Of a DNA stretch of 64,000 nucleotides, positions 1 to 64,000 are shown piece after piece. The stretch is taken from the NCBI RefSeq assembly GCF_037892605.1, contig NZ_JBBKTU010000001.1, forward strand, positions 1,302,001 to 1,366,000. The letters are read 5' to 3'. Below the pieces are notes generated by a model. That model worked only from the letters and a program-made list of their open reading frames with translations. It searched no databases and was not told the DNA's origin. The translations under genes and the position numbers were made by a program. Each line of letters starts with the position of its first letter. Position 1 is the first letter of the stretch. Source of the DNA: Lacibacter sp. H407. Lineage in GTDB: Bacteria > Bacteroidota > Bacteroidia > Chitinophagales > Chitinophagaceae.

Positions 1-455
1 GGGTGCGTAACGGGAATTCGATTCTTCGTGCTATTCATTATCCTCCCATTACCAATGAGCCGAAAAGTGCGATACGTGCCGAACAACATGAAGATATTAA
101 TTTGATCACACTGTTAGTTGGTGCTTCCGCTGATGGTTTGCAAATTCTTACAAAACAAAATGAATGGGTAGGCGTTACTTCATTGCCGGAACAAATAGTA
201 GTGAACGTAGGTGATATGTTGCAACGGCTTACCAATAACAAATTACGCTCAACCACACACCGTGTTGTAAATCCTCCACGTGAGTTATGGCACACGTCCC
301 GCTTTTCAATTCCATTCTTTTTGCACCCGAAAGGAAATATGTCCTTAGCATGTTTGGATAGTTGTATTGATGAAACAAATCAAAAACATTATCCGGATGC
401 AACAGCAGGTGAATATTTGGATGAACGCTTGCGTGAAATTGGTTTAAAAAAATAG
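1..455 (+). CDS. 2OG-Fe(II) oxygenase (isopenicillin N synthase-like), C-terminal part
   Basis: This is the C-terminal ~150 residues of an iron- and 2-oxoglutarate-dependent oxygenase; the frame is open at the left edge, so the start lies outside the window. The visible part has the family's metal-binding H-x-D (EQHEDINLITLL), the distal His (STTHRVV) and the R-x-S motif (RFSIPFF) that binds 2-oxoglutarate. These sit in the normal order and spacing of the IPNS-like fold. The substrate cannot be told from this part. The gene ends 66 nt before the first ATG-free stretch of the chromate transporter gene, which is read in the same frame. Confidence 0.85.
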   Translation, partial: VRNGNSILRAIHYPPITNEPKSAIRAEQHEDINLITLLVGASADGLQILTKQNEWVGVTSLPEQIVVNVGDMLQRLTNNKLRSTTHRVVNPPRELWHTSRFSIPFFLHPKGNMSLACLDSCIDETNQKHYPDATAGEYLDERLREIGLKK

Positions 456-482
456 ACAGCGAAACAACTTAAAACGCATCAC

Positions 483-1700
483 CTGAAATTTATCCGGCAC
501 ATTCCTTTTTTAAAAGCTGTATTGCTTTACACGCTCACTGCATTCGGTGGGCCGCAAGGGCATATTGGAATGCTGATGAAAATATTTGTAAAGCGACGCA
601 GAGATTTAACGGAGCAGGAGTTGACCGATCTCATCTCGTTCTGTCAGTTGCTTCCTGGTGCAAGTTCTACACAAACCATTACACTTATCGGTTATAAACG
701 GGGAGGCTTACCACTTGCATTGGTTACACTCATTGTGTGGGTGTTACCTGCTTGTTTAATAATGGGTGGGCTTTCGTTCTTTGTACATTTTCTTGACAAA
801 AAAGCACTGCACACGGATATTTTCAAATTCTTACAACCGATGGCCGTTGGCTTTCTGATCTATGCTGCATGGAGTACTTACAAAACAGCTGTGAATAATC
901 AGATCACCCGTGTCATCATGGTAGTGGCGGCTGTAGCCGTTTATTTATTTTTTAAAACGCCTTGGGTGTTTCCCATCATTCTTATTGCTGCAGGTGTTGT
1001 TACAAATTTTAATAAGAAACGTATTCCGCAAAAAGAAATACCTCGCCGAAAAGTAAAATGGACCAATATCTGGATGTTTGCTTTTGTATTTATTGTTGCC
1101 GGTTTTTTGAGTGAAACTGCAAGAAAGCAACAATGGGAAAACCGGCGTGCTTTTAATTTATTTGAAAATTTTTATCGTTTTGGAAGTTTGGTTTTTGGAG
1201 GTGGACAGGTATTAGTGCCAATGATGTATGAGCAGTTTGTAATTCGGGAGAAAACGCAATACATGACGGGAGAAGAATTATTAACTGGTGCGGGTTTTGT
1301 GCAAGGAGTGCCGGGTCCTGTTTTTTCAATGGCATCTTATGCGGGTGGCATGGCCATGCGTGATTTGGGGAAAGAGCAACAGGTGCTTGGAATTATCATC
1401 GGAGCCGTCGCAATTTTTTTACCGAGTCTGTTATTGGTGTTATTCTTTTTTCCGATCTGGAATAATCTAAAAAAGTATGCAGTTGTATACCGATCGTTGG
1501 AGGGGATCAATGCTGCAACGGTAGGTCTAATGGCAGCTTCTGCCTTTTATGTAGCAAGAGATATTTCCATTCTTGATATGAAGGCGATCAGTTATCTTAA
1601 TCTGATGGTTATTTTTTCAACAACAGTTTTGTTGACAACTACAAAAATTCCGCCACCGGTAATTGCATTTGTTTGTCTGCTACTCGGCTGGATTTTTTAG
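483..1700 (+). CDS. chrA: Chromate transporter, ChrA family
   Basis: Predicted inner-membrane chromate efflux protein with two CHR domains, each opened by the family's hydrophobic and Gly-Pro-rich signature: [13 protein letters not shown] with LLPGASSTQ in the N-terminal half, and [15 protein letters not shown] with [16 protein letters not shown] in the second half. About ten membrane segments are expected. The start is uncertain. The frame is open back to the stop of the preceding gene, and residues homologous to the family N-terminus ([21 protein letters not shown]) lie upstream of any ATG, so the protein must start at a non-ATG codon. I place it at CTG 483; TTG 522 is the alternative and would cut into the first helix. 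Its 3' end overlaps the convergent nadD gene by 21 nt. Confidence 0.85.
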
Positions 1701-2267
1701 TTTGTAATATCCAGCACTTTCAATTTCATCACACACAATATCGGGAACAAGATAACGGATCGATTTGCCTTGTTGAATTAACTCACGGATATGTGTAGCC
1801 GAAATTTCTAACAGAGGCGCCTGCAACACTGTTAGTTGTTTTACATTCGGTTGAACGGCGGGGAAGCCGGGTCTTGTATAAACATGAATCGGATAATTAT
1901 TCATGATCGTTTCTGCATTCTTCCATTTATCAAGATTTTGCAAACTGTCACTTCCCATTATGATCGTGAACCGGTGTTGAGGATATTTTTCCTCCAGGTA
2001 GGCAAGGGTGGTAGTTGTGTAAGATGGCTTGGGTAAACGGAATTCAATATCAACAGCTTTCATCGCTGCTGTTTTTTGAATAGCAAGATTTACCAGATGA
2101 AGCCGGTCATATTCGTTCAAGAGATGTTTTTGCTGTTTAAACGGATTTTGTGGAGATATGATAAACCAAACCTGGGCAAGATCGGTCTCGTTCAGGATAT
2201 GCTGTGCAATGATCAGGTGCCCGTTGTGAATTGGATTAAAGGAGCCAAAATAAAGTCCTATTTTCAT
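1680..2267 (-). CDS. nadD: Nicotinate-nucleotide adenylyltransferase
   Basis: Transfers AMP from ATP to nicotinate mononucleotide to give deamido-NAD in NAD synthesis; cytoplasmic. The 195-residue length is normal. The N-terminal nucleotidyltransferase motif [11 protein letters not shown] (the GxFxPxHxGH signature) starts at residue 8, and the C-terminal [21 protein letters not shown] carries the ISxTxIR motif that closes the active site. It lies 18 nt downstream of feoA on the same strand and probably shares its promoter. Its 3' end overlaps that of the convergent chromate transporter. Confidence 0.95.
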
Positions 2268-2285
2268 TAATTAATTGAAATACAA

Positions 2286-2513
2286 TTAGTTAGGAGTGTT
2301 TACAAGTATGCTTCTTGCTTCTTCAATGCGTAGGCTTAATTGATAACCTGCCACTTTAATGCTGATCGGATCGCCCAGTGGTGCCAGCATTTCTACCAAT
2401 ACTTCTTCGCCCGGAACACAACCCATTTCCATCAGTTTTAAAAAGATCTCATCATTTTCAAATGAATGAATCACCCCTTTCTGTCCCGGTTCTAACTCAG
2501 ATAATCTTTTCAT
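2286..2513 (-). CDS. feoA: FeoA-domain protein
   Basis: A 75-residue SH3-like FeoA domain protein, of the kind that supports FeoB-driven ferrous iron uptake. It shows the usual pattern: MKRLSELEPGQKG at the start, LKLMEMGCVPGEEV in the middle (the LxxMGxxPG motif) and PLGDPISIKVAGYQLSLR at the end. No feoB is in the window, so its partner is elsewhere or the domain has another role. The start at 2513 is chosen because the family begins at this Met; the frame is open a further 26 codons upstream, across the promoter box at 2523-2530. Confidence 0.85.
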   Translation of the reverse strand: MKRLSELEPGQKGVIHSFENDEIFLKLMEMGCVPGEEVLVEMLAPLGDPISIKVAGYQLSLRIEEARSILVNTPN

Positions 2514-2522
2514 ATTCAATTG

Positions 2523-2530
2523 CAAAAGTA
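2523..2530 (-). promoter_or_regulatory. Bacteroidota -7 promoter element for feoA-nadD
   Basis: Read on the minus strand this is TACTTTTG, an exact match to the TAnnTTTG -7 consensus of the primary sigma factor in Bacteroidota. It lies 9 nt upstream of the feoA start codon. I do not see a clear -33 box. The call rests on the motif and its position. Confidence 0.5.
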
Positions 2531-2570
2531 TTGCATCCTGCTTTGAAAGTTTTCCGAATTTTGGAGAATA

Positions 2571-3011
2571 ATGGCAGCTACTTCCGTTCATTTTTTTTAC
2601 CAGGATATCAGGTTCAGTTTACCCAAGCGAACACTACTCAAGAGTTTTATCACAAAATTGTTTTCAACAGAAGGGCAGCGGCTAGAGAGTATCAATATCA
2701 TTTTCTGCACCGATGAGGCGTTGCTTGCCATTAACAAAGATTTTCTACAGCATGATTATTTCACCGACATTATCACGTTTCCTCTGTCGGGAAAGGGAGA
2801 GCCTGTAAACGCTGAATTGTATATCAGCATCGATCGGGTAAAAGATAATGCAAAACAAGCTGCTGTAAGTTTTCAAGAGGAGCTGCATCGGGTGATCTTT
2901 CATGGTTGTCTGCACCTTACTGGCTATAACGACAAGTCTTCACAACAAATTAAGAAGATGCGTGAACGTGAGGATCATTATTTGCGTTTATACGCCAAAC
3001 ATCGTCCATGA
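2571..3011 (+). CDS. ybeY: Endoribonuclease YbeY, rRNA maturation factor
   Basis: Single-strand-specific endoribonuclease needed for 16S rRNA 3'-end processing and ribosome quality control. The 146-residue length is normal. The metal-binding motif reads HGCLHLTGYND where the textbook family has HGxLHLxGYDH, so the third zinc ligand is Asp instead of His. As I recall, this is usual in Bacteroidota YbeY and does not mean loss of function. The start codon lies 58 nt from the divergent feoA start. Its stop overlaps the start of the CAP-domain gene (ATGA), so the two are probably translationally coupled. Confidence 0.93.
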   Translation: MAATSVHFFYQDIRFSLPKRTLLKSFITKLFSTEGQRLESINIIFCTDEALLAINKDFLQHDYFTDIITFPLSGKGEPVNAELYISIDRVKDNAKQAAVSFQEELHRVIFHGCLHLTGYNDKSSQQIKKMREREDHYLRLYAKHRP

Positions 3012-3670
3012 TCCGTCTCGCCTTTTCTCTCTTTCTTCTTATATCTACCGGTCTTGCCTATGGTCAAGGTGTGATTGTACTTCAGGATAAACCTTTTGTG
3101 TACAAGGATAACCGTGATACAGCTGTTTGGAATAGACTAACGGCAAACTCAGCGTTCCGGTCACTCTCAACCATGGAGCAGGAGTTTTTCTATTGGAGCA
3201 ATCTGATGCGAAAGAACCCGGCAGGGTTTAGCGAAACGGTTGTAAAAGAATTCCTGATTCAGTTTCCGGAGGCAAATTCAGCGGAGGCAAGATCGTTGAT
3301 CACCGATCTGAACCAAGTGAAAGCGGTGCTTCCTTTTTTGCTTCCTGATGAAGGATTGATCCGAATGGCCAAGACTCATGCAGCCGATCTCAAGAACAGG
3401 GGCGGGATCATTTCCCATCAATCAGCTTCAGGGAAAGGTTTTGTTGATCGAATCAAAGAGATAGGAGGGTACCGTTGCGGGGCTGAGAATGTGTTTGTAG
3501 GAACGCCTCAGGCATTGGACGCCTTGATCCTGCTTTTGATCGACAAAGGAATAAGAGATAAAGGACATCGAAAAAACCTACTTGATCAAAATTTTACAAT
3601 GATGGGAGCCTCCTTTGTCGAAACCGGCAAGAGCAAGGCTGTATTGGTTCAGGATTTCGGCTGTAAATAA
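3008..3670 (+). CDS. Secreted CAP-domain (SCP-like) protein
   Basis: A 220-residue exported protein with a signal peptide (hydrophobic residues 3-17, likely cut after AYG) followed by a CAP domain. Recognisable parts are EQEFFYWSNLMRKNP near the start, KTHAADLKNRGGIISH with the conserved His pair, CGAENVFVG, and DKGHRKNLLDQNFTMMG at the end. CAP domains in bacteria are poorly characterised secreted proteins, some with protease-like or ligand-binding roles; the role here is not known. It starts inside the ybeY stop codon. A perfect hairpin begins right after its stop codon. Confidence 0.85.
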   Translation: MIRLAFSLFLLISTGLAYGQGVIVLQDKPFVYKDNRDTAVWNRLTANSAFRSLSTMEQEFFYWSNLMRKNPAGFSETVVKEFLIQFPEANSAEARSLITDLNQVKAVLPFLLPDEGLIRMAKTHAADLKNRGGIISHQSASGKGFVDRIKEIGGYRCGAENVFVGTPQALDALILLLIDKGIRDKGHRKNLLDQNFTMMGASFVETGKSKAVLVQDFGCK

Positions 3671-3715
3671 GTTTCACGAAACACAGTTTCACCCTGAAAC
3701 TGTGTTTCGTGAAAC
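3671..3715. terminator. Perfect 21-bp-arm hairpin after the CAP-domain gene
   Basis: The left arm 3671-3691 and right arm 3695-3715 are exact reverse complements around a 3-nt loop (CCC). It begins directly after the stop codon of the CAP-domain gene and ends 2 nt before a TAACTTTG promoter box for the HNH gene. Transcription termination is the simplest role, but there is no T-run. The arms are built from GTTTCAC and GAAAC words that resemble ParB-site halves. Confidence 0.6.
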
Positions 3716-3717
3716 AG

Positions 3718-3725
3718 TAACTTTG
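3718..3725 (+). promoter_or_regulatory. -7 promoter element for the HNH gene
   Basis: TAACTTTG, an exact match to TAnnTTTG, lies 16 nt upstream of the HNH protein start and just past the large hairpin. This suggests the HNH gene is transcribed on its own. Confidence 0.5.
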
Positions 3726-3741
3726 CTCAAAATCAGAACAC

Positions 3742-4359
3742 ATGCCCAGAAAGAGATGGACTCCTCAAACAGAACTTACCCCCTCACTTTTAAAGTTCAG
3801 AGAAAAGAGAAAGTGGCAGATAGCACTTAGAAGGTATTTGCTGGAGCGTAATCCTTGTGTTTCCTATGCGCCTTACTTTGGACTGGATATTGAAAGCTTC
3901 CGCAAATGGATTGAAACACAGTTCTCTCCTGACCTTTCCTGGGACAGATTCGGAACCGACTGGCAGTTCGATCATATTATACCCGTTACTTATTTTGATT
4001 TTGCAAGCGATGAGGAGCTAATGCTTTGTTGGAACTTCACAAACATTCGGGTGGAACGGGCACAAAGCAAGAAAGAAAGCGGCAATCGGGTGGATGTGTT
4101 GATGGCAAAGGATTATTTCGGGAGGCTTTACAATGAAACAGGTTATGAGGTTTGCCGGGCTTTATTGGAAAAGATTACCCGGATTGAAGTGTCGGAGATG
4201 ATTTCAACCACTCAGCAAAAGGAGTTTATTAACCAGCACAAAGACTATTTACGCCATATTGAAGGCTTTAGCTCCTATGAATTTGAACTAGTGAATTCAG
4301 GCAGAGATATCGAAGAAGTAAAGAAAGAAGCAGAATTGATCAAAAAGCTAGGTCGCTAG
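3742..4359 (+). CDS. HNH-endonuclease-like protein
   Basis: A 205-residue cytoplasmic protein with an HNH-type core. WQFDHIIPVTYF (about residues 73-84) provides the D-H pair and the conserved Pro, and LCWNFTNIRVERAQSKKESGN provides the two Asn positions and the Lys-rich end of the beta-beta-alpha metal finger. The N-terminus is basic (MPRKRW). There is no methyltransferase or phage gene next to it, so it may be a solitary nuclease, a domesticated mobile-element remnant or a homing-type enzyme. It has its own promoter box and stands behind a large hairpin. Confidence 0.6.
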   Translation: MPRKRWTPQTELTPSLLKFREKRKWQIALRRYLLERNPCVSYAPYFGLDIESFRKWIETQFSPDLSWDRFGTDWQFDHIIPVTYFDFASDEELMLCWNFTNIRVERAQSKKESGNRVDVLMAKDYFGRLYNETGYEVCRALLEKITRIEVSEMISTTQQKEFINQHKDYLRHIEGFSSYEFELVNSGRDIEEVKKEAELIKKLGR

Positions 4360-4416
4360 ACCTTTGCTGCCAATTTCCTGATGGTTAAACGAAAACAAGT
4401 TGGAAAACAATTTGGC

Positions 4417-4424
4417 TAACTTTG
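4417..4424 (+). promoter_or_regulatory. -7 promoter element of mnmG, 6 nt from the start codon
   Basis: TAACTTTG lies only 6 nt upstream of the ATG at 4431. If transcription begins 4-7 nt after the box, as is usual, the mnmG transcript has almost no leader. The box also rules out the in-frame TTG at 4422 as the start. Confidence 0.55.
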
Positions 4425-4430
4425 CGGCTT

Positions 4431-6299
4431 ATGTTTCCAGAATACGATGTGATAGTAGTAGGCGCCGGACACGCCGGTTGTGAGGCTGCAGCTTCTGCGG
4501 CCAACATGGGTAGCAAAGTATTGCTCATTACCATGAATATGCAAACCATTGCCCAAATGAGCTGTAATCCGGCCATGGGTGGTATTGCAAAAGGACAGAT
4601 CGTACGGGAAATAGACGCCCTCGGAGGTTATAGCGGGATCGTAAGCGATAAAAGCATGATCCAGTTCAGGATGCTTAACAGGTCCAAAGGTCCGGCTATG
4701 TGGAGCCCTCGCACACAAAATGACCGGATGTTGTTTGCCACTACCTGGCGGGAAATGCTGGAGCAAACTCCCAATGTTGATTTTTACCAGGACATGGTGA
4801 AGGGATTACTTGTAAAAGATGGCTATTGCAATGGAGTCATCACTGGACTTGGTCATGAGATCAGGTCGAAAGCGGTAGTAGTAACCAGCGGTACTTTCCT
4901 GAATGGCGTTATCCATATTGGTGAAAAACAATTGGGCGGTGGACGTATCTCCGAAAAAGCATCCACCGGTATTACAGAGCAATTGGTAGAACTGGGTTTT
5001 GAAAGCGACCGTTTGAAAACTGGTACACCTCCACGTATTGACGGGCGCAGCCTCGATTATTCCAAAATGGAAGAGCAAAAGGGCGACGAAGAGATCACCG
5101 GCTTCTCTTATATGGATGTGCCCATCATCAAACCTGCTGAACAACGCAGCTGCTATATAACGTACACCAGTGCAGCTGTACACGATATTTTAAAAACCGG
5201 CTTCGATCGCAGCCCCATGTACCAGGGACGCATTCAGGGTACAGGTCCCCGTTACTGTCCAAGTATTGAAGATAAGATCAACCGATTTGCAGAACGGGAA
5301 CGTCATCAATTGTTTGTAGAGCCGGAAGGCTGGAATACGGTCGAAATCTATGTGAACGGCTTCTCGACCTCATTACCGGAACAAGTTCAATACGAAGCGC
5401 TTCGTAAAGTGGTGGGTTTTGAGAATGCCCGCATGTTCCGCCCGGGTTATGCCATTGAATATGATTTTTTTCCACCTACACAGTTAACCTATTCGCTCGA
5501 AACAAAACAGATCCAGAACCTCTTCTTTGCCGGACAGATCAACGGTACCACCGGTTATGAAGAAGCAGCCTGCCAGGGATTGATGGCGGGCATCAATGCA
5601 CATTTAAAAGCATCTGAACAGGCACCGTTCATTTTGAAACGTAGCGATGCATACATTGGTGTACTCATTGATGATCTCATCAGCAAAGGGACCGATGAAC
5701 CATACCGCATGTTTACAAGTCGTGCTGAATACCGCACCTTGTTGCGCCAGGATAATGCGGATCTGCGGTTGACAGAGCTCAGTTATAAAATGGGATTGGC
5801 TACACAGGAAAGGATGGACAAAACAAGAAACAAACTTGAAGCGGTAGAAAAGATCAAACAAACACTCAACGAAATTTCATTAGCGCCGGAAGAGATCAAT
5901 CCATTTCTTGAAGCGAACAATAGTGCTGCGTTAACACAGAAACAAAAGGCTGCACAAATTCTGTTGCGCCCCGGCATATCATTACAACAACTCATCCTTG
6001 CATCACCCACTTTGCAACAACTAACGGGAACGCCTACCGCAGAAATTGCGGAGCAGGCCGAGATACAGGTGAAATATGATGTATATATTGAAAAAGAAAA
6101 AGAACTGGTACAACGGATGAGTCAATTGGAAGATCTTGAAATTCCATCCAGCTTTGATTACAACAAACTCTCTTCACTAAGTACCGAAGCATTACAGAAG
6201 TTTAAAAAGATCAAACCACAAACATTAGGACAGGCATCACGCATCTCCGGTGTAAACCCAAGCGATGTACAGATACTGATGGTGTATATGGGACGATAG
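4431..6299 (+). CDS. mnmG: tRNA uridine-5-carboxymethylaminomethyl modification enzyme MnmG (GidA)
   Basis: FAD-dependent enzyme that, together with MnmE, adds the carboxymethylaminomethyl group to U34 of certain tRNAs. It has 622 residues, the normal length. The Rossmann FAD motif [14 protein letters not shown] is at the N-terminus, with [21 protein letters not shown] next, [18 protein letters not shown] in the C-terminal FAD part, and [18 protein letters not shown] followed by the helical tail that ends [19 protein letters not shown]. The start at 4431 is preferred because a -7 promoter box covers the upstream alternative. No mnmE is visible in the window. Confidence 0.97.
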
Positions 6300-6526
6300 G
6301 AGATGATGCACATCATTTCTGTAAATTTCTGACAGCTTTTTAGAACTGTTAACTCCATTTATCTTTTTCGTTTTACTGCCTGTCATTAATTGCTACGATA
6401 TCATTCGTTTTTCAGCAACATTTGTTGAACCGAATCATCATGCAATATAGAACGAGGCCATAATCGTATTGCTTTGTCTTATACAATGGTTGCTGTTGAT
6501 TCAGGTGTAGCTCAACACTTGAACAA
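6300..6526. other. Intergenic region, no gene seen
   Basis: 227 nt between mnmG and the TonB-type receptor gene. I see no open reading frame with support, no tRNA and no clear hairpin. It presumably holds the receptor promoter, but I cannot point to a convincing box. Confidence 0.4.
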
Positions 6527-8980
6527 ATGAAAATTACGTTAAACCTTATCATCCTTTTTTTTGCTTGTATTGTTGCAACAGCACAAACATCCGTGCGTGG
6601 AAAAATTACATTGAAAGTTGCCAATCAAGATCAACAACCGGTTGAGAATGCAACAGCTGAATTATTACGCAGCAACGATTCTTCCTTAGTAAAAACGGCG
6701 TTATCAGATAAAGCCGGGCTGGTTGAATTTGAACAGATACCATTCGGTACTTACATCATCCGCACAAGTTTGGTGAATCACGAAAAACAATTCTCAACAG
6801 TTGTTACAGTTTCCGAAACGCAAACATCAGTAACCGTCGCTGATCAGGTGTTGCGTCCATCAGCCACACAATTAAAAACAATTGAAGTAACCGGAAGGAA
6901 GCCGTTTATTCAACGACTCGGCGATCGTATTGTGGTGAATGTAGAAAACAGTGTCGTAAATGCAGGTAGTTCTGCATTTGATGTGCTGGAACGTTCGCCC
7001 GGTGTTTTAATTGACGCAAATGATAACCTAAGCATGCGTGGACGCAGCGGCGTTATCATCATGATCGATGGAAAACCAACACCCATGAGTGGTGCAGACT
7101 TGGTAAATTATTTACGCAGCCTTCCATCCAATGCCATTGAACGGATTGATCTCATCACCAACCCATCATCCAAATATGATGCGGCGGGTAATGCGGGCAT
7201 CATTGATATCCGCATGAAAAAAGATCAACGCTTTGGAACCAATGGCAGTATTACAGCCGGTTACGGACAAGGTGTTTATCCAAAAGCAAACGGTGGAATT
7301 AATTTCAACCATCGCAACAAGATCATGAACTTGTTTGGTGGCTACAACTATGCCTACCGGATGAACCTCAACAATCTTTTACTCGATCGGAATTTTTATA
7401 CCGATGGTGTGTTTACCGGAAAAGATGAAAAAAACAACTACACCAAAATTCCACTCGACTTACACACGCTTCGCTTAGGTGCCGATTTCTTTCCATCTAA
7501 AAAAACAGTGATCGGTTTTGTTGTGAACAGCAATTTGAATTTTATCAATCCATTTAATAATAACAGCTCGGTTGTAATTGATGGAAACAAACAACCCATC
7601 TTCACCTTCCGTACACAAACAAGAAACAGAAGCAGTAACCGGAATGCAGTGGGGAATGTAAACATCAAACATACATTCGACAGTACAGGAAGAGAGCTGA
7701 CTGCAGATATTGATCTTGGTTATTTTGGCTCAGCTAATAATTCACGTGTAGCAACGCAATATTATAATCTCAATGGCGGACAGTTGCAACCCGATTATAT
7801 ATTAGATGGTTTGCAGGATGGTATTCTTCGTCTTGCAACAGCAAAAGCAGATTATGTACATCCGTTAAAAAACAAAGCAAGGTTCGAAGCAGGATTTAAA
7901 ACAAGCCTGGTGCATGCAGATAATGATGCACGCTTTTTTGACATGAGCAACGGAACACCGGTGGATGATGAAAACAAGACCAATCATTTTTATTATGATG
8001 AAAACATCAACGCTGCATATACCAACTTCAAAAAAGAATTCAAGAAGTTTGATCTGCAAATTGGTTTGCGTGCAGAAAACACTAATGTAAAAACAAAACA
8101 GGTAAGAGGGAATATCACCTGGGATTCATCGTACACACAATTATTCCCCAGCGCATTCTTCAATTACAAATTGCATGAAGATCATACATTGGGTGTGTCG
8201 GTAAGTCGCCGCATTGATCGTCCCAATTATTCGCAACTCAACCCCTTCCTGTTCTTGATTGATGTAACAACCTATTCAACCGGTAACCCATCACTGTTGC
8301 CACAGTTCACCTGGAGTTATGAGTTGAATTATACGATGAAGAATATCAACTTTACATTGGGTTACAGCCGTACAAAGAATAATCAGAATATCGTGATCAC
8401 CCGTTTCAAAGATGTGTTCCCGAATATTCCGAGCGATGATAACATTACTGTACAGATACCGGTGAACCTCACCTCATCTGATTACTATGGCTTGACCATT
8501 GCTGCACCTATCCGTGTGAACAAGTGGTGGAACATGATGAACAACGCCAATATTTTCTACAATCATTTCAACGGTAACCTTGCAGGTACCACGCTGGATA
8601 ATGGAAAAGCTGTAGTAAGTCTGAGCAGCAACCACACATTCACATTTGGAAAAGGATGGACCAGTGAGTTATTTGGAAACTATAACTCCGGAGGACAATA
8701 CGGGTTTATGGTGATGCGTCCGCAATGGGGTGTTGGTGCAGGTGTGCAAAAAAGTTTGTGGAAAGGAAAAGGACAAGTACGGTTCAACATCACCGATATT
8801 TTCTGGACCAACCTTCCACGTGCAACAATAACGTATAATAATTATGTAGAAATATGGAGAGCCTACCGTGAAACAAGAGTAGCCAACCTCAGCTTCACCT
8901 ACCGCTTTGGAAGTAATAAAGTAGCACAGGCAAGAAGAAGAACAACGGCATCAGAAGAAGAACGCCAACGTGCCCAGTAG
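6527..8980 (+). CDS. TonB-dependent receptor-like outer-membrane beta-barrel protein
   Basis: An 817-residue outer-membrane protein. In order: signal peptide (residues 1-19, ending TAQ); a CarboxypepD_reg-like domain at about 22-110; a plug domain at about 115-230 with SAFDVLERSPGVLID, SMRGRSGVIIMIDGKP and SNAIERIDLITNPSSKYDAAG; then a long beta-barrel ending in an aromatic-rich strand (ANLSFTYRFGS) with a short basic tail. It looks like the 'outer membrane beta-barrel family' class of Bacteroidota. No SusD partner lies nearby, so a glycan-uptake role is not supported; the ligand is unknown. Confidence 0.85.
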   Translation: MKITLNLIILFFACIVATAQTSVRGKITLKVANQDQQPVENATAELLRSNDSSLVKTALSDKAGLVEFEQIPFGTYIIRTSLVNHEKQFSTVVTVSETQTSVTVADQVLRPSATQLKTIEVTGRKPFIQRLGDRIVVNVENSVVNAGSSAFDVLERSPGVLIDANDNLSMRGRSGVIIMIDGKPTPMSGADLVNYLRSLPSNAIERIDLITNPSSKYDAAGNAGIIDIRMKKDQRFGTNGSITAGYGQGVYPKANGGINFNHRNKIMNLFGGYNYAYRMNLNNLLLDRNFYTDGVFTGKDEKNNYTKIPLDLHTLRLGADFFPSKKTVIGFVVNSNLNFINPFNNNSSVVIDGNKQPIFTFRTQTRNRSSNRNAVGNVNIKHTFDSTGRELTADIDLGYFGSANNSRVATQYYNLNGGQLQPDYILDGLQDGILRLATAKADYVHPLKNKARFEAGFKTSLVHADNDARFFDMSNGTPVDDENKTNHFYYDENINAAYTNFKKEFKKFDLQIGLRAENTNVKTKQVRGNITWDSSYTQLFPSAFFNYKLHEDHTLGVSVSRRIDRPNYSQLNPFLFLIDVTTYSTGNPSLLPQFTWSYELNYTMKNINFTLGYSRTKNNQNIVITRFKDVFPNIPSDDNITVQIPVNLTSSDYYGLTIAAPIRVNKWWNMMNNANIFYNHFNGNLAGTTLDNGKAVVSLSSNHTFTFGKGWTSELFGNYNSGGQYGFMVMRPQWGVGAGVQKSLWKGKGQVRFNITDIFWTNLPRATITYNNYVEIWRAYRETRVANLSFTYRFGSNKVAQARRRTTASEEERQRAQ

Positions 8981-9014
8981 CCACGAAGGCACAAAGGCAG
9001 AAAGCAGCACGAAG
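8979..9014 (+). repeat. CACAAAG-type intergenic repeat, copy 1
   Basis: Copy of the GCCACgAAGGCACAAAGGCAG family, starting in the stop codon of the TonB receptor gene. Other copies are at 9045-9071, 9137-9174, 10622-10662, 10742-10781, 29148-29174, 47353-47376 and 47429-47457. Confidence 0.6.
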
Positions 9015-9044
9015 AAGATTCGGTTAATCCTTCTCTTTGAGAAT

Positions 9045-9071
9045 TTCGTGACGTAGCGACTTTGTGGCGAA
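9045..9071 (-). repeat. CACAAAG-type intergenic repeat, copy 2 (inverted)
   Basis: Read on the minus strand it begins TTCGCCACAAAGTCGC, in inverted orientation to copy 1 at 8979-9014. The pair could form a large hairpin after the receptor gene. Confidence 0.5.
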
Positions 9072-9136
9072 AAACTTAGATACATTTTTTCTCATGTTGA
9101 TATCGGGCTGGTAGTCTTGCCGGCCCTCTTTTTTTG

Positions 9137-9174
9137 TTTGCCGCAAAGACACAAAGACGCAAAGTGTCACAAAG
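9137..9174 (+). repeat. CACAAAG-type intergenic repeat, copy 3
   Basis: TTTGCCGCAAAGACACAAAG followed by a further ACGCAAAG and a CACAAAG word. It is followed at about 9184-9265 by a degenerate series of TTGCCAATTGC / GCAATTGGC words, a second repeat type also found at 12850-12935. No gene is supported in 8981-9335. Confidence 0.6.
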
Positions 9175-9335
9175 GAAAAACAAAAGGCAATAAGCAATTG
9201 GCAAAGCATCAAACACTTCGATTGGCTGTATTTTTTTGCCTATTGCAAATTGTCAATTGCCTATTATTTTTGTCCGACCGGTATCGGATCAAAAGAGTAA
9301 TACACAAAGTGAAGTTGCTCAAAGCTCGCAGCTTC

Positions 9336-10196
9336 TTATCGTAGCTCTTTCTTCCTTGCAATTTGCAATAACTGTAAGTGTGGTTGTAAATGTACCAGAC
9401 TGTCTTTTTGTAAAAACTGGCGGAGATGTTTGTAGAAATGACTGTAATCGTAATACCCATACACGCCGTAGTGAAAGGTTTGCGGACGGGTAATGATATG
9501 ACTAACGGCTTTGCGTATGCGCAGCACCTGCAGTGCCTGCTTACTGCTGAGGCCGGTACTGGTTTCAAAATAACGTTGCAGTGTGCGGGTGGAAACATGA
9601 TGCTGGGCAGCCAGCTCTTCCACAGCGGTATGGAAACTATTATCGATCACCGCTTTTTGTAAAATGGAAGTAACAATGCTGATGGGTTTTAATGAACCCT
9701 GGTATTGCTCAATGATCTGTTCGTAATGCTGGGTTAAATACTGTACCCGTTTTTCAAACGTAAACAAATGCTTTACATTATTGATCACTGTTTGTTCCAT
9801 CAGGTAACTCAATGGAAACATGGTGCCGCTGTATTCGGAAAAATTCACCTTCTTCTCAAAGATCACCGGACTCACTTTAAACTTGATCCCAAACACCACA
9901 TTGCCGGGTTGGTGAAATGCTTCAATATTATTGAGCCTTGGTAAAAAGCCATCGCCACGCAGTTGTTGTTTGTTTTGCTCGATCTGCATGGAGTAAGGCG
10001 TACCCAGATTAATGAGATACGAATAACCAAGATTGGGAAACAATACATCGCTAAAACCTTCCGGATATTTCTGCCAGAGATGTTCAAATTTTGTTTGCCA
10101 GAAAAACTCAATGAACAATGCCAACGGCCCCGTTACATAATGTCGGTAGTAGTTAGTTTCGAAGTGATCGGTATGAACAAACTCAATGTGTTGCAC
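9336..10196 (-). CDS. AraC-family transcriptional regulator
   Basis: A 286-residue regulator. The N-terminal ~150 residues form a sensor region of the type common in Bacteroidota AraC proteins (starts HTDHFETNYYRHYVTGPLALFIEFFWQT). The C-terminal ~100 residues hold the double helix-turn-helix: AVEELAAQHHVSTRTLQRYFETSTGLSSKQ is the first, and GYYDYSHFYKHLRQFLQ the second, with the family's Y-DxSHF-K-FR-like signature. It lies 77 nt downstream of a small membrane protein gene on the same strand, which may be its partner or its target. Its ligand is unknown. Confidence 0.85.
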   Translation of the reverse strand: MQHIEFVHTDHFETNYYRHYVTGPLALFIEFFWQTKFEHLWQKYPEGFSDVLFPNLGYSYLINLGTPYSMQIEQNKQQLRGDGFLPRLNNIEAFHQPGNVVFGIKFKVSPVIFEKKVNFSEYSGTMFPLSYLMEQTVINNVKHLFTFEKRVQYLTQHYEQIIEQYQGSLKPISIVTSILQKAVIDNSFHTAVEELAAQHHVSTRTLQRYFETSTGLSSKQALQVLRIRKAVSHIITRPQTFHYGVYGYYDYSHFYKHLRQFLQKDSLVHLQPHLQLLQIARKKELR

Positions 10197-10273
10197 GCTA
10201 CCAAAGTAAACAACAACGCAACTGTATGCAATGGATACGTGATGAACGGCACACCGCTTATCAACTATTCACG

Positions 10274-10543
10274 TTAACGATTTATTAGTAAACCGTACAC
10301 AAACAAACCAAGCGTTAGTAACACGTGCACAAAGAGCCATGCTTTTTGCCAGCCTTTTCGGTTAGTCCACTTAACAGCTGGGTTAAACGGATCGAAGATC
10401 AATGCGATTCCCAGGTTGGATGCTGCGGTAAAAATATCCTTACTTACAAACAGAAAGTAAAGACTTAATAAAACGAATGCCACATAACCCCAGCGGTTGA
10501 TCGCAGGGCTGATGTCTTTTGCAGTTGTTTTTTCTGTTGTCAT
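10274..10543 (-). CDS. Small inner-membrane protein, unknown function
   Basis: An 89-residue protein with three hydrophobic segments (about 19-36, 41-50 and 68-86) and a polar, threonine-rich N-terminus. I do not recognise its family. It lies upstream of the AraC regulator on the same strand, so the two may be co-transcribed. The reading is supported by its membrane-protein character and neat fit between neighbours. Confidence 0.6.
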   Translation of the reverse strand: MTTEKTTAKDISPAINRWGYVAFVLLSLYFLFVSKDIFTAASNLGIALIFDPFNPAVKWTNRKGWQKAWLFVHVLLTLGLFVYGLLINR

Positions 10544-10621
10544 GTTTTTCTTTTCTGATAGGTAGACGTCACAAGAAATTTGTTACAACCTTCAATGTTA
10601 AGAAATCATGATCTGCCTTTG

Positions 10622-10662
10622 TTTGCCACAAAGACACAAAAGCACAAAGCGGCACAAAGAAG
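10622..10662 (+). repeat. CACAAAG-type intergenic repeat, copy 4
   Basis: TTTGCCACAAAGACACAAAA and onward, close to copy 3 at 9137. An inverted partner lies at 10742-10781. Confidence 0.6.
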
Positions 10663-10741
10663 AAAATCAAATTGATCATTCCTCTAACGGAGTGTTTCAC
10701 TGTATGCCTTATCCGATAGATATTGGTTTTTGTCTTTTTTT

Positions 10742-10781
10742 CTTCTTCGTGTTCCTTCCTGCCTTCGTGTTTCCGTGGCAA
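10742..10781 (-). repeat. CACAAAG-type intergenic repeat, copy 5 (inverted)
   Basis: The plus strand reads CTTCTTCGTGTTCCTTCCTG and then a CCTTCGTG word ending in GTGGCAA, which is the family in inverted orientation to copy 4. Confidence 0.5.
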
Positions 10782-10792
10782 CTATTCACCAA

Positions 10793-10830
10793 CAAAAAAA
10801 ACGGCCGTCAGAAAATATCCAACGGCCGTT
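10793..10830 (-). terminator. Rho-independent terminator of the desaturase gene
   Basis: On the minus strand, arms AACGGCCGT (10822-10830) and ACGGCCGTT (10800-10808) are separated by 13 nt and followed by a run of T (the A-run 10794-10800 on the plus strand). It lies 28 nt past the desaturase stop codon. Each arm is itself the palindrome ACGGCCGT. Confidence 0.75.
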
Positions 10831-10858
10831 CAATTATGATCAGTAGTAAAAATTAATG

Positions 10859-11614
10859 TTACTGTTTGCGCTGTGGCAAATGCACCGGCTTTAAACGAAT
10901 GATGTGCAAAGCATGCATCACACGCATAATCAGAAAGGTAAGATCGAACTCATACCACTTCCGTGCAAAGTTGGCATTGTCTTTATCCTTGTGGTGATTG
11001 TTTTGAAACAATTCGCCCATCAGCAATACACCCCATGGCGTTGTGTTCTTACTGTGGTCTTCAATTTTAAAATTGCGGTAACCCAACTTATGACCAAACC
11101 AGTTTACAATAGCACCTTGGATAGGGCCCATCAAAAAATGAATCGGCAACAAGAGGAACCACCAGAAGCTTGGTGCAAAAAAGAAATAGAAGGCAACATA
11201 CCCTGCAATAAAAAAGCCACGGGTAATATTGTTATGGCCAAACTTATCGAGCTTATCCCAAACAGGTAAGTACTCACGTGTAAATTCGGGATCGGGTACA
11301 TTTTTACCGGTAACAAATCCACTGAAGATACGTGCTGTGTGCACCATCATTTGCCAGATATCTTTAAAGAAATGCGGAGAGTGCGGATCTTTCTCCGTGT
11401 CGCTGTACGCATGGTGCATGCGATGCATCACCGCATATGCACGTGGAACTAAAAACGAAGAACCCTGTACAAACCATGTTAAGAAATAAAATGTTTTTTC
11501 CCAACCCGGTTTGGCCGTGTACATCTGGTGGGAAGCATAACGATGGAGAAAGAATGAGTGGAAGAACAAACTTAAAAACCAATGCAATGTAAAAAACAAG
11601 AGAATCGCTGTCAT
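10859..11614 (-). CDS. Acyl-CoA (fatty acid) desaturase, delta-9 type
   Basis: Membrane-bound di-iron desaturase that introduces a double bond into saturated acyl chains, adjusting membrane fluidity. The three histidine boxes are visible: HRYASH near residue 24, HRMHH, and QNNHH near the C-terminus, separated by hydrophobic segments. I choose the Met at 11614 (MTAILLFFTLHWFLSLFFHS), which gives 251 residues and the usual N-terminus of the short Bacteroidota desaturases. The frame is open upstream to 11713, but those 33 residues look like translated leader. A strong terminator follows. Confidence 0.9.
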   Translation of the reverse strand: MTAILLFFTLHWFLSLFFHSFFLHRYASHQMYTAKPGWEKTFYFLTWFVQGSSFLVPRAYAVMHRMHHAYSDTEKDPHSPHFFKDIWQMMVHTARIFSGFVTGKNVPDPEFTREYLPVWDKLDKFGHNNITRGFFIAGYVAFYFFFAPSFWWFLLLPIHFLMGPIQGAIVNWFGHKLGYRNFKIEDHSKNTTPWGVLLMGELFQNNHHKDKDNANFARKWYEFDLTFLIMRVMHALHIIRLKPVHLPQRKQ

Positions 11615-11898
11615 GAGAAACGTAAATAGAATAAATGAAATAAGGTTGCAAAGAAAGCATATAAAAAGCACACAACATGAACTGTAGAAAAACAAGACGA
11701 AGTTTTGACCCAATTACTCAACACTCAGTCGTAAAAGCAAACAACTGTGTGTTAAAAACTGGTGGTAACTATCTGTTCACTTGCCAATTACAATCACTAA
11801 CTTTCTGCAACAGAACCCCACCCCGTTGATTGCTTGCACTTAGTTCCACCCCCATTGATTGCTGCCACTTCTATTTTTTTACTCAAAACCAACCACAC

Positions 11899-12441
11899 AT
11901 GAAACATGTTTTCCTGGTAGCCAGCATTATTGGCCTTATGCTTGCGTGCAACAACGAAACAGAAACTCCAACAGATGCGGCCACAGCACCTGCTGCAACA
12001 ACAACTCCCCCCGATCTTCCGTACACTGCCATGTATTCCAGCAGTTGGGATACCAATGTATCGGATACTGATTTGAAAACGGTGCTGCAGAGTTATAAAG
12101 ACTGGGCCGATGGAAACCTCGATGGCGTGATGCGTGCCATGGGCGATTCGGTTTGGGTAGATGGAAGCGATGGTGTTAGTGCCAATTATTCCAATGCCGA
12201 TCTGCGGAAACGTTGGGCACCATCACGTGACAGTCTCAGCTCTGTAGAAATTCAAATGGATGCCTGGCATAAAATGCGCAGCGAAAAACAGAAAGACAGT
12301 ATTGTGGTGGTGTGGTATAAACAAATTGATACCTACAAAAGCGGACGAGTTGATTCGGCGCATTACCATGATATCAATATGGTAAAGGGCGGAAAAATTG
12401 TTTGGTACAGCCAGTACAAACGCCCGCTGCTTAAAAAGTAA
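11899..12441 (+). CDS. Lipoprotein with NTF2/SnoaL-like domain
   Basis: A 180-residue exported lipoprotein. The lipobox LMLAC ends the signal peptide at residue ~17, followed by a Thr/Ala/Pro-rich linker and an NTF2-like domain (LQSYKDWADGNLDGVMRAMG through IVVVWYKQIDTYK to GGKIVWYSQYKRP). It is a distant paralogue of the lipoprotein at 22103-22648, with the same layout and the same ending pattern (D-INMVKGGKI / NDIRMENGKM). Function is unknown. The Met at 11899 is chosen because it starts the signal peptide. Confidence 0.8.
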   Translation: MKHVFLVASIIGLMLACNNETETPTDAATAPAATTTPPDLPYTAMYSSSWDTNVSDTDLKTVLQSYKDWADGNLDGVMRAMGDSVWVDGSDGVSANYSNADLRKRWAPSRDSLSSVEIQMDAWHKMRSEKQKDSIVVVWYKQIDTYKSGRVDSAHYHDINMVKGGKIVWYSQYKRPLLKK

Positions 12442-12671
12442 CTACGAACCCAACCAGTATATGAAGCAGCAGCCAAGTGGTTGCTGTTTTTTTGTGCCAC
12501 CGAGGTCCGGCTCTGCCGGTCATATTCCTGCTGCCCAACCTTCCTGTCATCCCGACCGGTCCCGCAATCGGCGGGAGGCACGAGGGATCTGATCTGTTGA
12601 AAAATGTTTTGCCGTCGATGAACACAAAAGAACACAGATAAAAAACAGCCAATAACAGCAAGCAGTAAGTA

Positions 12672-12700
12672 CGGTCGGCCCGGCTCTGCCGGTCTGAACG
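12672..12700 (-). repeat. 29-bp CGTTCAGACCGG element, copy in minus orientation
   Basis: Matches the copies at 22877-22905 and 25261-25289 with one or two differences. Its left flank, back to about 12610, also matches the inverted flank of the 22877 copy (to about 22968). The full unit is therefore near 90 bp and includes a GATGAACACA...ACACAGATAAAAAACA part. Confidence 0.7.
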
Positions 12701-12795
12701 CTTGAAGAAACTTCCACGCCGAGTTCACTTAGTTGGCAGAGAAAAATCCCTTTGCGCCCTCATCCTCTCTGCATGAAAAACAATCAATAGTAGTA

Positions 12796-12824
12796 CGGTC
12801 GGGACGGTTTCACCGGCCTGAACG
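12796..12824 (-). repeat. 29-bp CGTTCAGACCGG element, diverged copy
   Basis: Minus-strand reading CGTTCAGGCCGGTGAAACCG then TCCCGACCG; same length and layout as the other copies. Confidence 0.6.
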
Positions 12825-12942
12825 CTTGCAACAACCCGACTTGAATTTGCTTTGCCTCTTGCCAATTGTTACTTACATCTTACTGCTTGTCCCTTGAATA
12901 TTGCACATTGTCTATTGCCCATTGCTCCTCACTTCTCTTTTC

Positions 12943-12950
12943 TACCTTTA
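12943..12950 (+). promoter_or_regulatory. -7-like promoter element for vsr
   Basis: TACCTTTA, one mismatch from TAnnTTTG, lies 4 nt upstream of the vsr start codon, the same close spacing seen at several genes in this window. Confidence 0.35.
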
Positions 12951-12954
12951 GCCA

Positions 12955-13368
12955 ATGGCCGATGTACATACCAAAGCACAACGCAGCTACAACATGAGCC
13001 GCATCAAAGGCAAAAACACAAAGCCCGAACTGCTGGTGCGGAAATATTTACATGCACAGGGCTTTCGTTACAAACTGCACGACAAAACTTTACCCGGCAA
13101 GCCCGATCTCGTATTACCTAAATACAACACCGCCATCTTCATACACGGCTGCTTCTGGCACGGACACGCAAACTGTAAATATTTTACCATTCCCAAAACA
13201 AGAACCGATTGGTGGATGGATAAGATCAATAAGAATCGTACGAATGATGTAAAAGCAATGAAGCTGCTGAAGGAAGATGGATGGAAAATAATTACGATCT
13301 GGGAATGCAAACTAAAACCTGCTAAGCTTGAACAAACACTTGCCGCTCTGGTAAAAAAACTCTCCTGA
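12955..13368 (+). CDS. vsr: Very-short-patch repair endonuclease Vsr
   Basis: Nicks DNA next to T:G mismatches that arise when 5-methylcytosine deaminates, protecting methylated sites from C-to-T mutation. The 137-residue length is normal. Visible motifs are SRIKGKNTKPELLVRKYLH at the start, GKPDLVLPKYNTAIFIHGCFWHGH with the catalytic Asp and zinc/active-site His residues, and GWKIITIWECKLK at the end. It is the first gene of a cluster that continues with an XRE controller, a C5 methyltransferase and an HpaII-like nuclease, which makes functional sense. Confidence 0.93.
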   Translation: MADVHTKAQRSYNMSRIKGKNTKPELLVRKYLHAQGFRYKLHDKTLPGKPDLVLPKYNTAIFIHGCFWHGHANCKYFTIPKTRTDWWMDKINKNRTNDVKAMKLLKEDGWKIITIWECKLKPAKLEQTLAALVKKLS

Positions 13369-13391
13369 TTAATTACTCCCACAAACTGAAC

Positions 13392-13422
13392 GTGACTTAA
13401 AGGCAAATGTACTTTACGTCAC
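13392..13422. promoter_or_regulatory. Palindromic operator-like site upstream of the R-M controller
   Basis: GTGACTTAAAG (13392-13402) and CTTTACGTCAC (13412-13422) form an inverted repeat with one mismatch in 11 bp and a 9-nt spacer. It lies 19 nt upstream of the XRE controller gene. Controller proteins of R-M systems bind such paired sites and regulate their own operon; that role is inferred here. Confidence 0.5.
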
Positions 13423-13441
13423 ATGCTTTACTATTGTTTTC

Positions 13442-13681
13442 ATGGATATGAAAACCAAAATTGGTTTGCGCATTAAAGAACTACGCACCGATCAAAATCT
13501 CACACAGGAAGAAGTTGCATGGAAAGCAGAGGTAGACAGAACATTTATGAACCATGTTGAAAATGGTAAACGCAATGTTTCTGTTGATACACTTTCAAAA
13601 ATTATCTGCAACGGATTAGAAACAAGTTTCAAGGATTTTTTTCACACAGAACTATTTAACGGGAAAAGGAAAAGCAAATGA
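13442..13681 (+). CDS. XRE-family helix-turn-helix controller of the R-M system
   Basis: A 79-residue single-domain protein of the XRE/C-protein type: IGLRIKELRTDQNLTQEEVA forms the first helices, and VDRTFMNHVENGKRNVSVDT the recognition helix region. Its size and position before the methyltransferase fit a C protein that times methyltransferase and nuclease expression. A palindromic site lies just upstream. Its stop overlaps the methyltransferase start (ATGA). Confidence 0.85.
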   Translation: MDMKTKIGLRIKELRTDQNLTQEEVAWKAEVDRTFMNHVENGKRNVSVDTLSKIICNGLETSFKDFFHTELFNGKRKSK

Positions 13682-14955
13682 AAACAATCGAAAAACCAAT
13701 ATTGGTTAGCGCAAAAATTTATATAGTAGCAGAGAAGCTTTGGAAAGTAGCTCTTTTTGGTCCTGATAATTACCAGGCAGCAGTCATAAGTCATTACGTA
13801 AAAACAAAAGAGAAGAAACTTAAAAAGCCTGCAATTGCATTTGCAAAGGAATTGCTGACAGGATATTTTGAAGAGAACGAAATTTCAAATGCTGTTGCTG
13901 AGCAGGCATTACAATATTTAATAAAATTCAACGACGATATCCCGTTTCCCACACCTCCTAAACCAAAATTTAAATTCATCGATTTATTCGCCGGGATTGG
14001 AGGTTTCAGACTTGCTATGCAAAATTTAGGAGGTGAGTGTGTTTTCTCTTCTGAGTGGGATAAAGAAGCTCAAAAAACTTACTACGCAAACTTTGGTGAA
14101 ATTCCGTTTGGAGATATTACTAAAGAAGAAACAAAAAAATGGATTCCAAAAGAGTTTGATGTTCTCTGCGCAGGCTTTCCATGTCAGGCATTTTCAATTG
14201 CCGGTAAGCGGGGAGGTTTTAATGACACAAGAGGAACACTTTTCTATGATGTTGCAGAAATAATACGAAGACATAAACCTAAAGCTATTTTTCTGGAAAA
14301 TGTAAAAGGGCTTGTTAGCCATGATAAGAGAAAAACGCTTGAAACAATTCTTTACGTACTAAGGGAAGAGTTAAAGTATTATGTCCCCGATCCTGAAATT
14401 TTAAATGCAAAATATTTTGGTGTGCCACAAAATCGAGAAAGGATTTTTATTGTTGGCTTCAAAAAAGAGCTAGGCGTTAAAGATTTTGAATATCCAGAAC
14501 AAAAAGAAATAACCGCAGCAGTAGAAGATATTTTAGAAAAGAAAGTTGTGAATGCAAAATACTACATGTCAACTCAGTATTTGAAAACTCTTGTTGAACA
14601 TAAGGCAAGACATGAAAGTAAGGGTAACGGTTTTGGCTATGAAATTTTAAACAAAGATGGTGTTGCAAATGCAATTGTGGTAGGAGGCATGGGAAGAGAA
14701 AGAAATCTAGTAATTGATAAACGATTAAAAAATTTTACTCCTACAACAAAAATCAAAGGCGAAGTTAATCGTGAAGGAGTAAGAAGATTGACGCCTAGAG
14801 AATGGGCAAGGCTCCAAGGGTTTCCTGATCATTATGTTATAGATAAAGTAGCAGATGCGTCTGCTTATAAGCAGTTTGGTAATTCAGTTGCAGTGCCTGC
14901 AATACAAGCAACAGCTGAATTGGTTATCGAAAAGATTCAAAAACACCTAAAATAA
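13678..14955 (+). CDS. DNA (cytosine-5-)-methyltransferase, HpaII-system type
   Basis: Methylates cytosine at C5 in its recognition site, protecting the host from the partner nuclease. All main motifs are present: I FIDLFAGIGGFRLA, IV GFPCQAFS with the catalytic Cys, VI ENVKGL, VIII QNRERIFIVG, IX RRLTPREWARLQGFP, X YKQFGNSVAVP. The C5 core begins only at about residue 100. The N-terminal ~95 residues are an extra helical domain whose role I do not know. The gene sits between the controller (4-nt overlap) and the nuclease (5-nt gap). Recognition of CCGG is inferred from the neighbouring nuclease. Confidence 0.93.
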   Translation: MKTIEKPILVSAKIYIVAEKLWKVALFGPDNYQAAVISHYVKTKEKKLKKPAIAFAKELLTGYFEENEISNAVAEQALQYLIKFNDDIPFPTPPKPKFKFIDLFAGIGGFRLAMQNLGGECVFSSEWDKEAQKTYYANFGEIPFGDITKEETKKWIPKEFDVLCAGFPCQAFSIAGKRGGFNDTRGTLFYDVAEIIRRHKPKAIFLENVKGLVSHDKRKTLETILYVLREELKYYVPDPEILNAKYFGVPQNRERIFIVGFKKELGVKDFEYPEQKEITAAVEDILEKKVVNAKYYMSTQYLKTLVEHKARHESKGNGFGYEILNKDGVANAIVVGGMGRERNLVIDKRLKNFTPTTKIKGEVNREGVRRLTPREWARLQGFPDHYVIDKVADASAYKQFGNSVAVPAIQATAELVIEKIQKHLK

Positions 14956-14960
14956 TTTTT

Positions 14961-16103
14961 ATGGCATTATCTGGTAATAAAGGAGAATGGAGTGAAGTAT
15001 ATGTTGTACTCAAGCTGTTAGCAGAGGGTAAACTTTTTTCTGCTGATAGTAACTTAAACAAAATAGCTGGGACATTCAATCCAATTATAAAGATCATACG
15101 TGAACAAGCTCAAAATTCTACTATTGAATACTTGATTAATGGGAACATAAAAGTGGTTGAGGCAAATACAAAAAATGTCTTAGTTGAATTAGCTACTTCA
15201 GTTTTTATTAGAGAGGCAAAGAAACTATTCAAAAGTATAAAGCAAGGGAAAGGAAATGCATTTTCTATTTCAGCAGTAGAATCTTTTTTACAAAGTATAA
15301 GCATCACACAACTAAAAACTAAAAGCGTAGAAAAGGCTGATATTATTTTAGTGATTCATGATACGAACACAGCGACAACACCGAAACTTTCCTTTAGTAT
15401 TAAATCACTTATAGGTAAGGAGCCTACATTGCTAAATCCTGGACCTGGAACAAATTTTATCTACAAAATAATTCCATCAAATGGCGGAAAATCTATTGAT
15501 GTAGCAAAGTTTAATAAAGCGACAATAGCTAAGCCTAAAATTACTAATCGAATTAATAAGCTAATTAGTGACGGTTATTCAATCCAATTTAAAACAATTC
15601 AATCAGAAAACTTCTTATTAAACCTTCAGTTACTTGACGGTGATTTACCAAGAATTCTTGCTGAACTGTTATTAATTAAATACAAATACTCAAAATCAAA
15701 AACTAAAGAGTTGTTATCCTTAGTTGAACAAATCAATCCCTTAAATTATGACTTAGGCAAAGGGCATCCTTTTTATAAATATAAGCTTACAAGTTTGCTT
15801 TATGATTATGCTCTTGGTATGACACCTGAAGTAGTATGGAAGGGACAGTATAATGCAAACGGAGGTATTATCGTTGCAAAAAATGATGAGGACGTTATTT
15901 GTTATCATATTTATGATAGAAATCTTTTCCAAGATTATTTGGTTAATAATACCAAGTTTGAGCAGGCCTCTACTGGCGAAGATGAAAGTAATCCTGGGAA
16001 GCCCCGAACAAAAAAGGGAACCAAGACATATCATTATGGTTGGCTTTACGAAGAATCTGGCGAGTATTATTTAAAGCTAAATCTGCAAATTAGGTTTATT
16101 TGA
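14961..16103 (+). CDS. HpaII-family type II restriction endonuclease (predicted)
   Basis: A 380-residue protein that follows the C5 methyltransferase by 5 nt. Its N-terminus, SGNKGEWSEVYVVLKLLAEG followed by KLFSADSNLNKI, is the pattern I associate with the HpaII family, which cuts CCGG. LSFSIKSLIG (about residue 150) could carry the active-site Lys of a PD-(D/E)XK-like fold. Together with a C5 methyltransferase and vsr, which also accompanies the HpaII system, this supports the call. The base composition is clearly AT-rich, as in the genes around it. If it is not HpaII-type, it is still very likely the nuclease of this system. Confidence 0.75.
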   Translation: MALSGNKGEWSEVYVVLKLLAEGKLFSADSNLNKIAGTFNPIIKIIREQAQNSTIEYLINGNIKVVEANTKNVLVELATSVFIREAKKLFKSIKQGKGNAFSISAVESFLQSISITQLKTKSVEKADIILVIHDTNTATTPKLSFSIKSLIGKEPTLLNPGPGTNFIYKIIPSNGGKSIDVAKFNKATIAKPKITNRINKLISDGYSIQFKTIQSENFLLNLQLLDGDLPRILAELLLIKYKYSKSKTKELLSLVEQINPLNYDLGKGHPFYKYKLTSLLYDYALGMTPEVVWKGQYNANGGIIVAKNDEDVICYHIYDRNLFQDYLVNNTKFEQASTGEDESNPGKPRTKKGTKTYHYGWLYEESGEYYLKLNLQIRFI

Positions 16104-16194
16104 GAACTAGCTTTTTTAGTGTAATCATTCTTTTTAGATGAATCCTCTGCTTTTTATAAGTAAAATCTGCATAGACGACTCATACGACACTTGT
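16104..16194. other. Junction between convergent R-M and GHKL operons
   Basis: 91 AT-rich nt between the nuclease stop and the stop of the minus-strand operon. I see no strong hairpin. Confidence 0.4.
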
Positions 16195-16947
16195 TTATAA
16201 GGCTTCAATTTTTGTTGTAACGGCCTCTAGTGATTGTTCAAAGAAACCTCTTTTCATGAAGCTAACGGGTTTAGTACCTCCAATAAGATTTATATACTTA
16301 GTTATAAACCTGGTTTTATCTTCAAATTTATTTTCAAATAACTGGGGGTTGTTTTTGATAAAAGATAAAATGCCAATAACAGCTTCTTTATGTCTGGATA
16401 AATTATATGTTCCAAGAGTGCGTGTAGCAAAATCAACATTTCTGTATAATACCTCAGTCAGATGATATGGGTTTTCAGAATTTTCTGCGTCATAAGAAAG
16501 ATAGGCTGACCACCATAAGCCCGAAATTCCATGTCTTAAAAAATTTGACTGCGTCGGGCTGGAAATAAACCAGTGATCAAGAATATACTTAGAAGGATCC
16601 TTAGCATTATTAGTACGAATTCCAGGCCACCTCATGCTCATGTATTTAAAGCAATCGACATGTGCGAGATAAATCCAAAATCTTTCATCTGAAGCTTGTA
16701 AAGGGGTCAAGTCTTTATATGCGATATGAATTTTTTTAGCATTTTCACAATCTTCAAATCCTTTTGATGATGTGTCAGTAGTTATCAGCGATAATTTATC
16801 AGGTGCATTGATTGCTGGTGTTACGAGCGTTGACTGATCGTCAAAAAGGAAAGTATCGCTTTGATAGTATTTAATTAAAGATCCATTCTTGATACCTTCT
16901 TTTAACTTATCTAAATAGGAACGTTTAAATATTTTTTGAAACTCCAT
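16195..16947 (-). CDS. Third gene of the GHKL operon, unknown (DUF6339-like)
   Basis: A 250-residue soluble protein. The middle is the most distinctive part: LTPLQASDERFWIYLAHVDC, then YMSMRWPGIR, DHWFISS and RHGISGLWWSAYLSY, an aromatic-rich helical pattern that I associate only weakly with the DUF6339 family. No known catalytic motif stands out. It lies 11 nt after the second gene of the operon, so the three are probably made together. It converges on the HpaII-like nuclease gene. Function unknown; by position a part of a defence system. Confidence 0.6.
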   Translation of the reverse strand: MEFQKIFKRSYLDKLKEGIKNGSLIKYYQSDTFLFDDQSTLVTPAINAPDKLSLITTDTSSKGFEDCENAKKIHIAYKDLTPLQASDERFWIYLAHVDCFKYMSMRWPGIRTNNAKDPSKYILDHWFISSPTQSNFLRHGISGLWWSAYLSYDAENSENPYHLTEVLYRNVDFATRTLGTYNLSRHKEAVIGILSFIKNNPQLFENKFEDKTRFITKYINLIGGTKPVSFMKRGFFEQSLEAVTTKIEAL

Positions 16948-16958
16948 ATATTACTACA

Positions 16959-17822
16959 TTAATTTTCGTCAACGTTATCAGTTTGCTTGTTAAAAAGATC
17001 TCCGATTAGTCTGCTGACTGGAAGGCCCAGAAGTTTTTGTACAATTTTAGGAATATTGATTTCTTCAAAAGGTATTTGCGGCATTTCATTCATAACTCGA
17101 TTATTAATAACCTGAGCCCAAGCATACGTTTCAAAATCTGCAGGCTCTTTTATGAGCCGATGAATTGCATGAATTAAAGTAGACAAGACGATAGAAGAAT
17201 GAAATAAAGATGCCAAAATGGGATCTTTTCCAATCCTTGGATCACTATATTTTTCATAGTCTTTTTGAGAAAGCTCTACTCTGATCTTAGGTCCGTCTAA
17301 AATTATATTAAAGCCACCTGTTTCTTCGCTTCCCTTTATTATTTCCATAAAAGAGGAAACTGCTTTTAATTTTTGATATGAAATGCTAGCAAAGAAAGAA
17401 GATTCACCCATATATGCGAGAATATCTCCTTGTTCAATATCAAACTGATAGCCCCCGAAGTCGTTATGAAAATATCTATTTGAATAGTTTGCAAGCTTTT
17501 CATTCGCAACTACAAGAAACAATAGGTTTACCTGATTTCTAACTTCATTTTTTGCAATTAGAATTTTTTGCTCTTTTTGTTGTGTTGTAAACACCTTTCT
17601 ATATAATGTGGAAGAACAGCTTACTTCACATGCGAAAGACAATTTGCCCACTTCTATGAGCTGATTTATCTCGTCATTATTTATAATATATTCAAAAGAA
17701 AGAATATAGTTTTCTTTATCTGTTTTGTCATCGTAGTTAATATTCATGGTTGGGTATTCACCAATATAATCATCTCCCAACCCACTGACAGGATGCGGGA
17801 AGGAATAGCCGTTAAATTTCAT
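16959..17822 (-). CDS. Second gene of the GHKL operon, unknown
   Basis: A 287-residue protein that I do not recognise. The first ~180 residues look beta-rich (SFPHPVSGLGDDYIGEYPTM, FACEVSCSSTLYRKVF, YQFDIEQGDILAYMGE). The rest is helical and starts with DPRIGKDPILASLFHSSIVL, then AWAQVINNRVM. It has no signal peptide or clear membrane segment. Its start overlaps the end of the GHKL ATPase gene by 11 nt, which argues for translational coupling and a shared complex or pathway. Confidence 0.6.
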   Translation of the reverse strand: MKFNGYSFPHPVSGLGDDYIGEYPTMNINYDDKTDKENYILSFEYIINNDEINQLIEVGKLSFACEVSCSSTLYRKVFTTQQKEQKILIAKNEVRNQVNLLFLVVANEKLANYSNRYFHNDFGGYQFDIEQGDILAYMGESSFFASISYQKLKAVSSFMEIIKGSEETGGFNIILDGPKIRVELSQKDYEKYSDPRIGKDPILASLFHSSIVLSTLIHAIHRLIKEPADFETYAWAQVINNRVMNEMPQIPFEEINIPKIVQKLLGLPVSRLIGDLFNKQTDNVDEN

Positions 17823-19770
17823 AAGATTTTAGCTTTAATGAGTGTTTTTGATTACTATCAAACTTTACTTTCAATTCATTCCACCCTGCTTTAAGTGCTA
17901 CGTGTTTTATTTTATTGGCATCGACTTTTAATATATCTGTATCATGAGCCGCCTCACTAATTGTTAGCATGTCATCCTTTTCAGAATCATTATCAACTCC
18001 TGCATGAAGTTGTAATTCTGCATTTGCATTTTTCGAACTAAAGATTCTGATAATATGTTCAAATCTGCCATCTGCTGTTTTTGTGGCAATAACTCTTGTC
18101 TTTACTGGCAAAACGATTTTTATTTTTTCAAGCCCAGATTCATTTCCTCTTGCAGTGCTTTGTCCAGGCAAAAGCCCTGGAGCTAATGCAGGTTCTCCAC
18201 CTTGAGAGTCTGTATTAATACCTATTGTTCCCGTAAAAACGTTATCATCACCTTCAGGATTTACGTTACCTTGTGTATTTCTTGAAATATTTTGATTTCT
18301 AATTGCAAGCTTTATAGGTTCTTCACTTTCATTTAACGTGTTTTCAATTGCGGTTTCCTCAATTGTGGCTTCTTCGGAAATATTAAGCCCCCCTACAGCA
18401 TCACCATCTCCCGTTTCATTTTCTTCAAGTAGATCTTCAGGAATATTTAAATAGCGGTCTAGTCCAATAATACGCTGCTTTTTTCCTGTATCTGCCGTCA
18501 TCAATGTTTCCAGACATTTTTTGACAAATGATTTTAGCTCGTTTTCTGCAAGTGCTGCTTCTGTATGAGGCCTTTCATTATCCAGGTAATTATTTTTCTT
18601 CCACTCATTGTGCTGTGGATTTTCCATTTGTCTCAATATCTCATTCCCTTTTTCGTTATCACACACAAAAACACCTGCATAATTAAAACCCCTATTGTCA
18701 GTTTTTTTAAAAACCACCATTTTGGGACTACGCATATACATTATTCTGTTAGGGTAGTTATCTTTTAGAAAAACAGCCAGCCTCACTTTTCCGATAGTTG
18801 GTAATTCGTCTTCAAAGTATTTGGTAAATCTGGAATCTTCTTTAAATTTTATCGCTTTAAAGTAAGGGTATGGATTCCAGTTTTCTGGTTCATTCACGCT
18901 GCCGTCAGGAAGTTCATCTGAATAATACTCGAGCATAACTTGTTCAAGATTACTTTTGTCAATTGTAATACCATCGACGTCTGCAACTAGGTGTTCTTCC
19001 CAAATTGATAGCCAGAAATTATTTAGTATTGATTTTATTAAACTGGTTTTCCAAACGTGTTCATCGCTTTTAAATCCGATAATTATAATATCTGTTCCTG
19101 TCTCATTTCTTCTGAATAAATCTGGAAGTAAGTCAGGATTATCAATTGCTTTTCCATTTTCGAATCCAAACAAACCGGTATAATCAGATTTTTTCCCTGA
19201 TTCATCTTTATGAGTTGTTAATCTGGCCTTTCCCCTAAATATAAATTTGTCACTATCATAAATGCTCGAGACAGTGATTATTCTCAATGGCGAAGCGGCG
19301 TAATAAGCCCCTTTACCAAACCCAAATGATCCCCCGGCACCTGCCGATGCTTTGTTAGTTACCCCTACCGCATCCATAAATGCATAAAACTTGCATCGTG
19401 TGTCATCTGGGCTATATTCAAGGCCTGTCGTATTATAATCGCTTATTCTAAGACATGTGATGGCTTCTTTACTTAGGATGTCCTGAGCGGTATTGCAGAA
19501 GTTAACAAAAGGCTTATCTGCAGAATAATAATCTGAGCACATTTGATATCTCTTTGATACATCAAAAAGCTGGGGTAAATCTTGTTTTAGAATAGTAAAT
19601 AGGGAAAACTTAACCTTTACCGGTTGCGATTTATCAACAACAGCATCAAGACTATTTTGAATAACTTCTCTTGCAAGAGAATAGTATTTGTCACCTTTAA
19701 AAGTTTGGGTAATTGAATCTTTGGGACCATGTTCTTCGGAGCCGCTTGGGCCAAAATACCATTGAAGCAT
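17812..19770 (-). CDS. GHKL (Hsp90/MutL-type) ATPase, defence-associated
   Basis: A 652-residue protein with an N-terminal GHKL ATPase fold. N-box: AREVIQNSLDAV (residues ~34-45). G1 box: LRISDYNTTGL (D-x-N-x-x-G, ~104-114). G2 box: GAGGSFGFGKGAYYAAS (~143-159). ATP-driven dimer opening and closing is known for this fold. After about residue 420 comes a long acidic, low-complexity linker (~440-540), then a beta-sandwich-like end of ~100 residues. There is no His-kinase phosphoacceptor box, so it is not a sensor kinase. MutL/MORC-like GHKL ATPases in R-M neighbourhoods have been described, and this gene heads such an operon next to an HpaII-like system. Confidence 0.75.
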   Translation of the reverse strand: MLQWYFGPSGSEEHGPKDSITQTFKGDKYYSLAREVIQNSLDAVVDKSQPVKVKFSLFTILKQDLPQLFDVSKRYQMCSDYYSADKPFVNFCNTAQDILSKEAITCLRISDYNTTGLEYSPDDTRCKFYAFMDAVGVTNKASAGAGGSFGFGKGAYYAASPLRIITVSSIYDSDKFIFRGKARLTTHKDESGKKSDYTGLFGFENGKAIDNPDLLPDLFRRNETGTDIIIIGFKSDEHVWKTSLIKSILNNFWLSIWEEHLVADVDGITIDKSNLEQVMLEYYSDELPDGSVNEPENWNPYPYFKAIKFKEDSRFTKYFEDELPTIGKVRLAVFLKDNYPNRIMYMRSPKMVVFKKTDNRGFNYAGVFVCDNEKGNEILRQMENPQHNEWKKNNYLDNERPHTEAALAENELKSFVKKCLETLMTADTGKKQRIIGLDRYLNIPEDLLEENETGDGDAVGGLNISEEATIEETAIENTLNESEEPIKLAIRNQNISRNTQGNVNPEGDDNVFTGTIGINTDSQGGEPALAPGLLPGQSTARGNESGLEKIKIVLPVKTRVIATKTADGRFEHIIRIFSSKNANAELQLHAGVDNDSEKDDMLTISEAAHDTDILKVDANKIKHVALKAGWNELKVKFDSNQKHSLKLKSYEI

Positions 19771-19996
19771 TTATGGGTGTTTTAATGGGTAGTAAGATAA
19801 TTAATCTAAAATAGCAGATAAAAAATAAATGCAATGTTTTTTCTCTTCAATTTTCAACGAAGCTCGATGTAAACTATTTTCCATCCCCCCAACACATAAC
19901 TTGTACTTCTCCTGCCGCCAATTTCTTTCACCTATATTCTTTCTGCAGCAAATCCTGTATATCTCGCAAGGCCGTGTTACAGGTTTGTCCCAAAAT

Positions 19997-20025
19997 CGTT
20001 CAGACTGGTAGAACCGTTCCGACCG
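19997..20025 (+). repeat. 29-bp CGTTCAGACCGG element, diverged copy
   Basis: CGTTCAGACTGGTAGAACCG then TTCCGACCG. Nearly the same as the copy at 22789-22817, and both are followed by GAACAGGGTTGCCAAC. It is in inverted orientation to the copies at the left edge of the island. Confidence 0.65.
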
Positions 20026-20056
20026 TTGCTGAACAGGGTTGCCAACTCTTCGTTAC

Positions 20057-20082
20057 AAAAAAGCCCTCCGCTACCGGAGGGC
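20057..20082 (-). terminator. Terminator of the degraded lipoprotein copy
   Basis: GCCCTCCG (20063-20070) and CGGAGGGC (20075-20082) pair around a 4-nt loop, with an A-run to the left that is a T-run on the minus strand. It is nearly the same sequence as the terminator at 22054-22083. Confidence 0.75.
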
Positions 20083-20104
20083 CTGCTATAAAACAAAAGA
20101 ACAT

Positions 20105-20250
20105 TTACTTCTTCTTGTAATCACTCACTTTTTCATCGAACTGCACCATCTTCCCCTTCTCCATCCGGATACCGTTGACTACATTCATCGAGTCGGCCAC
20201 AACATTCGCCTCTTTCCTGTTTTGTTTGTATCAGAGGGTACCATTCGAAC
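20105..20250 (-). pseudogene. Degraded 3' copy of the NTF2-like lipoprotein gene at 22103
   Basis: Reading the minus strand, the last ~45 codons match the end of the intact gene at 22103-22648: TL-stop-YKQ against TLWYKQ, then ADSMNVVNGIRMEKGKMVQF against ADSMNVVNDIRMENGKMVQL, ending KVSDYKKK against KVSHYQKKK. The conserved Trp codon is TGA here, and the match runs out in a small frameshift near 20240. The terminator behind it is also duplicated. The copy is therefore a dead remnant of a ~190-bp or longer duplication. Confidence 0.85.
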
Positions 20251-20346
20251 GATCAAAAGGAAGAATACTCCTTTTGGGGTATATATGCCTCGTGTTACAT
20301 CCACTACTTTTACAGGCCGCCTTTCACACACATTAAAATCCGTTTC

Positions 20347-21996
20347 ATGAAGAAGCTATCCGTATTTCTCTGTTTTGTTTTGATGTTATCTGCCTGTTCA
20401 AAAAAAGATAAAAATACTCCGGCTGCAGCGGCAGAAACAACCATACTAACACTGGATTCTGCGTTTGCCCTGCCGGGCGATCCATTAAAAATTAAACTGA
20501 ACAGGAAGATCACGCAAACAGAAATTATCGTAAACCTGGGCACAGTACAAACAAAGGCGTATGCCGGCAACGATTCAGAATATGTTTTCTTTTTACCTGT
20601 TATGATGCCGGGGAAAACGGCCGTAACGATTCCGTCGATCACAAATTCAAACAGCTTAACCCTCAATGTTCGTGACTATACAGTAATTGCTGATCCGCAA
20701 ATTGTGATCAACGAGTTTGTTACGAAACGTAACAGTTGTATTGATTCGCTGGCAAAAAGCGTAGCAGGAAGCAGCTACCAGACCTCTCCTGAAACCTCTT
20801 TAATGATCAGCCAGTTAAAAGAAGAGTGGGACGATCAGTTGGCTAAACTGCAGGTAAATGACAAACTGCTGCTTGCTTATATTTTAAAGAAGATGATGCC
20901 GCAGCCTTCAGATTTTTCATCCATATTTCGTCAATCGAATAATATATTGAACAAAGAGCAGGGATTAATAGATGCGGGAGAAAAGTTGGTTTCATTGGCG
21001 AACAAATTTGTGATATTACAAATTGCCTGTGTTGTTCAAATTCCGATTATTGCCGGAAGCCTGATTTGGACGGTTGCGGCACCGAATCCCATCTCAGCAC
21101 TTATACTGGCCGGTTCTATTATCACGTTTATCATTTTGCGGGAGGCGGTTATCCGGCAAGCTGAACGTGTTGGCGAATTGCCGGGAATTTTGGAGTCAAT
21201 CTTCTCTACCAATGTTAAGCGGGTAATGGCAAACGAGTTCAATAACAATACCGAGAAGACGATTGCGCTGGATGTTTTGTTTCGTAACCTGAAATCAACC
21301 GACCAAACGATTCAGCAGAATATTTCCAAGGCGTTTACTTCAGATAATGAGCTGCAGACAGAAGACCGGGAAGTAGAAAAATTATACACAAAAGCAAAGC
21401 AGTATACCTCCAAATTAAAAGCGCCTTATAAACCATACGCTGCAACCCTTGGAACCTATCCCCAGGTTACCAATACGGTGCCCGGAACAGGGAGTGAGAT
21501 TATTATAAAGGGCGTAAGTGATAACCGTATCAGCTATACATCCTCTTTAACGAACGGTAACAGGATGATAAAAATTTCATCTTCTTCAACACAGGAAATC
21601 AATTTCGATATTAACGTAGCAGTGAAAAGACCGCTTGATGGTGTTGAGTTTGTAAAAAATATTCCTTGTGTATTTATACCCGTACCCGATTCAACAGACT
21701 TTTATAAAAACCTGGTACTGGGTAACTGGACAGTCAATTGGTATGATGGCCCTAATGGAGATAAGTTTCTCCAGGAAGATAAAATTGAAGTGAAGCCAAA
21801 TGGGGTTGCAACGAGGTATGAATCGAGGTATGCCTCCGGATTGGTGGAACAGTATTCAATCGCTTATTCATGGAGCGTAACAAAATCAAATGGAAATTAT
21901 ATTATGGCAATTAATTCCCATTCCGGAAGGATTACGCCAACGCAATTGCAGTTTACACAGATAGGACTCTATAAAACGATCACACAAAAAATGTGA
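20347..21996 (+). CDS. Large lipoprotein, unknown function
   Basis: A 549-residue lipoprotein: signal peptide and lipobox LSAC at residues 1-17, then an IPT/Ig-like beta domain (about 30-105, TILTLDSAFALPGDPLKIKL onward). A helical middle follows that contains two strongly hydrophobic stretches (about 218-240 and 243-262). The last part is a beta-rich ~100-residue end resembling a lipocalin-like domain (LVLGNWTVNWYDGPNGD onward). I do not recognise the whole. The hydrophobic middle is unusual in a lipoprotein and could insert into a membrane. The gene lies between the intact and the degraded copy of another lipoprotein gene. Confidence 0.7.
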   Translation: MKKLSVFLCFVLMLSACSKKDKNTPAAAAETTILTLDSAFALPGDPLKIKLNRKITQTEIIVNLGTVQTKAYAGNDSEYVFFLPVMMPGKTAVTIPSITNSNSLTLNVRDYTVIADPQIVINEFVTKRNSCIDSLAKSVAGSSYQTSPETSLMISQLKEEWDDQLAKLQVNDKLLLAYILKKMMPQPSDFSSIFRQSNNILNKEQGLIDAGEKLVSLANKFVILQIACVVQIPIIAGSLIWTVAAPNPISALILAGSIITFIILREAVIRQAERVGELPGILESIFSTNVKRVMANEFNNNTEKTIALDVLFRNLKSTDQTIQQNISKAFTSDNELQTEDREVEKLYTKAKQYTSKLKAPYKPYAATLGTYPQVTNTVPGTGSEIIIKGVSDNRISYTSSLTNGNRMIKISSSSTQEINFDINVAVKRPLDGVEFVKNIPCVFIPVPDSTDFYKNLVLGNWTVNWYDGPNGDKFLQEDKIEVKPNGVATRYESRYASGLVEQYSIAYSWSVTKSNGNYIMAINSHSGRITPTQLQFTQIGLYKTITQKM

Positions 21997-22053
21997 TGAA
22001 AGACAATACATAAACAAACTGTTCATTTCATACCAGATTGCATACGTATTAAT

Positions 22054-22083
22054 AAAAAAGCCCTCCGCTAACGGTGGGCTTTT
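22054..22083. terminator. Bidirectional terminator between convergent lipoprotein genes
   Basis: AAAAGCCCTCCG (22056-22067 region) pairs with CGGTGGGCTTTT with one mismatch around a short loop; T-runs are present for both directions. It serves the lipoprotein genes ending at 21996 (+) and 22103 (-). Confidence 0.75.
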
Positions 22084-22102
22084 CTATAAAATGCAATCAC
22101 GT

Positions 22103-22648
22103 TTACTTCTTCTTCTGGTAATGGCTCACTTTTTCATCGAGCTGCACCATTTTACCATTCTCCATGCGGATGTCGTTTACTACATTCATCGAGTCGGCTA
22201 CACCTTTTGCATCTTTCCAGCTTTGTTTGTACCAAAGGGTTACCCACTCCGTTTTTTTATCGGCTGATATAACGGATACATAGTCACCCATGGTCACTAC
22301 AAGATCGTTATACATGTTGCGTGCATCGGCGAAAAATTTCATGGCACTGTCACGGCTGAGTTTTGCCTGGTAATAATCAAAGTCGAGTTGAATAGAATCG
22401 CCTGTAGCATTGGCCAGTGCTGTAAAGTCTTTATCAACAAAGGCTTTTAAACCAGCCATGGCAGCAGCTACATTTTCTTTACTGCCGATCGACCAGTCTT
22501 TGTAAGGAGCCGACAATGTGTAAGGCAGTGTTACCTCAGCAGCTGCAGCGGCTTCGGATGTTGCCGGTGCTTCAGTGGTTTTGGTGTCGGCATTGTTGCA
22601 GGAATCCAAGGCAAAGACAAGGCATAAAAAAGCAAAGATCTGTTTCAT
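22103..22648 (-). CDS. Lipoprotein with NTF2/SnoaL-like domain
   Basis: A 181-residue lipoprotein. The signal peptide ends in a lipobox-like LDSC at about residue 17; Asp at -2 is unusual but the rest fits. An Ala/Thr-rich linker follows, then an NTF2-like domain (MAGLKAFVDKDFTALANATG through TEWVTLWYKQSWKD to ENGKMVQLDEKVSHYQKKK). It is a distant paralogue of the lipoprotein at 11899-12441, and a degraded copy of its 3' end is at 20105-20250. Function unknown. Confidence 0.8.
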   Translation of the reverse strand: MKQIFAFLCLVFALDSCNNADTKTTEAPATSEAAAAAEVTLPYTLSAPYKDWSIGSKENVAAAMAGLKAFVDKDFTALANATGDSIQLDFDYYQAKLSRDSAMKFFADARNMYNDLVVTMGDYVSVISADKKTEWVTLWYKQSWKDAKGVADSMNVVNDIRMENGKMVQLDEKVSHYQKKK

Positions 22649-22788
22649 GTAAAATTGGTTTTGGGTTTAAAAAAATAATGCAGGAAAAGGGAGGGAAGAG
22701 ATGTAACCGGTACGTGAACGGTTACGATCAGGTAAGAAGGTAGTTGATTAAAACAGTAACTGCAAGCATTCGATGGCTTTTCTGCAAG

Positions 22789-22817
22789 CGTTCAGACCGG
22801 TAGAACCGTTCTGACCG
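22789..22817 (+). repeat. 29-bp CGTTCAGACCGG element
   Basis: CGTTCAGACCGGTAGAACCG then TTCTGACCG; closest to the copy at 19997-20025. Confidence 0.7.
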
Positions 22818-22827
22818 TTTGTGAACA

Positions 22828-22858
22828 GGGTTGCCAACCTTTCGAAGGTTGGCAACCC
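22828..22858. repeat. Perfect GGTTGGCAACC hairpin
   Basis: GGGTTGCCAACCTT (22828-22841) and AAGGTTGGCAACCC (22845-22858) are exact reverse complements around TCG. A smaller palindrome of the same core, AAGGTTGGCAACCTT, lies at 49624-49638. Confidence 0.75.
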
Positions 22859-22876
22859 TTACTCCTCCGTGCCAAT

Positions 22877-22905
22877 CGTTCAGACCGGCGGAGCCGGGCC
22901 GACCG
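22877..22905 (+). repeat. 29-bp CGTTCAGACCGG element, exact copy
   Basis: Identical over 29 bp to the copy at 25261-25289. Its right flank to about 22968 matches, inverted, the flank of the copy at 12672-12700. Confidence 0.75.
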
Positions 22906-22975
22906 TACTTACTGCTTACTGTTGTTGGGTGTTTTTTATCTGTGTAATTCTGTGTTCATCCGTGGCCAAACTGGC

Positions 22976-23773
22976 TTACCCACCCGGCGCTACCATTTCC
23001 TGCGACAGTGCCATCATAGCCGTAGCAACTGCAGCAATCACAAACTGAAATTCCTTGCTTTCATTTTTCGGCAACCACACAAAATTTTGCTTGTGTGCCA
23101 TCAGTGGTAAACCTCTGAACTGTACAGCACCAATGGAAATGCCGTTTTCCCGGAACACATAACCCAGCACATACATCGCTTTCTTCCCATCAGCATAATG
23201 ATTCACCGGCAGCAGTTCAATTTCACGGATGCCATTGGTGAGCACTCCTACGATCTCTTCTGAAATACTTACAACACCTGCTGTTTCCTGCTGTGCTGTG
23301 CTGAAGATCCAATCACTTGTATCGGCCGAAAGTATCGTGGTAATAAGGTCGGTCTTGCCCCGATTGTAAGTGGCGGGTCCTTCGTTGCGGCCAAAAATAT
23401 TGTTCTTGGGTTGTGTGTAATAAAGTGTGGTGGTGGTAGCCATGTTTACAATGGCTGTATCGGTCTCGTTGCGCAGGAGTTTGAATGATCGTTTCTGCTT
23501 AATGTTTTGTTCCACTTCTTTCACGTTCGATAAAAGACGTGAGAGCACATCTTGCTGTTCGGTTGTTGTATTTGATTTGCTTGTCCATCCTTTGCGGCTG
23601 TTGAGTAAACGATAAGGACCAAATTCATAGCGCAGGAAACCAATCCCTGTTTTTTGTTTTACCTGTAAGGGTTCGGCAAGTTGTGCAATGTTAGCAGGCA
23701 ACTGCATCAGTTTTTGCGCATTGCTTTGTTGTATTACAAACAGCAAACATAATATGATACTATTGCGGAGCAT
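22976..23773 (-). CDS. Exported protein of unknown function
   Basis: A 265-residue protein with a signal peptide (residues 1-19, ending SNAQ). The mature part has no motif I recognise. It contains FGPYRLLNSRKGWTSKSNTT, RSFKLLRNETDTAIVNMATT and FRGLPLMAHKQNFVWLPKN, and ends in a mildly hydrophobic Ala/Met-rich stretch (FVIAAVATAMMALSQEM). The start codon lies 12 nt before the stop of the upstream Met-rich lipoprotein gene on the same strand, so it may belong to that operon. Confidence 0.7.
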   Translation of the reverse strand: MLRNSIILCLLFVIQQSNAQKLMQLPANIAQLAEPLQVKQKTGIGFLRYEFGPYRLLNSRKGWTSKSNTTTEQQDVLSRLLSNVKEVEQNIKQKRSFKLLRNETDTAIVNMATTTTLYYTQPKNNIFGRNEGPATYNRGKTDLITTILSADTSDWIFSTAQQETAGVVSISEEIVGVLTNGIREIELLPVNHYADGKKAMYVLGYVFRENGISIGAVQFRGLPLMAHKQNFVWLPKNESKEFQFVIAAVATAMMALSQEMVAPGG

Positions 23774-23785
23774 CGTAGTTTGAAG

Positions 23786-24172
23786 TTAACTTTTTTTCAT
23801 CATCCGTTGTTTCATCCGGTCCATCATTTCCTGATTGTTCATCATATTTTCATACATGTGGATCATGATGTTGCTGTCGGTTTTGGAAGCTTCCATCAGG
23901 TTGCTCATCATGGTGTTCATCATACCGGGGTTGTTCCGCATCATTTCCATCATCACACCAATATGTTGTTGCATACTGTCTCTGCTGTTCATTATGGCAT
24001 TCATCATTTCTCTTGCCATTTTATCGTCATTAGCAATTGTGTCGATGATGGCCGTTCTTGTTTCTTTGTTGGCAAGCAGTTGATTGACGGTGGGGGTGTT
24101 GGTACAGGCGGCAAACAATAACACGAAGCTCATTGTACACAGCATTGTTTTAATATAGTTCATAGTGTTCAT
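23786..24172 (-). CDS. Methionine-rich lipoprotein, probably metal-binding
   Basis: A 128-residue lipoprotein (lipobox LFAAC at about residue 20-24) whose mature part is exceptionally rich in Met, many in MM pairs or MxxM patterns (REMMNAIMN, MMEMMRNNPGMMNTMMSNLM, MMNNQEMMDRMKQRMMKK). Such Met-rich exported proteins commonly bind Cu(I); that role is inferred. Its start overlaps the end of the Cys-rich copper-storage-like gene by 23 nt, which supports a joint copper function. Met 24163 is an alternative start. Confidence 0.75.
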   Translation of the reverse strand: MNTMNYIKTMLCTMSFVLLFAACTNTPTVNQLLANKETRTAIIDTIANDDKMAREMMNAIMNSRDSMQQHIGVMMEMMRNNPGMMNTMMSNLMEASKTDSNIMIHMYENMMNNQEMMDRMKQRMMKKS

Positions 24173-24527
24173 TTGTTTGTGGGGCGTAATACGCACAGGA
24201 AATTGTTGCGAGGTATAAACGACATTCGGCAACGATATTACGACAGGCAATCGCTGATTGGTTGCAATGTTCCAGGTGTGAAAATTTTTCACATTCTTCA
24301 GCGCAGGTAGTGCAGATCTCAATACATAAGCGGCATACTTGTGTGAGCAGTTCGGTGCTGCTGTCCATTGCTTTTGTAACCAGTTTGCAAATGATCACCG
24401 CCGTGTGATTTAATTTTGCACAGCGGGTTAACACATAGCTTTCTTCTTCCAGAAGGCATGCACCTGAACAATGAGTAGAAGCTTCCAGACATTCTTCCAG
24501 CAGGTGTTTCAACGATTCATGATTCAT
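24150..24527 (-). CDS. Cys-rich four-helix-bundle copper-storage-like protein
   Basis: A 125-residue cytosolic protein with ~15 cysteines arranged along amphipathic helices: CLEASTHCSGACLLEE, LTRCAKLN, VCRLCIEICTTCAEECEKF, HCNQSAIACRNIVAECRLYL. This is the pattern of the DUF326/Csp family, whose members bind many Cu(I) ions through Cys side chains inside a four-helix bundle. I use Met 24527; the longer open frame upstream is not family-like. It forms an operon with the Met-rich lipoprotein and faces a divergent haem lipoprotein. Confidence 0.85.
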   Translation of the reverse strand: MNHESLKHLLEECLEASTHCSGACLLEEESYVLTRCAKLNHTAVIICKLVTKAMDSSTELLTQVCRLCIEICTTCAEECEKFSHLEHCNQSAIACRNIVAECRLYLATISCAYYAPQTNEHYELY

Positions 24528-24762
24528 ACATTTCCGGCTTGCTATGTACAAACAACTGTACAATAGCATGAAGGTAGATTGCTTTGCTGCCCTCACTGTT
24601 ACAGAGAAACCTAAATGGTTTATACAATTCACAGGTTCATCGAACCAAAAAAATGGACTTGAAGAAGAGCATCTTCCACTGCTGTTGTAAACAGTCGAAA
24701 CGAAACAGCATCGCTGTACTGGTTTCTTTCGCATTCTCGGGCAGACCTTTTATTTTCACAAG

Positions 24763-25197
24763 ATGAAAGCACTGCTGATCATTGTTTCTGTTCTTGTAGT
24801 GGTGCTGCTTTTTGTACAATGCAGCAACAACGTGCCGAATAAAAAAGATCTTGATGAAAACATGATCGATGTAGCGATGTACAGCGATAATCTTGGATTA
24901 TACCTTCGCAAACAGGATGCTGATTATTCGCTCTGGTTATTGGAAGGATTGGATAGCACATTGCATGTGCTTGCCGTTACATTTACCGAACACCGCAAAC
25001 TGGTGCGGCCCTTTCAACAATCATATCACAAAGAACTTGCACCGCCCATCAATCAAATTCGCAAGGCATTACAACAAACGAATTTTCCTGCTGCTGTTGA
25101 ATCGTATCGTTTACTCATTAACAACTGCAACGATTGCCATATTGATCTTGAGATAGATAAAAACGTTGTTGACTGGAGCAAAGAGGGGGTGCATTAA
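24763..25197 (+). CDS. Lipoprotein with a single c-type haem motif
   Basis: A 144-residue lipoprotein: signal peptide with lipobox FVQC at residues ~17-20, a helical middle (DSTLHVLAVTFTEHRKLVRPF) and a C-terminal CNDCH (C-x-x-C-H) haem-attachment motif. The order helix-helix-CxxCH at the end resembles cytochrome c' type bundles. It is probably an envelope electron carrier or sensor. It is divergent from the copper-storage-like operon, 235 nt away. Confidence 0.75.
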   Translation: MKALLIIVSVLVVVLLFVQCSNNVPNKKDLDENMIDVAMYSDNLGLYLRKQDADYSLWLLEGLDSTLHVLAVTFTEHRKLVRPFQQSYHKELAPPINQIRKALQQTNFPAAVESYRLLINNCNDCHIDLEIDKNVVDWSKEGVH

Positions 25198-25260
25198 ATG
25201 AAACAAAGATTCATTCAATGCAAATGATTCGGTGAATAAACCGGGTGTGTTTTCTTTAAG

Positions 25261-25289
25261 CGTTCAGACCGGCGGAGCCGGGCCGACCG
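25261..25289 (+). repeat. 29-bp CGTTCAGACCGG element, exact copy
   Basis: Identical to 22877-22905. It is followed by a GTTGTCAACCC word and, to 25390, by degenerate ATCTGTGGCAAACCCATTCG-type sequence of the CACAAAG family. Confidence 0.75.
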
Positions 25290-25391
25290 AACTACATGGT
25301 TGTCAACCCTCACCAACAATACAATCTGTGTTCCTCTGCGTTCATCTGTGGCAAACCCATTCGTGTAGATTCGTGCAATTCGTGGCTACCA

Positions 25392-27305
25392 TTAATTCTC
25401 CTCTTCTACCTCAGCCCCCTGTGCAAGTGGCGATTGTGTAACAATGCCAAACTCAAACTGCATGTCGTTGAGTTTGCGGTAGAGTCCGTTGTGGCTCATG
25501 AGTTCGTTATGTGTTCCGCTTTCTGTAACAACGCCTTTATCGATCAACACAATTTTATCGGCATTGCGTATGGTGGAGAGCCGGTGTGCGATCACAAAGG
25601 AAGTGCGGCCTTTCATGAGATTATCTAAGGCTTCCTGCACCAGCTGTTCGCTTTCACTATCGAGGGATGAAGTGGCTTCATCTAAAATTAAAATAGCAGG
25701 GTCTTTTAAAATGGCACGTGCAATGGCAATGCGTTGTCGTTGTCCGCCACTTAATTTAATACCTCTTTCTCCAACAATGGTTTCATACTGTTCAGGAAAC
25801 TGTTGAATAAATAAATGGGCATTCGCACTTTTAGCAGCGGCTATAATTTCTTCCTCACTTGCATTGGGTTTACCGTACGCAATGTTTTCTTTGATACTGC
25901 CGCCAAACAATAATACTTCCTGCGGAACAAACGCCATTTGTCTGCGTAGTTGAGACAGAGGAAAAGAAGCAGCAGGTCGTTCATCAAAGTACAACGTGCC
26001 TTTATCGGGTTCGTAAAAATGTAAGAGCAAAGAAGCGATGGTTGATTTACCTGCACCGCTTGGTCCTACAATGGCGATCTGTTCTCCGTTTGATGCATTG
26101 AGTGTGAGTCCTTTTAATACGGGTACATCTTTACGGCCGGGATAACTGAAGGCCACATCTTCAAACCGAACATTTCCTTTTAACTGGTTTTGCGGTTCAA
26201 CTTTTATGTCTGTTAATACAACGGGCTCACCCTCGGCTCTTAAAATTTCCCGTACACTTTGCGTGGCACCCAATGTTTTTTGCAGTTGCGAAAACATATC
26301 GGCAAAACCAGCAAAAGTACCACCCACAAACATGGAGAAGATCACAAACATGGTGAGTGCTCCCAATGTGAGTTCGCCTGAATGGATCATACCAACACCC
26401 ACCCACATTACAAATGCAATACTTCCAAATACACTAAAGATCATGAACGAAATAAACGCACCACGGTAGCGTGAATTGCTGATGGATGTTGCCACTACTG
26501 ATTGTATACTTTTTACATAGCGACCAATTTCATAAAACTCACTGGTGAATGCTTTTACTATTGAAATGCCCTGGAATGTTTCCTGTACTATGGTTCCGCT
26601 TTCGGCGAGTTGATCCTGTGCTTTGCGGGCCATCTTACGGATACGCATACCAAACACCACCGCTAAAATTGCAATGACGGGAACCACAGCCAGCATGATG
26701 AGCGCCAGCTTTGCACTGATCCAGAAAATAAAAAACAAACCAATGATGAGCGTAAAGATGCCACGCAGAAATTCGGCGAGCGTAAAAGAAATTGCATCTT
26801 GTATCTGCGACAGATCAGAGGAGATACGATTGCTTAATTCGCCCACTCTTTTTTCCGTGAAATAACTCATGGGCATGCTGAGTAATTTGCTGTACACATC
26901 TTTGCGCATATCGGCCAAAGAGCGTTCACCCGCCGCCGTTAGTAAGTACACCCGCATGAATGAAAACACAGTTTGCAAACTCAGCTGTGCAAAAATGAGT
27001 AGCAGTGTTGTATTTAACGAGAGCTGAATATTTTTCAATCCAAAATCGAATTGCGACATACCACTCATGCCGGGAAGACTTGCACCGGGTGAAGCAGCGT
27101 CGATCATCTTTCCTAATAAGAACGGAAATAAACTGGTGGTAAATGCGGAGATGGCAATAAACACCAGGCCCCAGATGAACTTACCACGATAGGGTTTTAA
27201 ATACGTGAACAGGATGAGCGCCTGTTTCAGACTCTCCTTTGAAATTTTTGCTTTGCCTGATCCTTCATTTTTTGAACTTCCCCGTTGATGTGTTGCTCTT
27301 GCCAT
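25392..27305 (-). CDS. ABC exporter, fused membrane and ATPase domains
   Basis: A 637-residue half-transporter of the ABCB/MsbA-like type I exporter class, expected to work as a homodimer in the inner membrane. The membrane domain (about 40-340) has six helices, with the usual RVGELSNRISSDLSQIQDA coupling region. The ATPase domain has Walker A GPSGAGKST, Q-loop MAFVPQEVLLFGG, signature LSGGQRQRIAIARA, Walker B ILILDEATSSLD and the switch His (IAHRLSTI). A basic, Ser/Gly-rich N-terminal extension of ~20 residues precedes it. Substrate unknown; lipid or drug export is typical. Confidence 0.92.
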   Translation of the reverse strand: MARATHQRGSSKNEGSGKAKISKESLKQALILFTYLKPYRGKFIWGLVFIAISAFTTSLFPFLLGKMIDAASPGASLPGMSGMSQFDFGLKNIQLSLNTTLLLIFAQLSLQTVFSFMRVYLLTAAGERSLADMRKDVYSKLLSMPMSYFTEKRVGELSNRISSDLSQIQDAISFTLAEFLRGIFTLIIGLFFIFWISAKLALIMLAVVPVIAILAVVFGMRIRKMARKAQDQLAESGTIVQETFQGISIVKAFTSEFYEIGRYVKSIQSVVATSISNSRYRGAFISFMIFSVFGSIAFVMWVGVGMIHSGELTLGALTMFVIFSMFVGGTFAGFADMFSQLQKTLGATQSVREILRAEGEPVVLTDIKVEPQNQLKGNVRFEDVAFSYPGRKDVPVLKGLTLNASNGEQIAIVGPSGAGKSTIASLLLHFYEPDKGTLYFDERPAASFPLSQLRRQMAFVPQEVLLFGGSIKENIAYGKPNASEEEIIAAAKSANAHLFIQQFPEQYETIVGERGIKLSGGQRQRIAIARAILKDPAILILDEATSSLDSESEQLVQEALDNLMKGRTSFVIAHRLSTIRNADKIVLIDKGVVTESGTHNELMSHNGLYRKLNDMQFEFGIVTQSPLAQGAEVEEEN

Positions 27306-27433
27306 GATGTAGTTTATAACGAACCGGTTTCCGGTATTACTTTATTCCCTGCAAGGTAATGATAAAGGGGTGTAGCGGTGGATTGCCCGCTATGTTCAAT
27401 GGTGGCAAACCGGCAATAATCCCGAGGAGATCT

Positions 27434-27468
27434 GGTGAGCCACCCCAAAGGCGAGCGGGTGACACACC
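27434..27468. repeat. GGTGANNCACCC palindromic repeat
   Basis: GGTGAGCCACCC (27434-27445) and GGGTGACACACC (27457-27468) form an imperfect palindrome. A similar element is on the other side of the SGNH hydrolase gene at 28215-28264. Confidence 0.55.
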
Positions 27469-27475
27469 AAAAAAA

Positions 27476-28177
27476 TTACTTCAACGCCTGCACAACCATC
27501 GGCGCCAGTTTGTCGGCCCAGCGTTTGTATTCCAGTCCGGAGGGATGCAGTCCGTCAGATGCAATGAGGCTGCGGTTGGTTCTTCCTTCTTTGGTGGATG
27601 GCGTAATGTCGAGATAGGGACAATTGTATTGTTGGGTTACGTTGTAGTTGATGGTATTGAACCAGTCAATCTCTTTGCGGATCTGTGCAGTATCGAACGA
27701 AGCTGCAAACGGTGTTACACTGTAATCGGGAATGGAAAGCACAAACACATTTTGTTTTTTTCCATTGGCCAGTTCAATTGCTTTTACCAACAGCTCGGTA
27801 AAACGTTGACGATAACCGGTTGTATCCCGGCGTTGGTATTGATCGTTCACACCAATGAGTAAACTCACCACAGTATGTTTGTTCGGATTGCTGTTACTGA
27901 TTGCATTTTGAAGATTGCCTGTGGTCCAACCCGTGGTGGCAATATAAGTAGGTGCTTGTACCTGGATGCCTGACTGCAACAATGCGGTTACGGTTTGTGC
28001 AGGAAAACGTTCATTTTGATTGACGCCCTGCCCGATGGTATAGGAATCGCCGAGCGCCAGCCATGTATATACAACCGGTGTTGGCGGTGTGCTGATGGGA
28101 GGATTAACTACAGGTTCCTGTTTTTTTACACAGGCGAAGCAAAAAAGGATTGATATGGTGGCGAATAAGAACTTCAT
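27476..28177 (-). CDS. SGNH/GDSL-family lipase or esterase, lipoprotein
   Basis: A 233-residue lipoprotein hydrolase: signal peptide with lipobox FACV at residues ~14-17, a Pro-rich linker, then an SGNH domain. Block I is LALGDSYTIGQG with the nucleophile Ser, block III is LIGVNDQYQ with Asn, and block V is SDGLHPSGLEY with the catalytic Asp and His. It probably hydrolyses acyl or acetyl esters on a lipid or polysaccharide outside the cytoplasm. Palindromic repeats of one type lie on both sides of the gene. Confidence 0.88.
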   Translation of the reverse strand: MKFLFATISILFCFACVKKQEPVVNPPISTPPTPVVYTWLALGDSYTIGQGVNQNERFPAQTVTALLQSGIQVQAPTYIATTGWTTGNLQNAISNSNPNKHTVVSLLIGVNDQYQRRDTTGYRQRFTELLVKAIELANGKKQNVFVLSIPDYSVTPFAASFDTAQIRKEIDWFNTINYNVTQQYNCPYLDITPSTKEGRTNRSLIASDGLHPSGLEYKRWADKLAPMVVQALK

Positions 28178-28214
28178 TGTATTAATTACGAATGAACGGG
28201 GAAGATGGTTCGCC

Positions 28215-28264
28215 GGTGGGTCACCCTAATCCTTCGACGAGCTGAGGATGGCGGGTGACTCACT
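28215..28264. repeat. GGTGANNCACCC palindromic repeat with inner stem
   Basis: Outer arms GGTGGGTCACCC (28215-28226) and GGGTGACTCACT (28253-28264) enclose a second stem ATCCT/AGGAT. Confidence 0.6.
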
Positions 28265-28268
28265 GCAC

Positions 28269-29111
28269 TTATTCGGTTGGTTGTTCCAGCAGTTTAATAC
28301 CTGTTGTCGTCAATTCAATTTTTTTCTCTTTGTAAAGTTTGCCCACGGTCATCTTGAATGTTTTCTTACTCATGCCGAAGAAAGAGTATATGGCTTCGGG
28401 TTCACTTTTATCGTGGTAGGGTAAATAGCCGTTGTGTTGTTGCAGCAGGCGGAGAATTTTGCCGGCTTCATCTTCTGTTTTCTGGTAGCCGGGTTTGCCG
28501 AGTGATACATCGATCTTATTATCGGGACGGATGGTTTTGATAAAACCTTCCACTTTATCTCCGATGTTGAGTTCCTGAAACACTTCATTGAAATGCAAGA
28601 GGCCGATGTGTTTTTTGTTGATGATCATGGCATAGCCGAGATCGGTTTGGCGATAAACAATGAGATCAACGATATCCATTTCTTTGACCGTGATTTCTTC
28701 ATTGCTCAACAGGTGCTCAATATACTGTGAAGCAGCGACTCTGCCCGTTTGCTCATCAATGTACACCTGCACAAGATACTCGCCGCCCAACCGCATGGCA
28801 GTGATTTGTTTGCTTTTGGGAACAAAGAGATCTTTCATCAACCCCCAGTCTAAAAACGCACCATGACCACTTGTGCCTACTACTTTCATTAAGGCAATGT
28901 CGCCCACCACAGCTGTTGGGTGGAGCGTGGTGGAAATCAGCCGGTCTTCTGAATCGTGGTACACAAACACCGTGAGTTCATCACCGATTCTTGTACCACG
29001 GGGCACAAAACGTTTGGGCAGCAGGATGCCTTCGCTGCCATCATCCAGATAAGCACCGGCATCTTTGAGTCGCTGTACGATGAGGCGGTTGTATTGACCA
29101 ACTTGAATCAT
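28269..29111 (-). CDS. CvfB-like S1-domain RNA-binding protein
   Basis: A 280-residue cytoplasmic protein made of OB-fold/S1 repeats followed by a winged-helix domain, the architecture of CvfB (YitL) proteins. Visible: DGSEGILLPKRFVP in the first repeat, GHGAFLDWGLMKDLFVP in the second, LGYAMIINKKHIGLLHFNEVF and EGFIKTIRPDNKIDVSLGK in the third, and an end with AIYSFFGMSKKTFKMTVGKLYKEKKI as the winged helix. The start at 29111 follows from homology and from a TATCTTCG box 5 nt upstream; the longer frame runs through an intergenic repeat. Confidence 0.9.
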   Translation of the reverse strand: MIQVGQYNRLIVQRLKDAGAYLDDGSEGILLPKRFVPRGTRIGDELTVFVYHDSEDRLISTTLHPTAVVGDIALMKVVGTSGHGAFLDWGLMKDLFVPKSKQITAMRLGGEYLVQVYIDEQTGRVAASQYIEHLLSNEEITVKEMDIVDLIVYRQTDLGYAMIINKKHIGLLHFNEVFQELNIGDKVEGFIKTIRPDNKIDVSLGKPGYQKTEDEAGKILRLLQQHNGYLPYHDKSEPEAIYSFFGMSKKTFKMTVGKLYKEKKIELTTTGIKLLEQPTE

Positions 29112-29116
29112 GGGGG

Positions 29117-29124
29117 CGAAGATA
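29117..29124 (-). promoter_or_regulatory. -7-like element 5 nt from the CvfB-like start
   Basis: TATCTTCG on the minus strand, one base from TAnnTTTG, 5 nt before the ATG. The same octamer lies 4 nt before the ATG of the gene at 46129. Confidence 0.45.
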
Positions 29125-29147
29125 AGATTTTCGCTGTGCTCTGCTGG

Positions 29148-29174
29148 TTTTGCCACGAAGGCACAAAGACACGG
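29148..29174 (+). repeat. CACAAAG-type intergenic repeat, copy 6
   Basis: TTTTGCCACGAAGGCACAAA followed by GACACGG. It lies directly upstream of the CvfB-like gene. A copy of the AATCTAAAATCTGCAAATTC repeat follows at 29218-29237. Confidence 0.6.
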
Positions 29175-29357
29175 AGAAAGACAAAGAAGAAAACCAAATA
29201 AGCAATGTGCAATCGCCAATCTAAAATCTGCAAATTCAACTTGCCTGCTACACAAAACGCTGTTCAAAAACTTTCGGTATCTTCACCCTCCTGTTGAAAG
29301 CTCCTGTGAAAACCGGTTGGCTAAACAGGAATCATCCATCAACTTAAATTATCCGTT

Positions 29358-29519
29358 ATGTCGTTGTTTAATACTGGCAAGAATAAGAAAGACAAAAAGA
29401 AGAGCAGCTTACCTGCAAACAAGTCATCATTCATTGCACCAAAAGGTGGTGGTAAAGCAAACACGAAAACATCCAGCAACGCCGGCAAACATGTAGGTGG
29501 CGCACAGCGTGGTGCATAA
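29358..29519 (+). CDS. Small basic protein, unknown
   Basis: A 53-residue open frame starting MSLFNTGKNKKDKKKSSLPA and ending GGAQRGA. It is rich in Lys, Ser, Gly and Asn and has no hydrophobic segment, like small nucleic-acid-binding proteins. It fills the space between the CvfB-like gene (divergent) and the RHS-like operon (convergent, 8 nt away) exactly. The Lys-rich, low-complexity composition and regular start and stop support a real gene, but I recognise no family. Confidence 0.55.
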   Translation: MSLFNTGKNKKDKKKSSLPANKSSFIAPKGGGKANTKTSSNAGKHVGGAQRGA

Positions 29520-29527
29520 TCAGCCGA

Positions 29528-31210
29528 TCAGTTCAAATCAAGTCCTTTGGGTTTTGTGCGGGAAAGCAATGCCTGCATAGCTTGTGTTACTGCCAGTGAA
29601 ACGCTGGAGCCTTCGGGGCTTTCTACTTTGCTGATCTCACCATTTTCATCGTACTCCACATTAATTTCTCCTTTTCCGGATACCATGATCTTTGACGGTT
29701 TACCGATGCTGTTGTATTCGTACTGCAGTACGCCGTCTTCGTATTCCATTTTTACGATCTTATTATCGTTGTTATAAAACAGCTTGATCCATTTATCGCC
29801 TTCGGTTGCTTTGATGAGATCGCCATTGCTGTTGTACTCAAATGTATTGATGCTGGTGTCGCCGGTATTCTTATCAATATATTCTGTGCGGATGATCTTG
29901 TTCAGTGTTTCATGATAAGTAGCCCGTGAAATATAACTGTTATTTTCTTTGAATACGAGGAAGCAGTTGTTGTTATATTCAAACACGGTTTTGTTACGAC
30001 CTCTCCGCTTCATCACCGGGTTATTACAATTTTCACTGTAGGTTGTTTCCGATTCAATGCCATTTACACGCTGCAGTGTACGGTAGGTATAACTTGCACC
30101 ATTTGGTTTTTTCCGCACTTCGTATTCATAATAATTACTGTCTGCTTTTTTTGTGTCGGGGTTTTCTTTGATCACCCAGGTAGCATAATGATTGTCGTTG
30201 ATCTTTCCGTCAGCATCATAAAAATTCCTGTACACATATTCAGTAACTGTTCCGTTTCTGTCGGTGATTTTTTTTACAAAGAGCGTTACATTGTAATATT
30301 CAATTTTTAAAAAAGAACCATCGCTGTAGCCGATGCTGGTCATATTGTATTTATCATCGTAGGTATAGTTGTATACATTTCCTCCTGCATCGGTTGTGCT
30401 GATGAGACTGTTGCCGTTGTACAAATATGTAGAAGTGCCCTGGCTGGTTTGTAAACGGGTAATGAGTCCTTCCTCGTTTGTTGTGATGTTGTATTGATTG
30501 CCGCCTTTGTCTGTGATAAGTACGAGTTGTTTTTTTTCATTGTAGGCAAGGCTGTAAAGCAGTTGGTCGTATTTATCATATTTACCGGTAAACAAGCCCT
30601 CGTTATTAAACAGGAAATAGCTTCCGTCGCTGTAGCTGCGTTTGAAACCGGTTGCTGTTTTTACTACTTGCTGGTTGCCCATATCACGGGTATTCCATTT
30701 GGTATTCTCTGCAAAAACCGGCGACTGGAGCAAACCGGCTGTTGTATATTTTTCCCAATTGTTTCTGCGACGCTCTTCACTTTCCCGCATTTGTTTTTTA
30801 AAGTTGTTAATAGCTACAGGGTTATTGGCGATATCTCCTTTTTCAATAGCTGCTGCCACAAGACTGTTGATACTTGATGTGAGCAACAGTTCATTGCCTT
30901 CTGTTTGCACAAAACTGTTAACGCCTCCGCCACCATGTTCCCTGATATAAATCGTGCCGTCACCAACGGTAAACAAACGGGTCTCTAATTCGGACCCCCA
31001 TCCAAAACCAAACAAACCAATCGATGTTGTTTTGGAATTATAGGTGCGATCAATGCTGATGCCATTGCGACTTTTCAGATCATGATCGGTATAGGTAATG
31101 TAGAAGTTTCCGTTCTTCAGATTCACGCCTGCCTTACTCAACAGCGGGAATAAAAAAACTAAACAGCAAAGCTGTAACAGGTTGTTACGGTTCATGATGT
31201 TCATATTCAT
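29528..31210 (-). CDS. Secreted RHS/YD-repeat-like protein (second paralogue)
   Basis: A 560-residue exported protein. After the signal peptide (ending LLSKAG) comes an N-terminal domain like that of RHS proteins (NLKNGNFYITYTDHDL, IDRTYNSKTTSIGLFGFGWGSELETRL). YD-type repeats follow: TGKYDKYDQLLYSLAYNEKK, NQYNITTNEEGLITRLQTSQ, YNYTYDDKYNMTSIGYSDGS and later FEYNSNGDLIKATEGD. The protein ends soon after the last repeats. It has neither the RHS core autoproteolysis motif nor a toxin domain, so it does not look like a polymorphic toxin. It is the last gene of an operon with a close paralogue and a caspase-TPR protein. Met 31195 is an alternative start. Confidence 0.75.
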   Translation of the reverse strand: MNMNIMNRNNLLQLCCLVFLFPLLSKAGVNLKNGNFYITYTDHDLKSRNGISIDRTYNSKTTSIGLFGFGWGSELETRLFTVGDGTIYIREHGGGGVNSFVQTEGNELLLTSSINSLVAAAIEKGDIANNPVAINNFKKQMRESEERRRNNWEKYTTAGLLQSPVFAENTKWNTRDMGNQQVVKTATGFKRSYSDGSYFLFNNEGLFTGKYDKYDQLLYSLAYNEKKQLVLITDKGGNQYNITTNEEGLITRLQTSQGTSTYLYNGNSLISTTDAGGNVYNYTYDDKYNMTSIGYSDGSFLKIEYYNVTLFVKKITDRNGTVTEYVYRNFYDADGKINDNHYATWVIKENPDTKKADSNYYEYEVRKKPNGASYTYRTLQRVNGIESETTYSENCNNPVMKRRGRNKTVFEYNNNCFLVFKENNSYISRATYHETLNKIIRTEYIDKNTGDTSINTFEYNSNGDLIKATEGDKWIKLFYNNDNKIVKMEYEDGVLQYEYNSIGKPSKIMVSGKGEINVEYDENGEISKVESPEGSSVSLAVTQAMQALLSRTKPKGLDLN

Positions 31211-31240
31211 TTCGTTTGTTGCAATTGACCTATCAGCCAA

Positions 31241-32908
31241 TTACAGATCAAAATTAATTGACGTTTCACTGATCCGCTTCTGTAATTCATTATACACTGC
31301 TTCAATTTTCAGAGCGGCTTCTTTTCCCTGTTTACTTTCTTTCTTCAACACATTCCCCTCCTCATCGTAAACAAACAGTAACTCACCGGTTCCTGTAAGC
31401 GTTACCGACATGAGTTGTTCAAACTTATTGTACTTATACAGCAATTCTCCTTTTTCAGATTTAACCATGGTGATCTGTTGTGCAGCGGAATAGCTGATGG
31501 TTGTAGCAGCAGTGCCTTCCGTCATCAAAACAGGGTTTCCGTTGCTGTTGTAGCTGATCGTTTTATTACGAACCTGCTTTGTTTTTTTATTTGTAAAACG
31601 AATGTTGCTTGCTTTGTTCCATGCGCTATCGATCTCAGCCGTGATACGTATTGTATCGTTCTCTTTTAAAATCGTAATACAGTTGTTGTTATACGCAAAA
31701 CTGTCGACGATGGTTCCTTTTCGAACGAAAATGGGCATTTCGCATTCTTCGTTGTTCAGTTCTTCAAATTCTTCACCGTTTTTATTGTAATAAAAATGAT
31801 AGATGTAGGAGCTTCCATCGGGTTTGTCTTTTATTTCATATTCATAATACGTGCTGTCGGTTTTTGTATTGCCTTTTGGTTTAGCAAGTACAAGCGTGGC
31901 GTAATGATTATCATTTATGTTTCCTTCTGCATCATAAAATGTTTTGTATTCATACTCGGTTACATCGCCATTGGGCTGGGTTACTTTTTTGCAGAACAGC
32001 GTAGTGGTTTCATACTCCATCAACATGCTGGTGCCATCGGTATAATGGATGGCGATCATATTGTACGAAGAGTCGTAGGAATGCCGGTAGGTATTATTGG
32101 CAATGTCTTTTGTTTTTACAAGCACTACCCCATCGTACCAATAATAGGAAATGCCTTGTCTGCTTTTAATGGTAACAGCTCTCCCTTCTTTATCAATTGT
32201 AAATGTAAAAATGTTACCGCCTTTATCTTTCAGTTGTGCGATCTGGTTATTGGCATTATAGCTGATGCTGTACACTGCTCTTCCACCTGATGTATAGCGA
32301 CCGGTAAAAAATCCTTTGTTATTAAAGAGATCATAACTGCCATCATCATTGATGCGTTGAAAACCTGTTTTTGTTTTCAGCAGTTGCTGGTAACCGAGAT
32401 CATAACTGATCCATTTTTCGTTGAGCGAAAGTGTGGGTTCTTTCAATAACCCTTCTTCAGCATAGAGCAACCATTTTCTAAAACGATCTTCGAGACTGCT
32501 TCTCATTTTGCGCCGAAACGCATTGACCGAAACAGGATTGTTCTCAATGTCTTCATATGTCAATGCTGCTTTCACCAGTTGATTGATGCAATCTGTAATA
32601 CGTGTTTCATCTTCTTCACCCGGTGAAAACTGATTGGGAGCACCGGATCCAAATTCTTTGATAAGAATATGTCCATCGCCAATGATGTAAAGCCTTGTTT
32701 CAATTTCAGAACCCCAGCCAAAACCAAATAAACCTTTGTCGGTTGATTTGGAATTGTAGGTACGCATTATTTCAAACCCGTTGAATTTTGTAAGATCATG
32801 ATCGGAATACGAGATATAAAAATTACCGTTCTTGATATTAACTCCAGCCGTTGCAGATGTTGCAATGAAGAGGAGTAATACAAATAGAAGTTGTGGAATG
32901 CGGATCAT
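31241..32908 (-). CDS. Secreted RHS/YD-repeat-like protein (first paralogue)
   Basis: A 555-residue exported protein with the same plan as its downstream neighbour: signal peptide ending TSATAG, then VNIKNGNFYISYSDHDLTKF, MRTYNSKSTDKGLFGFGWGS, YD-type repeats such as GRAVYSISYNANNQIAQLKD, and a short helical end. No toxin domain is present. The tandem paralogues arose by duplication. It starts 1 nt after the end of the caspase-TPR gene, so the operon is tightly coupled. It could be a structural or substrate partner of the caspase; that is inference. Confidence 0.75.
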   Translation of the reverse strand: MIRIPQLLFVLLLFIATSATAGVNIKNGNFYISYSDHDLTKFNGFEIMRTYNSKSTDKGLFGFGWGSEIETRLYIIGDGHILIKEFGSGAPNQFSPGEEDETRITDCINQLVKAALTYEDIENNPVSVNAFRRKMRSSLEDRFRKWLLYAEEGLLKEPTLSLNEKWISYDLGYQQLLKTKTGFQRINDDGSYDLFNNKGFFTGRYTSGGRAVYSISYNANNQIAQLKDKGGNIFTFTIDKEGRAVTIKSRQGISYYWYDGVVLVKTKDIANNTYRHSYDSSYNMIAIHYTDGTSMLMEYETTTLFCKKVTQPNGDVTEYEYKTFYDAEGNINDNHYATLVLAKPKGNTKTDSTYYEYEIKDKPDGSSYIYHFYYNKNGEEFEELNNEECEMPIFVRKGTIVDSFAYNNNCITILKENDTIRITAEIDSAWNKASNIRFTNKKTKQVRNKTISYNSNGNPVLMTEGTAATTISYSAAQQITMVKSEKGELLYKYNKFEQLMSVTLTGTGELLFVYDEEGNVLKKESKQGKEAALKIEAVYNELQKRISETSINFDL

Positions 32909-32909
32909 A

Positions 32910-35900
32910 CTATGGAAGAAGTTTCAATTTGTCTAAGAGTTCGATGCTGCGTGCACTGTATAGTTTGCTCCAGCCCGATTTGTTTTTCCAGTTATTGTTG
33001 TTTTGATTTTCTTTTTGCAGCCAAGGCAATGCTTTCTCTTTTTCTCCGGATGCAAACAATGCTGTTGCCAAACCGAGATAAGAAGGATTGGTGGAGTGCC
33101 CGATGGAACGTTCAAACTGTTTGATCGCTTCTTCATAATTACCTGCATCCACATGGCACCATCCCAACAATTGCAGAAAACGATATCGATAACTTTCCGA
33201 AAGGTCCGGTTGCTGTATGCTTCGTTCCAGTAATGGAATAGCTTGTTTGTATGTTCCTTCGAGATAATACAAAAGCGCTGTTTTGATATGATAAGCCGGT
33301 TGATCAGCTGGTATCCAGTCGTTAGCCAATACAAGTAATTCCAAAGCATTGCTGTTCTTTCCTTCCAGCAGTAAATTATCCGCTTTGTCAATAAAGATCA
33401 GCACCAGGTCTTTTAACGGAAACAGCAATGGATCGTTTTCATTTGCCTTTTTAAAAAAGAGCACGGCATTTTTAAAATCGTTGATCTCGAGTGATGTGTA
33501 GGCCAGGTTTCCATAAGCATTTGCATAACTGCTGTCGGCCGTAAGTGCTTTGGCATATTGTGTTGCTGCTTCTTTGAAATTTCCTGCAGCATAGTAGAAG
33601 TTGCCCAGCAGGTTGTAGAGATCAGGATTTTGATCGAAGTATTGCCCTGCCTGTTTGAGAATGGCCAATGCACTGTCGGACTTGTTTAACTTGATCCATG
33701 TTTCGTGCATCCATTCGTAGCCATTCCAATACCATGGGCTTACCAGCAGTGCTTTTTTATACCAACTGATTGCCTGCTTATAATCTTTCGTCAACTGAAA
33801 ATATCGTCCATAATAACCATAGGCAGATGGCTTGTCGGCATTGATGCGAACGCTTTCTTCAAACAAACGAATGGCTTCGGCTGTGTCTTTCAATTGTGTT
33901 TTGCCCCATGCTTTTCCTGCATAGCCCCATGTGTAATACGGATTGTTGCTGATAGCAGTACTGTATAAACTATCAGCCAGTTTCCATTCTGCGACTGAAG
34001 GTCCATCACGATAATAATCTGCTAATTCTGCCAAACCTTCTGCAAAATATGGTTCACGTGTAATCGAAGTGAGTAGCAGCTCGGATGTTTGTTTGGCGTT
34101 GATCTTTTCAAACAGCTCAGCCAAGTGGTGATAGGCATACACAAAGTTGCTGTCGGCAGCTATGGATCGTGTAAAAAAATCTTCTGCTTTTTTAATGTTT
34201 CCTCTGTCTTTAAAAATAAGACCAAGGTTACTTAATTCAACAGCTGCATCAATGGTGTCAATTTCAATTGAGTATTTGTAGAGTTGTTCGGCTTCTTTGT
34301 ATCGTTTCAAATCATAATACACATTGGCCAGGTTATTATACGGCCAACTGAAACCCGGTGCCAGACGAATTACTTCTTTAAACACCTCCATTGCTTCTGT
34401 ATAGCGGTTCTGATCACGCAATGCATTGCCAAGACTACTTCTTGGATAGGTCCAGGTAGGAATGAGTTCGATCGCCTGCCGGTAATATTTTTCAGCTAAC
34501 GGAAAATCATCCTGGTATTCTGCCACCAAGCCTAACGCATGTAAAAGAAAGGCTGCATCCTGTTCTTTCAACAAGGCTTCATGCAACAACTGTTTAGCGG
34601 TGGTATACATTTTATAATTTTTACCACGCAGGTACGAGTAGGCTTCTAAGTAACGGGCATAGATATAATACACGCTGTAACCATAATCAGCAGTATCAAG
34701 AACAGAAAGGATGCGTTTGCTTTGTTCAGCCGCAGCCATAAAATAAGCAGCAGGTGGTTGATTATTTTTGCCAAGTAAAACAGTGTTCACTGCTTGCTGC
34801 GGATCGATCCCCAACTGTTGAACGAGTTTTAATTTGATGAAACGTAACCAATCGGTCGGGAATGTTTTTTGAGTAACAAATGATTGATACAACGCTACCG
34901 CTTCTTGGTAAACAGGCTTTGTTTGTTTCAGGAAACTGTTCAACCTGTCGAGTTGCTGTTGTTGTGCAGCAGTTAACGGTGTGAGCATTGGATTGGATTC
35001 AATACCAATGGATCGACCCGTACTGTTTGATTCTTTGATTTCCAGCAATGCATTTTGCCGCAGGTTCGCCAATGCAATATTTTTTATTTCGGGTGAAATG
35101 GTCATCACCACTTTTCCTCCTGAAGAGGCACCGATGTTCGGCTCTTGTTTTTCTTTTGATTCTTCGTACACGCTGTTGTACACGTAAATGTTGAGTTCAT
35201 TTACTTTTATCTTGTTATCGGCAGGACTGTTATCAGCAGCTCCCATCATTCCCTGTACCAAATAGTAGGTGAAAAATCCATGACCGATACTTTCACTTTC
35301 GAACGAACGCTGATTGGCGCCACAACTCAAATAACGAATCGTGTTGCGGAACGATGTAAGTGCAGATTCACTTAACAGATCGGCCCCTTCTTCATTCACC
35401 GTTTGTCCGCTGTGGCAGGCATCTAATACAAGACTTACTTCGATTCCGTTTTGTGTGAGGAATGTAACTGTTTCGTTCAGGTCTTTAAAACTTAATGTTC
35501 CCTGTGCACCCGTATAAGCACGTTCAATATTTACATCACTGCAAAGCAAGTAACCTACATAGCCATCTTTGTTCGCCGTATCTTTTGATTTCTGAATATC
35601 ACCGTGTCCTGAAAAATAAATGATCACTTCATCACCCTTTTTCATTGGCTTTTGCTGCAGCGACCGGATGGCCGCATTCACTGCCTGGCTGTTGGCTTTT
35701 TTGTTGAGGAGCAGTTGAATATTTGCCTGGGTTACTTTTTTTGTTTCCAGTAAAAAGCGTGCATACAATGCGGCGTCTTTATCTGCTGCATTCAGTTTCA
35801 ATCGTTCGGCATCGTATTCTGAAACACCGATCACCACAGCAAAGGTTGTTTTGGTTTCTTTGGTTACCACTTCTTCTTCAGTAGAACCTTTTGCAGTTTC

Positions 35901-35972
35901 CTGCGCTAACAAGGCCCTTGTTGTACCAAATAAAAGAAACAGGGATATGGGTAGAAAAATTCGCAGGGACAT
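32910..35972 (-). CDS. Secreted caspase-like peptidase (C14) with TPR array
   Basis: A 1020-residue exported protein. A signal peptide (ending LLAQ) precedes a caspase/metacaspase p20-type domain at about 45-290. The catalytic His is in VIIYFSGHGD (about 118-127) and the catalytic Cys in LVLDACHSG (about 182-190), both intact. A long TPR array follows (about 390-1000) with units such as YRQAIELIPTWTYPRSSLGN, TEAMEVFKEVIRLAPGFSWP and AISWYKKALLVSPWYWNGYE. Bacterial caspase-like proteases often act in defence or regulated proteolysis, but this one is secreted. It is the first gene of an operon with two RHS-like proteins. Confidence 0.85.
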   Translation of the reverse strand: MSLRIFLPISLFLLFGTTRALLAQETAKGSTEEEVVTKETKTTFAVVIGVSEYDAERLKLNAADKDAALYARFLLETKKVTQANIQLLLNKKANSQAVNAAIRSLQQKPMKKGDEVIIYFSGHGDIQKSKDTANKDGYVGYLLCSDVNIERAYTGAQGTLSFKDLNETVTFLTQNGIEVSLVLDACHSGQTVNEEGADLLSESALTSFRNTIRYLSCGANQRSFESESIGHGFFTYYLVQGMMGAADNSPADNKIKVNELNIYVYNSVYEESKEKQEPNIGASSGGKVVMTISPEIKNIALANLRQNALLEIKESNSTGRSIGIESNPMLTPLTAAQQQQLDRLNSFLKQTKPVYQEAVALYQSFVTQKTFPTDWLRFIKLKLVQQLGIDPQQAVNTVLLGKNNQPPAAYFMAAAEQSKRILSVLDTADYGYSVYYIYARYLEAYSYLRGKNYKMYTTAKQLLHEALLKEQDAAFLLHALGLVAEYQDDFPLAEKYYRQAIELIPTWTYPRSSLGNALRDQNRYTEAMEVFKEVIRLAPGFSWPYNNLANVYYDLKRYKEAEQLYKYSIEIDTIDAAVELSNLGLIFKDRGNIKKAEDFFTRSIAADSNFVYAYHHLAELFEKINAKQTSELLLTSITREPYFAEGLAELADYYRDGPSVAEWKLADSLYSTAISNNPYYTWGYAGKAWGKTQLKDTAEAIRLFEESVRINADKPSAYGYYGRYFQLTKDYKQAISWYKKALLVSPWYWNGYEWMHETWIKLNKSDSALAILKQAGQYFDQNPDLYNLLGNFYYAAGNFKEAATQYAKALTADSSYANAYGNLAYTSLEINDFKNAVLFFKKANENDPLLFPLKDLVLIFIDKADNLLLEGKNSNALELLVLANDWIPADQPAYHIKTALLYYLEGTYKQAIPLLERSIQQPDLSESYRYRFLQLLGWCHVDAGNYEEAIKQFERSIGHSTNPSYLGLATALFASGEKEKALPWLQKENQNNNNWKNKSGWSKLYSARSIELLDKLKLLP

Positions 35973-36152
35973 GATGGTTAAAAATAAAGATTATCTGCCG
36001 AAGAAGAGATACCCACAAATTGGTATTTCTGAGAACTGCACAAAAAACCGGTGCGTTGTGTAGATGAATTACTGTACAACTCTTTCTTTTTCTTTCTCCA
36101 CAGCAATGCTTGTCCCGTTTGCAAGCCGTAAATTGCAGGCTTATTTCGTTTT

Positions 36153-38609
36153 ATGATTGATTATTTACAAGGACTGAACGAGCGGCAGAAAGAAGCAGTT
36201 ATGTATCTCAACGGGCCGTTGATGATCGTGGCTGGGGCAGGCAGCGGAAAAACAAAAGTACTTACCACACGTATTGCCCATTTGATGGCACAGGGCGTGG
36301 ATGCGTTTAATATTCTGGCACTCACCTTTACCAACAAGGCTGCCAAGGAAATGAAAGAACGTGTAGAGCATATCCTCGGCAACCAGGAAGCAAGGAATTT
36401 ATACATCGGAACGTTTCACAGTGTGTTTGCACGCATCTTACGAAGTGAAGCCACCAAGATCGGTTATCCTTCCAACTTTACGATCTATGATACCGACGAT
36501 GCGAAGAGTGTGATCAAAACAGTGATCAATGAAATGAATCTGGATGATAAACATTACAAACCATCCACTGTTTACAATCGAATTTCATCAGCCAAGAATG
36601 CATTGGTTGGTCCGGCCGAATATGCCACCGATTATCATATCCAGCAGGAAGACATGCGGAGCAACCGACCCGCCATTGCACAGATCTACAGTGCCTATGC
36701 CAACCGTTGTTTTAAAAACGGCGCCATGGATTTTGATGATCTGCTCATCAAGTTTTATGAACTGTTGAAAAATGTACCGGAGAGTTTAAGCAAATACCAA
36801 CGACGGTTCAAATACATTATGATCGACGAGTACCAGGATACCAATCCGGCACAGTATGAGATCATCAAGTTGCTGGGTGCTATGCACGAAAATGTGTGTG
36901 TGGTGGGTGATGATGCACAAAGTATTTATAGTTTCCGTGGCGCTACCATTGAAAACATTTTAATGTTTCAAAAGGATTACGACAATGTACACGTGGTGAA
37001 ACTGGAACAGAACTACCGCAGTACAAAAAATATTCTCAGTGTAGCCAACGAAGTGATCGCTAATAACAAAGGGCAGATCGAGAAAACTTTGTTTACAGAA
37101 AATGGAGAAGGAGAAAAAATTCGTTTGGTACGTACCATGACGGATAATGATGAAGGAAAATTTGTAGCCGATACCATTCAGGAGCAGAAGCTTCGCAATC
37201 ATTACCGGAATAAAGATTTTGCAATTCTCTATCGCACCAATGCACAGAGTCGTGCGTTTGAAGAAAGCTTACGGCGCATGGGCATTGCTTATATTATTTA
37301 TGGCGGTATCAGTTTCTATCAACGCAAAGAGATCAAAGATTTTATTGCGTACATGCGCATCATTGTGAATCCAAGAGATGAAGAAGCATTGAAACGTATC
37401 ATCAACTTTCCGGCAAGAGGCATCGGAAAAACAACCATTGACAAATGCGTGTTGTACGCCAATGAACAAAACATCAGCATGTGGGAAGTGCTCACCCGTG
37501 CACAACAGTTCGGTTTTAAAGCAGGAACCTTAGAAGCGATCGATGGGTTTGTAACCATGATCAGAAGCTTTGCCAGCATGTTACAAAAACACAATGCATA
37601 TGAAGTGGCCGTGCATGTAGGTAAGCAAACCAATATTGTAAAAGAATTATTCAACGATAAGAGTACCGAAGGCTTGCAACGCTATGAAAATATTCAAGAG
37701 TTACTAAACTCTATTAAAGAGTGGGTTGATGATACGGCCAATCGAAGTCAGATCGATGATGATGGTGTGGTGGTGGAAGAAGCAGATCCTTTTGCCGCAA
37801 CCGATACAGCACAAAAAGAATTGTCGTTTGAAGCACCGGCAACAATCGATCAAACGAAACTAGGTCCGGTTACACTTGGTGCGTATCTGCAACAGATCAC
37901 CTTGTTAACGGATGCAGATGATAAAGATCCCAATGCTGATAGTGTAAAACTGATGACCATCCACGCAGCAAAAGGACTGGAGTTTGAATGTGTGTTTGCA
38001 GCAGGATTAGAAGAAATGTTGTTTCCCAATGCAATGAGCATTAACACAAGAGAAGAGTTGGAAGAAGAACGTCGCTTGTTTTATGTAGTGATCACCAGAG
38101 CCAAGAAAAAACTCTGGATCAGTTATGCCAACACCCGTTACAAGTTTGGACAAATTGTACAAAACGATCCAAGTCGTTTTCTGGAAGAATTGCCGGAACA
38201 GTTTGTTGATAAGAGTTATGCAGGCGGCGGTTCACGCAACCAGGGTTCTTCATTCGGCGGCGGGTCTGCATTCGATCGTATGAAAGGATGGGGAAACAAA
38301 GCTGACAGCAATGAAGCAGCCAATGCTGAAAAGCGATATGGCGCTCCACCCAAAGCACAACCCAAGCCATCGTATTTAACACCCACTACCCGACCACAAA
38401 CTGTTGAGCATAAACCTGCACCTGATTTTGTTGCCAGCGATACCAGCAATTTACAGGAAGGACAAAAAGTGGAACACCAGAAATTTGGTTTTGGTGAAGT
38501 AGTGAAAATGGAAGGCAGTGCACACAACCCCATTGCAACGGTGAAGTTTGAATTGAACGGTGAAAAAAAGATCATGTTGAATTATGCGAAGTTGCGGATC
38601 GTGGAATGA
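36153..38609 (+). CDS. pcrA: UvrD/PcrA-family ATP-dependent DNA helicase
   Basis: An 818-residue superfamily 1A helicase that unwinds DNA in repair and removes RecA filaments. Motifs: Q-motif LNERQKEAV, I AGAGSGKTKVL, Ia TFTNKAAKEMKERV, II IDEYQDTN, III GDDAQSIYSFRGA, IV VKLEQNYRST, V LMTIHAAKGLEF with CVFAAGLEEMLFP, VI ERRLFYVVITRAKKKLW. The C-terminus has the Tudor-like fold of PcrA (GQKVEHQKFGFGEVVKMEG onward) that contacts RNA polymerase. An acidic insertion of ~60 residues lies near 520-580. It stands alone, divergent from the caspase operon. Confidence 0.95.
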   Translation: MIDYLQGLNERQKEAVMYLNGPLMIVAGAGSGKTKVLTTRIAHLMAQGVDAFNILALTFTNKAAKEMKERVEHILGNQEARNLYIGTFHSVFARILRSEATKIGYPSNFTIYDTDDAKSVIKTVINEMNLDDKHYKPSTVYNRISSAKNALVGPAEYATDYHIQQEDMRSNRPAIAQIYSAYANRCFKNGAMDFDDLLIKFYELLKNVPESLSKYQRRFKYIMIDEYQDTNPAQYEIIKLLGAMHENVCVVGDDAQSIYSFRGATIENILMFQKDYDNVHVVKLEQNYRSTKNILSVANEVIANNKGQIEKTLFTENGEGEKIRLVRTMTDNDEGKFVADTIQEQKLRNHYRNKDFAILYRTNAQSRAFEESLRRMGIAYIIYGGISFYQRKEIKDFIAYMRIIVNPRDEEALKRIINFPARGIGKTTIDKCVLYANEQNISMWEVLTRAQQFGFKAGTLEAIDGFVTMIRSFASMLQKHNAYEVAVHVGKQTNIVKELFNDKSTEGLQRYENIQELLNSIKEWVDDTANRSQIDDDGVVVEEADPFAATDTAQKELSFEAPATIDQTKLGPVTLGAYLQQITLLTDADDKDPNADSVKLMTIHAAKGLEFECVFAAGLEEMLFPNAMSINTREELEEERRLFYVVITRAKKKLWISYANTRYKFGQIVQNDPSRFLEELPEQFVDKSYAGGGSRNQGSSFGGGSAFDRMKGWGNKADSNEAANAEKRYGAPPKAQPKPSYLTPTTRPQTVEHKPAPDFVASDTSNLQEGQKVEHQKFGFGEVVKMEGSAHNPIATVKFELNGEKKIMLNYAKLRIVE

Positions 38610-38645
38610 TCGGTTACAATGATTATATAAACTAAAAGAAACGGA

Positions 38646-39230
38646 ATGGCTAAGTACATCTACATCTGTGCGCCTATTTTGTTGGTTCTGTTTGGTTCTG
38701 CTGATTTGTTTGCGCAGGAAAAATTTGAAAAGGAAAGCCGCATCAAGCAACGGGATGTACCGCCGAAGGCGCTGGAGTTTATCGATTCAGTAAATGTAAA
38801 AACAAAGCTGAAATGGTATGTTGAAGAAGGCATGAACAGGCGAAGTATCGAAGCGAAGTTTCGGCAAAACAAAAAACGATACAGCATTGAGTTTGATACA
38901 CTGGGACATGTTGAAGATGTTGAAATTGAACTACTGCAAGCTGAATTGACAACAGCTATCAACGATGCTATCAACAACCAACTGAAAAAAGACTGTCTAA
39001 AATATAAAATAGAAAAAATTCAAGTACAATATTCCGGTACGGAACAGGCGTTGTTAGCAAAACTGAAGAACAGACCATCTTCCGAAAAACTGATCGTCAA
39101 GTATGAAGTGGTGGTGAAATGCACTTCAAAAAATAAAGTTGAACTGCTTGAATACCTGTTTAATGATACAGGCACCGTTCTTTCTACATCAACCATTGTA
39201 TTTAAAAACAGCAGTCATCTTGAATATTAA
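38646..39230 (+). CDS. Exported protein of unknown function
   Basis: A 194-residue protein with a signal peptide (residues 1-23, ending LFAQ). The mature part contains RYSIEFDTLGHVEDVEIELL, a pattern like PepSY-type folds, and ends with CTSKNKVELLEYLFNDTGTV. No catalytic motif is visible. It lies 36 nt after the helicase gene and overlaps the DUF2490 gene by 11 nt, so it is probably co-transcribed with the latter. Confidence 0.7.
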   Translation: MAKYIYICAPILLVLFGSADLFAQEKFEKESRIKQRDVPPKALEFIDSVNVKTKLKWYVEEGMNRRSIEAKFRQNKKRYSIEFDTLGHVEDVEIELLQAELTTAINDAINNQLKKDCLKYKIEKIQVQYSGTEQALLAKLKNRPSSEKLIVKYEVVVKCTSKNKVELLEYLFNDTGTVLSTSTIVFKNSSHLEY

Positions 39231-39918
39231 AAAACTACAGTTTATTTTTTCAATTCTATTTGTACTGTTGGTGAATGTTGTTTTTTCTCAACAGACATAC
39301 CAGCTTGGCATTCTACCATCGTTCAACTTAAATACTAAGTTGAAAAATGATTGGTCCGTCAATACAAAAATCGAATCCCGTCAGTTGCTGCAACGTGGCG
39401 AATGGGGTGGTGCTGCTGATAAGGAATACAACTATGTACTCACCGATCTTTCGTTGATTGCCGGAAAGAAGATTGGTTTGAATTCACGGGCAGGAGCCGG
39501 CTACCTGATACGATTTGAAGAAGGCGAGCGAATTCACAGGTTTATTCAACAATTCATTATTGTGCAACGAAAGTCCGGTTACCGGCTAGCCCATCGTTTG
39601 TTAACCGACCAGACGTTTTCAACAATTGAATCACCTCAATTCAGATTACGTTACCGGATCACTGCAGAAATTCCGTTGAACGGAGAATCAGTTGATCCGA
39701 AGGAGTTTTACGTAAAGCTGAATAACGAATATCTTAATAGCTTTCAATCTGCAGATTACGATCTTGAATTACGTCTTGTTCCTTTACTGGGATATGATAT
39801 TGCAGCGAATAATAAGCTGGAGATGGGTTTGGATTACAGAGTCAACTCTTTTTTGAATCAGAAAGCCGAGCATAGTTTTTGGGTGAGCTTGAATTGGTTT
39901 ATTGAGATTGGAAAATAG
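39220..39918 (+). CDS. DUF2490-family outer-membrane protein
   Basis: A 232-residue protein with a signal peptide (KKLQFIFSILFVLLVNVVFS) and a beta-rich body of the DUF2490 type, predicted to form an outer-membrane barrel: WSVNTKIESRQLLQRGEWGG, RHRF-like alternating strands and a terminal strand ending in WVSLNWFIEIGK. The start is TTG at 39220, since no ATG sits before the signal peptide except one far upstream inside the previous gene; the ATT codon 2 positions on is an alternative. Confidence 0.75.
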   Translation: MNIKKLQFIFSILFVLLVNVVFSQQTYQLGILPSFNLNTKLKNDWSVNTKIESRQLLQRGEWGGAADKEYNYVLTDLSLIAGKKIGLNSRAGAGYLIRFEEGERIHRFIQQFIIVQRKSGYRLAHRLLTDQTFSTIESPQFRLRYRITAEIPLNGESVDPKEFYVKLNNEYLNSFQSADYDLELRLVPLLGYDIAANNKLEMGLDYRVNSFLNQKAEHSFWVSLNWFIEIGK

Positions 39919-39925
39919 TTTACGC

Positions 39926-39951
39926 CTTTGTTGGTCGCCTGACCAACAAAG
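39926..39951 (+). repeat. REP-like palindrome R1, left of the RAYT gene
   Basis: CTTTGTTGGTC, loop GCCT, GACCAACAAAG: perfect 11-bp arms. It is the exact reverse complement of R2 at 40541-40566, so the transposase gene lies between two inverted copies. Confidence 0.85.
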
Positions 39952-39955
39952 AAGT

Positions 39956-40477
39956 TCAAGATCGGTAGTGCGTTAAAAAAGTAAACTCACTTACCCCGTT
40001 TTCATAAAAACTCGCACTACTCCATCGATATGCTTCTGGCGATATGGCCAGCGCCCATTTTGGTTGCACCGGATTGTTATGAACATAATCTAACTTTTGG
40101 AGAAATACTTTTTCTGTAAACAGATCAATACTTAATGAATTGCGTTCCCATACCTGGAATTTTCTGTCTGCATCATTTACCCTTAATGCTTTCAACAACG
40201 GATCATCATGCATACGCATAAAGTTGAGTATACTGCGTGCTGTAAACTTTAAAAAATCACGTTGAAAATCGGCTCTGTTAATTCCGTCATGCAATTGCCA
40301 GATACAATGCAAATGGTTTGGCATAATAACAAAACCAAATACGGTTACCTGTTCAATGTTCACTCTTCTTTGGATGGCTTCAATGACGATCTGTTTATGA
40401 TATTCATTTTCCAAAACCGGCAGCCAATTTAAATTGGTAATTGTTATAAACTGCGGATGATGTTCAAATCGAATCAT
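39956..40477 (-). mobile_element. REP-associated tyrosine transposase (RAYT, Y1_Tnp)
   Basis: A 173-residue single-domain HUH transposase of the IS200-like/RAYT class. The metal-binding H-x-H is in FGFVIMPNHLHCIW (about 47-60), and the catalytic Tyr in QKLDYVHNNPVQPKW (about 127-141). RAYTs are domesticated relatives of IS200 transposases that act on REP palindromes next to them. Here the gene is flanked by inverted palindromes R1 (39926-39951) and R2 (40541-40566), with two more (R3, R4) before cysK. The gene looks intact. It begins 64 nt from R2 and ends 5 nt from R1. Confidence 0.9.
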
Positions 40478-40540
40478 TCAGCAAAATAGAAAATGGTTCC
40501 TAAGAATACAAGTAGAACAGGTAAGCAGAATGTTCAAATC

Positions 40541-40566
40541 CTTTGTTGGTCAGGCGACCAACAAAG
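40541..40566 (-). repeat. REP-like palindrome R2, right of the RAYT gene
   Basis: CTTTGTTGGTC, loop AGGC, GACCAACAAAG; exact reverse complement of R1. Confidence 0.85.
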
Positions 40567-40647
40567 GCAGTTTGCTCACCGATTGTAATACTGCTTTTAA
40601 AGAATGCGAATACGAGCCGTATCAAAATAATCTTTCAATAACACGCC

Positions 40648-40671
40648 CTTGTTGGTTGCTTTGCCAACAAG
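40648..40671. repeat. REP-like palindrome R3, diverged
   Basis: CTTGTTGG and CCAACAAG arms around a changed centre (TTGCTTTG). A copy of the cysK 3' end (40619-40642) lies next to it. Confidence 0.65.
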
Positions 40672-40678
40672 AAAAAAT

Positions 40679-40709
40679 AAAAAAGACGTCGGAGAGTGAC
40701 GTCTTTTTT
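40679..40709. terminator. Bidirectional rho-independent terminator
   Basis: AAAAAAGACGTC (40679-40690) and GACGTCTTTTTT (40698-40709) are perfect 12-bp arms around a 7-nt loop, with A- and T-runs on both sides. It lies about 70 nt past the cysK stop codon on the minus strand. Confidence 0.85.
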
Positions 40710-40724
40710 ATATCAACAAAGTTT

Positions 40725-40741
40725 GTATCAAAACGATCCTA
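40725..40741 (-). repeat. Partial copy of the cysK 3' end
   Basis: Matches 40777-40793 (the stop codon region of cysK) in about 14 of 17 positions. A second copy is at 40619-40642 (about 20 of 24). Each is linked to a GTTGG palindrome. Confidence 0.55.
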
Positions 40742-40744
40742 AAT

Positions 40745-40772
40745 CCCATGTTGGTCAGGCGACCAACATGGG
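40745..40772 (-). repeat. REP-like palindrome R4, next to cysK
   Basis: CCCATGTTGGTC, loop AGGC, GACCAACATGGG: perfect 12-bp arms. The GTTGGTC core and loop match R2, while the outer stem differs on both sides in a compensating way (CCCAT/ATGGG against CTTT/AAAG). Confidence 0.8.
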
Positions 40773-40779
40773 CCTTGCA

Positions 40780-41691
40780 TCAAAACAATCCTTCAATACT
40801 AAAATAACGTTCGCCGGTATCATAGTTAAAGATCAATACACGACTTCCCTTTGGCATGTCCGGAATTTTTTTAGCAGTGGCAGCCATGGTTGCGCCACTG
40901 GAAATGCCCTGGAAAATTCCTTCTTCGCTGGCGGCACGTTGCGCATACGAAAACGCTTCATCTTTACTTACCTGAATTACTCCGTCCAATACATCTGTAT
41001 GCAGGTTGGAAGGAATAAATCCGGCACCAATTCCCTGGATAGGATGTGGGGAAGGTTCGCCACCACTGATCACGGGCGACAATTCCGGTTCAACCGCAAA
41101 CACTTTTACATTGGGAAATTTCTTTTTTAATTCACGACCTACCGCAGTGATATGTCCGCCGGTACCAACACCCGTAATTAAATAATCAAGCCCTTCCGGA
41201 AAATCATTCAAAATTTCCTGTGCCGTTGTTTTTACGTGCGCATCAATATTGGCAGGGTTATCGAATTGCTGCGGCATCCAGCTATTGGGGGTTGCTTCCA
41301 CCAGCTCCGTTGCTTTTGCAATCGCACCTTTCATTCCCTTTTCACGAGGTGTTAATTCAAATGTAGCACCATACACGCTCATCAGTTTACGACGTTCAAT
41401 ACTCATACTTTCAGGCATTACAAGTATCAGCTTGTAACCTTTTACGGCAGCCACCATTGCCAGGCCAATACCGGTGTTGCCGCTGGTTGGTTCAATGATC
41501 ACGCTACCTTCTTTCAAAATTCCTTTTGCTTCGGCATCTTCGATCATACTTAATGCAATACGGTCTTTGATACTTCCACCGGGGTTGGCACGTTCCAGTT
41601 TACTCCAAACTTCTACATCAGCAGAAAATAAACGGTTGATGCGTACATGTGGCGTGTTGCCAATGGTTTCTAAAATGTTATTTGCTTTCAT
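40780..41691 (-). CDS. cysK: Cysteine synthase (O-acetylserine sulfhydrylase)
   Basis: PLP enzyme that makes cysteine from O-acetylserine and sulfide. It has 303 residues. The PLP Lys is in [10 protein letters not shown] (residue ~42), the substrate loop is [11 protein letters not shown], the phosphate-binding loop is [13 protein letters not shown], and ISSGAT near the end binds the PLP ring. It follows the serine acetyltransferase gene by 32 nt, so CysE and CysK are made together, as the cysteine synthase complex requires. The CysM subtype cannot be excluded. Confidence 0.93.
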
Positions 41692-41723
41692 CTCGATTTG
41701 TTTTATTGTTTGTTGCGAATATT

Positions 41724-42536
41724 TTAAATGATAAAATTCAGCGGCTCTGTGAAATCTTTTTTATCGGTTACAATGGTTTCACTTTTCGTGTACACTACAC
41801 TATGCGGTATTACACTTTGTGTGATCCAGGTGTTGCCACCTACAATACTGTCGTGACCGATCACTGTATTACCACCAAGAATAGTACTGTTGGCATAGAT
41901 CACTACGTTGTCTTGAATGGTAGGGTGTCGTTTTGTTTGCGCATCTTCTTTCCGTACTGCCAACGCACCAAGCGTAACGCCCTGATATATTTTTACATAC
42001 TTCCCGATCACCGATGTTTCGCCTATCACAATGCCCGTTCCGTGATCAATAAAAAACGGACAACCAATTGTTGCGCCGGGGTTGATGTCGATGCCGGTAC
42101 GGCTATGTGCCCACTCGCCCATCATACGGGGCAGAATGGGAATTTTCTTTTTGTACAATGCATGTGTTAAGCGATACACAATGATGGCATAAAAGCCGGG
42201 GTACGAAAGCACCACTTCTTCAATAGAGTAAGCAGCCGGATCAAATTCAAGGATCAACTCCGCATCTTCTATCAGCTCTTGTTTGATGTGTTGAAGTTCT
42301 TCAAAATATTCTTCGGTAACAGCCAGCACATCCATTTCATATTTCTGCGAAAGCGGAGTAAGAATTTCAATGAATTTTTTGTGGAGCGATGCCTGCATAC
42401 TTGCCTGCGTTTGTACAAACGACTTCGGATCACTGATCAGCGGAAAGAGGTAGTTGATCAACTCTTCTGTAAAGGTGATCACCGTTTGCCGGGACGGAAA
42501 ATTACTGCTGAGCAGGTAACCGGGGAATGTATACAT
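41724..42536 (-). CDS. cysE: Serine O-acetyltransferase
   Basis: Acetylates serine for cysteine synthesis. It has 270 residues: an N-terminal helical domain, then a left-handed beta-helix of hexapeptide repeats ([40 protein letters not shown]). The active-site His and Asp lie in DHGTGIVIG and the preceding HSRTGIDI region. It ends in a short tail for binding CysK (ending LNFII, with the C-terminal Ile typical of the CysE-CysK contact). It is the first gene of the cysE-cysK operon. Confidence 0.93.
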
Positions 42537-42706
42537 GTGAAAAAATTTAAACGTCCTCTGTGGCAGGCAATGAATGGTCGGTCACTTTTACATCAAGTGA
42601 TCAAGCGAAAATAAGGCATCTTTTGTTTAGTCTACTGATCCGGTTGATTTTTAGCATCTTCGCAATCCATCGGCGTCCATTTATGACAGAATGCTAACAA
42701 ATTACT

Positions 42707-43063
42707 TTACTTCAGCGCTTTTTTCAAGGCTTCTACTGTTTTTTTATCGTTCCCGACAAAGATCTGTTTGTTGAGAATGGTTACCGGACGTTTGAGAAAG
42801 GTGTCTTCTGAAAGAATATAATTTTTATAATCCTCCTCTGTCAGTTGTTTGTCTTTCAACCCCAGTTCTTTATACTTCAGGGCACGGCGGCTGAACAGTG
42901 CCTCATAGCTACCCGCCAGTTGTTTCATTTCTTCCAGCTGTTTGGCTGTTATCTTTTCTTCACGGATATTCTGAAATTCAATACCAGCCAGATCGGCTCC
43001 TGTTTCTTTGATAATGGCCTGGCAGGTGGTGCAGTGAGCGAGGTGGTACATTTTCTTCTTCAT
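42707..43063 (-). CDS. ArsC/Spx-family thioredoxin-fold protein
   Basis: A 118-residue protein of the ArsC-like family. The redox motif is HCTTC (C-x-x-C) at about residue 10, followed by the family body and the FLKRPVTI segment with the Arg-Pro pair near residue 90. Classic arsenate reductases have CX5R with one Cys; with CxxC this is closer to the YffB/Spx-like group, and I would not claim arsenate reduction. The Met at 43063 begins the family N-terminus (MKKKMYHLAHC). Confidence 0.8.
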   Translation of the reverse strand: MKKKMYHLAHCTTCQAIIKETGADLAGIEFQNIREEKITAKQLEEMKQLAGSYEALFSRRALKYKELGLKDKQLTEEDYKNYILSEDTFLKRPVTILNKQIFVGNDKKTVEALKKALK

Positions 43064-43138
43064 AAACAAATCTTGAATTTGCTTGTAACTTAAGCGATTT
43101 TTGCTCTACATATACATTTACGCAAACCAATTGGTTGA

Positions 43139-43648
43139 ATGACCGACCACACTGAACAGAATTTTCTGCAACTGGTACAGCAGCACCAGGGCATTATACG
43201 CAAGGTATGCCATCTCTATGGCCGCAGCGATGTGGACAGGGATGATCTGTACCAGGAAATTGTGATCCAGTTGTGGAAAGCCTTCGGTAGTTTCCGGGGC
43301 GATTCGAAGATCAGTACCTGGATGTACCGCATTGCGTTAAACACAGCCATCAGCAACCTGCGGAAACAGTCGAGAAAAGTTGCACTCAGCTTTCCGGAAT
43401 TTATTCCACGGGAAGAGGCTGATACAAATGAAGAACGGATCAAAGAAGAAAAGCTCAAAGAAATGTATGCGGCCATCAGCCGTTTATCGGAAGTGGAAAA
43501 AGCAATTGTTATGCTTTACCTCGAAGATAAAAGTTACGAAGAGATGGAAGAGATCCTCGGTATCAACAACGGTAACCTGCGGGTAAAAATGAACCGTATC
43601 AAAGACAAATTACGTACACTTACTAAAGCAGAATCGTATGGAGCTTGA
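43139..43648 (+). CDS. ECF-type RNA polymerase sigma factor
   Basis: A 169-residue sigma-70 family factor. Region 2 contains DLYQEIVIQLWKAFGSFRGD and STWMYRIALNTAISNLRK; region 4 contains ISRLSEVEKAIVMLYLEDKS followed by YEEMEEILGINNGNLRVKMN, the helix-turn-helix. It overlaps the next gene, a small membrane protein, by 11 nt. That partner is probably its membrane-bound regulator, since sigma factor and anti-sigma genes are often paired in this way. Confidence 0.92.
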   Translation: MTDHTEQNFLQLVQQHQGIIRKVCHLYGRSDVDRDDLYQEIVIQLWKAFGSFRGDSKISTWMYRIALNTAISNLRKQSRKVALSFPEFIPREEADTNEERIKEEKLKEMYAAISRLSEVEKAIVMLYLEDKSYEEMEEILGINNGNLRVKMNRIKDKLRTLTKAESYGA

Positions 43649-44261
43649 TCAGCTAAAAGAAATGTGGGGCGATATGGCCATAAGTAAAAAAGGTTCTTCG
43701 TTTGAAGAGATACAGGCCATGCTGCGTAAAAAATCGAAGAGCCCCATTGCCAAAATGAAACGCAATCTGATGATCGAAATGGTTGCGGTGATTGTACTTT
43801 ACACCTTGATCATTATTGATTATGTGATGACATATAATGGTGTGATGCTTAGTATTCCTTTGTTAATGTTTGTTCTGGGAGTTCTGTTTGTTATTTACTA
43901 TATCCGCAAACGAAAATTGTTGAAAGATATGGAATGTGTTACCTGCGAAGTGAAATCAAACTTACAGCAGCAGCTAAACATACTCGAAAAATATGTTCGC
44001 TTTTACATGCTGGCTGGTACGTTGTTGTTTCCGCTAACCATGATCTTTATGAGTGTAGTTTTGTATTTCTATTCGGCCGAAATGCAACAATTATCGAAGC
44101 CTATGCCGTTTCTTCCGTTTATGGCTATTGTAACAGGAAGTGCAATCGTCTTAACAATCCCTATGTACTTTTTGAATAAATGGTATGTTCGTAAACTATA
44201 TGGTCAGCATGTTGAAAAGTTGAAGTTGATTGTAAGTGAAATGAGTGAAGAAGAAAACTAA
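43638..44261 (+). CDS. Membrane protein, putative regulator of the ECF sigma factor
   Basis: A 207-residue protein with a cytoplasmic N-terminus of ~45 residues (MELDQLKEMWGDMAISKKGS) and four hydrophobic segments at about 45-66, 70-90, 120-144 and 155-178. The N-terminal WGDM pattern occurs in Bacteroidota proteins encoded after ECF sigma genes. An anti-sigma role is inferred from the 11-nt overlap with the sigma factor gene; it lacks a zinc-finger anti-sigma motif. Confidence 0.7.
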   Translation: MELDQLKEMWGDMAISKKGSSFEEIQAMLRKKSKSPIAKMKRNLMIEMVAVIVLYTLIIIDYVMTYNGVMLSIPLLMFVLGVLFVIYYIRKRKLLKDMECVTCEVKSNLQQQLNILEKYVRFYMLAGTLLFPLTMIFMSVVLYFYSAEMQQLSKPMPFLPFMAIVTGSAIVLTIPMYFLNKWYVRKLYGQHVEKLKLIVSEMSEEEN

Positions 44262-44271
44262 AAAAGAAACC

Positions 44272-45141
44272 ATGAAAAAAATTATCAGCACGTTCTTAGT
44301 TGCAGTGATTTGTACCAGCTCCGCATTTGCACAGATACAACCAAAAAGTAGTTTGCTCTGGGAAATTACAGGCAACAATCTGCAACAACCTTCTTATCTG
44401 TTTGGAACCATCCATATTATTTGTGAAGAAGATTTCTTTTTTCCTGCTATCGTAAAAGAAAAATTTTCCAATGCACAGGAAGTATTTCTTGAATTGGACA
44501 TGGATGACCCGATGATGATGATGAAAATGATGACGATGTTGCAATTGCCCAAAGGACAAACCATTAAACAGTTATTTGCTGATAGTGCCGCCTTTGCAGC
44601 ATTTGATAAAAAGTACCAGGAAATAACCGGTACATCTGCCATGATGTTTAATACATTCAAACCATTTATGCTGATGAGTATGCTGGCGCAGAAATCGCTG
44701 AACTGTGCAAACAGTGAATCATACGAACAAACATTTATGGCGTTGGCAGCAACGCTGAAAAAAGATCTCAAAGGGCTTGAAACAATGGAAGATCAGATCG
44801 CAGTATTTGACGGCATCCCCGACAGCACAGAAATTACCAATCTGCAAACCATGCTGAAAGATTTTGACAAGCAGGTAGAAGAATTTAAAAAACTGGTAGC
44901 GGTTTATAAAACACAGGATGTGGACGCCATGTATCGCTTCACCAATCAATCACCCGAATTGATGGGCGCTGAAGACGAGTTGCTCACCAAACGCAATAAC
45001 AAATGGATTCCGGTAATGAAAGCAAGTATGGAAAAAGGCAATACGTTCTTTGCTGTAGGTGCTGCTCATTTAGGTGGTGATATTGGCGTGATTGCATTAC
45101 TGCGGAAGCAAGGATATACTGTGAAGCCGGTGAAGTTGTAA
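44272..45141 (+). CDS. TraB/GumN-family exported protein
   Basis: A 289-residue protein with a signal peptide (ending SSAFAQ) and a TraB/GumN (Tiki-like) domain. The conserved N-terminal motif is PSYLFGTIHI, the Glu is in EVFLELDMDDP, and the C-terminal motif is FFAVGAAHLGGDIGVIALLR with the GAxH core. In Tiki proteins these residues form a metalloprotease site; bacterial members are uncharacterised. It starts 10 nt after the membrane protein gene, so it belongs to the sigma factor operon. Confidence 0.85.
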   Translation: MKKIISTFLVAVICTSSAFAQIQPKSSLLWEITGNNLQQPSYLFGTIHIICEEDFFFPAIVKEKFSNAQEVFLELDMDDPMMMMKMMTMLQLPKGQTIKQLFADSAAFAAFDKKYQEITGTSAMMFNTFKPFMLMSMLAQKSLNCANSESYEQTFMALAATLKKDLKGLETMEDQIAVFDGIPDSTEITNLQTMLKDFDKQVEEFKKLVAVYKTQDVDAMYRFTNQSPELMGAEDELLTKRNNKWIPVMKASMEKGNTFFAVGAAHLGGDIGVIALLRKQGYTVKPVKL

Positions 45142-45264
45142 GCAGCTTTTTATAAGAAAATAATTCAAGGACATATTGGGGAAGAGACCAGCGAGGCAAC
45201 AGCTAACAAGTTTAGGGCTCTTTTTTGCAGACAGATGAGATTTAATAGTTGGATTTTTCTAATT

Positions 45265-45272
45265 TAGATTTG
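45265..45272 (+). promoter_or_regulatory. -7 promoter element of the methyltransferase gene
   Basis: TAGATTTG, an exact TAnnTTTG match, 14 nt before the start codon. Confidence 0.45.
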
Positions 45273-45286
45273 CGAAACCAAAAACC

Positions 45287-46060
45287 ATGGAGCAGTCTAA
45301 ACTTAGAGAACTTTTTTATCATCACGAAGGTAAACTGATCCATAAATGGGACCATTACTTTGATGTGTATGAAAAATATTTTTCAAAATACATAGGGAAA
45401 GAACTAAATATTCTTGAGATAGGTGTATCACACGGAGGCTCCCTTCAACTTTGGAAAAAATATTTCGGACCGAATGTTAACATCTACGCAATCGATATTA
45501 ATCCTGAATGTAAAAAGCTGGAGGAGGAGCGCATAAAAATTTTTATTGGATCCCAAAGTGACAAACAATTCCTTCAGCATATTATTAACGATTTGCCGGA
45601 ACTTGATATTATTCTTGATGATGGTGGGCATACCATGCAGCAACAAATTGTTTCTTTCGAAGCTTTATATCTGAAAGTAAAAGAAGGGGGGCTTTATGTG
45701 GTGGAAGACACACATACTTCATATTGGTATGAGTTTCATGGTGGTCTGAAAAACCCTAATAGTTTTATCGAGTATTCAAAGAACCTGGTTGACTCTCTAT
45801 ATGAAGGTCATTTGAACGAGAAGCAAAAAGTGGTAGTAAACACGATCACAAAACATATTTCAGGTATTTCTTTTTACGACAGCATTGTGGTGTTTGAAAA
45901 GAAAAAGCGAAACGATCCTTTTCACATTAAAAAAGGGGAGGAGACAATTGAACCGTATGTCCAAAAAGAGCTTCAAAAGTCTTCATTGCTCAGGAAGCTA
46001 AAACTAAAACTGTTTGGAAAGATCGATACATTCCGGTTAAACGATAAAGGGAAAGTATAA
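45287..46060 (+). CDS. Class I SAM-dependent methyltransferase
   Basis: A 257-residue methyltransferase. Motif I is LNILEIGVSHGGSLQLWKKY (about 40-59); NIYAIDINPEC holds the acidic residue that binds the ribose, and LDIILDDGGHTMQQQ the metal/substrate-binding region. The order resembles the sugar O-methyltransferases and cephalosporin-hydroxylase-like proteins of polysaccharide and antibiotic clusters. C-terminal residues are basic. Substrate unknown; a sugar or cell-surface glycan is a guess. Confidence 0.82.
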   Translation: MEQSKLRELFYHHEGKLIHKWDHYFDVYEKYFSKYIGKELNILEIGVSHGGSLQLWKKYFGPNVNIYAIDINPECKKLEEERIKIFIGSQSDKQFLQHIINDLPELDIILDDGGHTMQQQIVSFEALYLKVKEGGLYVVEDTHTSYWYEFHGGLKNPNSFIEYSKNLVDSLYEGHLNEKQKVVVNTITKHISGISFYDSIVVFEKKKRNDPFHIKKGEETIEPYVQKELQKSSLLRKLKLKLFGKIDTFRLNDKGKV

Positions 46061-46116
46061 TTCGGTACAACCAATGTTTGTTTGAATTTCTCATTTCATA
46101 CAGCATCCCCGCTGCT

Positions 46117-46124
46117 TATCTTCG
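46117..46124 (+). promoter_or_regulatory. -7-like element 4 nt from the start of the twin-ATPase gene
   Basis: TATCTTCG, one base from the consensus, 4 nt before the ATG at 46129. This supports that Met as the start in preference to the one at 46078. Confidence 0.45.
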
Positions 46125-46128
46125 CAAC

Positions 46129-47349
46129 ATGCAGCATCTGGCTATTTTTCTTTCCAATACATTCAACAAACAGTTACTCATTCAGCAATTGCTTGAGAAA
46201 AAAGCAACCGGTTTGTTATCGATGTTCAACAGCAGCGATGTGCAATTGTTTTCCTCCTACACACTTCAGCAATATTTACACGAAGAAGAGATTCACGGAT
46301 ACTGTGGTATTGAAGCTGCACGAACACAAACACTCCGTTCCATGTCGAGTGGCGAACAGAAGAAAGTATTGCTGCAACATTTACTTTCCTTAAAACCGGA
46401 TGTTTTCATATTGGATAATGTGTTTGATAATATCGATACAACCGCACAGCAATCGCTCAAAGCAGCATTAGAACAAGCAGCCGGTCAAACAATCTTTATT
46501 CAGTTATTACACCGGCAATGGGAACTGCTTCCGTTTATTCAACAAACAGTAACCGTTAATCAGCAAAATGAATTTGTTCCGTTTGAGGCAGACGCAACAG
46601 CAACTAACCAACCAAGCGATCAGCCAATACCTGCTCCATTGCATCACTATGCGATCAACAACAATGAACTCGTTCGCTTTGCAGATGTAAGTGTAAGTTA
46701 TGATGGCCGGCAGGTTTTGCAACACATCAACTGGACCATCAATAAAGGAGACTTCTGGCAATTGAAAGGTCCCAACGGATCGGGTAAAACAACATTGCTA
46801 ACCATGATCACCGGTGATAATGTAAAAGGCTATGGACAGGAACTGTTCATTTTCAAGCGAAAAAAAGGAACTGGTGAAAGTGTGTGGGATATTAAACAAA
46901 AGATCGGTTATCTCACACCGGCTATGACTGACCTGTTCAGCACACGCCATACATTGGAGCAAATGATCGTCTCCGGTTTTGTGGATCAGATCGGTTTGTA
47001 TTCTGTTCCAAGCGATATGCAGCAGCGTGCAGCATTTGAATGGATGCAGTTGCTGCAACTGGAACAAAAAGCACGGCTGCCGTTCAACAAATTGAGTACA
47101 GGTGAACAACGGCTTGCATTGATTGCACGGGCCATGGTAAAACATCCTCCCTTATTGATCTTAGATGAACCGTTGATGGGATTAGATGATGCCAATGCTG
47201 CAAAAGTGATTCAGCTCATCAATAAACTCGCAGCAGAAAGTACCACTGCTATTTTATACGTTTCTCATCAAACAGAAAAAGGATTGGAGCCGCAGAAAGT
47301 ATTTGAATTAATCAAGACTGAAAACGGATCGATTGGAAGAGTTGTGTGA
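46129..47349 (+). CDS. Twin ATP-binding-cassette protein with degenerate first domain
   Basis: A 406-residue soluble protein with two ABC ATPase halves, like ModF. The first half lacks a Walker A motif but keeps a signature (MSSGEQKKVLLQ) and a changed Walker B (VFILDNVFDNID, Asn for the catalytic Glu). The second half is intact: Walker A GPNGSGKTTL, signature LSTGEQRLALIARA, Walker B LLILDEPLMGLD, switch His in LYVSHQ. No permease gene is adjacent. It may be regulatory or translation-linked (ABC-F-like); the role is unknown. Confidence 0.8.
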   Translation: MQHLAIFLSNTFNKQLLIQQLLEKKATGLLSMFNSSDVQLFSSYTLQQYLHEEEIHGYCGIEAARTQTLRSMSSGEQKKVLLQHLLSLKPDVFILDNVFDNIDTTAQQSLKAALEQAAGQTIFIQLLHRQWELLPFIQQTVTVNQQNEFVPFEADATATNQPSDQPIPAPLHHYAINNNELVRFADVSVSYDGRQVLQHINWTINKGDFWQLKGPNGSGKTTLLTMITGDNVKGYGQELFIFKRKKGTGESVWDIKQKIGYLTPAMTDLFSTRHTLEQMIVSGFVDQIGLYSVPSDMQQRAAFEWMQLLQLEQKARLPFNKLSTGEQRLALIARAMVKHPPLLILDEPLMGLDDANAAKVIQLINKLAAESTTAILYVSHQTEKGLEPQKVFELIKTENGSIGRVV

Positions 47350-47352
47350 TTG

Positions 47353-47376
47353 TTTGCCACTAAGGCTCAAAGGCAG
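47353..47376 (+). repeat. CACAAAG-type intergenic repeat, copy 7
   Basis: TTTGCCACTAAGGCTCAAAG followed by GCAG. The inverted copy 8 is at 47429-47457, on the far side of a terminator. Confidence 0.6.
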
Positions 47377-47405
47377 AAAAGACGGGCAAATGTGCCCGCC
47401 CTTTC
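47377..47405. terminator. GC-rich terminator between convergent genes
   Basis: GACGGGCA (47381-47388) pairs with TGCCCGCC (47393-47400) with one mismatch; the flanking A- and T-rich runs (GAAAA and CCTTTC) serve both directions. It is enclosed by the inverted CACAAAG repeats. Confidence 0.7.
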
Positions 47406-47428
47406 TTAGATGTATTCGTATCTGTAAA

Positions 47429-47457
47429 CTTTGCGTCTTAGTGCCTTTGTGGCAAAA
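47429..47457 (-). repeat. CACAAAG-type intergenic repeat, copy 8 (inverted)
   Basis: The plus strand reads CTTTGCGTCTTAGTGCCTTT then GTGGCAAAA; it ends 1 nt before the esterase stop. Confidence 0.6.
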
Positions 47458-48189
47458 TCAAAATCTTGTTTCTAAATAATGCGGCAGTAATGCACGCCAT
47501 GTATTCCAATCATGTGGCCACTCTTGCCCCCAGATATCCAGTTCGTAGTTAATGCCTTTATCGTATAAAATTTTTGCAAAGCGTCCGCTGCTCGAAGGAT
47601 CTTCATACGCACCACTGCCACTGAAAATATGAATATGATTGCTTTGGCGCACCTGTTCCAATATAGCATGATCGGTTAAGTTGGGCATATAATGCATGGG
47701 ACTGTTGTAATACACCTGATCGTCATAGTGACCTTTCGTGTATTCGGTCAAATCATACACGCCGCTCATCGCAATTACACCATTGATCAAATCAGGACGT
47801 TTTAAAAACAAATTCATACTATGCAACGCACCAAACGATGCACCACAGGTAATAATGGGCGTATCGAACGATGTATTGGTTTTAATGAACGGCACCACTT
47901 CATTAAAAATATATTCGTTGAACTGGTTTTGACGGATGGCTTTGTGTGCACCTTCCATCTCATTGTTCATCCAGCTTTCGGTATTGATGCTGTTGACAGA
48001 ATACACTTTTACTTTACCGGCTTCGATCCACGGTTTCAATGTATCCATTAATTGAAAACGTTCGTATTCCAAATAATCAGCCGCTGCTGTTGGCACAAGT
48101 AACAATGCAAAACCATAATGACCATACGTAGCGATGGGCATTTCTTTATTGAGTGCGGGGCTATGCCAGCCAAATAATTCTCTATGCAT
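47458..48189 (-). CDS. Alpha/beta-hydrolase, esterase-like
   Basis: A 243-residue cytosolic hydrolase of the esterase D-like class. The nucleophile elbow is CGASFGA (G-x-S-x-G). The Asp lies near FSGSGAYEDPSS and the His in WPHDWNTWR, near the C-terminus. The N-terminus is unusual for having no signal peptide. YGHYGFALLLVPTAAADYLE begins the first beta strand pair. Substrate unknown. Confidence 0.82.
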   Translation of the reverse strand: MHRELFGWHSPALNKEMPIATYGHYGFALLLVPTAAADYLEYERFQLMDTLKPWIEAGKVKVYSVNSINTESWMNNEMEGAHKAIRQNQFNEYIFNEVVPFIKTNTSFDTPIITCGASFGALHSMNLFLKRPDLINGVIAMSGVYDLTEYTKGHYDDQVYYNSPMHYMPNLTDHAILEQVRQSNHIHIFSGSGAYEDPSSSGRFAKILYDKGINYELDIWGQEWPHDWNTWRALLPHYLETRF

Positions 48190-48230
48190 ATATTTTGATT
48201 TAATGGAAGCGAATGCTTCTGTAGCAATAT

Positions 48231-48273
48231 ACTCCCTTTCTGTTTTGGAACATTACTTAAACAGAAAGGGAGT
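48231..48273 (-). terminator. Large hairpin downstream of the ferritin gene
   Basis: ACTCCCTTTCTGTTT (48231-48245) and AAACAGAAAGGGAGT (48259-48273) are perfect 15-bp arms around 13 nt, located 15 nt past the ferritin stop. No clear T-run follows. Confidence 0.65.
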
Positions 48274-48288
48274 TAACGAATTTTTCAA

Positions 48289-48810
48289 TTATGCTGCTCC
48301 CGGCTTACCGGTAGTAGCAGCGCCGCCCATGCTGGACACATCACGGTCAAACATATATAAGCCACTCTTATCGCCACCGATCAGTTTTAATTTGTCGAGG
48401 ATATGGCGTGCCAATGATTCTTCTTCGATCTGTTCACTCACATACCATTGCAAGAAATTATGTGTGGTGTAATCTTTTTCTTTCAGGCAACTGTCAACCA
48501 AACGGTTGATCTCAGTACTCACCAATATTTCATGGTCCAGCACCTGCTGAAATAATTCCTTAACTCCCTTGTATTTAGCGGCAGGTGCTTTTAACTGTGG
48601 AATAACGCCATGTCCGCCACGCTCATTGATGAATTTCACCAGTTTCAGCATGTGCATGCGCTCTTCATCGCTGTGTTTATATAAAAAAGCAGCTACGCCG
48701 CTAAGTCCTTCCACTTCGGCCCAACTGGCCATGGCTAAATAGATCTGCGATGATTCTGCTTCGAGCAATACCTGCTCGTTAAGCGCCTTTTCAATTTTTG
48801 GGGATAGCAT
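48289..48810 (-). CDS. ftnA: Non-haem ferritin
   Basis: Iron-storage protein that oxidises Fe(II) at a di-iron centre and stores it in a 24-mer shell. It has 173 residues with the four-helix pattern: Glu in EAESSQIYLAMASW, ExxH in HSDEERMHMLK, and helix C with ALDHEILVSTEINRLVDSC and the ferroxidase Glu in QIEEESLARHI. The C-terminal tail is longer than usual and rich in Gly/Ala. The gene stands alone, with a hairpin at its end. Confidence 0.93.
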   Translation of the reverse strand: MLSPKIEKALNEQVLLEAESSQIYLAMASWAEVEGLSGVAAFLYKHSDEERMHMLKLVKFINERGGHGVIPQLKAPAAKYKGVKELFQQVLDHEILVSTEINRLVDSCLKEKDYTTHNFLQWYVSEQIEEESLARHILDKLKLIGGDKSGLYMFDRDVSSMGGAATTGKPGAA

Positions 48811-48922
48811 AATTTTGATTTTTTAATTCTTCTAATTTACGATTACTGGAACTTTTAATGCCTGATATGGTCTGAAATCTACGAATTACGTAAAACCTCA
48901 ACCAAAACCGGCCGTTTGTTGT

Positions 48923-48930
48923 TATTTTTG
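48923..48930 (+). promoter_or_regulatory. -7 promoter element of the NifU-like gene
   Basis: TATTTTTG, an exact TAnnTTTG match, 20 nt before the start codon. Confidence 0.45.
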
Positions 48931-48950
48931 CAGCTTAAAGTTTCACCAAC

Positions 48951-49547
48951 ATGATACAAACAGGTAACCCCGTTATCAGCATCTATACAGAAATGACGCC
49001 AAACCCGGAAACAATGAAGTTTGTGGCCAATAAACTTCTCTATCCCGGCAAAAGCATTGATTTCCCTGAAGTAGCAAGTGCCGATGCATCTCCGCTGGCG
49101 CAGGAACTCTTTGGTTTTCCATTTGTGAAAGCCGTGTTTATTGCCAGCAACTTTGTAACTCTCACCCGTTCTTCACCAGATACCGATTGGCAAGAGCTGA
49201 TCCCTACCATTCGCCAGTTTTTGAAAGATTACCTGGAAGAAGGTAAGCCGGTGATCGACGAATCGAAAATAGTTGAGCCTGTAAAGGATGAGGTGGTATT
49301 GAGTGGCGATGAAAGCGATGTGGTAAAACGCATTCAGGAAATTCTCGAGAACTATGTAAAGCCAGCCGTTGAAATGGACGGTGGAGCTATCCAGTTCAAA
49401 AGTTTTAAAGATGGAAAAGTAAACCTCGCATTGCAGGGAAGTTGCAGTGGCTGTCCTTCTTCGATGATCACACTGAAAGCAGGTATTGAAGGAATGATGA
49501 AGCGCATGATCCCGGAAGTACAGGAAGTGGTAGCGGAAGCAGAATAA
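48951..49547 (+). CDS. NifU-family iron-sulfur cluster carrier (Nfu-like)
   Basis: A 198-residue protein with an N-terminal Nfu_N domain (ISIYTEMTPNPETMKFVANK) and a C-terminal NifU domain. The latter binds the cluster through CSGCPSS (C-x-x-C) after AVEMDGGAIQFKSF. It takes Fe-S clusters from the scaffold and hands them to target proteins. It has its own promoter box and a terminator directly behind it. Confidence 0.92.
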   Translation: MIQTGNPVISIYTEMTPNPETMKFVANKLLYPGKSIDFPEVASADASPLAQELFGFPFVKAVFIASNFVTLTRSSPDTDWQELIPTIRQFLKDYLEEGKPVIDESKIVEPVKDEVVLSGDESDVVKRIQEILENYVKPAVEMDGGAIQFKSFKDGKVNLALQGSCSGCPSSMITLKAGIEGMMKRMIPEVQEVVAEAE

Positions 49548-49585
49548 GATTGCTGATGATTTGATTAAAAGAGCATTATGATACG

Positions 49586-49616
49586 AAAAGAGGCACGTTA
49601 CTGTGTCTCTTTTTTT
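49586..49616 (+). terminator. Terminator of the NifU-like gene
   Basis: AAAAGAGGCAC (49586-49596) pairs with GTGTCTCTTTT (49603-49613) with one G-U pair around a 6-nt loop, followed by a T-run. A palindrome AAGGTTGGCAACCTT follows at 49624-49638. Confidence 0.85.
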
Positions 49617-49677
49617 ATGGCAAAAGGTTGGCAACCTTAACCGAAACACACATTTCATCTTTACCTCACCAACTTCT

Positions 49678-49685
49678 TACATTTG
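49678..49685 (+). promoter_or_regulatory. -7 promoter element of recX
   Basis: TACATTTG, an exact TAnnTTTG match, 8 nt before the ATG at 49694. Confidence 0.5.
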
Positions 49686-49693
49686 TTCCACTC

Positions 49694-50155
49694 ATGTACA
49701 AGCAACAACTCACCAAAGAACAGGCTCACCAAAAGGCAAAGCATTATTGTGCTTACCAGGAGCGTTGTCATAGTGAGGTAAAAGAAAAACTGTATGGCTT
49801 TGGGTTGCGTAAATCAGATGTGGAAGAGTTGTTGTCGAAACTGATTGAAGAAGATTATCTCAATGAAGAACGGTTTGCGGTGCAGTTTGCCGGTGGGCGC
49901 TTCCGGATGAAACAATGGGGACGGATCAAGATCAAATACGAACTGAAACAGAAATTCGTAAGTGAGTACCTGATCAAAAAAGCGATGAAAGCAATTGATG
50001 AAGAAGACTATTGGGCCACGGCTCAAAAACTGTATGATCAAAAACTCAAACAACTGAAAGGCGAAACAAATATGTTCATCCGTAAACGGAAGCTCACCGA
50101 TTACTTAATGCAAAAAGGCTATGAACAAAACATTATTAGCGAATTGTTACGTTGA
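49694..50155 (+). CDS. recX: Regulatory protein RecX
   Basis: A 153-residue helical protein that binds RecA filaments and limits their activity. It has the three three-helix repeats of RecX: KAKHYCAYQERCHSEVKEKL, DVEELLSKLIEEDYLNEERF and YGFGLRKSDV, then MKQWGRIKIKYELKQK and a C-terminal repeat with YLMQKGYEQNII. The Met at 49694 fits the family start and the promoter box just before it. No recA is visible nearby. Confidence 0.88.
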   Translation: MYKQQLTKEQAHQKAKHYCAYQERCHSEVKEKLYGFGLRKSDVEELLSKLIEEDYLNEERFAVQFAGGRFRMKQWGRIKIKYELKQKFVSEYLIKKAMKAIDEEDYWATAQKLYDQKLKQLKGETNMFIRKRKLTDYLMQKGYEQNIISELLR

Positions 50156-50191
50156 ACGCTTTGTGCCGATTTTTAGTAATCTTGTAACCGC

Positions 50192-51160
50192 ATGTTGAAA
50201 CCAGCCATTGTAACTCTTCTTCTTATTTCCTGTTTTGCTTTTGCAAAGGCACAGGACTCAACTGCTGTTTTTACAAAGGAGTTGACGTTCATTACAGAGA
50301 ATGATAATTATAATTTCACTAAACAGGATCGCTATTATTCCAATGGAATTTTTCTTCGCTATCAATGGCTCGGAAAACAAACGGCGTCATCAAAGCTGGC
50401 TGCCAAACTGCACCGCATTGAAGCCGGGCACATGATCTATAACCCACATCTCAACCGTCGTTCATTGGAACAGGTGCTGGAGCAACAGGATCGTCCGTAT
50501 GCAGGTTGGTTATACGCCAGCTATGGGCAAACAAATGTGTTGAACGATGAACGTGTGCTGCAATTTGATGGAGCCGTTGGTATTCTTGGTCCTGCTGCAA
50601 AAGGAAAAGAAGTGCAAACAAACTATCACAACTTTATTGGTCTGTATAAACTGTATGGGTGGGAGAACCAGTTACTGAATGAAGCAGGTGTAAATGCATC
50701 GTTACGTTTTTATCAGCCATTAATGGAAGCGAGAAAGAACATGACTCTTCATGCAACGGGCAAGGCAACTTTGGGCAATACGTTTACGAATGCATCCGCC
50801 GGAGTTTTATTAAAAGTCGGTAAGCTGGAAGCGGAACAATACAGCGCTTACTGGACGAGCCGACTCGGACAAAACAAACAACAGCAACGCCATCAAACTG
50901 AGTTTATCTTTTTTCTTGAACCAACATTGATGGCGCAGGCCTACAACGCAACAGTGCAAGGTGGAATGTTTCGAAAGGACAAAGGCAACTATACATCAGA
51001 GCTGAATCCATTCATCTATCTCATTAAATCAGGGATCATTCTATCTAACCGACAAACATCTTTCTCAGCGTATTACCATATCAAACAACGGGAAGCAAAA
51101 ACCATGATCGATCCGTTTGAAGTGTATGGTGCTTTTGCATTCAGCATCCGCTTTCGCTAA
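50192..51160 (+). CDS. LpxR-type (DUF2219) outer-membrane protein
   Basis: A 322-residue outer-membrane protein with a signal peptide (ending AKAQ) and a beta barrel. ITENDNYNFTKQDRYYSNGI at about residue 35-55 is the conserved N-terminal part of LpxR, the outer-membrane enzyme that removes 3'-acyloxyacyl groups from lipid A. DRPYAGWLYASYGQT and RHQTEFIFFLEP fit its later motifs. Lipid A deacylation is inferred from the family. TAATCTTG lies 7 nt before the start as a possible promoter box. The stop codon overlaps the promoter box of the next gene. Confidence 0.82.
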   Translation: MLKPAIVTLLLISCFAFAKAQDSTAVFTKELTFITENDNYNFTKQDRYYSNGIFLRYQWLGKQTASSKLAAKLHRIEAGHMIYNPHLNRRSLEQVLEQQDRPYAGWLYASYGQTNVLNDERVLQFDGAVGILGPAAKGKEVQTNYHNFIGLYKLYGWENQLLNEAGVNASLRFYQPLMEARKNMTLHATGKATLGNTFTNASAGVLLKVGKLEAEQYSAYWTSRLGQNKQQQRHQTEFIFFLEPTLMAQAYNATVQGGMFRKDKGNYTSELNPFIYLIKSGIILSNRQTSFSAYYHIKQREAKTMIDPFEVYGAFAFSIRFR

Positions 51161-51165
51161 CTTCG
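51158..51165 (+). promoter_or_regulatory. -7-like element overlapping the upstream stop codon
   Basis: TAACTTCG begins in the LpxR stop codon (TAA) and lies 4 nt before the omega-amidase ATG. It is one base from TAnnTTTG. Confidence 0.35.
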
Positions 51166-51169
51166 TGGC

Positions 51170-52039
51170 ATGAGCCATCTCACATTCACACTTATTCAAA
51201 CCAATCTTCATTGGGAAGATAAAGCTGCCAACCTGCAGATGCTGGAGGAGAAGATCAATTCTATCCAACATCCAACGCAGATCGTTGTACTTCCTGAAAT
51301 GTTCAATACAGGGTTTAGTATGAAGCCCGAAGAGTTGGCAGAACCCATGAATGGTCCTACGGTTGAATGGATGAAAAAAATCGCTGCTGAAAAGCGGGTG
51401 ATTGTTACCGGTAGTTTGATGATAAGTGAGGCCGCTCCAAGCGGCCAAACGATTGAAGCGAACGAAAGTGGTCAGACCGGCGAAGCCGGGCCGACCCAGT
51501 ATTTCAACCGTCTCATCTGGATGTTACCGAATGGCCAACATGGTGTGTATAATAAACGTCATTTGTTTGCGTATGCAAATGAAGACAAACATTATACTGC
51601 AGGAACCAAACGTTTAATTGCTTCGGTAAATGGCTGGAAGATCAATTTGCAGGTGTGTTATGATCTGCGGTTCCCGGTTTGGGCAAGGCAGCAAGCTCCC
51701 TCTCCTTTGGAGAGGGCGGGGGGTGAGGTTGAGTATGATGTATTGATCTATGTTGCCAATTGGCCCGAACGAAGAGTGCATGCGTGGAAAACATTGCTCA
51801 CGGCAAGAGCCATCGAAAACCAATGTTATGTTATTGGCGTAAACAGAACAGGTGATGACGGGAACGGTGTTTATCACAGTGGCAGCAGTATGGTGATTGA
51901 TGCCATGGGTGAAGTATTGTATGAAAAAGAGCATGAAGAAGATATTCATACCATTACGCTGTCCAAAGAAAAACTCGAAGAGATACGTCATAAACTTCCT
52001 TTCTTAAAAGATGGAGATGCGTTCAGCATTCTCCCCTGA
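51170..52039 (+). CDS. Omega-amidase / nitrilase-family hydrolase with repeat-derived inserts
   Basis: A 289-residue carbon-nitrogen hydrolase of the YafV/omega-amidase type. Glu is in VVLPEMFNTGFSM (about residue 45), Lys in VYNKRHLF, and the nucleophile Cys in QVCYDLRFPVWAR. This enzyme repairs glutarate-type by-products of transaminases. Two segments are unlike the family and match intergenic repeats: residues ~88-107 (51431-51499, around SGQTGEAGPTQ) and ~174-186 (51690-51730, around SPLERAGGEVE). Both are in frame and placed between conserved parts, so the catalytic residues are intact. The gene ends 6 nt before nagA. Confidence 0.9.
   Translation: MSHLTFTLIQTNLHWEDKAANLQMLEEKINSIQHPTQIVVLPEMFNTGFSMKPEELAEPMNGPTVEWMKKIAAEKRVIVTGSLMISEAAPSGQTIEANESGQTGEAGPTQYFNRLIWMLPNGQHGVYNKRHLFAYANEDKHYTAGTKRLIASVNGWKINLQVCYDLRFPVWARQQAPSPLERAGGEVEYDVLIYVANWPERRVHAWKTLLTARAIENQCYVIGVNRTGDDGNGVYHSGSSMVIDAMGEVLYEKEHEEDIHTITLSKEKLEEIRHKLPFLKDGDAFSILP
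51472..51496 (+). repeat. CGTTCAGACCGG element inside the omega-amidase gene
   Basis: TCAGACCGGCGAAGCCGGGC then CGACC matches the intergenic 29-bp element (22877 and 25261 copies) in 24 of 25 positions, and is read through in frame as QTGEAGPT. Confidence 0.8.
51690..51730 (+). repeat. Second repeat inside the omega-amidase gene
   Basis: CCCTCTCCTTTGGAGAGGGC followed by GGGGGGTGAGG. CCCTCTCC and GGAGAGGG form an 8-bp palindrome. Read in frame as PSPLERAGGE. I recall similar sequences as common intergenic repeats in Bacteroidota genomes. Confidence 0.65.
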
Positions 52040-52045
52040 TCGAAT

Positions 52046-53161
52046 ATGCTGGCATTTTACAACGGAACAATTTTTACGGGCGATCGTTTTGTCAACGGCC
52101 ATGCAGTGTTGGTAAACAAGGGGCTGATTGAAGCGGTATTGCCAGCAGCTGATCTTCCTGCTGATATCGATCGTTACGATCTGCAGGGAAATGTGTTAGT
52201 GCCTGCGTTTATTGATCTGCAATTGTATGGCGGCAACGGATTGCTGTTTTCACAAGCGTTGAATGAAGAAGCAATCGTTGCAACAGATGCTTATTGTGTA
52301 AGCGGGGGTTGTACACGTTTCCTGTTAACGATGGCCACCAACAGTATCGACATTTTTCTGCAAGGGATTGATGTTGCAAAAAATTTTCTGCATAAAAATC
52401 CAAACAGTGGTTTGTTGGGATTACATCTGGAAGGACCGTACATTAATCCGGTAAAACGTGGCGCACATTTATTGGAACACATCAAACAACCCACACTTGA
52501 TGAAGTAAAATTATTGCTGGAGAAAAGTAAAGGCATTGTAAAGATGATGACGCTTGCACCTGAACAATGCAGTGATGAAGTGATTCAACTGTTGCTTGAT
52601 AACAACGTCATTGTTTCAGCCGGGCATAGTAATGCAACGTATCAACAGGCAACTGAAGGTTTTAACAAAGGCATTACAACTGCAACGCATTTATTCAATG
52701 CGATGTCTCCATTGCAGGGAAGAGAATTAGGAATGGTGGGTGCCATTTATGATCATGCAACTGCACACAGCAGTATTGTGTGTGATGGTTTTCATACATC
52801 GTTTGCGGCTGTACGTATCAGCAAAAAAATGATGCAGGAGCGTTTGTTTTTAATTACCGATGCAGTAACCGAAACAAGCGAAGGGGCTTATCAACATGTA
52901 TTGAAAGATGATCGTTATGTATTACCTGATGGAACATTGTCTGGTTCTGCACTAACCATGATAAAAGCAGTGAGCAATTGTATCAACCAAGCGGGTATTG
53001 AATTTGATGAAGCGTTACGTATGGCTTCGCTTTATCCGGCACGGGCAGCACAGCTGCAGGGTTTAGGGAAAATTGAAGAGGGATTTAAAGCTGATCTTAT
53101 TGTTCTTTCCAACGAACGAAAAATTAAAGCAGCGTTTCGCAACGGTGTTTTTTGTAATTGA
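52046..53161 (+). CDS. nagA: N-acetylglucosamine-6-phosphate deacetylase
   Basis: Removes acetate from N-acetylglucosamine-6-phosphate in amino-sugar and cell-wall recycling. It has 371 residues in the amidohydrolase fold. LGLHLEGPYINPVKRGAH has the metal-binding Glu, AGHSNATYQQA and THLFNAMSPLQGRE the two His residues, CDGFHTSF the substrate contact, and LITDAVTETSEG the catalytic Asp. It follows the omega-amidase gene by 6 nt and is probably co-transcribed. No nagB or PTS gene is in the window. Confidence 0.93.
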   Translation: MLAFYNGTIFTGDRFVNGHAVLVNKGLIEAVLPAADLPADIDRYDLQGNVLVPAFIDLQLYGGNGLLFSQALNEEAIVATDAYCVSGGCTRFLLTMATNSIDIFLQGIDVAKNFLHKNPNSGLLGLHLEGPYINPVKRGAHLLEHIKQPTLDEVKLLLEKSKGIVKMMTLAPEQCSDEVIQLLLDNNVIVSAGHSNATYQQATEGFNKGITTATHLFNAMSPLQGRELGMVGAIYDHATAHSSIVCDGFHTSFAAVRISKKMMQERLFLITDAVTETSEGAYQHVLKDDRYVLPDGTLSGSALTMIKAVSNCINQAGIEFDEALRMASLYPARAAQLQGLGKIEEGFKADLIVLSNERKIKAAFRNGVFCN

Positions 53162-53189
53162 TCTGAATCAATCAATTCTTCTGCAGCAG

Positions 53190-53519
53190 TTATCTTTTTC
53201 TGATCGATTTAATTCTGAAATAATAGCTTGGTTCAACACAGGGACAGGGAGCCTGGTCTTTTGTCGAAACAAGACAAATATTTACTGCAACCGAATCGGC
53301 CGGGCTTTTAAATTCTGCAGCTAATTCAGTATCCTTTACCTGGTAAAATTTCCAGTTGCCTGTTCTCCCATTTGAAAAATACCAGCCAATTCCATTTGCT
53401 GAGGGGTCGCCACCCCAGAAAATATGACCATCCGCACAAAAATCAAGTTTCGGTTGTACAGGTTTTATACATGCGTTGAAACTAATCAGGAGCAACAGCG
53501 AAATGATCATTTTTTTCAT
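53190..53519 (-). CDS. Small lipoprotein, WGG/GWYF family
   Basis: A 109-residue lipoprotein (lipobox FNAC at ~14-17). The mature part has ADGHIFWGGDPSANGIGWYF, a row of beta strands and a pair of nearby Cys (CPCVEP) near the end, ending SIRKR. A clear paralogue is at 57978-58274 (DGVIRWGGEPAVDGLGWYF and CFCAEP at the same positions). Function is unknown; the conserved WGG and GWYF blocks and paired Cys suggest a small folded envelope domain. Confidence 0.7.
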   Translation of the reverse strand: MKKMIISLLLLISFNACIKPVQPKLDFCADGHIFWGGDPSANGIGWYFSNGRTGNWKFYQVKDTELAAEFKSPADSVAVNICLVSTKDQAPCPCVEPSYYFRIKSIRKR

Positions 53520-53644
53520 ATACAGAATTTCTCAGTTCAACGAATCACTGGTGAAACCACCGTTGTGTTCGTTAAGCAAATTACGAAGAAATTCAACTTT
53601 TTAGAAATCGTCACATTGGTTCGTTTTTCCGCAACCGGATACAA

Positions 53645-53682
53645 ATAAAAAGGACCACAGTATGAATACCGCAGTCCTGATC
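53645..53682 (-). terminator. Possible terminator of the DUF1275 gene
   Basis: AGGAC and GTCCT with inner pairs GTAT/ATAC form an interrupted stem (about 53652-53678); an A-run before it is a T-run on the minus strand. Confidence 0.5.
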
Positions 53683-53705
53683 AACATGGAAAATATACAA
53701 AGCCT

Positions 53706-54530
53706 TTAATAGGCGGGCACTTCTTCCTGCGTTCGTTTCTTTTTATGTTCCGGTATGTTTGGAAGTGGTTTGGCAATTGTTTCCAATTGTTCCGTTTCCA
53801 TTTTTGATCGTTTATTGCTCAGGTAGCGTGATAATTTTAATTTGTAGAAATCATAGAAGATCACCACCACCAAAAATAAACTCACTACATAAAACAAACC
53901 AAAGCCCATGTACATGTACGTAAAGCCTGATGCTACTGCACCCACCAGATAACCGGCTGCTATGGACAGTAACAGTTTTGCTTTTCCTCTTAACTCTTTG
54001 TTCTGGCGGTATTCTTTTCGTGTAAACATCGAAAAGAGAATACCAAGATCAGTTGTTGTACCGGTAAGGTGAGTTGTTTTAACTGCAAAGTTGGAAATGC
54101 TGGCAGTTAACCCATTCTGCAAACCCATTGCAAACAGCATGAGAGATAACAACGTTTCTGTTTCAGCTAATGTCTCTTTATAAAAAAATGATCCATAGGT
54201 ACCAACGGCCACCAGGCAAAGTATTTCTAATACTACAGGCAATGCATGCGCTACATACGCATTGCGTTTATTCAAGTGTATCACGAACATGTTGGATACA
54301 AAACTTCCAAAGAAAAACAGGAAGATCCAGGCAAACACCACCGCTCCCTGATATAAGTTTCCTTTCACTAATTCCGATGCAAGGATGGCGAAGTGTCCTG
54401 TAATGTTGGAGCTGAACGAGAAGAACAATAGCAATGATGCAATATTGACCATCCCTGCTGAAAATGCGGTTAAAACTCCAAGCCTGATGTTATCTCCCAA
54501 CGTTCTGCTGTTACTGAATTTCCTGAGCAT
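53706..54530 (-). CDS. DUF1275 (YoaK-like) membrane protein
   Basis: A 274-residue inner-membrane protein with about six membrane segments. Its family start is MLRKFSNSRTLGDNIRLGVL, and NIASLLLFFSFSSNITGHFA, MGLQNGLTASISNFAVKTTH and LTGTTTDLGILFSMFTRKEY are the conserved core of DUF1275 proteins. Residues ~240-274 are a charged cytoplasmic tail (KKKRTQEEV). The start at 54530 lies inside the end of the preceding gene (20-nt overlap). Function is unknown. Confidence 0.8.
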   Translation of the reverse strand: MLRKFSNSRTLGDNIRLGVLTAFSAGMVNIASLLLFFSFSSNITGHFAILASELVKGNLYQGAVVFAWIFLFFFGSFVSNMFVIHLNKRNAYVAHALPVVLEILCLVAVGTYGSFFYKETLAETETLLSLMLFAMGLQNGLTASISNFAVKTTHLTGTTTDLGILFSMFTRKEYRQNKELRGKAKLLLSIAAGYLVGAVASGFTYMYMGFGLFYVVSLFLVVVIFYDFYKLKLSRYLSNKRSKMETEQLETIAKPLPNIPEHKKKRTQEEVPAY

Positions 54531-54990
54531 AGGTATTTGTTTTATTCCGTTCAAACGTTAAGCGGGCAATGCCCCTGGCCTGCACATCCGATTCGGCGTC
54601 CAGTATCATTCTGTCTTTATTTAACTCAGTTAACTGGTAATTTTCTACATGGCCATCCGCATATTTAATTTGCAAAACATGACCTCTTCCTTTGATGGTC
54701 CATGTTAATTGTTGAATCTCATCGTTAACGGTCAGTCGAAGTTTACCATCGGGTAAAAATTCCCAGTTCTCTGCTTCGTGTAATGAAAAAGCGGGCTGGC
54801 TGTTTGTTGCTGTTGTTTTACTGGCAGCCATAATATCGGCACCAATGGATGTATTGTTTTCATACATCCACGTTTTTTCATCCCATGGCCCCAATATAAC
54901 TTTCTCCGGACTGGCGGCTGAGCTCATCATCACTGTAAAACCCGTGAGCCCCAGTGCAAACACTGCGATATAGATCAACCAAAGTTTCAT
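54511..54990 (-). CDS. Exported or membrane-anchored protein, lipocalin-like
   Basis: A 159-residue protein with an N-terminal hydrophobic segment (residues 3-23) and a beta-rich body (ENWEFLPDGKLRLTVNDEIQ, QLTWTIKGRGHVLQIKYADG) resembling lipocalin-like domains of Bacteroidota. It has no lipobox. It overlaps the DUF1275 gene, and the UspA-like gene ends 18 nt before its start, so the three are probably one operon. Confidence 0.65.
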   Translation of the reverse strand: MKLWLIYIAVFALGLTGFTVMMSSAASPEKVILGPWDEKTWMYENNTSIGADIMAASKTTATNSQPAFSLHEAENWEFLPDGKLRLTVNDEIQQLTWTIKGRGHVLQIKYADGHVENYQLTELNKDRMILDAESDVQARGIARLTFERNKTNTYAQEIQ

Positions 54991-55008
54991 TGTAAAAAAA
55001 TTTAAACG

Positions 55009-55509
55009 TTATCCCATTGATACACGGTTCGTAAACAACTCGGCCACATTTCCTTTTTCAGGCATTGGCACTTCAATTGCCGAACCAATCGTTATAATAT
55101 TCAATTTGCTTGCTTTGATAAAAGGCAGCAGATCAAAGCTGTTGCGATTCTTGAATTGCGGATTATAAAGAATAGGTAAGCATACTTCATCGATCCGGTT
55201 TGCTTCAGCAAACTGATTGAACGCTGCTTGTGTAAAGCCGGTGAAAATGTCTTTGCGCATAATGCGTACCTGCGAAGCGTATTTATTTTTTAATACACGC
55301 AATGCTTCTTCAAACGCAGGATTGGTGAGTGATTCCAACACCTTTGATTTGGAAAAGAAAAGCAGATTTGTAATGGAATCGCTCTGGTGCATACCATGCA
55401 ACAGAACAATGTTGATTCTTGTATTGCGATCCTGCTCATTGAGATAGGATTTTACAATGTTCAAAGAGGCAATACTGAAATCTGTAGGGACTAATACTGT
55501 TTTTTCCAT
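55009..55509 (-). CDS. UspA-like universal stress protein
   Basis: A 166-residue single-domain protein. MEKTVLVPTDFSIASLNIV is the universal-stress start with the first strand and helix, and KDIFTGFTQAAFNQFAEANR the middle. The usual Gly-x-x-Gly ATP-binding loop is not obvious in the later part (LPFIKASKLNIITIGSAIEV), so it may not bind ATP. It is the first gene of a likely operon with the next two on the minus strand. Met 55509 is chosen because it begins the family motif. Confidence 0.65.
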   Translation of the reverse strand: MEKTVLVPTDFSIASLNIVKSYLNEQDRNTRINIVLLHGMHQSDSITNLLFFSKSKVLESLTNPAFEEALRVLKNKYASQVRIMRKDIFTGFTQAAFNQFAEANRIDEVCLPILYNPQFKNRNSFDLLPFIKASKLNIITIGSAIEVPMPEKGNVAELFTNRVSMG

Positions 55510-55539
55510 AGCATTTTTTGTTTTGCGATTAGAGTGCAA

Positions 55540-55728
55540 AAATGTACCCGGGTCATTAAAATGATGTAAGGGTACTGTTAGAATGCTATTAGAATATGAG
55601 TGATTAAATTAAAATCAAATTAAAAGTTCAACAGGACTGTAAAATTTGTTGAAGGATATAAAACCGAACAGCGCCGTTTTTTCAACATTATAATTTATGC
55701 TGATTAATTTTTGGTTGTACAGTTGCAC
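55540..55728. other. Intergenic region between UspA-like gene and histidine kinase
   Basis: 189 AT-rich nt. It contains the promoter region of the UspA-like operon and the 3' end of the kinase gene, but I see no clear box or hairpin. Confidence 0.35.
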
Positions 55729-57108
55729 TTACAATTCGTATTGCCCTACCGGAAGATTGATCTGCACAGTAGTTCCCTGCTGCATAATGGACGAAACAAT
55801 GATCTCTCCCTGGTGAAGACGGATGATGTTTCGTGTAAGCGGCAACCCGATGCCATACCCTTCATACTTGAGTGTATTCGATGCCCGGAAGAACGGATCA
55901 TAAATATATTTCAGCTCACTATCAGGAATACCAATGCCCTGGTCTTTTATAATGACGAATACATTTTGATCGGAGGCGCCGATCGATACATGTACCACTT
56001 TATAATCGCTGTACTTACATGCATTACTGATAATATTGCTCAATGCAAGATGCAGTAACTGTTCGTTGCCTTTTACTTTTAACTTAGAAGGATTTTCAGG
56101 CAGCAAACTCATATCAATATGAATATTACTGCGGGGATTTATTTTTTCGATCGTTTCTTTTACATCCCATAGTAACTGATCGATCCGCACTTTGTCAAAC
56201 TTCTGACTCTTACCGTTAAAACCTGTTTGCGCAAGGAAGAGCAAGGCCTTGGTTTTTCGATCCAGTTTTTCAGCTTCATCAAGAATTACGGTGATGGTTT
56301 CAATATACTCTTCAGTTTTCCGCACTTTGGATAAGGTTACATCTGCTTCACCAATAATGGCTGTTAATGGTGTACGTAACTCATGAGATGCATTACTTAC
56401 AAAATTGTTTTGTGTTTCAAATGATGTTTCAATACGGTCAAGCATATTGTTGAACGTTCGTGTAAGTTCTGCCAATTCATCATTGCTTTTAGTTTGATCG
56501 AGACGCAGATGCAGATTTTCAGAACTGATTTCTTTCACACTGTCTGTAATTTTTCGCAACGGGCGGAATACAAATTTTGCAAAATACAACGCAATAAGTG
56601 CAGAGAATAAAAATGCAGCAATTATGGCAAACACAAGAGTACGGCGCAGATAGGCAGAGTGATGCAGTTCAAAATAATTTTGTGCTGATGCCACTACTAC
56701 ATACTCGCCTTGTTTACTCTTATAACGGATGGCTTTGTAAAACATTCCGTTTTTGCTGAACTCTGCTTTGCCATCGCTCAGCACATTATTAAAAAAAGAA
56801 ACCGGGATACCAATTGTTTTTGCTTCTTCAGCAAATGATTCGCCCGGTGATATGCGAAAAAACCGATCCTGTTCCTGCGGAAGTTTTTCGAAAAATTCGT
56901 TCCGCAGATCTTTGATACCGGCTTGTGCGGCGCCTTCGTCCTGATCAAGTTCAACTTTGGCTGCAGTAACGGCACGAATTTCCAGCAGCTTGTAAAAATC
57001 TTCGTAGGAATAGTTTGAAACTGAGAGGTACACAAATCCGCTAAACAGCAAAATGATGGTTAAAAAAGCTGTTAACAGAATGAGCATGGTCTTGACCTGT
57101 ATCTTCAT
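55729..57108 (-). CDS. Sensor histidine kinase
   Basis: A 459-residue membrane kinase: TM1 (about 8-30), a periplasmic sensor of ~120 residues, TM2 (about 150-172), a HAMP domain, and HisKA with the phosphoacceptor His in FVSNASHELRTPLTAIIGEA. The HATPase domain follows with N-box ALSNIISNACKY, G1 KDQGIGIPDSE and G2 YGIGLPLT. Its partner is the response regulator immediately upstream (32-nt gap). The signal is unknown. Confidence 0.93.
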   Translation of the reverse strand: MKIQVKTMLILLTAFLTIILLFSGFVYLSVSNYSYEDFYKLLEIRAVTAAKVELDQDEGAAQAGIKDLRNEFFEKLPQEQDRFFRISPGESFAEEAKTIGIPVSFFNNVLSDGKAEFSKNGMFYKAIRYKSKQGEYVVVASAQNYFELHHSAYLRRTLVFAIIAAFLFSALIALYFAKFVFRPLRKITDSVKEISSENLHLRLDQTKSNDELAELTRTFNNMLDRIETSFETQNNFVSNASHELRTPLTAIIGEADVTLSKVRKTEEYIETITVILDEAEKLDRKTKALLFLAQTGFNGKSQKFDKVRIDQLLWDVKETIEKINPRSNIHIDMSLLPENPSKLKVKGNEQLLHLALSNIISNACKYSDYKVVHVSIGASDQNVFVIIKDQGIGIPDSELKYIYDPFFRASNTLKYEGYGIGLPLTRNIIRLHQGEIIVSSIMQQGTTVQINLPVGQYEL

Positions 57109-57140
57109 CAGTACCGTAGTTTAAAAGTGAAACAGGGAGT

Positions 57141-57842
57141 TTATCCGTTATCCTTCAACACGTATCCCATTCCTATAACAGTGTGAATGAGTTTTTGATC
57201 GGCATAGCTGTCGATTTTCTTGCGGAGGTAATTTACATATACATCCACCACATTGGTGCCGATGTCAAAATTTACACCCCACACTTCTTCCAGTATATCA
57301 ATGCGTGAAAGCACTTTGTTTTTATTCTTCATGAAATACAGCAACAACCTGTATTCGGTTGTGGTAAGTGAAATCACCTTACCATCACGTGTAACTGTTT
57401 TGGTATAATCATTCAGCTCCAGATCAGCAAACCGATATACATGCTCTTCCTGTATTTCGGGCAACGAGTTTGAATTGTCTGATGAGCGGCGAAGCAATGT
57501 TCGGATGCGGGCTACCAGTTCAATAAACTTAAATGGTTTTACGAGATAATCATCAGCACCAGTTTCAAGGCCCAGCACAATGTTTTCTGCAGTGCCCAGT
57601 GCTGTTAGAAAAAGAACCGGTATGGAGTTGTTGGTTTTACGGATCTCCCGGCAAACTTCCAGCCCGTTTTTATCGGGCAACATTATATCGAGGATCACTA
57701 TGTCAAAATAATTGGCATCAAACAGCTGTAGCCCTGTGGTGCCATCAAATGCAACTGTTACATCAAACCCTTCCTCAGTAAGTCCTTTTTTGATAAACGA
57801 AACAACATGTGTTTCATCTTCAACCAGTAATATTTTTTTCAT
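57141..57842 (-). CDS. OmpR-family response regulator
   Basis: A 233-residue transcription factor. The receiver domain has the acidic pair in LLVEDETHVV, the phosphorylated Asp in DIVILDIMLPDKNG, the Thr in LFLTALG and the Lys in YLVKPFKF. The C-terminal winged helix is of the OmpR/PhoB type, with LTTTEYRLLLYFMKNKNKVL and VDVYVNYLRKKID. It is the first gene of the two-component operon. Met 57842 starts the receiver domain. Confidence 0.95.
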   Translation of the reverse strand: MKKILLVEDETHVVSFIKKGLTEEGFDVTVAFDGTTGLQLFDANYFDIVILDIMLPDKNGLEVCREIRKTNNSIPVLFLTALGTAENIVLGLETGADDYLVKPFKFIELVARIRTLLRRSSDNSNSLPEIQEEHVYRFADLELNDYTKTVTRDGKVISLTTTEYRLLLYFMKNKNKVLSRIDILEEVWGVNFDIGTNVVDVYVNYLRKKIDSYADQKLIHTVIGMGYVLKDNG

Positions 57843-57977
57843 GATGGCTTCACACATTTAACAGCATCAGTCATCAGTATGCTGTACTGCTGTGCAAAGG
57901 TATCTGTTAAGCCAGAATAAAAAAGTAAAAGGACGTTAAAGAATGATCGGTATGCGGGTGCGATCGGTAAAAGATAT

Positions 57978-58274
57978 TTATCGTTTACCGATGCGTTTCA
58001 CCTCATACACATCCATTGGTTCTGCACAAAAGCATTGATATTTTTCGTTTGTTTTGATAAGACAAACTGAAACTGCGAGGCTGTCGGTTAAATATCTTGA
58101 CGGAATATCTTTCAGTTTAACGATTCGTGGAAGATCGGCCGATTCAAAATACCAGCCCAACCCATCAACTGCAGGTTCGCCTCCCCAACGGATCACACCA
58201 TCGGTACACAGTTGATCTTTTTGGCAGGCGCTAAAAAGAATGAATACAAAAAATGAGAGAAGGAATTGCTTCAT
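57978..58274 (-). CDS. Small lipoprotein, WGG/GWYF family
   Basis: A 98-residue lipoprotein with lipobox FSAC and the blocks DGVIRWGGEPAVDGLGWYF and CFCAEP shared with the protein at 53190-53519. It ends VKRIGKR, where the other ends IKSIRKR. It lies 19 nt after the S41 peptidase gene on the same strand and may be co-expressed with it. Function unknown. Confidence 0.7.
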   Translation of the reverse strand: MKQFLLSFFVFILFSACQKDQLCTDGVIRWGGEPAVDGLGWYFESADLPRIVKLKDIPSRYLTDSLAVSVCLIKTNEKYQCFCAEPMDVYEVKRIGKR

Positions 58275-58293
58275 ACATTCATTGACAGTTGTG

Positions 58294-59793
58294 TCAGCTT
58301 TTCCGTTGCATGATCAGCTCCAGTGCTTTCTCCATTTTGGGATCAATGTTACGGCGAATGCTTTCTGCACTGGCTTTCACTTCCACATCGGGCAGCACAC
58401 CCTTCCCGTCTTTGGGATAATTTTTATTATTCACGATACGGTACAGCGGTATACGTACACGCATTTTACTGTTCGGCAAAATCATTTCCGGAATAAACAC
58501 TCCATTGTTTCCATAATAACCACCGCCGGTTTCTTCGCCCACAATCGTTACATTCTTTTGTCCTTTTACAGCGGCAGCAAATAATGTAGTAGCAGAAAAT
58601 GAATAACCGCCGGTGAGTACATAAACCTGTCCGGTATATCTGTTTTTTAACGGGCTGTACTGTTTATTATTAAAATATTTAAACGCATACATGCTGTCGT
58701 TTTTCTTCTTACTCAGAAAAAACAAACCAAGGTTATAAATGAATCGCTTGTACACCCGTGCATCGGTTCGAAGTTTTCGATGTGTTGCATAAATGGAATC
58801 AGCATAAATAAACGGCTCCTGTTTGATAAGCCTGGTAAGACAAAGTGATGTTTTAATTAATCCACCGCCGTTGTTACGCACATCGATTACTAAGTGTTGA
58901 ATCTGTTTCTTTTTTAACTGACGAAAACTTTTTTTCAAATAATGTTTACTCAAACTGGTGCTGAAGCTGTTGATGCGTAACGAAGCGAATGTACCCGTTG
59001 AATCAATATTGAAACTTCGTGTGCGTTGTAAACGGCGCTCCCGATCAGTTATGGTGGGAGTTGGCGGAGCCGGCGCAGGAATAGTAGAAGTAAAAGGTCT
59101 GCGTCGTAACGTATCGGCTTGCGGATCATATACAGGCAAGTTTAATTGCCGGCTCAGTCCATTGAACCCAATAAATTCAACAGCATAATTCTTCTGTAAT
59201 CCAAAACGCATATTGTAATACGTAGTGAAATTATTGCTGAGGTTTTGATAACTGAAATTTTTTGCATTCCCATCGATCGATACCAACGGCAGCATTGAAT
59301 CAATGATCGATCTTGCTGATAAACCATTGATGGAAAGTAAGGGTGTACCTACCCGGATAATGGAATCTCTGCGATTGAGGTTGATGGTTACGACCAACGA
59401 TGAATCATCAATTACTTTCGCCAACAAGGGAAAGGTTTTTAAACGTCTTCCTTCTGTATAGTTGTAATAGTTTTTTGAGAACCGCACACTGGTATGTCCG
59501 CAACGAATGGGGAACAATGTTTCTGCTACAATGGTCCTGAACTGAATTTCATTGAGCGAATCATTGAGTCGAGTATATGCATTTTGAAAAGAAGCATCCA
59601 CTTCTTCTTTTGATGAATACCAATAAAGCGATGGGTGATTTTCTTTCAACGCTTTTTCCATTACCTCCACATCTTCCCGCAACTGATCGGGACTGTATTT
59701 CCGTTCAGGTGTATAGTTAAGATTACCCGTTGCGGAACAGGACGAGAGCAGATAGCCAAGGATCAGCAACGTAAAAAAGGTGATGTTCTTCAT
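58294..59793 (-). CDS. S41-family peptidase, lipoprotein
   Basis: A 499-residue lipoprotein (lipobox LLSSC) with a tail-specific protease-like S41 domain. The N-terminal helical part is followed by a region at the PDZ position (VGTPLLSINGLSARSIIDSM) and a Pro-rich loop (PAPAPPTPT). The S41 core is HLVIDVRNNGGGLIKTS and YVLTGGYSFSATTLFA, where the Ser of GGYSFSAT is the likely nucleophile, and EETGGGYYGNNG is the last conserved block. It likely degrades peptides in the periplasm. The gene ends 8 nt before the thiL end region. Confidence 0.82.
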   Translation of the reverse strand: MKNITFFTLLILGYLLSSCSATGNLNYTPERKYSPDQLREDVEVMEKALKENHPSLYWYSSKEEVDASFQNAYTRLNDSLNEIQFRTIVAETLFPIRCGHTSVRFSKNYYNYTEGRRLKTFPLLAKVIDDSSLVVTINLNRRDSIIRVGTPLLSINGLSARSIIDSMLPLVSIDGNAKNFSYQNLSNNFTTYYNMRFGLQKNYAVEFIGFNGLSRQLNLPVYDPQADTLRRRPFTSTIPAPAPPTPTITDRERRLQRTRSFNIDSTGTFASLRINSFSTSLSKHYLKKSFRQLKKKQIQHLVIDVRNNGGGLIKTSLCLTRLIKQEPFIYADSIYATHRKLRTDARVYKRFIYNLGLFFLSKKKNDSMYAFKYFNNKQYSPLKNRYTGQVYVLTGGYSFSATTLFAAAVKGQKNVTIVGEETGGGYYGNNGVFIPEMILPNSKMRVRIPLYRIVNNKNYPKDGKGVLPDVEVKASAESIRRNIDPKMEKALELIMQRKS

Positions 59794-59801
59794 TGCACAA
59801 T

Positions 59802-60836
59802 TTATTTTCCAAATGCATTCCAGCCCTGAGCTGTTAATGCATATTTATTACCGCCTCTGGTAAGAATGTGAGCGCCTTCTTTTTGTTCGGCCACATATCC
59901 TACCACACGAATGCCATTGACATCTTTTATTTTATCATAATCTGCTTGCGACAATGTAAAGATCAATTCATAATCTTCACCGCCACTTAAAGCACAGGCG
60001 GTAGGATCGATCTCTAACTTATACGCAAATTCTTTTGCATCCGGATGTACGGGCAACTTGTCTTCGTACAAGACAGCACCTACTCCGCTTTGCTTGCAGA
60101 TATGTAATACTTCGCTGCTGAGTCCATCGCTGATGTCCATCATTGCAGTAGGAACAATATTTTCTTTTTCAAAAAACTCAATGATGTCTTTTCGTGCTTC
60201 CGGCTTTAATAAACGTCCAACAATATAATCCCGGTTTTCTAAGTCGGGTTGTACGCCTTTTGTTTCAAGAAAGATTTTCTTTTCACGTTCCAGCAAAAGC
60301 AAGCCCAAATAGGCACCACCGAGATAACCGGTCACGCAAATGAGATCATTCACTTTAGCTGTGCTGCGTTTTACAAATTTGTCAGGCGCCACTTCGCCAA
60401 TGGCAGTAACGCTGATCACAAATCCTTTTTGGGAAGAAGTGGTATCGCCACCAACAAGGTCTACTCCGTATTCTTCACAGGCCACATACACGCCGTCATA
60501 AAATTCTTCCAGCGCTTCCAGGCTGAAACGGTTGCTCACTGCAATGCTCACGGTAATTTGGGTAGGTGTTGCATTCATGGCATAGATGTCGCTCACATTC
60601 ACCACTACACTTTTGTAACCGAGGTGTTTCAATGGCGTGTACATCAAATCAAAATGGACACCTTCCATCAAAAGATCAGTTGTTACCACCGTTTGTTTTC
60701 CGAAATGATCGATCACAGCTGCATCATCGCCCACACCCAAAATAGTAGATGCGTTCTGATGCTCAATATTTTTTGTAAGATGCTCTATCAAGCCAAATTC
60801 ACCGAGGGTTGATAGTTCTGTACGTTCTTCACTCAT
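59802..60836 (-). CDS. thiL: Thiamine-monophosphate kinase
   Basis: Phosphorylates thiamine phosphate to the active cofactor thiamine diphosphate. The length of 344 residues is normal. The ATP- and Mg-binding motifs are ILGVGDDAAVID, VVNVSDIYAMNA, VGGDTTSSQKG, MMDISDGLSSEV and LSGGEDYELIFTL. The S41 peptidase gene follows after 8 nt on the same strand, so the two may be co-transcribed without a functional link. Confidence 0.95.
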   Translation of the reverse strand: MSEERTELSTLGEFGLIEHLTKNIEHQNASTILGVGDDAAVIDHFGKQTVVTTDLLMEGVHFDLMYTPLKHLGYKSVVVNVSDIYAMNATPTQITVSIAVSNRFSLEALEEFYDGVYVACEEYGVDLVGGDTTSSQKGFVISVTAIGEVAPDKFVKRSTAKVNDLICVTGYLGGAYLGLLLLEREKKIFLETKGVQPDLENRDYIVGRLLKPEARKDIIEFFEKENIVPTAMMDISDGLSSEVLHICKQSGVGAVLYEDKLPVHPDAKEFAYKLEIDPTACALSGGEDYELIFTLSQADYDKIKDVNGIRVVGYVAEQKEGAHILTRGGNKYALTAQGWNAFGK

Positions 60837-60846
60837 TTCTTATTTC

Positions 60847-60872
60847 AGATTTTAGATTTACGATTTCAGATT
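60847..60872 (+). repeat. Left terminal inverted repeat of the four-helix-bundle gene
   Basis: AGATTTTAGATTTACGATTT then CAGATT; 25 of 26 positions match the reverse complement of 61264-61289. It reaches into the last codons of the gene. Confidence 0.75.
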
Positions 60873-61250
60873 CTTTACAGCTTTTTGTTTGTCAGCTTCA
60901 ATATTCTTCAGCGAGGTGTTGATTGATACAATTATAATTGAGAGCAACTCGTTCGCTTCTTTGTATAATACTCTTAATTCGCTTTTAAATTCATGATTGA
61001 ATTCTGCCAGCAGTTCGTAAAAGAACATGCTTTCGTCCAGTTCTTCTTCTACTATTCGTAGCTTATTAATAAAATCTGCTTTTGATTTAGCCCTGCAAGC
61101 AGCCCTGTAATTTGCTCCGCTTGATGCTGAACATCTTACAAGCTGAGCAATGTGCGACTTGTTGATCAAGTTAACCGGTAGTTTCATACATAACCAGCCA
61201 GTTTGTACTGCTAATTCTTTTGTGCGCTTTTTTAATTCGTTTTTATCCAT
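60858..61250 (-). CDS. Four-helix-bundle protein (rRNA intervening-sequence type)
   Basis: A 130-residue protein of the family encoded by intervening sequences in some bacterial 23S rRNA genes, but here in an intergenic place. Visible: NKSHIAQLVRCSASSGANYR, ACRAKSKADFINKLRIVEEE and SMFFYELLAEF. Function is not established; small four-helix bundles of this family form pentamers. The gene is enclosed by a near-perfect 26-bp inverted repeat (60847-60872 and 61264-61289), which suggests a mobile or repeat-borne unit. Confidence 0.8.
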   Translation of the reverse strand: MDKNELKKRTKELAVQTGWLCMKLPVNLINKSHIAQLVRCSASSGANYRAACRAKSKADFINKLRIVEEELDESMFFYELLAEFNHEFKSELRVLYKEANELLSIIIVSINTSLKNIEADKQKAVKNLKS

Positions 61251-61263
61251 GATGTTTCAGGTT

Positions 61264-61289
61264 AATCTGCAATCGTAAATCTAAAATCT
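61264..61289 (-). repeat. Right terminal inverted repeat of the four-helix-bundle gene
   Basis: AATCTGCAATCGTAAATCTA then AAATCT; partner of 60847-60872. Related copies are at 62131-62163 and 29218-29237. Confidence 0.75.
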
Positions 61290-61325
61290 ACAATTTCGCT
61301 GAAACTGCATAGTTAAAACATAAGC

Positions 61326-62105
61326 TTACAATACCTTTTTATTATTCACCACCTCCAACAACTCCTGATGTATTTTCCCGTTCGTTGCAACCAAATGCGG
61401 TTGATACGGCGAGTAGTGAGTGCCTTCGAAATCGGTAACAGTACCGCCTGCTTCTTCCACCATTAAAAAACCGGCAGCGCTATCCCATGCTTGTAATTTA
61501 TGTTCATAAAAACCATCAAAGCGACCGGCAGCGACCCAACACAGATCAACGGCAGCACTTCCTAATCGGCGAACGGGCACTCCTTTGCGAATGAAACGCT
61601 CAAACACCTGCAACGGACCATTCGGCATATCCAGATACGTATAAGGGAAACCGGTTACCAAACAGGCTTTGATGAGTTGATCCTGATTGCTCACATGGAT
61701 CTGTTTATCGTTGAGATAAGCGCCTTGACCACGTTCTGCAAAAAAGAATTCGTTCATGAATGGATTGTACACAGCACCTAAAATCATTTTCCCTCCGTGC
61801 TCCACTGCAATACTTACACAACAAATGGGTATACCGTTGGCAAAGTTGACCGTACCATCAATTGGATCGATGATCCATTTGTAGGAAGAGTCTTGTACAA
61901 TTTCGCCGGCTTCTTCACTTAATATATAATGTTCAGGAAAATTTTTCCGGATCACTTCAAAAATAGCCCGTTCAGCTGCATGATCGGCTTCGGTTACAAG
62001 ATTGTTGACGCCTTCTTTGTGATGAACTGCAAACTCGTTGTTGAAAAAATGAGTGAGTTGTGCTGCGCCAGCCTTTGTGGCTTCAATGAGGGTTTGTTTA
62101 AGCAT
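61326..62105 (-). CDS. Inositol monophosphatase family protein
   Basis: A 259-residue Mg-dependent phosphatase. The metal-binding motifs are LVTEADHAAE, SEEAGE, IIDPIDGTVNFANG and the C-terminal LQAWDSAAGFLMVEEAGG. It could act on inositol phosphate, other sugar phosphates or PAP (CysQ-like); the sequence does not decide. The start at 62105 is chosen because a TATCTTTG box lies 3 nt before it; the upstream alternative at 62126 would cover the box. Confidence 0.88.
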   Translation of the reverse strand: MLKQTLIEATKAGAAQLTHFFNNEFAVHHKEGVNNLVTEADHAAERAIFEVIRKNFPEHYILSEEAGEIVQDSSYKWIIDPIDGTVNFANGIPICCVSIAVEHGGKMILGAVYNPFMNEFFFAERGQGAYLNDKQIHVSNQDQLIKACLVTGFPYTYLDMPNGPLQVFERFIRKGVPVRRLGSAAVDLCWVAAGRFDGFYEHKLQAWDSAAGFLMVEEAGGTVTDFEGTHYSPYQPHLVATNGKIHQELLEVVNNKKVL

Positions 62106-62108
62106 GCG

Positions 62109-62116
62109 CAAAGATA
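62109..62116 (-). promoter_or_regulatory. -7 promoter element 3 nt from the inositol phosphatase start
   Basis: TATCTTTG on the minus strand, an exact TAnnTTTG match, only 3 nt before the ATG, which suggests a leaderless transcript. Confidence 0.55.
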
Positions 62117-62130
62117 ACCCCGGCAATACA

Positions 62131-62163
62131 GATTTGAGATTGCAGATTTTAGATTTTAGATTT
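62131..62163 (+). repeat. AGATTTTAGATTT repeat before the glycosyltransferase gene
   Basis: GATTTGAGATTGCAGATTTT followed by AGATTTTAGATTT, related to the inverted repeats around the four-helix-bundle gene. With the next base it also gives TAGATTTG (62157-62164), an exact -7 match, so it may act as promoter for the downstream gene. A 5-bp hairpin GGGCT/AGCCC (62164-62178) lies directly before the ATG. Confidence 0.5.
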
Positions 62164-62178
62164 GGGCTTTATCAGCCC

Positions 62179-64000
62179 ATGCAACTTTCCATTATCATCG
62201 TCAATTACAATGTCAAATTCTTCCTGGAGCAGTGTTTGCTTTCGGTGCACAAGGCTGTGGATGGCATGGAAGCAGAGGTGTTGGTGGTGGATAATGCGTC
62301 AACCGATGGAAGCCGTGAATACCTGGAACCAAAATTCAAGAACACTTGTTTTATATGGAATATTGAAAATGTTGGTTTTGGAAAGGCGTGCAATCAGGCA
62401 TTGAAACATGCAAGGGGTGAGTATATTTTGTTTCTCAACCCCGATACGGTTGTGCCGGAAGATTGCTTTGAAGCATGTATCTCGTTTTTCAAACAAACAA
62501 CAAATGCCGGGGCATTAGGCATCCGCATGCTGGATGGAAGTGGCAAGTTTTTACCGGAGAGCAAGCGCTCATTTCCATCGCCCGCCACTTCGTTTTATAA
62601 ATTGAGCGGATTATCGTACATCTTCCCGCATTCAAAAACCTTTGGCCGCTATCATCTTGGCTATTTGAATGAACATCAAAATCATGAAGTAGATGTATTG
62701 GCAGGTGCGTTTATGATGATTCCGAAAAAAGTGCTGGATGAGGTTGGAAGTTTTGATGAGAGCTTTTTCATGTATGGAGAAGATGTGGACCTGAGTTATC
62801 GCATTCAAAAAGCCGGATACAAGAACTATTATTTCAGCGAACGATCTATTCTTCACTTTAAAGGGGAGAGTACCAAAAAAGCATCAGCGAATTATGTGCG
62901 GATGTTTTACGATGCAATGAGCAGGTTTGTACAAAAACATTATTCATCGTCCAGTGCCGGATTGTTTACAACGCTCATCAATGCCGCAATTTGGGTAAGA
63001 GCGTTCATGAGTTTAGTAAAGCGGTTTATTCAACGTGTGGGACTTCCGCTGTTAGATGCAGCGCTGATCTTTTTCAGTTACCTGCTGTCGAAATTTGTAT
63101 GGACGAAATTTGTTCGTCCGGAAATTGTGTATCAAAACAAATTATTATGGATCTCGTTCATCGTTTTCTCCTTCCTGTTTTTAATTGTGAGTTATTACAC
63201 AGGGTTGTACGATAAACAGTTTCGATATAAAAATCTCTGGCGCTCCACGTTTATTTCATTGCTCATCATTCTGGCAGCTTATTCATTGTTGCCGGAAGAA
63301 TATCGTTTTTCAAGAGGGATGGTGTTGATGGGTTCATTTTTCAGTTATGTGCTGTTGTATGTATGGCGAAGGCTGTTACTGAAAACAGATGTTTTGGAAA
63401 GAGCAGTGGAAGAAGATGATTATTTTTCATTGGTTGCCGGCACGGAAGAAGATCTGCAAAAAGTAAACAATCTGCTGCATCAATACGGACGAACACAAAC
63501 CATACAGGGTTTTGTGAGTCCGTTGAACGAAGAGCATGCATTGGGAAACGTTGCCGAGTTACAACAGTTGTTGCAAAATACACCAGCAAATGAACTCATC
63601 CTTTGCCAGAGCAATTCACTTTCGTTTGCACAGATCATTGAGTTGTATGAACAAACAGGCAAGCAGGTAAAACTCCGGTTACACGCCGAAGGAAGTGAAA
63701 GCATAATTGCCAGCGATTCGAAAAACGAAGCAGGCGAGGTGTTGCATCATCAACATTATCGTTTATCACAATCGGTGAACCTGCGTTTAAAACGGTTGAT
63801 CGATCTATGCAGTTCATTATTTTTTTTATTGAGTTTTCCAATTCATTTTATCATTCATAAAAATCCGGTTGGGTTCTTGCAAAATAGTCTTCAGGTATTC
63901 TTCAACCAAAAAACGTGGATCGGGTTTTCAGCTATGCGTCCGCAATTGCCGGTAATACATCCATCAATACTTGGCCCTGCGGGTTTACCTCACAGCCGAT
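62179..64000 (+). CDS. Glycosyltransferase family 2 fused to a membrane/sugar-phosphate-transferase-like part (3' end outside the window)
   Basis: At least 607 residues; the frame is open to the end of the window. Residues 1-~270 are a GT-A glycosyltransferase of the rhamnosyltransferase-like type: LSIIIVNYNVKFFLEQCLLS, VLVVDNASTDGSREYLE, ENVGFGKACNQALKHARGEY with ILFLNPDTVV (D-x-D-like), and SFFMYGEDVDLSYRIQKAGY. Then come about four membrane segments (~300-400), a soluble part, and a KRLIDLCSSLFFLLSFPIHF segment like the start of WcaJ-type sugar transferases. It probably builds a cell-surface polysaccharide at the membrane. Confidence 0.85.
   Translation, partial: MQLSIIIVNYNVKFFLEQCLLSVHKAVDGMEAEVLVVDNASTDGSREYLEPKFKNTCFIWNIENVGFGKACNQALKHARGEYILFLNPDTVVPEDCFEACISFFKQTTNAGALGIRMLDGSGKFLPESKRSFPSPATSFYKLSGLSYIFPHSKTFGRYHLGYLNEHQNHEVDVLAGAFMMIPKKVLDEVGSFDESFFMYGEDVDLSYRIQKAGYKNYYFSERSILHFKGESTKKASANYVRMFYDAMSRFVQKHYSSSSAGLFTTLINAAIWVRAFMSLVKRFIQRVGLPLLDAALIFFSYLLSKFVWTKFVRPEIVYQNKLLWISFIVFSFLFLIVSYYTGLYDKQFRYKNLWRSTFISLLIILAAYSLLPEEYRFSRGMVLMGSFFSYVLLYVWRRLLLKTDVLERAVEEDDYFSLVAGTEEDLQKVNNLLHQYGRTQTIQGFVSPLNEEHALGNVAELQQLLQNTPANELILCQSNSLSFAQIIELYEQTGKQVKLRLHAEGSESIIASDSKNEAGEVLHHQHYRLSQSVNLRLKRLIDLCSSLFFLLSFPIHFIIHKNPVGFLQNSLQVFFNQKTWIGFSAMRPQLPVIHPSILGPAGLPHSR

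What the first reader, a model, noticed from the sequence alone, without database searches (positions are those of the whole stretch)
16195..19770. Three-gene GHKL-ATPase operon facing an HpaII-like R-M system: candidate defence system
A 652-residue GHKL ATPase with intact N, G1 and G2 boxes and no histidine-kinase box is translationally coupled (11-nt overlap) to a 287-residue protein and followed after 11 nt by a 250-residue protein with an aromatic-rich core. The operon converges on a C5-methyltransferase/nuclease/Vsr cluster and shares its low GC content. GHKL/MutL/MORC-like ATPases next to R-M genes have been described, but I do not recognise the two partner proteins, and no Z1 helicase is present, so this may be a new variant.
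Basis: partly seen in the sequence, partly recalled or inferred. Interest (0 to 1): 0.8.

Follow-up and report, generated by a model that had tools for sequence, protein, structure and literature searches.

The report
GHKL-ATPase cassette paired with DNA methyltransferases
The three genes are an intact copy of a defence cassette that databases already list as a candidate, and comparing many genomes shows it moves as one unit from one DNA-methylation (restriction-modification) system to another, which suggests it is an ATP-driven partner or substitute for their cutting arm, although I found no published test of it.

Summary
ORFs A (652 aa, GHKL ATPase), B (287) and C (250) lie at 16195-19770 on the minus strand, with an 11-nt A/B overlap and an 11-nt B/C gap, converging on a control-protein/C5-methyltransferase/HpaII-type endonuclease unit with Vsr.
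It is not a new variant: A, B and C match PADLOC's candidate system PDC-M33; C is Pfam DUF6339. A carries the ExxxH motif that Iyer et al. (2008) named for paraMORC2.
Comparison adds this. A, B and C co-evolve, independently of the neighbouring methyltransferase. Of 49 distinct M33-clade loci, 35 have a C5-methyltransferase within 7 kb, 41 some DNA-modification enzyme. In 26 of 49 C5-linked loci of all clades it adjoins the block on the same strand. Elsewhere the block sits with N6 or type I S+M genes. A ~75-aa gene often precedes A but is absent here.
The site is a hotspot: five of six congeners read carry other R-M or defence genes there; none of 13 searched has M33A.
Best reading: a mobile, ATP-gated anti-phage effector coupled to DNA modification.

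The parts
17812..19770 (-). A: GHKL ATPase, PDC-M33A, paraMORC2-like (652 aa)
   Evidence: PADLOC PDC-M33A 1.4e-113 over 1-651; GHKL boxes and ExxxH (E383, H387) invariant in 54 of 54; profile match to GHKL proteins
19645..19668 (-). N box of A (E35..D42, EVIQNSLD; catalytic Glu and Mg-binding Asn by analogy)
   Evidence: sequence; residue roles recalled
19423..19440 (-). G1 box of A (D111..G116, DYNTTG)
19312..19332 (-). G2 box of A (G147..K153, GSFGFGK)
18610..18624 (-). ExxxH motif of A (E383..H387), the motif named for paraMORC2
   Evidence: 54 of 54; motif described in PMC2292703
16959..17822 (-). B: PDC-M33B (287 aa), no other family
   Evidence: PADLOC 1.5e-54; no Pfam hit, no credible PDB relative
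16195..16947 (-). C: PDC-M33C = DUF6339 (250 aa)
   Evidence: Pfam 2.4e-57, PADLOC 4.1e-42; no PDB relative
14961..16103 (+). HpaII-type restriction endonuclease (380 aa), converging on C
   Evidence: RE_HpaII 1.3e-104
13678..14955 (+). C5-cytosine DNA methyltransferase (425 aa)
   Evidence: DNA_methylase 1.2e-101
13442..13681 (+). R-M control (C) protein, HTH, 79 aa
   Evidence: PADLOC Control_protein 8.1e-15
12955..13368 (+). Vsr endonuclease (137 aa); a Vsr is found at this site in four congeners too
   Evidence: Vsr 6.3e-35; L132, L133, L135, L137

Best explanation
A-B-C is a self-contained, horizontally moving anti-phage cassette (PDC-M33) built round a GHKL ATPase of paraMORC type with intact ATP-binding boxes, and it works in partnership with a host DNA-modification enzyme. 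Proposed steps: (1) the modification enzyme marks host DNA (inferred); (2) A dimerises on ATP binding and closes on DNA like other GHKL clamps, with B as obligate partner (inferred from family knowledge and co-evolution); (3) foreign DNA that lacks the mark, or that has been cut by the companion endonuclease, triggers the closed complex, and C delivers or recruits the destructive step (inferred). Shown here: A, B and C are one co-evolving unit; the ATPase boxes are intact; the unit is exchanged among unrelated methyltransferases and often lies in the same gene run as they do. Not shown: anti-phage activity, ATPase activity, target, or which subunit is the effector.
For: Unit: A, B and C occur together in 47 of 49 M33-clade loci; tblastn with A and with C hits the same 21 of 72,556 plasmids; distance correlations A-B 0.82, A-C 0.81, B-C 0.81, each p 0.002, the least that 499 permutations can give (31 loci). 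Link with modification: C5-methyltransferase within 7 kb in 49 of 78 distinct loci and 35 of 49 of the M33 clade, any modification enzyme in 41 of 49; 45 C5 genes in 538 kb within 4 kb of A against 2 in 367 kb at 6 kb or more (77 loci); 33 of the 49 have the methyltransferase next to the block, 26 on the same strand, 16 of these with a gap of 33 nt or less. Chemistry varies: N6 methylases in L062, L070, L074, L077; two ORFs that look like adenine methylases by eye beside an AlwI-type endonuclease in Lactococcus; type I S and N6 methylase genes before A-B-C in the four L. salivarius plasmids looked at; C fused to an SspD-like domain in L072, the same extension by eye in L069. Mobility: among 59 related genomes only the window's own has A; the methyltransferase arrangement changes at least 28 times on the A tree; plasmid-borne.
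Against: The methyltransferase is swapped with no trace of co-evolution (A-MT 0.01, p 0.42), so a direct, specific subunit contact is unlikely or must be generic. Many loci, this window included, also encode a recognised endonuclease (HpaII, MutH, HNH, AlwI, FokI-like, or a PADLOC type IV enzyme), so the block is not needed to complete R-M there; a congener carries the same control protein (96%) and methyltransferase (89%) without A-B-C. In 8 of 49 M33-clade loci no modification gene was found (some contigs are short, and not every neighbour was scanned). The methyltransferase arrangement is more clustered on the A tree than in shuffles (28 changes against a mean of 38.5, as low in 0 of 200), so exchange is frequent but not free of ancestry. 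I recognised no known catalytic signature in the conserved residues of B or C (by eye).
Confidence: 0.5

Rival explanations
1. A-B-C (with or without the small gene D) is the restriction arm itself: an ATP-dependent restriction machine that takes its specificity from the modification enzyme, as type I or type III systems do, and simply coexists with an endonuclease in this window.
For: 16 same-strand methyltransferase-block pairs with a gap of 33 nt or less; the near-copy group L058-L060 shows methyltransferase-D-A-B-C (Vsr before it in L058), with ORFs of 174 aa or less as the other neighbours listed for L058, of which one was scanned without a hit; L057 is D-A-B-C-methyltransferase beside a fumarase gene, with no hit for the next large ORF; L. 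salivarius has S-M-[80 aa]-A-B-C with no HsdR annotated in between.
Against: The methyltransferase is exchanged without co-evolution; an ordinary endonuclease is present in many loci; small or novel endonucleases could have been missed, and only chosen neighbours were scanned.
Confidence: 0.3
2. A-B-C is a fully independent (abortive or DNA-targeting) defence system that merely shares defence islands with R-M.
For: Loci without a modification gene found lie beside helicase genes (L042 SLFN-type, L063 UvrD-type); Shedu and AbiG neighbours on plasmids; hotspot location.
Against: The enrichment is for modification enzymes, often in the same gene run.
Confidence: 0.3
3. A-B-C is a MutL-like repair or self-protection accessory of C5-methyltransferase R-M systems (with Vsr, against 5mC deamination or self-cutting).
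For: C5-methyltransferases are the commonest partner found and Vsr is near in 13 of 49 M33-clade loci; GHKL/MutL kinship.
Against: Same cassette with N6 and type I modification genes; no Vsr found in 36 of 49; at the window's site a Vsr is present without A-B-C in four of six congeners read.
Confidence: 0.1

Closest known systems
PDC-M33 (PADLOC-DB 2.0.0 candidate; PMC12988326 says PDCs came from a guilt-by-embedding screen and cites the preprint of Payne et al. 2024, which I did not see)
   Same: All three proteins match M33A, M33B, M33C in the same order, A and B over nearly full length and C over residues 5-230 of 250
paraMORC2 family (Iyer, Abhiman and Aravind 2008, PMC2292703; parts 1-2 of 4 and term passages read)
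   Same: GHKL boxes, ExxxH motif, sporadic distribution, C5-methylase and Vsr neighbours
   Different: No helicase among the seven window proteins scanned; S5 domain and descent from the original members not tested; I saw no mention of B, C or D in the parts read
[not shown]
   Same: GHKL ATPase with C5-methyltransferase and Vsr; found at the very same site in congener G007 (L135)
   Different: No helicase here; A, B and C match no Mza model up to E 1
VcSduA, GHKL-Shedu of Vibrio cholerae (PMC12137116, passages read)
   Same: GHKL ATPase proposed to control a defence nuclease
   Different: One protein with a DUF4263 nuclease; no such nuclease domain in A, B or C by Pfam

Membership tests
PDC-M33 | M33A, M33B, M33C genes adjacent in order | tested here: met
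   1.4e-113, 1.5e-54, 4.1e-42; order as in relatives
PDC-M33 | demonstrated anti-phage activity | not testable with these tools
   no paper of the library holds 'PDC-M33' or 'DUF6339'; bioRxiv not held
GHKL ATPase superfamily | N, G1 and G2 boxes with the N-box Glu/Asn | tested here: met
   no Pfam HATPase hit for A
paraMORC2 | strongly conserved ExxxH motif | tested here: met
   E383 and H387 in 54 of 54; that it lies in an S5 domain is inferred from its place after the GHKL boxes
paraMORC2 | S5-fold domain following the GHKL domain | not testable with these tools
paraMORC2 | neighbourhood of DNA methylases and Vsr | tested here: met
MORC proper | GhXhhpXXRhl motif in the S5 domain | not tested
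   motif named in PMC2292703; not looked for
MutL / mismatch repair | match to a MutL family model | tested here: not met
   no MutL hit for A in Pfam or NCBIfam up to E 1
[not shown]
   no Mza model for A, B or C up to E 1
Type II R-M, HpaII type (neighbouring unit) | HpaII endonuclease plus C5-methyltransferase | tested here: met

The most novel reading that the evidence does not exclude
M33 is a portable, GHKL-driven restriction arm that can serve modification enzymes of quite different chemistry (C5, N6 type II, type I S+M, perhaps sulfur modification), i.e. a new class of ATP-dependent restriction defined by a MORC-like ATPase with two novel partners and a small helper gene (D) shared with other GHKL-like defence operons.
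Probability: 0.25. Interest if true: 0.85.

Novelty: new member of a known kind. Interest (0 to 1): 0.5.

Why it matters
The proteins are already catalogued as a defence candidate, so the window by itself is one more member. The comparative result matters more. One tight three-protein unit is shuffled among unrelated DNA-modification systems, which makes a sharp prediction: it needs a modified host but not a particular recognition sequence. That can be tested in a laboratory strain, and it bears on what prokaryotic MORC-like ATPases do in restriction-modification operons, a question raised by the 2008 survey.

Tried and rejected
New-variant reading: rejected because PADLOC has models for all three genes.

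5mC-repair accessory: disfavoured by N6 and type I partners and by loci in which no methyltransferase was found.

D and a recognised endonuclease as mutually exclusive: looked so at first, dropped because several loci have both (L045, L076, and plasmids L111, L129, L130).

CARF_Card1 match of C (E 0.0095): below cutoff, treated as chance. Agglutinin_C match of A (0.14): chance. PDB sequence searches with A alone and with profiles of A, B and C gave nothing I credit; the best was 0.027 to a phage gp35 over the low-complexity stretch of A. Viral-contig scan: 35 pattern matches, no relative; one short unannotated phage record matches A at 34% over 99%, not followed. Profile comparison of A with the D-linked ATPase sets A9 and A10 gave no match, so kinship of A to those proteins is not shown. 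Promoter and terminator scans were at chance level.

The N6 count covers only loci that I sent to Pfam; L081 has an untested ORF with an NPPY motif. Of the 21 plasmid records with A, I opened ten.
Full report
Observation. The three ORFs are real, at the stated coordinates, with the stated overlap and gap. The neighbours are a Vsr, a 79-aa HTH control protein, a C5-methyltransferase and an HpaII-type endonuclease, open from start to stop and on the opposite strand. The stretch is AT-rich. The scan lists no terminator in the 91 bases between the endonuclease and C, and its overall counts are at chance level.

Identity. PADLOC-DB gives the name: A and B match PDC-M33A and M33B over nearly their whole length, C matches M33C over residues 5-230, and C is Pfam DUF6339. 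[quoted passage not shown] PMC11811056 (passages) calls them unpublished candidates. No paper in the library holds 'PDC-M33' or 'DUF6339', but preprints are not held.

The ATPase. Pfam does not recognise A, but 54 aligned proteins keep the GHKL boxes, and a profile of four GHKL proteins, two of them confirmed by Pfam, aligns to A through the N, G1 and G2 boxes at E 1.8e-6. As controls, A against B and A against D gave probabilities of 0.1-0.2%. A also has an invariant E383-x-x-x-H387. Iyer et al. 2008 (parts 1 and 2 of 4 and term passages read) name a strongly conserved ExxxH as a feature of their paraMORC2 family and report methylase and Vsr neighbours for this group of GHKL proteins. I therefore call A paraMORC2-like; its S5 domain and direct kinship to their sequences were not tested.

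One unit. A first survey found A in 9 of 395 genomes of the phylum and DUF6339 in 7 of 395, the window's own genome counted in both; six genomes have both. A scan of named genomes gave 115 relatives, of which 80 were kept. A, B and C occur together in 47 of 49 and 20 of 22. A and C, searched separately, find the same 21 of 72,556 plasmids.

Link with DNA modification. 49 of 78 loci have a C5-methyltransferase within 7 kb: 35 of 49 in the M33 clade, 10 of 22 in the sister clade, 4 of 7 unassigned. With at least 5 kb on both sides the M33 figure is 22 of 30. Close flanks are far richer than distant ones (45 genes in 538 kb against 2 in 367 kb). As background, 22 of 39 relatives have any C5-methyltransferase match in the whole genome. 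Of the 49, 33 have the gene next to the block without another ORF of 100 aa or more, 26 of them on the same strand, 16 with a gap of 33 nt or less; the window is among the 16 with other genes in between. Adding N6 methylases confirmed by Pfam (L062, L070, L074, L077) gives 39 of 49, and an SspD-like extension of C (PADLOC hit in L072; the same extension by eye in L069) gives 41. I opened 10 of the 21 plasmid records, and each has a modification gene in the stretch read: Lactococcus, Priestia, Deinococcus, Planococcus, Arthrobacter, Paenarthrobacter and four of L. salivarius. The Lactococcus methylases are my reading by eye of two unlisted ORFs. In L. salivarius the order is S, N6 methylase, 80-aa ORF, A, B, C; one of the four copies is broken.

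Exchange of partner. Over 31 loci, distances of A, B and C correlate at 0.81-0.82 (p 0.002), but A and the methyltransferase at 0.01 (p 0.42); L038 and L041 share 69% identity in A but 21% in the methyltransferase, while other close pairs (L044/L046, L032/L035) keep similar ones. On a tree of 70 A proteins (first 460 residues, quick method, some long branches) the arrangement of the methyltransferase changes at least 28 times, against 38.5 in shuffles (as low in 0 of 200): frequent exchange, with some inheritance. HpaII-type endonucleases accompany the window, L031, L037 and L049; L031 and L049 are sisters, L037 sits with L034 and L036, and the window lies elsewhere in the same ten-row group. 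Other companions are MutH, FokI-like, HNH and PADLOC type IV enzymes.

A small fourth gene. A ~75-aa ORF, here called D, with no Pfam or PADLOC match for two members scanned, lies directly or one gene before A in 35 fetched loci, duplicates included, and in 29 of the 78 distinct ones. The window lacks it, and no match was found in its genome (14 of 20 first-look candidates scored). D also stands before other proteins with GHKL-like motifs: 615-621-aa proteins on Agrobacterium, Dinoroseobacter and Rhizobium plasmids, 751- and 800-aa proteins in genomes G213 and G158, and less clearly an 800-aa protein in Ensifer. Pfam support is weak: HATPase_c_3 at 0.0031 (L113) and 1.7e-4 (L124), both below cutoff, none for L123 and L125. 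No such neighbour was seen for D in G100, Vescimonas and Rhizobium SU303.

The site. None of 13 congeners searched has M33A. I read the site, or its desaturase side, in six congeners. Between the same desaturase and ABC-transporter genes, G012 has the same control protein (96%) and methyltransferase (89%) with a diverged HpaII-type endonuclease (42%); G013 a Vsr and another methyltransferase; G003 a Vsr and two large genes, one with a PDC-M26A match; G007 Mza (MzaB 4.6e-110, MzaC 7.3e-161) with methyltransferase and Vsr. G009, where only the desaturase side was found, has a methyltransferase and two Vsr genes. G001 shows no R-M gene on that side. The R-M unit therefore exists without A-B-C, and A-B-C was gained here or lost elsewhere.

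Mechanism. The anatomy fits an ATP-gated complex: A closes on DNA, B and C are obligate partners, and C sometimes carries extra domains (SspD-like, or a region related to the HNH endonucleases), which suggests that C faces the target or carries the effector. The link to modification enzymes of several chemistries suggests that the host mark licenses it; the lack of co-evolution speaks against sequence-specific recognition by A-B-C itself. Whether it replaces, backs up or merely accompanies the endonuclease is open. CapK/CapS (PMC13373217, passages) and VcSduA (PMC12137116, passages) show other uses of GHKL domains in immunity; PMC3710099 (passage) reports HEPN domains fused to paraMORCs in R-M loci.

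Verdict. Ordinary as an instance, catalogued as a candidate, with no published test found in the library, and with comparative evidence that makes it a good subject for a direct test.

Noticed in passing
window 13442-16103 against L131 (G012): Control protein 96% and methyltransferase 89% identical, but the HpaII-type endonuclease only 42%: the endonuclease seems to have been replaced next to an almost unchanged methyltransferase.
   Followed up: no
L135 (G007): A Mza system (MzaB, MzaC) with C5-methyltransferase and Vsr sits at the same chromosomal site in a congener.
   Followed up: partly
L065:9714-9947 and 34 more loci; L113, L114, L123, L124, L126: Unnamed ~75-aa family D upstream of PDC-M33A and of other GHKL-like proteins.
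   Followed up: partly
window 12606-12704 / 22873-22971 and 20108-20239 / 22109-22240: 99-nt inverted pair (88%) and 132-nt direct pair (85%) around the island; the latter's first copy looks like a fragment of the gene at 22103-22648.
   Followed up: no
L049 and L085: A Balneola and another Balneolaceae carry different R-M units plus A-B-C near relatives of one gene (quinone-oxidoreductase-like by eye), perhaps another hotspot.
   Followed up: no
L142:5965-10685: In L. salivarius p612A the A gene is split and a group II intron maturase gene lies within the B region; described only.
   Followed up: no
L072:12733-14442, L046:12802-14466: C fused to an SspD-like domain and to a region related to HNH endonucleases.
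   Followed up: partly
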